32,014 bases of DNA, from contig JAHRVR010000122.1 in the NCBI GenBank assembly GCA_019090585.1, positions 1 to 32,014 on the forward strand. Direction: 5' to 3'. Position 1 is the first letter of the stretch. Every line of letters starts with the position of its first letter. The notes below the pieces were generated by a model. That model was not told the DNA's origin, ran no database searches, and saw only the letters and a list, made by a program, of their open reading frames with translations. Source of the DNA: Sphingomonadaceae bacterium. GTDB taxonomy: Bacteria > Pseudomonadota > Alphaproteobacteria > Sphingomonadales > Sphingomonadaceae. A program made the position numbers and the translations under genes. This document shows positions 1 through 32,014 of this stretch, one piece after another.

Positions 1-448
1 CGACGCGGTCCAGAGCAATTTTCAGCACCAGCTTTCCGCTTCTGGCCGGCCAACCCAGCCCTTTTTCGGCATCGGCAATGGCATCGCCGGCGCAGACCAC
101 ACGCCACAAAATATCAGTAAGCCCCGGACCTGCCTGTTCAACGGCGCCGTCGAAACGCGCTTTGGCCGCCATTTGCCGCTCGGTCGGATTCAACCCACGC
201 TCCCCGCCGCCGCTCACCCGCACTGGATCCCAACTCATGGTAAGGCTGGGCGATAGCTGGGCGCGCTCCCAGTCGGCGCGCAACCTTTCGCCTGCGTCGA
301 ACTGGCGATCAGTGACATGCCCGCGCGCATGCAACCATGTCAGCGGGGATTCCGCGAGGTTTACAGTCGCACTGCGCCTCGCCTTGCGCACGCGCCGCTT
401 CGTCGGCCCCTCAGCCGTCAGTTCGCGCTCTGCCAGAACCCTTTTCAT
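1..448 (-). CDS. DUF6456-like domain protein (C-terminal part cut off by window edge)
   Basis: Reverse-strand open frame from ATG at 448 to the window edge with no stop: MKRVLAERELTAEGPTKRRVRKARRSATVNLAESPLTWLHARGHVTDRQFDAGERLRADWERAQLSPSLTMSWDPVRVSGGGERGLNPTERQMAAKARFDGAVEQAGPGLTDILWRVVCAGD...; resembles alphaproteobacterial DUF6456 proteins from memory. Not in the ORF track because it is partial. Confidence 0.75.
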   Translation of the reverse strand, partial: MKRVLAERELTAEGPTKRRVRKARRSATVNLAESPLTWLHARGHVTDRQFDAGERLRADWERAQLSPSLTMSWDPVRVSGGGERGLNPTERQMAAKARFDGAVEQAGPGLTDILWRVVCAGDAIADAEKGLGWPARSGKLVLKIALDRV

Positions 449-540
449 GGATTTCCCCTTTTGATGAGTCGCGACCTATTGCCAAATTCAACATAATGTA
501 GGAAAGATAAAACCTATTTGGTTATCCGCGAGGCAAAGTT

Positions 541-1113
541 ATGATCAATCGCATTCGCGACATCAGGAAGGAAAAGGGGCTTACTCTCGCTGAAGTGGCT
601 CAGCGGTGCTCTCCCCAAACCACAGCCCAAACCATCGGCCGATTGGAAACCGGCATGCGCAACCTGTCGCTCACATGGATGAACCGGATTGCCACTGCGC
701 TTCAGGTTGAGCCGGAATTGCTGCTGCGCGGAGATGCTCCTGCCGAGCCCAAAATCATCGCACAACTTTCAGAAACTGGTGCCGAAGCCTTGTCCAGCCC
801 GCGTGATGCCGTGCTTCCAACCGCCCTCACCACTTCAGGTGACTTGCTGGCCATGACAGTCGAGGCCAGCGCGGGCGAATACCGCACCGGCGACCAGCTT
901 TGGCTGCGCAAGGCTGCGAAGAAGGACCATAAGCGATACATCAACCGCGATGTCCTGTGCCCGCGCCCGGGCGGCCGTTTCGCCTTTGGCCGATTGATCG
1001 ACCGGGATGAGACGCGCGTGGCATTGCTTCCCGTTGGCAGCGGACAACGCCAGATCGTTATCGAGAATCCCCCTTGGCTGGCCGTAACGGAAATGCTGGT
1101 CCGCAAGCTCTGA
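541..1113 (+). CDS. XRE-family helix-turn-helix transcriptional regulator
   Basis: N-terminal HTH: MINRIRDIRKEKGLTLAEVAQRCSPQTTAQTIGRLETGMRNLSLTWMNRIATALQVEPELLL; divergent from the DUF6456-like gene. Confidence 0.88.
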   Translation: MINRIRDIRKEKGLTLAEVAQRCSPQTTAQTIGRLETGMRNLSLTWMNRIATALQVEPELLLRGDAPAEPKIIAQLSETGAEALSSPRDAVLPTALTTSGDLLAMTVEASAGEYRTGDQLWLRKAAKKDHKRYINRDVLCPRPGGRFAFGRLIDRDETRVALLPVGSGQRQIVIENPPWLAVTEMLVRKL

Positions 1114-1130
1114 TCGGGTAAAAGCGCGCC

Positions 1131-2321
1131 ATGCGAATCCTCTCGATCAGCACCCTGTTCCCAAACCCGGTGCGGCCATCCTTTGGCAATTTCGTCGGCA
1201 GCCAGATGTGTGCAGCAGCGGCCCGCGACGATGTGGAGCTGACCATGATCAGCCCCATTGGCATTCCGCCATGGCCGCTATCCCTGCGCGAGCCCTATCG
1301 CAGCCTGCGTGAAATCCCCGCGACCAGCACGGTATCGGGAATACTGGCCCATTATCCCAAGTTCCGTCTGATCCCGAAGCTGGGCGCCGATAGCAATCCG
1401 GGCCGGATTGCCAACACAGTCCTGCCACTGGCCCGCAAGCTCCACCGGGAAAACCCCTTTGACCTGATCGACGCATCGTTCTTCTTCCCCGATGGCCCCG
1501 CCGCAGCAACGATCGCTTCCGATCTTGGAGTCCCCTTCACCATTAAATCGCGCGGCGCAGATATTCACTATTGGGGAAATCGGCCCAGAGCACTGGCGCA
1601 AATGCAGGAAGCCGCCAGCGCGGCGGGCGGGCTGCTTGCGGTTACCGAAGCTCTCAAGCAGGACATGGCCGAACTGGGCATGCCCGAGGACCGCATTTTC
1701 ATCCATTATACCGGACTTGATCGGGAGCGCTTCAAACCTATCAAGCGCGGAGCGGCACGGGCGCTCGTCTCCGCCCTGCCCAACCTCGGTATCTGGCCGG
1801 AAGGCCCGCTGATTGTTACCCCCGGCGCGTTGATTGCCCGCAAGGGACAGGCATTTGCCATAAAGGCCCTCAGCCAATTGGCACAGGGTCATTTGGCTCT
1901 GGCCGGATCAGGAGAAGACGAAACCTCACTGCGCGCGCTTTGCGCCTCACTGGGGCTGTCCGACCGCGTGCAATTTCTTGGCCATGTCGATCATGATACG
2001 CTGCCCCAGCTGCTCTGCGCCGCCGATGTGGTCGTGCTACCTTCATCAAGCGAGGGACTCGCAAACGTGTGGGTAGAAGCGCTGGCCTGCGGAACCCCTA
2101 TCGTGATTCCCGATATCGGCGGAGCGCGTGAACTGGTAGCGGGCGATACCGCTGGACGCATTGTAGAGCGCAATCCAGACGCAATCGCCGTTGCCATTGG
2201 TGACATTCTGAATAACCCACCGACGCAGGAAGAGGTTGCAGAAACAGTCTCCGGCTTCAGCTGGGATCGCAATGGCGCGCGGATCGTCGACATCTGGCAG
2301 CAGGTCGTGGCGTCAGCCTGA
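1131..2321 (+). CDS. Glycosyltransferase family 4 protein
   Basis: 396 aa; N-terminal MRILSISTLFPNPVRPSFGNFVGSQ and C-terminal VVVLPSSSEGLANVWVEALACGTPIVIPDIGGARELV typical of GT4 enzymes. Confidence 0.9.
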   Translation: MRILSISTLFPNPVRPSFGNFVGSQMCAAAARDDVELTMISPIGIPPWPLSLREPYRSLREIPATSTVSGILAHYPKFRLIPKLGADSNPGRIANTVLPLARKLHRENPFDLIDASFFFPDGPAAATIASDLGVPFTIKSRGADIHYWGNRPRALAQMQEAASAAGGLLAVTEALKQDMAELGMPEDRIFIHYTGLDRERFKPIKRGAARALVSALPNLGIWPEGPLIVTPGALIARKGQAFAIKALSQLAQGHLALAGSGEDETSLRALCASLGLSDRVQFLGHVDHDTLPQLLCAADVVVLPSSSEGLANVWVEALACGTPIVIPDIGGARELVAGDTAGRIVERNPDAIAVAIGDILNNPPTQEEVAETVSGFSWDRNGARIVDIWQQVVASA

Positions 2322-2356
2322 GCGTATCATTTGAAATTCAGCGCCAGCGCCCGGAA

Positions 2357-3142
2357 CTATGCCGGTTCAAGATATTCCGGCCGAGAAAGTTTTCCGCGCC
2401 AATATCCCGTTTCGTCCATGGTCGCGCCATTTGCGAAGTGGACTTCGTTGGGCATTCCAGCCCTGAAGTTGATGAAGCGCATCCCCTCGGGGCCGGGCGT
2501 AAAGGAGTAAAGCGTATCGGCTGGTATCGCGAGCGCGGTCCCTTCGGGAAAGAGCTTGCGCCCAAGCCGGATCTGGCCGGAGATGATGAATATAATCTCG
2601 TCTTCGGAATGGGAGTGGACGCCGACACCCGCCTGCTCGCTCGTCAAAAGTTCCGCGCCGGGAAAGCCATTCTCGTGCAGCCAGACATCGCAGGTGGGAC
2701 AATCGGAATCGGCATGCATCCCGCCACTGACGCCGGTCTCTGTCTGGTCGGAAAAACGCGGAACATGGGCATCGGGCAGGATATGAACATGCCCACCCGG
2801 CGCGGGATTTTCCCCTGGCGAAGATGCGGAAAAAAGCAGAAGATCGCAGCCCTCTGCGGCATGCGTAACGGTTAGCTGCTCGCCCGTTTCGACAATGAAG
2901 CTCGATCCGGCGGTGATACGATGACCACCGGCCATGGCCGCGCCATGCCAGACATAGCCAACGCTCTCGGTCTCCATTGGACCGACCGTCACTTCCTGAC
3001 CCGGGGCAAGGCTCAGCTTGTGCAATCGGAGCGGAAATTTCGACGAATCGGTATAAACGCGCGCGTCGCCGTTACTCGAACAGCCCACGGGGACGGCACC
3101 CGGCTGCGCTTTCTCCGGCGATAATACCAGGATTCTGGCCAT
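2357..3142 (-). CDS. Cupin domain-containing protein (two cupin-like halves)
   Basis: 261 aa; VHSHSEDEIIFIISGQIRLGRKLFPEGTALAIPADTLYSFTPGPEGMRFINFR is a cupin core; an earlier VGYVWHGAAMAGGHRITAGSSFIVETGEQLTVTHAAEGCDLLLF looks like a second, degenerate one. Confidence 0.78.
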   Translation of the reverse strand: MARILVLSPEKAQPGAVPVGCSSNGDARVYTDSSKFPLRLHKLSLAPGQEVTVGPMETESVGYVWHGAAMAGGHRITAGSSFIVETGEQLTVTHAAEGCDLLLFSASSPGENPAPGGHVHILPDAHVPRFSDQTETGVSGGMHADSDCPTCDVWLHENGFPGAELLTSEQAGVGVHSHSEDEIIFIISGQIRLGRKLFPEGTALAIPADTLYSFTPGPEGMRFINFRAGMPNEVHFANGATMDETGYWRGKLSRPEYLEPA

Positions 3143-3199
3143 TGACTTCTCCCCTCGCAGGCGGCCCAGTCAAGCCTCTTGTTTCTCGTATTCTCGCAG

Positions 3200-4177
3200 T
3201 CAGCCGCGTTCTCTGGCCAGCCGTTCCTGCCGGTCCACGTCGCTTTCCCTTGGCACGAAACTGTCCGAAGTCACCTTCAGCCAGATCAGGATCGGCGCCG
3301 CCATGTAGATCGAACTATACGTGCCAACAAAGATGCCCAGCACAATGGCAATGGTCAATCCGAAAAGGCTGACCGGCCCAAGAAACAGAAGTGGGGTCAG
3401 CGCAACAAGCAGCGTCAATGAAGTCATCACCGTGCGCGACAGCGTTTCATTCACGGACAATTCGAGCAGCTCAACAATCGGCATACGGCGATACTTCTTC
3501 AGATTCTCGCGGATGCGGTCATAAACGACGATCGTATCGTTCAGTGAATAGCCGATGATCGCCAGAATAGCGGCAATGATCTGCAAACTGAATTCGAGCT
3601 GGAACAAGGCAAACATGCCCAGCGTCAGCGAGACATCGTGGAACAGGGCAAACAGCGCGCCAATGCCAAACTGCCACTCAAACCGGACCCAGATATAGAT
3701 CGTTATGGCAAGCATTGCGGCCAGAAGTGCGTAAACCGCCTTCTCGCGGAATTCTCCGGAAACCTTGCCAGATACATTGTCATTGCCATCCATGCGGAAA
3801 TCAGGATGCGCCGCGCTCACTTTGGCGATGATCTGGTTGGCGATACGCTGGGCGGCCCCCTTGTCCCCCTCGGCCTCTTCAGGCAGCCGGACTCGAATCG
3901 AGACCTCATTGGGCGCTCCGAAACGCTGGATGACCGGCTCGCCATAGCCAAGTGAACCAATCTGTTCCCGCAGATCGGCAATTGGCGCTTCCTCACTCTC
4001 GGTAAAAGTCGCGCGAATTTCCTGACCGCCGGCAAAGTCGACGCCGTAATTCAGGCCCTTGGTCAAGACCAGCGCCCAACTCGCCGCGATCAGCAGAACA
4101 CTGACCACGTAAAAGGGCACGCGCCATTTCAGGAACTTGATGTTGGTATCATCAGGGACGAGCTTAAGAAGTTTCAT
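3200..4177 (-). CDS. secF: Protein translocase subunit SecF
   Basis: GLNYGVDFAGGQEIRATF, ILAIIGYSLNDTIVVYDRIRENLKKYRRM, and position downstream of secD. Confidence 0.96.
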   Translation of the reverse strand: MKLLKLVPDDTNIKFLKWRVPFYVVSVLLIAASWALVLTKGLNYGVDFAGGQEIRATFTESEEAPIADLREQIGSLGYGEPVIQRFGAPNEVSIRVRLPEEAEGDKGAAQRIANQIIAKVSAAHPDFRMDGNDNVSGKVSGEFREKAVYALLAAMLAITIYIWVRFEWQFGIGALFALFHDVSLTLGMFALFQLEFSLQIIAAILAIIGYSLNDTIVVYDRIRENLKKYRRMPIVELLELSVNETLSRTVMTSLTLLVALTPLLFLGPVSLFGLTIAIVLGIFVGTYSSIYMAAPILIWLKVTSDSFVPRESDVDRQERLARERG

Positions 4178-4191
4178 GTGATCCCGCCTCC

Positions 4192-5799
4192 TTATACCAG
4201 AATTTCGGTAGGCCGCGCCTTGCGCAGCCAGCTAGCCGTCCACATGCGGGTGAGTGTAACCGCGGTAAAGACGCTGGTGAACAAACCGATGATCAGCACC
4301 ACCGCAAAGCCGCGGATCGGCCCCGACCCGAACAGGAACAGAAGCACGCCCGCGATGAAGTTGGTGATATTGGCATCATAGATCGCCCGGCTCGCCTCAC
4401 GATAGCCATTCTCAACCGCGGCGATCACACGTCTGCCCTTATTGCGCTCCTCGCGGATACGCTCGTTGATCAGCACATTCGCATCCACTGCCGCTCCGAC
4501 GGTCAGCACGAAACCGGCAATGCCCGGCAATGTCAGCGTCGCATTGAGGACCGCCATGACACCCAGAACCATAAGGACGTTGAAAGCCAGCGCGAGGGTC
4601 GAATAGACGCCGAAGCGGCCGTAAGTCACGATCATCAGCACGACGACCGCAACCGAGCCGATCATCATTGCAAGCAGGCCTCTGCGGATCGAATCCGCGC
4701 CCAGATCCGGGCCAACGGTGCGCTCTTCAATCACCGTCAGGTCAACCGGCAATGCGCCCGAGCGCAGCGAAATGGCCAACTGATTGGCCGTATCGACGGT
4801 AAACCCACCCGAAATTTGCGCGCTTCCACCCAGGATCGGTTCATTGATATTGGGCGCAGAAAGCACTTTACCATCAAGGATGATGGCGAAGGGCCGGTTG
4901 ACATTCTCGCTCGTCAGCTTGGCGAATTTCGCACCGCCCTGCTGGTCGAAGGTAATCGAGACGACCGGCTGGTTGGTCTGCTGCTCAAAGCTCTGGCGCG
5001 CATCGGTGAGCATGTCGCCCTTGATCCCGCCCAGTCGCCGCACGGCGATGGCCGGAACGCCGCCATATTCATCAGGATTGGCGTAAGGGATGATCTCACT
5101 GCCCGGCGGAACGATGCCAACAGCAACATCGGACGGCGGTGCAGTGACATCGACCAGCTTGAATTCCAGCTTTGCTGTCTGACCAAGCAACGCTTTCAGC
5201 GCCTGCGGATCGTCAAGACCGGGCACCTGAACGACGATCCGTTCATCACCCTGACGAAGAATTGTCGGCTCGCGCGTGCCAAGCTCATCGATGCGCTTGC
5301 GCACAACCTCGGTGGCCGAATCCATCGCCGAGGTGACTGCCTGTTCAAGCCCCGCAGCCGTCGGCGTCAGGATAAAACGATTGCCGTCAACAACCTCAAT
5401 GGTCCAGTCGCGCTGGCCCGTCAGCCCCGCTCCATATGTCAGCGGCAGCACTTCTTCGCGCGCGGCATCGACTTTCGCTTCATCCCGGACAGTAAAAGCA
5501 AGCTTGCCGCCAATGCTGGAAATATCGCCGATACGGATGCGCGGCTCTGCTTTTTTCAAGCGCGCCCGAACCGATTCTTCCATATTCTCAAGACGCTGCG
5601 CGCGCACCTGAGCAGGATCGGCCTCGAGCAGGATATGGCTGCCGCCGGCAAGGTCTAGCCCCAAATTGACCATGGGATTGGGCAAGACCCGCGGCCAGGG
5701 CACATCACCGATGGAAAAAAGCGACGGCAGCGCCGCTCCAGCGGCAAGCAGGGTCAAACCCCATAACCAAACGCGTTTCCAGGTCGGAAAATCGAGCAT
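4192..5799 (-). CDS. secD: Protein translocase subunit SecD
   Basis: GLDLAGGSHILLEAD, RIVVQVPGLDDPQALKALLGQTAKLEFKLVD, PGIAGFVLTVGAAVDANVLINERIREERNKGR. Confidence 0.97.
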   Translation of the reverse strand: MLDFPTWKRVWLWGLTLLAAGAALPSLFSIGDVPWPRVLPNPMVNLGLDLAGGSHILLEADPAQVRAQRLENMEESVRARLKKAEPRIRIGDISSIGGKLAFTVRDEAKVDAAREEVLPLTYGAGLTGQRDWTIEVVDGNRFILTPTAAGLEQAVTSAMDSATEVVRKRIDELGTREPTILRQGDERIVVQVPGLDDPQALKALLGQTAKLEFKLVDVTAPPSDVAVGIVPPGSEIIPYANPDEYGGVPAIAVRRLGGIKGDMLTDARQSFEQQTNQPVVSITFDQQGGAKFAKLTSENVNRPFAIILDGKVLSAPNINEPILGGSAQISGGFTVDTANQLAISLRSGALPVDLTVIEERTVGPDLGADSIRRGLLAMMIGSVAVVVLMIVTYGRFGVYSTLALAFNVLMVLGVMAVLNATLTLPGIAGFVLTVGAAVDANVLINERIREERNKGRRVIAAVENGYREASRAIYDANITNFIAGVLLFLFGSGPIRGFAVVLIIGLFTSVFTAVTLTRMWTASWLRKARPTEILV

Positions 5800-5839
5800 G
5801 AACTAGCGCCTCATCGTCCGCAAAGTGGCAACGCGCCGA

Positions 5840-6175
5840 TCAGTCATTCGCCGGAGATGCGCCGGGAGGAAGGATAACATCTGTGATCGTGCTCTTGACG
5901 GCCTTTACCTTTACGCCCTGGGCAATCTCGATATCGGCGTACTGTTCATCCACGCGCATCACTTTGCCGACAAGCCCGCCACCTGTCAGCACCTGATCAC
6001 CCTTCTTGAGGGCGTCAACTTTTGACCGGTGCTCTTTCTGGCGGCGCATTTGCGGCCTGATAATCAGAAACCAGAAAATAAGGCCCATGGCGACCAGCGG
6101 AAGGAACTGGACCCAGGCTGGCGGCGAACCAGCGGCGGAACCGGCAGCGAGAATTGTGAAAATGGAGCTGTTCAT
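5840..6175 (-). CDS. yajC: Preprotein translocase subunit YajC
   Basis: Likely start is the internal Met at 6175 (MNSSIFTILAAGSAAGSPPAWVQFLPLVAMGLIFWFLIIRPQMRRQKEHRSKVDALKKGDQVLTGGGLVGKV); directly upstream of secD. Confidence 0.93.
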   Translation of the reverse strand: MNSSIFTILAAGSAAGSPPAWVQFLPLVAMGLIFWFLIIRPQMRRQKEHRSKVDALKKGDQVLTGGGLVGKVMRVDEQYADIEIAQGVKVKAVKSTITDVILPPGASPAND

Positions 6176-6384
6176 CGTTAGAAAATGCTTCCTCTCAGGT
6201 CGCTTCGAAGGAATCTGGCGCACGTGTTGAGCACATCGCCAATCCAATAGGGCATATCGAGCGCGCGACTAGCAACAAAGCGTCGGCATGGCAACGCAGA
6301 GGCACCTTTCGCAACAGCCAAAGCGCCGCGTTACCTCCGCGCTTGTAATGCCCAGCGGCGCTCACTATAGGCCCATGCCTCGGT

Positions 6385-6461
6385 CGGGACGTAGCGCAGC
6401 CTGGTAGCGCATCACACTGGGGGTGTGGGGGTCGGAGGTTCGAATCCTCTCGTCCCGACCA
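6385..6461 (+). tRNA. tRNA-Pro (anticodon GGG)
   Basis: 77 nt; CGGGACG/CGTCCCG acceptor stem, anticodon stem TCACA/TGTGG with loop CTGGGGG, GGTTCGAATCC T arm, encoded CCA. Confidence 0.95.
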
Positions 6462-6725
6462 AGATTCTTCTCCTGATTTCTGGCATTGTCGCCCAAGGAT
6501 GCGCGGAACAGGTGTGCACGGCGCGTTATCGTGCCCGGCCCGCGCACGCTGGAAAACAGTCAGCACAATCAATCGTCCCCCTCCCCCGTCTGCGGACCGC
6601 CTGATGCGCCATAACGGCACCTTCCAGGATTCAGCGGTTTAGCGCTTGACAATGATACGCGTTTGCCTGTTTTTGTGTGTTGCGCCTCATACAAAGGCAC
6701 CAACAATCAAAAAAGGGGAGAGCTT

Positions 6726-7163
6726 ATGACTTCGTGGCTGCGCCAATTCTGCGTTCATGTTTCGGATATGGAAGAATCCATCAGATTCTGGGAGACGGTG
6801 GGGCTTGAGTGCACGAGCCGCACGAAGATCACCGGCGAGATCGACGAAGCGGTGATGGAGAACCCAGAGCGCGGTGCATGGATACAGCTCGCAACCAACA
6901 GCACGATCACCGCTCCAATCGACATGGGCACGGCGATGTGGAAGCTCTATCTCTACACCGACGATTGCCAGGGGGTTTACGATAAAGCGATGGCCGCCGG
7001 ATATCGGTCGCACACCGCGCCGTCCAAATTGGACCGCTGGCCAGTGACGGTCGCATTCATTCTCGATCCGGACGGCTATCTGATCGAAATCCTGCAGCGT
7101 GATGTAGCGCCAACGGAACGCACCGCCGGCGGTTCGCCGCGCGACCAGTCCATCAACCCTTGA
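6726..7163 (+). CDS. VOC family (glyoxalase/bleomycin resistance-like) protein
   Basis: Start chosen at MTSWLRQFCVHVSDMEESIRFWETVGLECTSR (AAAGGGGAG just upstream); ends VAFILDPDGYLIEILQRD, typical VOC fold motifs. Confidence 0.88.
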   Translation: MTSWLRQFCVHVSDMEESIRFWETVGLECTSRTKITGEIDEAVMENPERGAWIQLATNSTITAPIDMGTAMWKLYLYTDDCQGVYDKAMAAGYRSHTAPSKLDRWPVTVAFILDPDGYLIEILQRDVAPTERTAGGSPRDQSINP

Positions 7164-7174
7164 ATAAACGGCGT

Positions 7175-7201
7175 CCGGACGGGGCCGAGTTTCCCGTCCG
7201 G
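7175..7201 (+). terminator. Candidate stem-loop terminator after the VOC gene
   Basis: Perfect 9-bp inverted repeat CCGGACGGG (7175-7183) / CCCGTCCGG (7193-7201) with a 9-nt loop, 12 nt after the VOC stop codon; no strong U tract. Confidence 0.5.
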
Positions 7202-7577
7202 TATTGCCGGGACAGATCAGCACCGCTCCGTCTGTACGGGCAGTCCCTTGTGCCCGTATAGCACCGCTCCGCCGCACCGAACCCGTCCGACCACCACGCC
7301 AACAGCTCGCTATTATCGTGCAGGCGCTCTGCAATCGCGCTGCGAGCCAGTGGACTAGTGCTATATTTCTTCGGTTCAGGCTGACTGCCCATTGGTCATC
7401 CTGCGCTGACCGCTTGCCGGACATCTTTGGGCTGAATCTTTTGGCAGCTCCGGGAACGGTAAATCAAGTGCATGACAGATCCGAAGGCCGGTGACTTCAC
7501 CTAATTTGACGATCGGATTTTCCTACTTGAACCAAATTGGTTAGTTCAGCCGCTGTTGTTTCCAGTGGAGCTACCCG

Positions 7578-7991
7578 ATGGGCATTCTCGAAGCGTTGAT
7601 AGGTCCGATCTCATCCATCATCGACAAGGTCATTCCAGATCCAGAGGCGCGAGCGAAAGCGAAGCTTGAGCTGCTCAGCCTGCAAAATACAAGCGAACTG
7701 AAAACACTCCAGACACGGCTATCCACGATCGTCACCGAGGCAGGCTCAAAGGACCCATGGACGAGTCGTGCCCGCCCAAGTTTCCTCTATGTGATGTATG
7801 CCCTGATACTTTGGGCCATCCCGATGGGGTTGCTGGCCGCCTTCAACCCCGGCGCGTCCCAAGCCATTGGCAAGGGCATGACCGATTATCTGGGCGCCCT
7901 TCCCGAGCCACTCTACGCGCTCTTTGGCACCGGCTATCTCGGCTATGCGGTCGTGCGGCAGTGGGGCAAGGTCAAGGGCAGCGACCGCTAA
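7578..7991 (+). CDS. 3TM-type holin-like family protein
   Basis: 137 aa: MGILEALIGPISSIIDKVIPDPEARAKAKLELLSLQ...WTSRARPSFLYVMYALILWAIPMGLLAAF...LYALFGTGYLGYAVVRQWGKVKG; resembles Holin_3TMs proteins. Confidence 0.75.
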   Translation: MGILEALIGPISSIIDKVIPDPEARAKAKLELLSLQNTSELKTLQTRLSTIVTEAGSKDPWTSRARPSFLYVMYALILWAIPMGLLAAFNPGASQAIGKGMTDYLGALPEPLYALFGTGYLGYAVVRQWGKVKGSDR

Positions 7992-8067
7992 AGGGCCTGC
8001 TCGCAGCTTGCGCGATGCCCCCATGCGGCCTAATCGCTTCCGGTCGGGCGACTATCGAGGGCATTTC

Positions 8068-8505
8068 ATGACGGACAAACTGGTCTATGTGCTTAACGGC
8101 CCTAACCTTAATCTTCTCGGCCTGCGCGAACCGGAAATTTACGGCACTCAAACGCTCGATGATATCGCCGGGATGCTGGAAGACCGGGCGCTGGAGCTTG
8201 GGATCGAAATCGACATGCGGCAATCGAATCACGAAGGCCATCTTGTCGACTGGCTGCATGAAGCACAGGCACAAGGCGCCCATGCGGTTCTGCTGAACGC
8301 CGCTGCCTACACGCATACGAGCATCGCCCTGTTCGATGCGATCAAGGCGATCACAACGCCGGTGTTCGAAGTCCACCTGTCTGACCCGCACACGCGCGAA
8401 TCATTTCGTCACCTTTCCTATGTCGGGATGGCGGCGAAGGAGACATTTCAGGGCCACGGCGCGCAAAGTTATGTCCTTGCGCTCGAAGCTGCAGCGAAAC
8501 TCTGA
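8068..8505 (+). CDS. aroQ: Type II 3-dehydroquinate dehydratase
   Basis: Start at MTDKLVYVLNGPNLNLLGLREPEIYGTQTLDDI; RQSNHEGHLVDWLHEA, LNAAAYTHTSIALFDAI, VHLSDPHTRESFRHLSYV all diagnostic. Confidence 0.97.
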   Translation: MTDKLVYVLNGPNLNLLGLREPEIYGTQTLDDIAGMLEDRALELGIEIDMRQSNHEGHLVDWLHEAQAQGAHAVLLNAAAYTHTSIALFDAIKAITTPVFEVHLSDPHTRESFRHLSYVGMAAKETFQGHGAQSYVLALEAAAKL

Positions 8506-8548
8506 GTTGCGAACCAGCGCCGCCGCCGAATTATTCAAGTGGCCGAAA

Positions 8549-9013
8549 TTATTCTAGTGGAACGCCGGGAACACTCTTTGCGGTCCGGATTGTCAGCGAC
8601 GTCTTGACGCTGGCTACATTGGGCGCTGGGGTGAGCTTTGAAGTCAAAAATTCCTGAAAGCTCTGAAGGTCTCTGCTGACGATCTTCAGGATGAAATCTA
8701 TCTCACCATTGAGCATGTGGCATTCGCGCACATCAGGCAGCTCGCGCATATGATCCTCAAACTGGCGCAGCGATTCCTCGGCCTGGCTCTTCAGACTCAC
8801 CATCGCGAAAACGGTAATCGAATAGCCCAGCTTCGACCCGTCGAGATCGGCATGGTATCCCCTTATTACGCCTCTTTCTTCCAAAGTGCGCACCCGGCGC
8901 AAGCAGGGCGGCGGAGTGAGTCCGACTCGCTGGGCCAGGTCAACGTTTGTTATACGTCCCTCGCGCTGAAGCGCGGCAAGCAGCCGCCTGTCGATATCAT
9001 CAAGGTTAATCAT
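8549..9013 (-). CDS. Lrp/AsnC family transcriptional regulator
   Basis: Likely start at 9013: MINLDDIDRRLLAALQREGRITNVDLAQRVGLTPPPCLRRVRTLEERGVIRGYHADLD, classical Lrp HTH followed by a RAM domain. Confidence 0.93.
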   Translation of the reverse strand: MINLDDIDRRLLAALQREGRITNVDLAQRVGLTPPPCLRRVRTLEERGVIRGYHADLDGSKLGYSITVFAMVSLKSQAEESLRQFEDHMRELPDVRECHMLNGEIDFILKIVSRDLQSFQEFLTSKLTPAPNVASVKTSLTIRTAKSVPGVPLE

Positions 9014-9238
9014 TATTCCCCCCGGCGGCACGAAGACATCTGTAGATGCTCCGTTCCGGACGTTCATACATTTCAGATCGTTCGCTGCACGATAATATAA
9101 TTGTTCATAACGCGATCGTCCCGCTTTGCAACGCACCTGCAACGCGCTCTTCCCCAAAGCAACTGGATTGCTAGGGAAGGATGCGCTTTGTGCGCCAATG
9201 GCATCCGGCCAAAAACCGGAATCCGCCCTGGAGAATCG

Positions 9239-10906
9239 ATGCATTTCGACGATCGCCTGACCACTGTCCTAAAACAGCCTGTTTCAGGCAAGGCGATCGC
9301 GCGCATCCAGTATGTTCAGTTGATCGACCTGCTTGGAACCCTACCGAACGACGCGCAGGGACCGCTGGTGGATTCGGCTTATGACCGGCTGCTGGAACTG
9401 ACCCCCACGATAGACATGAAAAGCAGGGCACGCCTGTTGCGCGATTCGGGATTGCGCCTGCGCAACCCGAAGGTGCTTGCCCTGCTCGCGGAGAACGAAC
9501 CGCCCGTGGCATCTGCCGCCATTGCAGTGGCGGAGCTTGAGGAAGATCAATGGCTGGAGCTGATCCCGGCCCTGCCAGTCCGCTCAAGAGGCATATTGCG
9601 GCACCGCCGAAATCTTGGGGAAAAGATCGAAGCTCGGCTGGAACGGCTCGGAATTGCGGATCGAGGCTTGCCCCCGGGCAACGACAATGCGGACGCCGTG
9701 GCAATACCCGGGCAGGCGCGCGCTCCTGTATCCCACGAAACCACGGGAAGCCCCAATGGCATCGGCGCAATTGTCAGGCGGATCGAAGCCTACCGAAAGG
9801 AACACCCGGCAAATCCCGGACAATCCGGAATCGATGCACCGCGCCTTCCGCTTGGCGACGTCGAAGCCGGGTTTGCACATGACCAGCCCTGCAACTTCGA
9901 TTTTACGACGAATGCCAAAGGCCGGATTATCGGGGCCAACCCCGAAGTAGCACCCATGCTGATCGGTCTTGCACTTGCATCGCAGGGCAGCAAATCCAGA
10001 CGCGGCGCGGCAATGGATCTGGCCGGCGCAATTGGACTGCGCCAGCCCATCCACGGGCAGATCCTAACGATCAGCGGCGCGCCAGCAATCAGCGGCGACT
10101 GGCAGATCGACGCTGCCCCCCTGTTCAATGAACTGACATCGGCGTTCACCGGCTATACCGGCAGGGCGCGGCGCATGCCTGCTACCCCTGACGAGGTATC
10201 CCCGGCACGCCAAGAGGCAGACCGCATGCGGCAAGTGCTCCACGAATTGCGCAATCCTGCCGGAGCGATTCAGGTAAGCGCGGAGTGCATCCAGCAACAA
10301 GTGTTCGGTGACATCGCAAATGAATATCGTGCAATCGCCGCATCCATCGCCAGCGACACCGCGCTTGTCCTTGCAGGATTCGAGGAGCTTGAAAGGCTTG
10401 TAAAGCTGAACGCGGGCGCCATCGAAATTGAACCCGGTGTGGCCGATCTTGCCGCGACTGTGACAGCAACGGCTGCGCAGATCCATCACCATACCCAGCA
10501 GCGCGAGAGCGGCTTTGCACTTGCGCTGGGCACCGCGAAACAGCTGGTTGCGATGGACCACGCAGCGCTTGAGCGGCTAATCTGGCGCCTGCTTGCCGGA
10601 ATCGCGGGCGAGGCACAGGCAAAGGAAATGCTCGGGCTGTGCCTGGACAGTGACGACACAGCCGCCCAACTGAAGGTTGTACTGCCACAAAGCCTTGCCC
10701 ACCTGACCGACGATGAGCTTTATCAGGCGCAGCCCAAGGACCAGCCCCAAACATTGTCATCCGGCATGTTTGGCCTGGGATTCACTCTCAGGCTTGCGGC
10801 AGCCGAAGCCCGTGCGGCAGGCGGTTCACTACACCGTGAGGAAGGTCGGCTTGTTCTGACATTGCCTCAACCCTCGGCAGTTTCAGCAAAAATTAGTGAG
10901 GCTTGA
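9239..10906 (+). CDS. Soluble histidine kinase-like protein with DUF2336/HEAT-like N-terminus and degenerate ATPase domain
   Basis: Start at MHFDDRLTTVLKQPVSGKAIARIQYVQLIDLLG; helical repeat region (RARLLRDSGLRLRNPKVLALLAENEPPVASAAIAVAE), PAS-like middle, H-box-like MRQVLHELRNPAGAIQVSAE and GMFGLGFTLRLAAAEARAAGGSL near the C-terminus; no obvious transmembrane segment. Confidence 0.68.
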   Translation: MHFDDRLTTVLKQPVSGKAIARIQYVQLIDLLGTLPNDAQGPLVDSAYDRLLELTPTIDMKSRARLLRDSGLRLRNPKVLALLAENEPPVASAAIAVAELEEDQWLELIPALPVRSRGILRHRRNLGEKIEARLERLGIADRGLPPGNDNADAVAIPGQARAPVSHETTGSPNGIGAIVRRIEAYRKEHPANPGQSGIDAPRLPLGDVEAGFAHDQPCNFDFTTNAKGRIIGANPEVAPMLIGLALASQGSKSRRGAAMDLAGAIGLRQPIHGQILTISGAPAISGDWQIDAAPLFNELTSAFTGYTGRARRMPATPDEVSPARQEADRMRQVLHELRNPAGAIQVSAECIQQQVFGDIANEYRAIAASIASDTALVLAGFEELERLVKLNAGAIEIEPGVADLAATVTATAAQIHHHTQQRESGFALALGTAKQLVAMDHAALERLIWRLLAGIAGEAQAKEMLGLCLDSDDTAAQLKVVLPQSLAHLTDDELYQAQPKDQPQTLSSGMFGLGFTLRLAAAEARAAGGSLHREEGRLVLTLPQPSAVSAKISEA

Positions 10907-11022
10907 GCTATCCCCGCAAAACCCGGCATAATCCTCGCCGGGCAAGGACCTGACATATATAGAGGCCCGAATACAACCAGGGGCCTGAATACGTGCCAAG
11001 GGCGAGAGGGAGACTTCCGGCG

Positions 11023-12030
11023 ATGAGCGGCGAGAATATACTGAGCCTGCCCGGCGCGGACCAATTCGCCTCTTTTGACGAGGACTTCGGCCAACGCTTC
11101 CTCGTCACTGTCGACACCGAAGAAGAGTTTGACTGGGACGCGCCGATGGGCCGGACGAGCCACTCGCTTGGCGCCGTCCCGCGCCTGCGCGAGTTCCAGG
11201 CCTTTTGCGAAACGCGCGATGTCGTGCCCCTTTACCTGATCGATTACCCGATAGCGACGTCGCCCGAAGCGATACAGATACTGAAACCGGCCGCTGAAGA
11301 CGGGCGGGCCGAGATTGGCTTGCACCTCCACCCATGGGTCAGCCCGCCATTCAACGAGGAACTGTCCGACTATAACAGCTACGCCGGCAATCTCACGCAG
11401 GAGCAGGAGCGGGAAAAGTTCAACCAGTTACGCGATGTAATTGAAGAAAATTTCGGTGTGCGGCCCACAATTTACCGTGCCGGGCGCTACGGTGCGGGTC
11501 CGCACACCGCCGCGGTGCTGCAAGACGCAGGCTTCCTGATCGACAGTTCCGTCCGCACCGCTTTCGATTATAGCAACAGCGGCGGCGGCCCAGACTTTCA
11601 CAGTCACCCGGTCAAGCCATACTGGATCGACCAAGGCCGGTCGCTTCTGGAGCTGCCGGTTACGACCGTCTTCTGGGGCCCGCTGCGGACACTGGGCCCT
11701 CGGTTATTTCCGCTGGCACGCTTTGCTGCCCGTTTGCCTGGCCTTCTGGCGCGCACTGGCCTGCTGGAGCGCATACCCCTCACGCCCGAGGGTGTGACGG
11801 CAAACGAAGCGATCCGCGCCATCGACATCGCCATCGACGATTGCGTCCCTGTGCTGGTCTTTTCCTTTCACAGCCCCTCGCTCGCTCCCGGCCATACGCC
11901 TTATGTGAAAAGCGATGCAGATCTCGAAAGGTTCTATGCATGGTGGAATGAGGTTTTTGACTATCTCGAAAAACGCGGCATCGCGCCGACAACAGTGGGT
12001 GAAACTGCCGAGTCAGTCTCTCTTGCCTAG
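11023..12030 (+). CDS. Polysaccharide deacetylase family protein (WalW-like)
   Basis: QRFLVTVDTEEEFDWDAPMGRTSHSLGAVPRLREFQAFCETRDVVPLYLIDYPIA, EIGLHLHPWVSPPF, GVRPTIYRAGRYGAGPHTAAVLQDAGFLIDSSV. Confidence 0.88.
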   Translation: MSGENILSLPGADQFASFDEDFGQRFLVTVDTEEEFDWDAPMGRTSHSLGAVPRLREFQAFCETRDVVPLYLIDYPIATSPEAIQILKPAAEDGRAEIGLHLHPWVSPPFNEELSDYNSYAGNLTQEQEREKFNQLRDVIEENFGVRPTIYRAGRYGAGPHTAAVLQDAGFLIDSSVRTAFDYSNSGGGPDFHSHPVKPYWIDQGRSLLELPVTTVFWGPLRTLGPRLFPLARFAARLPGLLARTGLLERIPLTPEGVTANEAIRAIDIAIDDCVPVLVFSFHSPSLAPGHTPYVKSDADLERFYAWWNEVFDYLEKRGIAPTTVGETAESVSLA

Positions 12031-12050
12031 TTCCTCTCTTGCCTAGTTCC
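12019..12050 (+). repeat. Exact 16-bp tandem duplication over the stop codon of the deacetylase gene
   Basis: TCTCTTGCCTAGTTCC at 12019-12034 repeated at 12035-12050; each copy contains the TAG. Confidence 0.95.
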
Positions 12051-12127
12051 CGAAGGCGAGCTAACGGGCTTCCTGCCTTCCGGAATTTCCGATACCGGAG
12101 GGCGCGGCATGTGGTGATTGGTTTTGG

Positions 12128-12204
12128 GGGCCTGTAGCTCAGTTGGTTAGAGCTGGCCGCTCATAACGGCTAGGTCGCAGGTTCGAGTCCTGCCGGGCCC
12201 ACCA
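12128..12204 (+). tRNA. tRNA with CAU anticodon (elongator Met or Ile2; not resolved here)
   Basis: 77 nt; GGGCCTG/CGGGCCC acceptor, TAGCTCAGTTGGTTAGAGC D arm, loop CTCATAA, CAGGTTCGAGTCCTG T arm, encoded CCA. Confidence 0.93.
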
Positions 12205-12249
12205 TCGCCGCATTTCAAACGGCGGAGCAATCCGCCCATCGGCCCCGGT

Positions 12250-12326
12250 CGGGGAGTGGCGCAGCCTGGTAGCGCATCTGCTTTGGGAGCAGAGGGTCGC
12301 AAGTTCGAATCTTGTCTCCCCGACCA
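12250..12326 (+). tRNA. tRNA-Pro (anticodon TGG)
   Basis: 77 nt; CGGGGAG/CTCCCCG acceptor, GGCGCAGCCTGGTAGCGC D arm, loop TTTGGGA, AAGTTCGAATCTT T arm, encoded CCA. Confidence 0.95.
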
Positions 12327-12779
12327 ATTACTGAAAACTGATTATCACTCGTCAGATCTTGACGTGTTTGTTGACACTAACCGCTTACGTCACTGACCTC
12401 ATCCGAAAGGTCACTTTCAGTCTAGGCGGGGCATCCGGCGCTCACCCAGTGAACGAGCGTCTGCGGACCTCGTCGATTGCGCAAAACACGGCACTGCCGA
12501 ATGCGCACGATGCGCTCGAAGATCAGGTTAGAAGAAATATCGGCGTTTGGGCCGTTTGCTGACTGTCCGCTCTTGGCGGCGTATTGCCGGAAAGCAGCCG
12601 CTCTGGTCGTCCGGTTTGGGTGCGTTCCTGCCGACAAGCAGTAAATTTGAGCGACCGGTTTTGGGATTGCATAAATCGCCATTTGACTGCAGAGACGGCG
12701 TCGTTAGTGGCCTGAGCGCGGAGCCGGTCGCATACGATAGCCGCGGGCATCACACCGGACGGCATGGAGAGCTACAAGC

Positions 12780-13856
12780 TTGAGCGTTTCGACAATTACC
12801 ATCGCGGCCATTCTTGCCACTGGGGCCGCAATTCCGTGTGGCGGCCCTTCTGACTTGCCCGAAAATGCGGCAATCGAGGATAAGCGCGCACTCGCGGCCA
12901 CGTTCCTGTCGTCGCCTGAGGAAACGCAGCCGTTTGACTCTGGTGTCGAGTCATCGCCGGATGCGGCGCAACAGGCGCCGGTTCCCGCTGCGCCGGTCAA
13001 TGACGATGCAGCAGTAGGTCAACCGGTTGTCGATGCGGACGAGATGAATGCAGATCACCAGGACATTCTGGTGGAGGGATTGACCGGACCGTCGCCCGGC
13101 GATCCGCTTGAGACTGTCAATGTGCAGACCTTCGAAGCCGTTCAGGCGGTGGACAAAGCGCTGGTCGAGCCGGTTACCGTCGGTTACATCAACGTGCTGC
13201 CCAAGCCGATGCGAGACGGGCTGCACAATGCCGTGACCAATCTTGACGAGCCGCTTGTTTTCCTGAGCTTCTTGCTACAATTGAAACCGCTCAAGGCGTT
13301 GGCCACGGCCGGTCGTTTCGCGGTCAATTCGACGATCGGGCTGGGTGGGCTGATCGATGTTGCCAAGCGCGAGCCCTTCAACCATCCCCACCAGCGCAAC
13401 GGCCTCGGCCATACGCTCGCCTACTACGGGGTTGGGCCGGGGCCATTTCTCTATTTGCCGCTGATCGGATCAACGACGGTGCGCGATCTGTCCGGCACGC
13501 TGGCCGCGATGCCGCTCCTGCCGTTCATCATTGGCAAGCCGTTCAACAATCCCGCCTATGTCATCCCCAAGGCCACGCTCAGCGCGATTGACGAGCGTGC
13601 TCAGGACAACGAACGCCTTACCAAAATTCATTCAGAAAGTTCAAATCCCTATCCGGTGTATCGCTCTTACTATCTGAGGAAGCGTGAGGCGGAGGTAGAT
13701 ATGATACGCGGCCTGCGCGACAATGCCGAAGTTCCCGTGTTCGAGGATGAATTGCCGGACATTGAGGACCCGCCGCACGTTGACAAGGGCGCCGCGTTGG
13801 ATGCCGGGGGCCATCTGTCTGCCACCAATGATGATGCAGTGACGCCAGCGGAATAG
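12780..13856 (+). CDS. MlaA/VacJ-like family protein with long low-complexity N-terminal extension
   Basis: Core: VGYINVLPKPMRDGLHNAVTNLDEPLVFLSFLLQLKPLKALATAGRFAVNSTIGLGGLIDVAKREPFNHPHQRNGLGHTLAYYGVGPGPFLYLPLIGSTTVRDLSG. TTG start; exact start uncertain. Confidence 0.82.
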   Translation: MSVSTITIAAILATGAAIPCGGPSDLPENAAIEDKRALAATFLSSPEETQPFDSGVESSPDAAQQAPVPAAPVNDDAAVGQPVVDADEMNADHQDILVEGLTGPSPGDPLETVNVQTFEAVQAVDKALVEPVTVGYINVLPKPMRDGLHNAVTNLDEPLVFLSFLLQLKPLKALATAGRFAVNSTIGLGGLIDVAKREPFNHPHQRNGLGHTLAYYGVGPGPFLYLPLIGSTTVRDLSGTLAAMPLLPFIIGKPFNNPAYVIPKATLSAIDERAQDNERLTKIHSESSNPYPVYRSYYLRKREAEVDMIRGLRDNAEVPVFEDELPDIEDPPHVDKGAALDAGGHLSATNDDAVTPAE

Positions 13857-14354
13857 GGCGGCCATGCGGACGCAGAGGCAATTCATCTTGAGGCGAGTGA
13901 AATCCGCGCGCCATTCGTGGCCTGACGCGGAAATGCTGGTGATCATCTGCCACGGCGCGATGGCTTCCTCGGTGGTGCCCGTGCCAGCAACGTAAGGGCG
14001 GTCTTCGCGCGCCGTGCGTCAGCCCGCAACTGACGGTCCACTTCCCACCAATGGCATTTCTTCGGTGCGGTCTGATCGAAAGGCCGCTTTTGGAAAGCTG
14101 CCGATTGAGGTTTGATGACCGCAAGGAGGGCGTAAAACGGCCATAGGGTGAATTCCCGCCATCGTAAGGTGATATGGGGGCGGAGCACTATCAACCGATC
14201 GGCAGGGTGTGCTCTGCCCGGCGCAAGACTTCCCAGATCAACTTATTGTCCATGGCGTTATGCCTTCAGATTGGAAATCTGAACAATCAGGCTTGATTTT
14301 GGTTAACCACTTCCATCCACCGTGACTTGAGAGGTGGCGGGATAATCGGGCTGC

Positions 14355-15305
14355 ATGAACTTGCGCCCGCTTCATCCGGCCTTTGCCGTCTGCATTGGCA
14401 TATTGGCAGCCATGCCTGCCGCTGCGCATGCGGCTGGCGCCTTCAGCCAGATACCGCAAGCCCTGATTCGCGCGGCAACTTACGCACAGCCCGCTTGCGG
14501 CGTTGCTGTCGCACCCGCAAGCGGGCTCGTCCGCTCTGCAATTTCCGTTAGTGCATCAAGCAAGGCGTCGGCCATACTTGGTGGCAGGCCCAGTGCTCTT
14601 GAACGCATGCGCCTCCAGCAAGCAGGAAATCTTGCAACTGCGCAGACCGCGCCCACGACAACCAGACTGAGCCCTAATTCGATCCGGTCCGCAGCAATCC
14701 CCGCATTTTGCCAGAACCTCGCACCTTCGCGCGCGTCCTTTGCGCCGTCGCTGGGCAGAATGCGCGAAAGCACTCAGACTTCTGATGATTTCCTCGCCAG
14801 CAAACGAATCCGCATTCGCCGCACCAGCTTCGACGCCCAATGGCGCCGGGTACGCAGCCAGAGACTCTCCCGCTCGACTGTAGCGAGCCTTGCCGCAGCG
14901 GTCCCGGGCCGGGTCAACACAGCCACGCTCCATGCCGTCAATGCATGGGCCAATGCCCGCATCCGCTACGTCGAGGACATCGAACTTTATGGAAAGTCCG
15001 ATTACTGGGCGAGCGCGAGAACCACGCTGCGCCGCAGGGCCGGAGACTGCGAGGACATCGCGATTGCCAAGATGCAGATTCTGGCGGCACTGGGCGTCTC
15101 ACGCTCCCACATGTATCTGACCGTTGCGCGCGATCTGGTTCGCAATACAGACCATGCCGTGCTGATCGTGAAACATGGCCGCAAGCACTGGATGCTCGAC
15201 AATTCGACCAATCAGCTGCTCGACGCAAAAGACAGTCACGACTACCGGCCGATCATGTCTTTCAGCAAGTCAGGCAAATGGCTGCACGGATACTCGCGGC
15301 TTTGA
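14355..15305 (+). CDS. LapG-like transglutaminase-like cysteine proteinase (BTLCP)
   Basis: Signal peptide-like MNLRPLHPAFAVCIGILAAMPAAAHAAG; catalytic-type motifs RAGDCEDIAIAK (Cys), NTDHAVLIV (His), HWMLDNSTNQLL (Asp); N-terminal WANARIRYVEDIELYGKSDYWASARTTL typical of the family. Confidence 0.9.
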   Translation: MNLRPLHPAFAVCIGILAAMPAAAHAAGAFSQIPQALIRAATYAQPACGVAVAPASGLVRSAISVSASSKASAILGGRPSALERMRLQQAGNLATAQTAPTTTRLSPNSIRSAAIPAFCQNLAPSRASFAPSLGRMRESTQTSDDFLASKRIRIRRTSFDAQWRRVRSQRLSRSTVASLAAAVPGRVNTATLHAVNAWANARIRYVEDIELYGKSDYWASARTTLRRRAGDCEDIAIAKMQILAALGVSRSHMYLTVARDLVRNTDHAVLIVKHGRKHWMLDNSTNQLLDAKDSHDYRPIMSFSKSGKWLHGYSRL

Positions 15306-15365
15306 ACGCCTAATCCAACGCTGCCTTGGTGACCTGGCTTCGGGCGGATGCCACCTGGCCCTCGC

Positions 15366-16658
15366 TCAGCGTTCCGTCAACGCCTCATCGAACGCCCGCA
15401 GCACGGGTTTGAGCATGTAAGCCATCACGCTCTTCCTGCCGGTGATAATCTCTACATCACAGACCATACCGGGCATAATCGGCAATTTGCGGCCGTTTCT
15501 TTCAAGAAAGGCTCGGTCAGTTTCCACCGAGACGGTGTAATAAGCCTTCCGCTCCACTTCATCGTAAATGCTGTCGGCGCTGATATTTCGCACACGGCCT
15601 TTCAGTCCGCCGTAAATCGAGAAATCATAAGCTGTTATTTTCACATTGGCCGGATCGTTTTCCTTGATGAACGCAATGTCCTTGGGATCAACCCGCGCCT
15701 CAACCAGCAATTTGTCGCCAAATGGCACGACCTGCATGATCTTCTCGCCAGCACTGAGGAAACCGCCGACGGTCGTCACTTGAATGTCATTGACCAGTCC
15801 GGTCACCGGCGCACGAACCTCGCTACGCTCGACCGTAGCGGAAGCGCCTTTTATCGTTTCCTTGTTCACCGCAATCCGGGTGGAGATCTCGCTACGCTCG
15901 GCAAGCGCCTGCTGACGGAAATCGAAGCGCGCTTCGCTCAACTGTGACCGGGCTTCGGAAATCGCAGCCATGGCCCGTGCAACGCCCTGCCGGGCCGCGG
16001 CCAGCCTGCCCCTTGTATCCACAACATCGCGCTGCGCCGTCATCAGCTCGGTCTTGGGAATAATCCCCTTTTTGGCCAAGGGAGCGAGCATATCGACCTG
16101 CTCCTGTGCCAGTTTGATGCTGGCCTGAAGCGCGGAAACAGTCGCCTGCCCTTCCCGCAAATCCCGGCGGCGCTGTTCTACAACTGCGGCCAGAGCATCT
16201 TCCCGGCTACGCGCGGTGGCCCGGCGCATTTCGGAAAGCCTTGCTTCTTCCTCGCAGGCAGAGCCTTCCTGACATGCCTGCCCCTCCCCGGTGCCTTCCT
16301 GCTCAAGCCGGGACGCACGCGCTTGCAGGCGCTCGTTTTCCGCTTTCAGCGATCCAAGCTGTGCGGAAGATTGCGGATCATCGAGCCGAACGAGCAATTG
16401 GCCCTTTTTTACCATCTGGCCCGGACGCACGAGAATTTCCTTGATAGTCGAAGGGGAGCCCGCCTGGACAACCTGTACTTTGCTTGAAGGGATAACCTTG
16501 CCCAACCCGCGCGTCACTTCATCAACCTGAGCAACCGCAGACCACAAAATGACCAGCACCATGCCCAGTGCAGTCAGCGCGATAAGCTTGCGGCTGGCGT
16601 CCCAGTCCTCGACACCAAGCCATTCACGGCATTGTAGATGCGCATCATCGGACGGCAA
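15366..16658 (-). CDS. HlyD-family type I secretion periplasmic adaptor subunit
   Basis: WDASRKLIALTALGMVLVILWSAVAQVDEVTRGLGKVIPSSKVQVVQAGSPSTIKEILVRPGQMVKKGQLLVRLDDPQ, coiled coil, EVRAPVTGLVNDIQVTTVGGFLSAGEKIMQVVP, ending MAYMLKPVLRAFDEALTER. The ORF is open to 16838; I favour an in-frame TTG at 16658, overlapping the hydrolase stop by 14 nt. Confidence 0.88.
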   Translation of the reverse strand: MPSDDAHLQCREWLGVEDWDASRKLIALTALGMVLVILWSAVAQVDEVTRGLGKVIPSSKVQVVQAGSPSTIKEILVRPGQMVKKGQLLVRLDDPQSSAQLGSLKAENERLQARASRLEQEGTGEGQACQEGSACEEEARLSEMRRATARSREDALAAVVEQRRRDLREGQATVSALQASIKLAQEQVDMLAPLAKKGIIPKTELMTAQRDVVDTRGRLAAARQGVARAMAAISEARSQLSEARFDFRQQALAERSEISTRIAVNKETIKGASATVERSEVRAPVTGLVNDIQVTTVGGFLSAGEKIMQVVPFGDKLLVEARVDPKDIAFIKENDPANVKITAYDFSIYGGLKGRVRNISADSIYDEVERKAYYTVSVETDRAFLERNGRKLPIMPGMVCDVEIITGRKSVMAYMLKPVLRAFDEALTER

Positions 16659-17721
16659 CCGTCTTTGGATTGCCTGCAAGCGCCTCTTGCCGGCTGGGCT
16701 GTGTAGACTCCCGCGTCTCGGCAACAATCTGGTCATAGCGAGAACTGCTCTGGGTCGGATCAGGTATCGACAGGCGCCACTGCTTGGTGACATCAAGCCT
16801 TCCACCAACATCATTCCCGGCATGACGGTCTGTAACATGGGGCGTCACTGTAAGGCCGGGAACCAGCGGCGCGTCTGCATCAGCGTTCACGCGGTCCCGC
16901 AAGGCCGCAAAATCGATGAAAGGCATACGCTCAACACCGCTATATTGGGCATTGAAAGCGGCCGAACGCCCCCAACCGCCCCGGAAGCGATAGAAGATGT
17001 GACGGCCAAGCTGGGTGATCTTTCCAAGCTGGAAGGCCCATTTCGGCAAGACATAATCGGCATGGTAATGCGTGGCCGTGCCCACGCTCTTCTCAACCCG
17101 CCCGGCCAGTGCTTCCTTTGCCGCCTTTCCCGCTTCACGCCATGGGCCCGGCATCGGCTTGCGCAAAAGTGATCCGTCGCATGTAAAACTGAACTGACAC
17201 CCTGTGCGCCGCTGCGATCCATCATAGACTACACCGCAAACGCTGGACGGGTAAGCCTTGTGTCGCAACCGGTTGAGGACGACCTGCGCTACTGCGCGCC
17301 GTCCCTCCAGCGGCTCATGGGCTGCCTCGTAATAGATAGCTTGCGCCAGGCATTTCTGCGCTGTGGCCTTGCTCGGCATGCCTGCCGCGCCAAGCTCAAA
17401 CGCGCCGATAGTCTCCACCGCAAGCCTAGAGATGGGGAGCTTCGCGTTGCGTTCCTGCGCGTCCCCGCCCTGAACAAGAATCTGTTCTTCGTCATCGACC
17501 GTCATGTCCGAAACTTCGCGCAGCTCTTCTTGTGTGATCGCTGACGCGGGCTGACCGCCCACAGTGAAAACGCCAGGAAACGCAAATCCGGCCACAGCGA
17601 GAACAGCCGTAGCGCCAACCGCCAGGACTCCTCCGGCTGCAAACAACCGCGGCTTGAGGGAGAGCTGCTTCTCCGAGCCGAATGCAGCATCCGCCTCATT
17701 TGTGGTTTTGCGTGGGATCAT
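16645..17721 (-). CDS. SleB/CwlJ-type cell wall hydrolase with N-terminal membrane segment
   Basis: QKCLAQAIYYEAAHEPLEGRRAVAQVVLNRLRHKAYPSSVCGVVYDGSQRRTGCQFSFTCDGS...THYHADYVLPKWAFQLGKITQLGRHIFYRF is the Hydrolase_2 core; hydrophobic LFAAGGVLAVGATAVLAVAGFAFPG near N-terminus. ATG at 17721 (alternate TTG at 17727). Confidence 0.92.
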   Translation of the reverse strand: MIPRKTTNEADAAFGSEKQLSLKPRLFAAGGVLAVGATAVLAVAGFAFPGVFTVGGQPASAITQEELREVSDMTVDDEEQILVQGGDAQERNAKLPISRLAVETIGAFELGAAGMPSKATAQKCLAQAIYYEAAHEPLEGRRAVAQVVLNRLRHKAYPSSVCGVVYDGSQRRTGCQFSFTCDGSLLRKPMPGPWREAGKAAKEALAGRVEKSVGTATHYHADYVLPKWAFQLGKITQLGRHIFYRFRGGWGRSAAFNAQYSGVERMPFIDFAALRDRVNADADAPLVPGLTVTPHVTDRHAGNDVGGRLDVTKQWRLSIPDPTQSSSRYDQIVAETRESTQPSRQEALAGNPKTVAVR

Positions 17722-17723
17722 GA

Positions 17724-19856
17724 TCAAACCTTCTGGCCCGCGCTGGCTGACGCGATGACCTCGTCACGCGGACCGTCGGCAACAATTCGCCCCTTGTCCA
17801 GTACGATCAGGCGGTCGCACACGCTGAAAAGCGCCGGGCGATGGGTCGAAATGATCAATGTCTGATCGGGTGTCAGGGATTGGGACAACCGATCCACAAA
17901 GAGTTTCTCTGTCTGGCTGTCCATCGCCCCGGTAGGCTCATCAAGGAACAAGAGCCGGGATGGCGAGACGAAGGCACGGCTCAAGGTCAAGAATGCCCTC
18001 TGCCCGCCCGAGAGGCGAATACCGCTCTCTCCGACGGCGCGGTCAAAACCGCCAGCGTCGCGAGACAAGAATTCGTCCGCGCCAATACGCCGCAATGCCT
18101 CGATCAGCTCCTCGTCGCTGGGACGGTCTGAACCAAGGCTGAGATTGTCCTTGATTGTCCCGCTGAACAAGTTGGCGTCCTGGCCGACGAACCGCATCGC
18201 CATTCGCAGATCCTGAGGCCTATATTGCTGACTGTCGATGCCGTCGACCAACAGCGCGCCTTCGCTTGGCTGATAGAGCCCGCACAGGATCCGCCCGAGT
18301 GTGGACTTGCCCGATGCGACGCGCCCGATGACGGCAATGCGTTCGCCCGGATTGATTTCAAGATTTAGTTCGCTGAGCGAAGGGCCCGATGCATCGGGGT
18401 ATGAAAAGCTCAGCCGCTCCAGCTTGAGGTGAGCCGAGCGCACTTGCGGCGCAACCGATGCGCTGCCCATGCGCCGCTCATCGCTTTCGCCCCAAAGTGT
18501 CTGGATCGATTCGAGCGCATGCAACGCCTGCTTTCCGCGCGTCAGCAGGAAGGCAAATTGCCCCGCCGGGGCAAGCGAACGCGAGGCCAGCATGACAATG
18601 GCGATGATCGCCCCCATCGTGATCTTGCCCGCAGCAAACAGGTAATAGCCGCCTACGACGAGGGATATGCTGGTGAGCTGCTGACACGTGGCCGCAAGGC
18701 CGATGGCCGTGGAACTGATATCGCGCAGCCGCCGTTCCGATTGCGCGCCAAGCTCTGCAAGCCGGCGCCAGCGCCCGAGCATGGTGCCTTCGCCAGCCAC
18801 ACTCTTTAGCGTTTCGATGCCGGAGATCGATTCGACCAGCAATGTCTGCTGCAATCCGCGGTCCGCCTGCGCCTCTATCGCCGCTTCGGACACTTTGCGT
18901 TGCAAGCGCAAACCCATCACCAGCATCGCTGCGGCTATGACGATTGGCACCAACGCCAGCCAGCCCGCGATATAAGCTATCAGTGCGATGAAGAAGACCA
19001 TGAAGAACAGATCGACGATCAGGACGATCGTCGTCGACGCGAAGAAATCGCGCACAATGGCGAATTCACTAACCCGGGCGACCATGTTTCCGGTGTAACC
19101 CTTGCGGGCAGCAAGCGGCGCCGAAAGCACTTTCGAATAGATTTTCTGCGATAGCTTGAGGTCCAGATCGCGCCCCAGTCCATCAAGCACCTTGGTCCGC
19201 GCGCGTCGCAGGGAATAATCCAGAATGAAGGCAATGAGAACACCCGAAGCCAGAACCCAGAGCGTGGCCTGCGCGCGGTTGGGGATCACCCGATCATAGA
19301 CGTTCATGGTGAACAGCGGCAGAGCCAGTGCCAGCACGTTGATGAGCATTGAAGCCACCAGCACCGGCCTGAAATCGTGGCGCAGCTTGTAAACTTCGCT
19401 CCAGAACCAGTGCGTTCGCGCATTTTCCTGCCACGGCTGGCCTTCGGACCGTATCGCCGTCGCATCGCCAAAAACCGTGGCCATCCAGCCGGTATATTCC
19501 GCCTGAACTTCTCCGGCAGGCTCCCACCGGGCTTCGTCCGACGCAGGCCGCCAGACCAACATGTCTCCTTCGCGATAGTCTTCAATGACGGCAAGAGCGC
19601 CGCCTTCAAGAGAAACGATCGCGGGATAGTGCTCAACCTGGCGTGGCAACTTGGGCAGTTTGCGCGCGTCGCAATTGAGGCCGAGAATCTCGGCAGCCGG
19701 CTCCACCTGATGCCGGGGGAGCTGGCCATCGCCGCCGCGTACAAGGCTGGAGAACAGTGTAGGCGCAAAACCCACGCCGAAGCGATCCGCCAACCTGTCC
19801 AGACAGGCGATCAGCGGATCGGCGTGGCGCGCTTCATGGTCTGGCCCATCGGCCAT
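17724..19856 (-). CDS. Type I secretion system permease/ATPase (LapB-like, with degenerate C39-like domain)
   Basis: 710 aa; Walker A GRVASGKSTLGRIL, signature RLSGGQRAFLTLSRAF, Walker B RLLFLDEPTGAMD; ABC membrane region FTMNVYDRVIPNRAQATLWVLASGV; N-terminal domain has no catalytic Cys in the expected place. Confidence 0.94.
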   Translation of the reverse strand: MADGPDHEARHADPLIACLDRLADRFGVGFAPTLFSSLVRGGDGQLPRHQVEPAAEILGLNCDARKLPKLPRQVEHYPAIVSLEGGALAVIEDYREGDMLVWRPASDEARWEPAGEVQAEYTGWMATVFGDATAIRSEGQPWQENARTHWFWSEVYKLRHDFRPVLVASMLINVLALALPLFTMNVYDRVIPNRAQATLWVLASGVLIAFILDYSLRRARTKVLDGLGRDLDLKLSQKIYSKVLSAPLAARKGYTGNMVARVSEFAIVRDFFASTTIVLIVDLFFMVFFIALIAYIAGWLALVPIVIAAAMLVMGLRLQRKVSEAAIEAQADRGLQQTLLVESISGIETLKSVAGEGTMLGRWRRLAELGAQSERRLRDISSTAIGLAATCQQLTSISLVVGGYYLFAAGKITMGAIIAIVMLASRSLAPAGQFAFLLTRGKQALHALESIQTLWGESDERRMGSASVAPQVRSAHLKLERLSFSYPDASGPSLSELNLEINPGERIAVIGRVASGKSTLGRILCGLYQPSEGALLVDGIDSQQYRPQDLRMAMRFVGQDANLFSGTIKDNLSLGSDRPSDEELIEALRRIGADEFLSRDAGGFDRAVGESGIRLSGGQRAFLTLSRAFVSPSRLLFLDEPTGAMDSQTEKLFVDRLSQSLTPDQTLIISTHRPALFSVCDRLIVLDKGRIVADGPRDEVIASASAGQKV

Positions 19857-19895
19857 GGCTTACCCTCTTTCGAACTGCCAAGCTGCCCGTTGCAG

Positions 19896-21293
19896 TCAGG
19901 GCACCGTGCGGTACTGAAGCTCCGCAGGTGCGGAAGGCCCGTAGTTATACTCCTCGCGCTCATTCTCACCGGCCCCCGCACCCGGCTCGATCTCGAGGCC
20001 GGAAAGGAAACGGTTGGTCGCCGCGAGTGTCTGATACTGGGCGAATATCCTTGAAAATTTCGCCGACTCCAGACGGACTTGCACACTGTAGCGCGTATTC
20101 TGTGCATCCAGCACATCGAGCAGCGAACGTCTCCCGACGTTGAACTGGCTGCGATAGGATAGCAGCAAGTCATCACTGACCGTGCTCTGGCGGGCAAGTT
20201 GCTCGGTCACGCGGGTCTGCGTCTTGAGCTGCGACCAGGCATTGCGAACATCTTCCTCAGCCTCGCGCTCCACTTCATGAAGCCGATAGCGAGTCCCGCT
20301 CGCGCGGCGCACCATCTCCTGATACTTCGCGCGATTAATACCACCATCGAAGATGTTCCAGCGCATGAAGACACGGGCCTGCAGGTCGGTTGTTTCCCCC
20401 CTGAAGCCGTCGATATCCTCACCGTATCGGCCCCTCGCATCGACGCCAATCTCAGGATAAAGATCGCCCTTGGCGCTGCGGGACAGCGCATGCGCTGCGT
20501 CGACATCAGCCTTGGCCTCGCGGACTCGCGGATTGTTGGCACGTGCAATCCCGACAGCCTCGTCAAGGTTGGTCGGCATCCGGGCCGCGAGTTCCGGCGG
20601 CAACTGGACCTGGGAAATGTGGAGACCAGTCAGCTTTTGCAGTGCGTTCTGCGATTCTGTCAGCGACTGTTCGGCCTGGGTCTGGCGAACAAGTGCAGCC
20701 TGAAGACGTTCCTCAGCCTGCTGCTGGTCAGCAATTGAGATCGACCCCTGTTCAACACCGCTGGACAAGTCGCCCACCAGCACCCGGTGGAAACCGACAT
20801 TATCCTGACTGGCCGCAACAACGCGTTGCTGCAACAGCACGCCAAGGTATTGGCGCGCGACCTGCAATGCCACGAACTCGGAGCGTTCGAGGACACGAAG
20901 CGATGCCCCGTCGACCCGCGCGGCCTGACGGTGCAATTCACCGCGGCGCCGGCCAAAATCAAACATAACCCATTCCGCGCTGCCTTCGGCCCCGATCGGA
21001 TAGAGTTCATTGTCGGCAATGCCGAGCGATCGCCTTGTCGGGTTCTTCAGGCTGCGGATTCCCGCAGACCCTTCAATGTCCGCACGTGGCAGGAACAGGC
21101 CCTGTGCCTGCTTGCGTTCGAATTCGATCGCTTCCTTGTTGTATTGCGCCTGCGCGATGCTCGGATTTGCGCTCATCGCAACCGCAATCGCTTCTTCGAG
21201 GCTCACGGCTCCGCCGCCCTGGGCAAGTGCCGGCATGGCAGTTCCGGAAAGCAGAACTGCGGCACCGGCGGCGAAGAGTTTGTTCTTCAGCAT
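19896..21293 (-). CDS. TolC-family outer membrane protein (type I secretion)
   Basis: 465 aa; signal peptide MLKNKLFAAGAAVLLSGTAMPALAQ, AIAVAMSANPSIAQAQYNKEAIEFERKQAQGLFLPRADIEGSAG, YRSQFNVGRRSLLDVLDAQNTRYSVQV. Confidence 0.93.
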   Translation of the reverse strand: MLKNKLFAAGAAVLLSGTAMPALAQGGGAVSLEEAIAVAMSANPSIAQAQYNKEAIEFERKQAQGLFLPRADIEGSAGIRSLKNPTRRSLGIADNELYPIGAEGSAEWVMFDFGRRRGELHRQAARVDGASLRVLERSEFVALQVARQYLGVLLQQRVVAASQDNVGFHRVLVGDLSSGVEQGSISIADQQQAEERLQAALVRQTQAEQSLTESQNALQKLTGLHISQVQLPPELAARMPTNLDEAVGIARANNPRVREAKADVDAAHALSRSAKGDLYPEIGVDARGRYGEDIDGFRGETTDLQARVFMRWNIFDGGINRAKYQEMVRRASGTRYRLHEVEREAEEDVRNAWSQLKTQTRVTEQLARQSTVSDDLLLSYRSQFNVGRRSLLDVLDAQNTRYSVQVRLESAKFSRIFAQYQTLAATNRFLSGLEIEPGAGAGENEREEYNYGPSAPAELQYRTVP

Positions 21294-21313
21294 GATCCTA
21301 ACTCCTTGCCAAT

Positions 21314-22018
21314 TTACTGAACGGTAACTTCAACCCGACGGTTCGTCGGATTGCGTTCGCCGTCCAAGGTCGGCACTTTCGGCTCGCCTTCACCCCGGCC
21401 AGATACTGCCATCTGGCCAGCGGCAAGCCCCTTGGCTCCCAGAAGGTCAGCAATCGCGTTGGCGCGGGCGACAGAAAGAACGTCATTATAAGCGTCACTG
21501 CCCGAGCGATCGGTATGCCCGGTCACGACAAGACCGGACCATCCACAGCCGTTGAAATTGTTCACGACCGAATCCAGAGTTTGCGAGGCATCGACCCCCG
21601 GCACGGCGCTGTCCCAATCGAAGAAGACAATACCGGCGACGGGCTGACTACACAACGTATCTGGCACCAGCGGTGGAGGCGGTGGCGGCGGCGGAACAAA
21701 TTTCATCCGCTCTGCAGCATCGACGCATTTGCCAATGCTGACCGGATCCTTGGTGCTGCTCTTCAGAAAACCAAGGGCGATGCCGCACTGGGCCTTTGCC
21801 TGACTGGCCCACATATACTGGGAAGTATCCGCCGATACGACGCCTGCATCCTGAGTCAGGGCAAGTGCCGCATCATAGCGCTGCTGAACTTCCCCACGCA
21901 GCGAGGCTATGCCCATGGCCATAAGGTCATCCGCCGTTGTCTGCGCCGCTGCCACACCGGGCAACGCCAGAGCTATCACGGCAGCGCCCAGGGCCATGCC
22001 TGAACGGTTAGATCGCAT
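21314..22018 (-). CDS. OmpA-family protein with polyproline linker
   Basis: Signal peptide, PPPPPPPPLVP linker, and C-terminal GIVFFDWDSAVPGVDA...LVVTGHTDRSGSDAYNDVLSVARANAIADLLGAKGL...GRGEGEPKVP...NPTNRRVEVTVQ (OmpA-like peptidoglycan-binding domain). Confidence 0.93.
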   Translation of the reverse strand: MRSNRSGMALGAAVIALALPGVAAAQTTADDLMAMGIASLRGEVQQRYDAALALTQDAGVVSADTSQYMWASQAKAQCGIALGFLKSSTKDPVSIGKCVDAAERMKFVPPPPPPPPLVPDTLCSQPVAGIVFFDWDSAVPGVDASQTLDSVVNNFNGCGWSGLVVTGHTDRSGSDAYNDVLSVARANAIADLLGAKGLAAGQMAVSGRGEGEPKVPTLDGERNPTNRRVEVTVQ

Positions 22019-22050
22019 TTTCAGTCCCCTTATTGCAGTCTCGATGCATC

Positions 22051-25000
22051 CTAGGCAGCGGCCGCAGCCGCACTTAACTCCTCGGCCATATCATTGAATT
22101 CAAATGCTCCCTGGCCAACAGCAGGCACGCTATCGACGTCAGTTGCAAGCAGTAACTGCAACCCATCAATACTGCCTTCCGTTGAATCGGCCTCCCCGCT
22201 GCCAAGTTCGTCGATCAAGTGATCAACGAAGTTCTCCCCCTCAGCCTCGACGATTGCTTCACCAAGATAGTCGAGATCGCCGGAGGCGTCTTCGACCGGC
22301 GTTACCTGTGAGAGCAACAGCAGGCTCTGCATGACTTCGCCGCCATCCGAGTTGCCGCCGGAAACAAGGTCGCTCGATGCCTCCACATGGCTTTCCGAAG
22401 GCGATTCGTCTCCGGAGCCGCCGGAATAATGATCGATAAGATCAGCCAATCCAGCATCCGACATTTCGCCATCGGAAACTTCCGAGGAAGAGCTTCCGCC
22501 ATCGCCAGCGAGTTCGCCGGTGGCATCGCCGAGATATATCTGCGAACTGATACCCGCCTCTTCGCCACCATCACTGGCGACGGTTTCGGACAGCGCCGCC
22601 ATGGGCACGTCCCGGGGCGAACTGTCAGTTGTAACCGTTCCCTTTGCCTCCGCATCAGGTGCCTCGACCAGCAGCGCGCTCGCCATCACGCCCGCTGCGA
22701 TCGCAGCATTGGTAATTTCAAGGCTGCGTGTCTCGATCTTCTGCGCGCCGACTGCAAAGCTGGCATCGGCCAGAACGCCAGTGGCGCCGCCAGCCGTTGT
22801 AAAGGCAGCCTCTCCATGGACGGTCACATCGCCATCCGCAGCACTGTAGCCCTCGCCATCCGAGGTCAGCTCAATCGAGACGATGCCAAGATCATCCAGC
22901 GAGCGGAACTCGCCTGCATCAGTAACGCCATCGCTATCCGCATCCTGCCAGACGCCAAAGTCGCCCCATGCCGCATCGGCAGAGGTCAGAACGCCATCGT
23001 CATTGCCGTCGTAGGCTTCGCGCACGCCTTCGAGGTCAGTCGCAGCGCCGGGCGCGTCGTCGGAAAAGACAATGTCCAGACCCTGCGCCGTCTGACGCGC
23101 CAACAGCCCGTCATCTGCACCGGCCCAGGCCGTCGCGACCAGACCTGTCCCATAATCGAAGGTTACACCTGCATCCTGCGAAAGGAATTCAACGCCGTCA
23201 CCATCGAGATCGAGAACGACGGGATTCACCACCACCGGATTAAGGGTGATATCCAGATCGCTGGTCGCAGTCTTGTCACCGTCTTCGTCCATAATCAGGA
23301 GGGGAACGGAGAACTCGACCGGGCTTTCGGTTTCGACAGCAGCACCAAAGCCACCGAACTTGATAGAATTACCGCCGTCTAGCGGGTCTTCATTCGTGGC
23401 TTCAAGCGTCGTGTATCCGTCCGCGGTGTAGATCGCGATTGTCGTCGTCAGCTGTTGATTGCTGTTGCCGTTGGCGCCTGTAACATTGGTGACCAGGACG
23501 CTCAGGCCATCAAGCTGATAACCGAAAGTCTCGCCGCCGACAGACACGTTTTGAGATAATCCCGTGGGCGTCAAAAGCGTGCTCTCGTCATTATTGTAGA
23601 AAATGACGATATTGGTGATCGCCTCTTGATCACCGTCTCCGACGACGTTGTTGGCATCGTCAGCCCCTTCGTCATCGAAAGCTTCGAAGCGCATGGTCGT
23701 ACCAGACGTCGATTGGCGGAAGCTGATTGTTGCCCCGTTGGTCGTCCAATGTTCGTCGAAAGAATGGCCGTTGGTTCCGCCGATCACGTAGTTGGAGTTC
23801 GGCGGGCTTCCCGTAAGATCGACAACATAATCGAGACGGAACCCCTCGCCAGGATCAACACTTTGACCGCCCCCCACACCGCCCAGGATATTGCTGGTAT
23901 TGATTGTATCGGCTGATAGCGGCGTGATCAGCACGTCCTGGCTGTTATCGTTGACAGGAGCATCACCGCCGCCGTCACCCTGCCCGGTCGGAACGATTCC
24001 GAACCAGGCTCCATTGCCGCCGACAAGATCAAAGGCCCCAGGGTCATAGTCGATCTGGACGTTGCTATCGACCGTGCCGAAGGTGTCATCCATGTCGATG
24101 GTGTAGTTCGAATTCGCCTGGTCGAGCGTAATTGTGAAAACCGTATTCGCGCCGACTTTGCCATACAAAATCTGCCCACTCGCGGACACGTCATAAATGA
24201 TTGGCTGGAAGCCCGAGGTGAGGCCACTGCTGGCTCCTTCAAGGCTTGGATCGAAAATGACGGAGCCTCCGTCGGCACCGATATTGTTGAGGATGTTGCC
24301 ATCCCCGGGCGCGACATCGAGACTGCCCATCACCGTGCCGTCCACCGAATTTTCAAGTTCGGCAGCTTCGACAACGAAAGAAGACGGCGCATCGTCATCG
24401 AACGTGATCTGAAGCAACACATCTGAAGCCGACGGAGAGCTATCGAAGTCAACGACGTTAAACTTGATCGTCGCAACTGCATCATTGACGGTCAGGTTCT
24501 CGGTATCGTCGTCCGATTCTCCGTCACGCGTTGCATGCAGAACATTATCGAGCAACTCGACCGTATAAGTGCCGGCTGCCGTATCGGTCAGCGTCACTTT
24601 GAATAAGTCCCCGCGTGGTCCTGTCGCGGTCAGTATCGTGCCCCCGCCAGACAGTGCAAAGGAGACCGTCTCCTGACCCACAGTTGGAGTGGCGGTCAGC
24701 ATGTCGGAATGGAAACTCACCGTCACCGGCGTATCGCTGCCCGGCGAGAAATTCAGTGCGCCAGAGAACGTCTTCTCGCTCGAAGCAAGACCATCGGCAT
24801 CGTCATCCACCGTCCCCGATGACTGATCCTGGCCTTCATTCGTGTCGAGGTCATTCACAGTCGAGTTTGGATTCCCGCCAGGGAGCCCATCATCGTCGAC
24901 GAGCGCATAAGCCGTTCCGCCCGAAGGCGTTGAATCTTCGCCAATATTTACAGTTATTGTCGCGGTCGATGGATCGCCGTCGCCATCGGTAATCGTATAA

Positions 25001-28000
25001 GTGAAGCTGTCTGCGCCCACCGCGTTCTGATTTGCCGTGTAAGTGAAAGTGCCATCGTCATTGTAGACCGCCGTGCCCTGACTGGGACCGCTGGCGACGA
25101 CGACCGAGCTGGGTATAGCGTTAGTCGTATCCACTCCGTCCGCGCCAAACACGTCGTTAACAAACGCAGAGTTGATCTGATAGGCAACGCCTGCCTCTAC
25201 GTTAAAGATCCCGTCATCGTTGGCGGTTGGCACGTCGTCGACAACCTGAACGACAAGCGTATCTGCGTCCGAATCGCCATCGATGTCAGTCAGACTGACT
25301 GCGAGGTGATCAAATAGCGAGTTCTGGCCATTTGCATTCGAGTGCGCTTCGTTGTCATCCAGCGTGTACTCGTAAGTGATCTCGCCAGTGCCCGCGTTGT
25401 AACCGGTAAACTCGATCGTATTGCCAAGCTCAGACGTCGTGCCCGTGGCATTGGCCTGAAAGACACCGTTGATGAATACGTTGATCCCGTCGACAACAAC
25501 ATCATCGACACCGTCCGGTGCGGAAATGAAGAAACTGCCCGTCACGGTCGTCGATTGAGACTGATCTGATCCCTCAGGGATCACCAGATCATCTTCGTCA
25601 ACTATCGCATCCCCGCCTTGCAGCTCGGGCACCAATCCCGTGATCACCGCCGGATTGTCCGGTGGAGGCACGAAAGTATCCCCAACCAGAATGGTCAGCG
25701 TGGTCGTTGACAAATCGCCATCGGAATCACGGATAGAATAGACAAATACGTCCTGCACATCCGCGGTCACGCTGCCAGCCTGGTAGGAATAGCTGCCATC
25801 GGCATCCAGCGTGAGTGTGCCGTAGAGCCCGACAATCACTCCGCCCGTTCCGGTTGTTACGGGCGTAGTCGTATCGCCGCCAGCGGCGCGCACGCCAACA
25901 ACACCGCCCGCAGGCGAAGTCACATCGGGGCCATCCGCGCCGAACGCATCGTTGGGCAGGACATTGCCCAGGACAGTGCCCAACTCATCGACACTGTTGA
26001 AATCCGCACGGGCAATCGGAACATCGTCGACGATATCGACTGTGATCGTGCCCTCGATCACATTGCCATTGTCGTCGCTCGCTTCATAAGTGAAGACGTC
26101 TTGCGCCGGCGCTGTCTCGTGGCCGTCATTGGCATGCGGCAGATTGTCGACAGGAGTGGTCAGCGTGTACGTGTAGCTGCCATCGGCATTGATCTGGATA
26201 AGACCGTAAGTGCCTGTCGCAGTCCCGACGATTGCAAAACTTGTTGCACCGGGCACGTCGAGCGCACCCGAAACCGTTTCCAGTGTATTTCCCGGGGCCG
26301 ATCCCGTCACGATACCGGGTGCCAGATCGTCGCCGGTCTGGAAGAGATCCAGCGACGGCTCGTACACGGTCACGTTCTCGTCATCGGCAATGAGCGTAAC
26401 ATCGTCGACCGTAATCGTCAGTGTCGTGGTCGAACGGTCTCCGTCATCATCCTCGATCGTGTAGACAAAGATTTCCACTACATCTTCGGTAATGGTGCCC
26501 GGCGCCGTGACGTAAGTATAACTGCCATCGGCATTGAGGATCAGCGTGCCGTAATCGCCGAAGATTTCGGTCCCGGTCCCGGTCGTGACATCAGTTGTCG
26601 TATCGCCATCAGCCTTTCGCACGCCGATAACGCCGCCCAAAGGCGCAGTCGTTGCCGGGCCGTCAGCACCGAACGCGTCGTTGGGCAGGACATTGCCTAC
26701 AGCAGTGCCGCCTTCGCTGACGGTATCGACATCGGCAGTGGCGACCGGGATGTCGTCAATAATATCGACTGTGATGGTGCCTTCGACAGTGTTGCCGTTC
26801 GCGTCCGTCGCCAGATAAGTGAAGACATCGCCAGCTGGCTGGGTTTCCGTCCCGTCATCCGCATGCGGCAGATTGTCGAAACGGGACGTCAGAGTATAGA
26901 TAAAGTTCCCATCATTATCTATTGAAATTAAGCCATAAGTTCCTTCACTGGAGCCAACAATCTCAAATGCAGCCGCACCTGCGATCACCACGGTGCCACC
27001 AACAGTTTCATCGGTGCTGCCCGGTGTCCGCCCGGTTGTGTCTCCGGGCGCAAGATCGGCGCCATCCTGATTGAGATCCAGCGCCGCCTCATCAACAATA
27101 ACGCCAACATCATGCTGGAGCAGCGTGATCGCGGAAATATCGATAGTGAGCGTGGTGGTCGAAATGTCCCCCTCACCCTCATCGCCATCTTCGATCGTAT
27201 AGACAAATACGTCGACCACATCGGTATCGATAATGTTCGCGTCAGACTTGTATGTGTAACTGCCGTCAGCGTTGAGCACCAACGTACCGTAAAGACCGCG
27301 TATTTCGGTGCCTGTGCCAGTTTCGACGGGAGTTTCCGTATCGCCATCAGCAGCACGGACGCCGATTACACCGCCCTCAGGCGCAGTCGTTGCAGGACCG
27401 TCAGCACCAAACTCATCATTGGGCAGGACATTCCCGGTGGCCGTTCCGCCTTCGCCGACAGAATCGAAATCTTCAACGGCGGTTGGAATGTCATCGACGA
27501 TCTCAATCGCCAGAACATCCTCGGCAACGTCACCATCGGGGTCGGTCACAACGATGGGAAATGAAACCTCCGAACCGCCGGGATCAAGCGTATTGTCGTT
27601 GAGCGTATACTCGTAAGTGATCGATCCGGTCTTGGTGGCATCATCGAAGGTATAACCAGTGATGATCAGCGTGCCCACTTCATCAGACGACACGACCTGC
27701 GGCAACCCGTTGGGATCGATGACAACGCCATTGATCGTGACCGTTTCGACACCATCAAGCGAGGTGAAATCGATCGTGTTAGCCGTGATCTCCACGTCGC
27801 TTTCATCCTGCGAACCAGGAGATTCAGAATCGCGGATGACTGTGCTGGAAGCAAGACCGGCCTCCTCCACGCGGGTACCGGAGGCAATTTCGCCAACCCG
27901 CGGAACAAAAGTAATTTCCGGCTCATTGTTGATCGCCGAAAAAACTTCCTCGTCCTCGCTCTCGGGGAACGCAAGCTCAGTATATGGAAGCAGATTGCCC

Positions 28001-28395
28001 AAGCCATATGCAGGCTGGATCGGAGCGGCTGGATCAAAGAAATTCCCGCCGGAACTCTGCGGATTACCAGCAGCGGGCTGCGGCTGGCTTTCATTGAGAT
28101 AGGCAGCAAGGTTGAGCGGCGGAACAGCCACACCATCGACAACCAGAACCGGCACAAATATGGCGCCATCTGGGATGATATAAGTCTTGCCTTCTACTTC
28201 GATGACAAGATCGCGCCCGCGAACGGCAACGTCGTCAAGCGTCGCACCTTCGGGCAGCGCCACGATATTATCGGCATCGGGAAGCAGCGGAATTGCACCG
28301 GCACGGCCTGTCGCAGCTGCACCACTTGCGATTTCCAGCCCGAGATTGGAGTTCTCGGTATCGCTATCTCGATCAACGGGGCGTTCGTAGTCCAT
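22051..28395 (-). CDS. Giant (2114 aa) retention-module/VCBS-type type I secreted adhesin (LapA-like)
   Basis: N-terminal module IVALPEGATLDDVAVRGRDLVIEVEGKTYIIPDGAIFVPVLVVDGVAVPPLNLAAYL, tandem VCBS/cadherin-like repeats (VGNVLPNDAFGADGPATTAP...GTYGLI.I..DGSYTYTL), T1SS-143/DUF5801-like segments, C-terminal PVVLDLDGDGVEFLSQDAGVTFDYG; first gene of a type I secretion operon. Confidence 0.92.
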   Translation of the reverse strand: MDYERPVDRDSDTENSNLGLEIASGAAATGRAGAIPLLPDADNIVALPEGATLDDVAVRGRDLVIEVEGKTYIIPDGAIFVPVLVVDGVAVPPLNLAAYLNESQPQPAAGNPQSSGGNFFDPAAPIQPAYGLGNLLPYTELAFPESEDEEVFSAINNEPEITFVPRVGEIASGTRVEEAGLASSTVIRDSESPGSQDESDVEITANTIDFTSLDGVETVTINGVVIDPNGLPQVVSSDEVGTLIITGYTFDDATKTGSITYEYTLNDNTLDPGGSEVSFPIVVTDPDGDVAEDVLAIEIVDDIPTAVEDFDSVGEGGTATGNVLPNDEFGADGPATTAPEGGVIGVRAADGDTETPVETGTGTEIRGLYGTLVLNADGSYTYKSDANIIDTDVVDVFVYTIEDGDEGEGDISTTTLTIDISAITLLQHDVGVIVDEAALDLNQDGADLAPGDTTGRTPGSTDETVGGTVVIAGAAAFEIVGSSEGTYGLISIDNDGNFIYTLTSRFDNLPHADDGTETQPAGDVFTYLATDANGNTVEGTITVDIIDDIPVATADVDTVSEGGTAVGNVLPNDAFGADGPATTAPLGGVIGVRKADGDTTTDVTTGTGTEIFGDYGTLILNADGSYTYVTAPGTITEDVVEIFVYTIEDDDGDRSTTTLTITVDDVTLIADDENVTVYEPSLDLFQTGDDLAPGIVTGSAPGNTLETVSGALDVPGATSFAIVGTATGTYGLIQINADGSYTYTLTTPVDNLPHANDGHETAPAQDVFTYEASDDNGNVIEGTITVDIVDDVPIARADFNSVDELGTVLGNVLPNDAFGADGPDVTSPAGGVVGVRAAGGDTTTPVTTGTGGVIVGLYGTLTLDADGSYSYQAGSVTADVQDVFVYSIRDSDGDLSTTTLTILVGDTFVPPPDNPAVITGLVPELQGGDAIVDEDDLVIPEGSDQSQSTTVTGSFFISAPDGVDDVVVDGINVFINGVFQANATGTTSELGNTIEFTGYNAGTGEITYEYTLDDNEAHSNANGQNSLFDHLAVSLTDIDGDSDADTLVVQVVDDVPTANDDGIFNVEAGVAYQINSAFVNDVFGADGVDTTNAIPSSVVVASGPSQGTAVYNDDGTFTYTANQNAVGADSFTYTITDGDGDPSTATITVNIGEDSTPSGGTAYALVDDDGLPGGNPNSTVNDLDTNEGQDQSSGTVDDDADGLASSEKTFSGALNFSPGSDTPVTVSFHSDMLTATPTVGQETVSFALSGGGTILTATGPRGDLFKVTLTDTAAGTYTVELLDNVLHATRDGESDDDTENLTVNDAVATIKFNVVDFDSSPSASDVLLQITFDDDAPSSFVVEAAELENSVDGTVMGSLDVAPGDGNILNNIGADGGSVIFDPSLEGASSGLTSGFQPIIYDVSASGQILYGKVGANTVFTITLDQANSNYTIDMDDTFGTVDSNVQIDYDPGAFDLVGGNGAWFGIVPTGQGDGGGDAPVNDNSQDVLITPLSADTINTSNILGGVGGGQSVDPGEGFRLDYVVDLTGSPPNSNYVIGGTNGHSFDEHWTTNGATISFRQSTSGTTMRFEAFDDEGADDANNVVGDGDQEAITNIVIFYNNDESTLLTPTGLSQNVSVGGETFGYQLDGLSVLVTNVTGANGNSNQQLTTTIAIYTADGYTTLEATNEDPLDGGNSIKFGGFGAAVETESPVEFSVPLLIMDEDGDKTATSDLDITLNPVVVNPVVLDLDGDGVEFLSQDAGVTFDYGTGLVATAWAGADDGLLARQTAQGLDIVFSDDAPGAATDLEGVREAYDGNDDGVLTSADAAWGDFGVWQDADSDGVTDAGEFRSLDDLGIVSIELTSDGEGYSAADGDVTVHGEAAFTTAGGATGVLADASFAVGAQKIETRSLEITNAAIAAGVMASALLVEAPDAEAKGTVTTDSSPRDVPMAALSETVASDGGEEAGISSQIYLGDATGELAGDGGSSSSEVSDGEMSDAGLADLIDHYSGGSGDESPSESHVEASSDLVSGGNSDGGEVMQSLLLLSQVTPVEDASGDLDYLGEAIVEAEGENFVDHLIDELGSGEADSTEGSIDGLQLLLATDVDSVPAVGQGAFEFNDMAEELSAAAAAA
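25690..27510 (-). repeat. Intragenic tandem repeats (about 2.5 units of ~730-740 bp) in the adhesin gene
   Basis: The TTGGGCAGGACATT block recurs with gttgggcagg at 25951, gttgggcagg at 26680 and attgggcagg at 27418, i.e. spacings of 729 and 738 bp (243 and 246 codons); flanking protein sequence repeats colinearly. Confidence 0.9.
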
Positions 28396-28632
28396 AACTC
28401 AAGCCTTTGCCTCGACCCCTCTGAAAACGATCAGGATCGACCTACTGCGCACGCTGAGCACCAAGTTCTCAAACCGAGTCGGTTCGATTGGTCAATTGCG
28501 CTCAACATCGCGCAAACCTTTGAGTATTTGTGGAAAACTTGTGGATACCTTGGAAATGTCCCGACAGGGGTACCCGGCCACAAATCTCTATAACCCAAAG
28601 AAAACACCAGAAACGGAATAGTTTCAAGGACC

Positions 28633-28647
28633 TTAACCATTCCTGAA
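28633..28647 (+). promoter_or_regulatory. Candidate CtrA-like site upstream of the adhesin operon
   Basis: TTAA-CCATTCC-TGAA, one mismatch from the TTAA-N7-TTAA CtrA consensus, about 240 bp upstream of the adhesin start. Confidence 0.3.
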
Positions 28648-28664
28648 AACCAAAATACGGCCAT

Positions 28665-28695
28665 CAGACTGGCGGCTCGAACGGCAGTCTGCCGT
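28665..28695. other. Overlapping inverted repeats between the adhesin and the upstream gene
   Basis: CAGACTG (28665-28671)/CAGTCTG (28685-28691), and ACGGCAG-T-CTGCCGT (28681-28695). Confidence 0.6.
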
Positions 28696-28746
28696 CAGAT
28701 TGACCAATTTTCGCCGTTCGCCGCTTCTTTTCAGAGCGTTCGGATC

Positions 28747-29604
28747 TTAAGGTTTTGATGAGGCTAGAATAACGGCGTCCCGGATCGGGTCATATCGAAC
28801 ATCAAACCCTGCGGCGCGTAGCGCGTCAAAGTCCAGATAGCTGTTATCGCCATAAGGGGACGCGATCGCGGAAAGGCTTTTCCTGATTCGCTGATTATTC
28901 ATGGCTTCGGCCAGTTGCCGTGAATTCACCAGAATGGTCGTGTCGTTGACTATGCGCAGCGTGACCTTGCCCTTGTCCACGCCATCGACATGCAACAATT
29001 TCATAATTTCGATCACACCGGCGGGGAGACCCGGCTGGCCGAGATTGTAATCCACCGCCAGCATGCCGTCCGGCGTGCGGCGCGTCGATGGATCCGCAGA
29101 TGGATCCATCGGTGCGTCCAAAGAGCCACTCGGCTTCGTGCCCGGCATGGCAAAAGCACTGAATATCTCGGAAAAGCTGCGCGCATCATCCTGCGGCCGG
29201 CCGTCTGCATCGCCCCCCTCCCGATCACCTTCGGCAAGCGCTTTCTCAACTTCAACGCGGTGTGCGCCCGCTCCATAGTCAACATCGCCGGAAATGAGTG
29301 CGGGGTCAGACATCCGATCCGCGAGAAAATCAAAGCGAGAAGGGTAAGATTCGCTCTTCTTCCGGTCTCCACCCGCTGACCGGTCATCAGTGCGCAGATC
29401 GGAACCGCCCAGCCCCAGCCGGTACGGCAAGGAACCAATCACGGCCGACACATCACCCAAGATCCTGGAAGCCTTCGCGCGCAGCCCCGAGCCGTCCCCG
29501 GCAACCATCACAACAGGCGCGGCAACAATAACCAGTGCCAGCATTGCGGCAGCCAGTCTGGTCTTCAGGCCCGATACGGGCTGATGAGCATATCGGCCGC
29601 TCAT
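28747..29604 (-). CDS. Uncharacterised protein with N-terminal membrane segment and compact C-terminal domain
   Basis: 285 aa: hydrophobic LKTRLAAAMLALVIVAAPVVMVAG, long polar linker, C-terminal GKVTLRIVNDTTILVNSRQLAEAMNNQRIRKSLSAIASPYGDNSYLDFDALRAAGFDVRYDPIRDAVILASSKP; same strand as the adhesin operon. Confidence 0.8.
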   Translation of the reverse strand: MSGRYAHQPVSGLKTRLAAAMLALVIVAAPVVMVAGDGSGLRAKASRILGDVSAVIGSLPYRLGLGGSDLRTDDRSAGGDRKKSESYPSRFDFLADRMSDPALISGDVDYGAGAHRVEVEKALAEGDREGGDADGRPQDDARSFSEIFSAFAMPGTKPSGSLDAPMDPSADPSTRRTPDGMLAVDYNLGQPGLPAGVIEIMKLLHVDGVDKGKVTLRIVNDTTILVNSRQLAEAMNNQRIRKSLSAIASPYGDNSYLDFDALRAAGFDVRYDPIRDAVILASSKP

Positions 29605-29793
29605 TCTTCAGGACGTCTCCAGCAAAGAGAATGGCTGCCATACAGCAACTTGCCGCCAGTCTCTACAAATAGAGCGTTCTTGCTGGTCGCGGCCAACAAG
29701 ACATGGCGACAGCAAGAGACTTATTCGAAACCCGGTTGGGTCACAAAGCCAAGGCTGATGACACGGGCCACACCCCAGCCTATCCACCGGGCC

Positions 29794-30261
29794 ATGCCGC
29801 GCCCCGCCATCTTGTTCGTATGCCTTGGCAATATATGCCGCTCGCCCATGGCCGAAGCCGCATTCCGGCACGAGGCAGCCCGCTGCGGACTGGAATTATC
29901 CGTCGATTCTGCCGGAACCGGCGACTGGCATGTCGGCAAGCCACCAGACCCGCGCGCGCAGGCTGAAACGCTGCGCCATGGCCTCGACATCTCCAGCTAT
30001 CGGGCGCGGCAGATCAATTCTCGGGATTTCCATGAGTTCACCCACATCCTTGCACTGGACCAGAGCAATCTGGAGGATCTGCACGCCATCGCGCCGGCAG
30101 ACGCGGCCGCGCACCTCTCGCTCCTGCTCGATCATGTTGAAAGAATGGAAGGCCAGTCTGTCGCCGATCCCTACTTCGGCGATGCTTCGGGGTTTGAGGA
30201 AACCTGGCGCCAGGTCACTCTCGCGGCGCAGGCTCTGGCGCAAAAGTTCCGCACGCTCTGA
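29794..30261 (+). CDS. Low-molecular-weight protein-tyrosine-phosphatase
   Basis: Start at MPRPAILFVCLGNICRSPMAEAAFRHEA (CX5R P-loop CLGNICRS); catalytic DPYFGDASGFEETW. Confidence 0.95.
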   Translation: MPRPAILFVCLGNICRSPMAEAAFRHEAARCGLELSVDSAGTGDWHVGKPPDPRAQAETLRHGLDISSYRARQINSRDFHEFTHILALDQSNLEDLHAIAPADAAAHLSLLLDHVERMEGQSVADPYFGDASGFEETWRQVTLAAQALAQKFRTL

Positions 30262-30536
30262 TCAGCGCTGCGGGACCAGCACTGCCGCACCATCGCCTTC
30301 ACGCTCGCGCCCACCTTTCTCAGGACCGCCGCAAGCCATGGCTTTTATCGTTCCGGCCACAGGATAAAAACCCGCGCATACAGAATTTCATGGGCATGTG
30401 ACTTCGCACCGCCCCAATGCGCGTATTTGATTTTGTATAGTCATGGATTATATAGTCTTCCCAGCCCCGGCTGTGCAGTCACCTCATGCGGATTGCCATT
30501 GCCGGGGCTTAGTCTTTTCGCACCAAGGATTTCCTG

Positions 30537-31319
30537 ATGTCCCGTCGCCGCCAGATATACGAAGGCAAGGCCAAGATTCTCTACGAAGGCCCGGAGCCGG
30601 GTACGATCGTCCAGTATTTCAAGGACGATGCCACTGCGTTCAATGCGCAGAAAAAGGGCAAGATTCAGGGCAAGGGCGTCATCAACAACCGCATCAGCGA
30701 ATATGTGTTCACGCGCCTCAACCATATTGGCGTGCCGAACCACTTCATTCGCCGGATCAACATGCGCGAACAGCTTGTGCGGCAAGTTGAGATCGTGCCG
30801 ATCGAAGTGGTGGTTCGCAACGTGGCAGCGGGATCGATTTCCAAGCGCCTTGGCATTCCCGAAGGGGAAGCCCTGCCCCACACGCTGATCGAATATTGCT
30901 ACAAGGATGATGCGCTGGGCGATCCCCTGATTGCCGAAGAGCACATCGCCTGCTTTGGTTGGGCCTCGAATGAGGAAATGCAGGACATTTCCTCAATGGC
31001 GATCCGCGTGAACGATTTCCTGTCCGGCATGTTCGCGGCGATCAACATCCGCCTGGTCGATTTCAAGCTGGAGTTTGGCCGCATCTGGGATGGCGATTTC
31101 AGCCGCGTGATCCTGGCCGACGAGATCAGCCCGGATAGCTGCCGCCTGTGGGACATGACGACGGGCGAAAAGCTGGACAAGGATCGTTTCCGCCGTGACC
31201 TTGGCGGTGAAGAAGAGGCCTATCAGGAAGTCGCCCGGCGGCTGGGCCTGCTCCAGGACGATAACGGCCCCAGCGAAGTGTTCGATCTCTCAAAACACAG
31301 GAAACTCAGGGGGAAATAG
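30537..31319 (+). CDS. purC: Phosphoribosylaminoimidazolesuccinocarboxamide synthase
   Basis: [58 protein letters not shown] ... [24 protein letters not shown] are diagnostic. Confidence 0.98.
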
Positions 31320-31320
31320 A

Positions 31321-32014
31321 TTGTCCCCCAGACAAGCAGCCCTTGCGATGATCCTGCCGCTGCTGGCGGCATGTGTATCGCAGCCCAGCCCGGCAGCCAT
31401 CGCATCGCCAAGCGATGTCGTCCTCGCCAGCGATCCTGCATGGTCTTTTGAGGAAAGCGACATCCCGGTCGATCCGGGATACCGTTTCGGCCTGCTGCCC
31501 AACGGCATGCGCTATGTCATTCGCAGCAACGATACGCCCGACGAGACTGCAATCGTCCGCATGGAAGTGCAGACAGGATCGCTGGATGAAAACGAGTCGG
31601 AGCTCGGCTTTGCTCATTTTGTCGAACATATGGCCTTCAACGGCAGCACCAATGTGCCCGAAGGTGAGATGATCCGGCTGCTCGAACGCGAAGGGCTGGC
31701 CTTTGGTGCCGATACCAATGCCTCCACCGGCTTTGAACATACCCAATACATGCTTGACCTGCCGCGCAATGACCATGCGCTGCTGGATCTGGCTCTCATG
31801 CTCATGCGCGAAACTGTCAGCGAGCTGACCTTCTCACCGGCTGCCGTCGCGCGCGAAAAAGGTGTGGTCCTGGCCGAAATGCGGGATCGCAACTCTTTTG
31901 CTCAGCGCAATGCGGTGGACAACATGCACTTCCGCAATCCCGGCGCGCTCTACCCCCAACGCTTCCCGATTGGCACTACAAAATCCCTCAACGCCGCGAG
32001 TTCTGAGGGTTTGC
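31321..32014 (+). CDS. M16-family zinc metallopeptidase, probable lipoprotein (truncated by window edge)
   Basis: Frame from TTG at 31321: MSPRQAALAMILPLLAACVSQPSPAA (lipobox LAAC), LGFAHFVEHMAFNGSTNVPEGEMIRLLEREGLAFGADTNASTGFEHTQYMLDLP with HXXEH; no stop before 32014. Not in the ORF track because it is partial. Confidence 0.93.
   Translation, partial: MSPRQAALAMILPLLAACVSQPSPAAIASPSDVVLASDPAWSFEESDIPVDPGYRFGLLPNGMRYVIRSNDTPDETAIVRMEVQTGSLDENESELGFAHFVEHMAFNGSTNVPEGEMIRLLEREGLAFGADTNASTGFEHTQYMLDLPRNDHALLDLALMLMRETVSELTFSPAAVAREKGVVLAEMRDRNSFAQRNAVDNMHFRNPGALYPQRFPIGTTKSLNAASSEGL

Follow-up and report, generated by a model that had tools for sequence, protein, structure and literature searches.

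The window analyzed here, a 32,014-nucleotide stretch of DNA from a Sphingomonadaceae bacterium, contains a compact minus-strand block of adhesin and type I secretion system (T1SS) genes faced by a gene for a LapG-like protease. Reading along the minus strand, the block encodes a large T1SS adhesin of 2114 residues (22051..28395), an OmpA C-terminal-domain protein (21314..22018; PF00691, 1.4e-12), a TolC-family outer-membrane channel resembling LapE (19896..21293; PF02321, 1.1e-43; TIGR01844, 9.7e-60, just below its cut-off), a T1SS ABC permease-ATPase of the LssB/LapB type (17724..19856; TIGR03375, 706.6 bits, cut-off 693.1), a SleB-like cell-wall hydrolase (Hydrolase_2, 16645..17727; PF07486, 7.6e-26; structures 4f55 and 4fet), and a HlyD/LapC-like T1SS adaptor (15366..16658; TIGR01843, 1.5e-101). 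The BTLCP (LapG-like) cysteine protease P0001, 316 residues long, is encoded convergently on the plus strand (14355..15305; PF06035, 3.4e-21). The first-pass annotation had named domain searches of all seven proteins as a check on its gene assignments; Pfam and NCBIfam searches return the family it gave for each protein, at the place it gave. Its distance between the convergent ends is also confirmed by measurement, the BTLCP and hlyD stop codons lying 60 bp apart.

The genes of the block are tightly packed, in agreement with the earlier description of gaps of about 40 bp or less, or overlaps: 32 bp separate the adhesin from the OmpA-like gene, 20 bp the OmpA-like gene from tolC, and 39 bp tolC from the ABC gene, which itself overlaps sleB by 4 bp. 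The remaining junction could be refined. The longest hlyD reading frame (ATG at 16838) overlaps sleB by 194 bp, an artefact of choosing the longest frame, as relatives start much later. Judged from those relatives, the true start is probably the TTG at 16658, with an overlap of about 14 bp. Promoter scanning (7 sites against 6.5 expected) and terminator-like sites, just slightly more frequent than chance, were of no help.

The adhesin carries VCBS, T1SS-143, Big_9 and cadherin repeats or domains and scores 196.4 bits against NF045619 (BapA/Bap/LapF; cut-off 180). It has no cysteine, 372 acidic against 39 basic residues, and EF-hand-like motifs near its C-terminus, and inspection of the sequence finds neither an RTX nonapeptide nor an obvious signal peptide; this composition and these features would suit a T1SS substrate. 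At the C-terminus (22051-22450), relatives share a loose IIDHF...LLD...DDAAALAAxA pattern and an alanine-rich end without RTX repeats, possibly the secretion signal.

The N-terminus contains a conserved domain (residues 44-106, minus strand 28078..28266), seen in an alignment of relatives and co-occurring with the BTLCP, which is a putative periplasmic plug. Searches for the LapA retention module (NF033682) found it neither in the adhesin and its relatives nor elsewhere in the genome, and a profile of the adhesin N-terminus has no match among solved structures. A single-sequence model of the region (pLDDT 47) is too poor for a fold search. The BapA prefix (NF033677) does not match the window adhesin, and it matches 5 of 12 related N-termini weakly (best E 6.6e-4). 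These comparisons suggest a domain other than the LapA retention module, weakly resembling the BapA prefix.

Directly after this domain lies PAAG (residues 107-110, minus strand 28066..28077), a candidate BTLCP cleavage site between Ala108 and Ala109. LapG prefers a helix ahead of its cleavage site, and a low-confidence helix is predicted at residues 93-103, ahead of PAAG. LapG and DvhG are proven to cut at the di-alanine of [T/A/P]AAG (PMC13090378), and PAAG itself is the proven site of Vibrio cholerae LapG on FrhA (PMC6890996). Among the adhesins of the 16 genomes found to carry the locus (see below), 11 have PAAG, three PEAG (L056, L057 and L085) and two no AAG (L058 and L062). The BTLCP active site is intact even beside the five adhesins lacking an exact [T/A/P]AAG; in these, either the protease has a different specificity or the adhesin is uncut at that place. 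A PAAG-type motif has a chance of about 6% of occurring in the first 162 adhesin residues, so the argument for cleavage rests on position and conservation. That the position of this candidate site is conserved without being invariant is where the cleavage claim is weakest.

The BTLCP has a probable signal peptide and a long N-terminal extension ahead of its catalytic domain (residues 188-312). Alignment to 4u65 and 4fgo identifies the catalytic triad as C232, H267 and D282 and shows the calcium-site Asp/Glu residues to be kept; GDCE, the active His and the LD aspartate are conserved in the BTLCPs of all 16 genomes. Its best structural matches, by sequence and by fold, are these two structures, the LapG proteins of Pseudomonas and Legionella, and the AlphaFold model of the catalytic domain is mostly above pLDDT 90. 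Against the LapG equivalog model NF045674, the protein reaches 85.4 bits where the cut-off is 320. No other BTLCP that the searches could find is present in the assembly, which is 92% complete. Within the extension (14355-14900), relatives conserve two stretches, SKAAAILGG-x-x-SxLE and DFLASKRI-x-I-x-x-TxFDxDWxRV.

Genomic neighborhood analysis (tblastn of the window proteins) reveals 11 related loci in which the BTLCP gene is convergent to hlyD, followed by sleB, with the ABC, TolC, OmpA and adhesin genes in the window order wherever the contig is long enough. The full order is seen in Novosphingobium, Erythrobacter, other Erythrobacteraceae, Allopontixanthobacter and further Sphingomonadaceae. 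Because 11 related loci keep it, the arrangement is not due to chance. One genome (G043) retains the order adhesin-TolC-ABC-SleB-HlyD with a BTLCP gene nearby and no detected OmpA gene. Another (G036) has its BTLCP gene beside the adhesin N-terminus at a contig end, and the adhesin C-terminus and T1SS genes on a different contig; this genome contains five BTLCP genes (L017, L027, L031, L033 and L034), one alone of which lies beside the adhesin N-terminus.

Close relatives of P0001 (E < 1e-30) occur in 16 of 101 family genomes, representing 16 genera, and only distant BTLCPs in six more. The profile of the adhesin N-terminus matches strongly (E < 1e-48) in exactly those 16 genomes and, apart from one marginal match (6e-4), in none of the remaining 85. 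As this profile was built from 12 N-termini, all taken from the 16 genomes, those 12 match by construction. The independent test is provided by the four genomes outside the profile (G036, G043, G066 and G087), which are all positive against 0 of 85, a result with a probability by simple counting of about 1 in 2.4 million when relatedness is ignored. A single-sequence SleB search of the 101 genomes ranks the same 16 best (E <= 2.7e-72, the next at 5.8e-66), with an E-value cut chosen after the data were seen. The components are scattered unevenly: G029, the one further species sampled from the window's genus, has neither the BTLCP nor the adhesin N-terminus. Across 290 alphaproteobacterial genomes, BTLCPs are present in 92, nearly all without the adhesin N-terminal domain, to which only three marginal matches were obtained; among the matches listed, none beyond the window's own genome covers the long BTLCP N-terminal segment.

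The two peptidoglycan-linked proteins set the block apart from the Pseudomonas fluorescens Lap system. The SleB-like hydrolase, which has a hydrophobic N-terminal segment ahead of its domain and the conserved Glu, is a fixed component of the block and is absent from the described Lap system; the OmpA-like protein has a signal peptide and a proline-rich linker. In a literature search with most subscription journals outside its coverage, no paper joined SleB with T1SS terms, and none of the papers listed for sphingomonad genera mentioned LapG.

Upstream of the adhesin, at a distance of 351 bp, lies the gene for P0008 (minus strand 28747..29604), an exported protein and possible accessory with no Pfam or NCBIfam match. 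Relatives (E < 1e-12) occur in 10 of the 101 genomes, namely nine of the 16 BTLCP genomes and one of the 85 others. Within the nine, they adjoin the adhesin in four, lie 13-15 kb away in three and are located elsewhere in two; one is just upstream of the BTLCP gene (L045:9091-9849), and others are at L053:6774-7436 and in L120-L129. Because two of the three profile rows besides the window were themselves taken from locus-linked relatives, this association is a lead, not a result. In several genera, Tad/Flp-like proteins recognized by eye (CpaA, CpaB, CpaC, TadB/C and TadD) are encoded directly upstream of the adhesin (L052, L055, L056, L058, L059, L136 and L138; none noted in the window), suggesting a surface-attachment island. 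Elsewhere in the window, a lone gene-transfer-agent holin family protein (7578-7991; PF11351, 6.7e-29) adjoins a type II dehydroquinase, and a 601-residue protein (9101-10906) looks by eye like a histidine kinase core (HELRNPAGAIQ), with no Pfam match at 0.001.

The Pseudomonas Lap system is normally controlled by LapD. The periplasmic domain of LapD, LapD_MoxY_N (PF16448), has no match at the locus or anywhere in its own genome (92% complete, 249 contigs). In the 101 family genomes, it gives three weak matches, one alone in a locus-bearing genome (G066), and the locus-bearing genomes covered by this search are mostly complete. Among six EAL matches in the window's own genome is a CHASE2-like protein with a degenerate GGDEF and an EAL domain (contig 60). 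This protein, the best LapD-like candidate, was rejected as a LapD substitute: it does not co-segregate with the locus, occurring in 7 of 16 locus genomes and 39 of 85 others.

Compared with the P. fluorescens Lap system, the locus shares the LapB-type ABC protein, the HlyD adaptor, the TolC-like channel, the large adhesin, a periplasmic BTLCP with a Cys-His-Asp triad and calcium site, and a di-alanine site after the N-terminal domain. It differs in that neither LapD nor the NF033682 retention module could be detected, in its added SleB and OmpA-like proteins, and in its BTLCP, which bears a long N-terminal extension and is encoded convergently to the exporter genes. In outline, the locus resembles the biofilm-associated Lap system of Pseudomonas, minus the usual LapD switch. 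Because the searches for LapD and the retention module were negative and the BTLCP falls short of the LapG equivalog cut-off, it is not assigned to LapADG, and the first-pass description of a complete Lap system does not hold. The accompanying proposal of a LapG-like protease with the adhesin as its substrate fares better: PAAG, the intact catalytic and calcium sites, the LapG fold and the co-occurrence all favor it, although the system around the protease is not a standard Lap one. The BapA/Bap/LapF adhesins share with this one the NF045619 match of the whole protein and, in 5 of 12 related N-termini, the weak BapA-prefix likeness; unlike them, it has a LapG-type site and a BTLCP encoded alongside. 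LapF is not known to be cut by LapG. 

The Dvh system of Desulfovibrio vulgaris (DvhA, DvhG and DvhD; PMC13090378) also pairs a T1SS adhesin with an adjoining BTLCP, has a [T/A/P]AAG site and a long segment ahead of the catalytic domain, and has no standard-type LapD. Whereas Dvh encodes the dCache-PAS-HD-GYP receptor DvhD next to these genes, no receptor of that type was found beside the BTLCP among the window genes scanned. In V. cholerae, FrhA and CraA are likewise BTLCP-cut adhesins, FrhA at PAAG and CraA with T1SS-143 repeats like the adhesin here, but LapD is encoded beside LapG there (PMC6890996).

Taken together, we consider it likely that the locus encodes a two-step T1SS adhesin system in a variant form that belongs to the Sphingomonadaceae and has no recognizable LapD. 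In the proposed mechanism, the ABC-HlyD-TolC exporter would thread the adhesin C-terminus first through TolC, and the conserved N-terminal domain would remain in the periplasm as a plug, keeping the adhesin surface-bound. The outer-membrane channel is probably anchored by the OmpA-like protein in the peptidoglycan, which the SleB-like hydrolase probably remodels around the assembly. Once active, the periplasmic BTLCP probably cuts the adhesin loose at PAAG, between Ala108 and Ala109, whereupon the adhesin would slip out and the cell detach. Control of the protease would not run through a recognizable LapD.

Three other readings have to be weighed against this one. The adhesin could be a constitutive surface protein of the Bap/LapF type, with the BTLCP maturing it or trimming a stub during or after export and no signaled release. 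The NF045619 score, the weak BapA-prefix matches at the N-terminus and the lack of a detected receptor to switch the protease all speak for this, whereas the BTLCP gene runs in the opposite direction and would have a promoter of its own, and PAAG follows the N-terminal domain, its position in retention-type adhesins; we think this reading unlikely. An ordinary LapADG system, whose LapD was not assembled or is too diverged for detection, would fit the incomplete, 249-contig assembly and the six EAL matches, the CHASE2-like protein among them. Against it stand the near-absence of LapD_MoxY_N from the family, including the mostly complete locus genomes, the independence of the CHASE2-like protein from the locus and the likewise absent retention module, and we rate it as quite unlikely. 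That the BTLCP cuts some other protein, its adhesin neighborhood being merely historical, would explain why five of the 16 adhesins lack the exact motif beside proteases with intact active sites, and why most alphaproteobacterial BTLCPs occur without the adhesin domain. Yet this BTLCP type and the adhesin N-terminus are found in the same 16 genomes, and in 11 genera PAAG sits where it would be expected; we regard this last reading as highly improbable.

A bolder form of the favored two-step model, which we put forward as a speculative and rather doubtful extension, is that a LapD-independent release machine evolved in the Sphingomonadaceae. In it, a BapA-prefix-like plug would stand in place of the LapA retention module, the T1SS would require a peptidoglycan hydrolase of its own, and the BTLCP would be controlled by an unrecognized factor in the periplasm, from the P0008 family or elsewhere.

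If the Sphingomonadaceae locus does function as a two-step adhesin system, regulated shedding of giant adhesins would reach a large family that includes bacteria of water, of soil and of fouled membranes. It would do so without a recognizable LapD, and the protease would then have to be switched another way. The fixed place of a SleB hydrolase in the operon raises the further question of whether T1SSs with giant surface-anchored cargo need local peptidoglycan remodeling.
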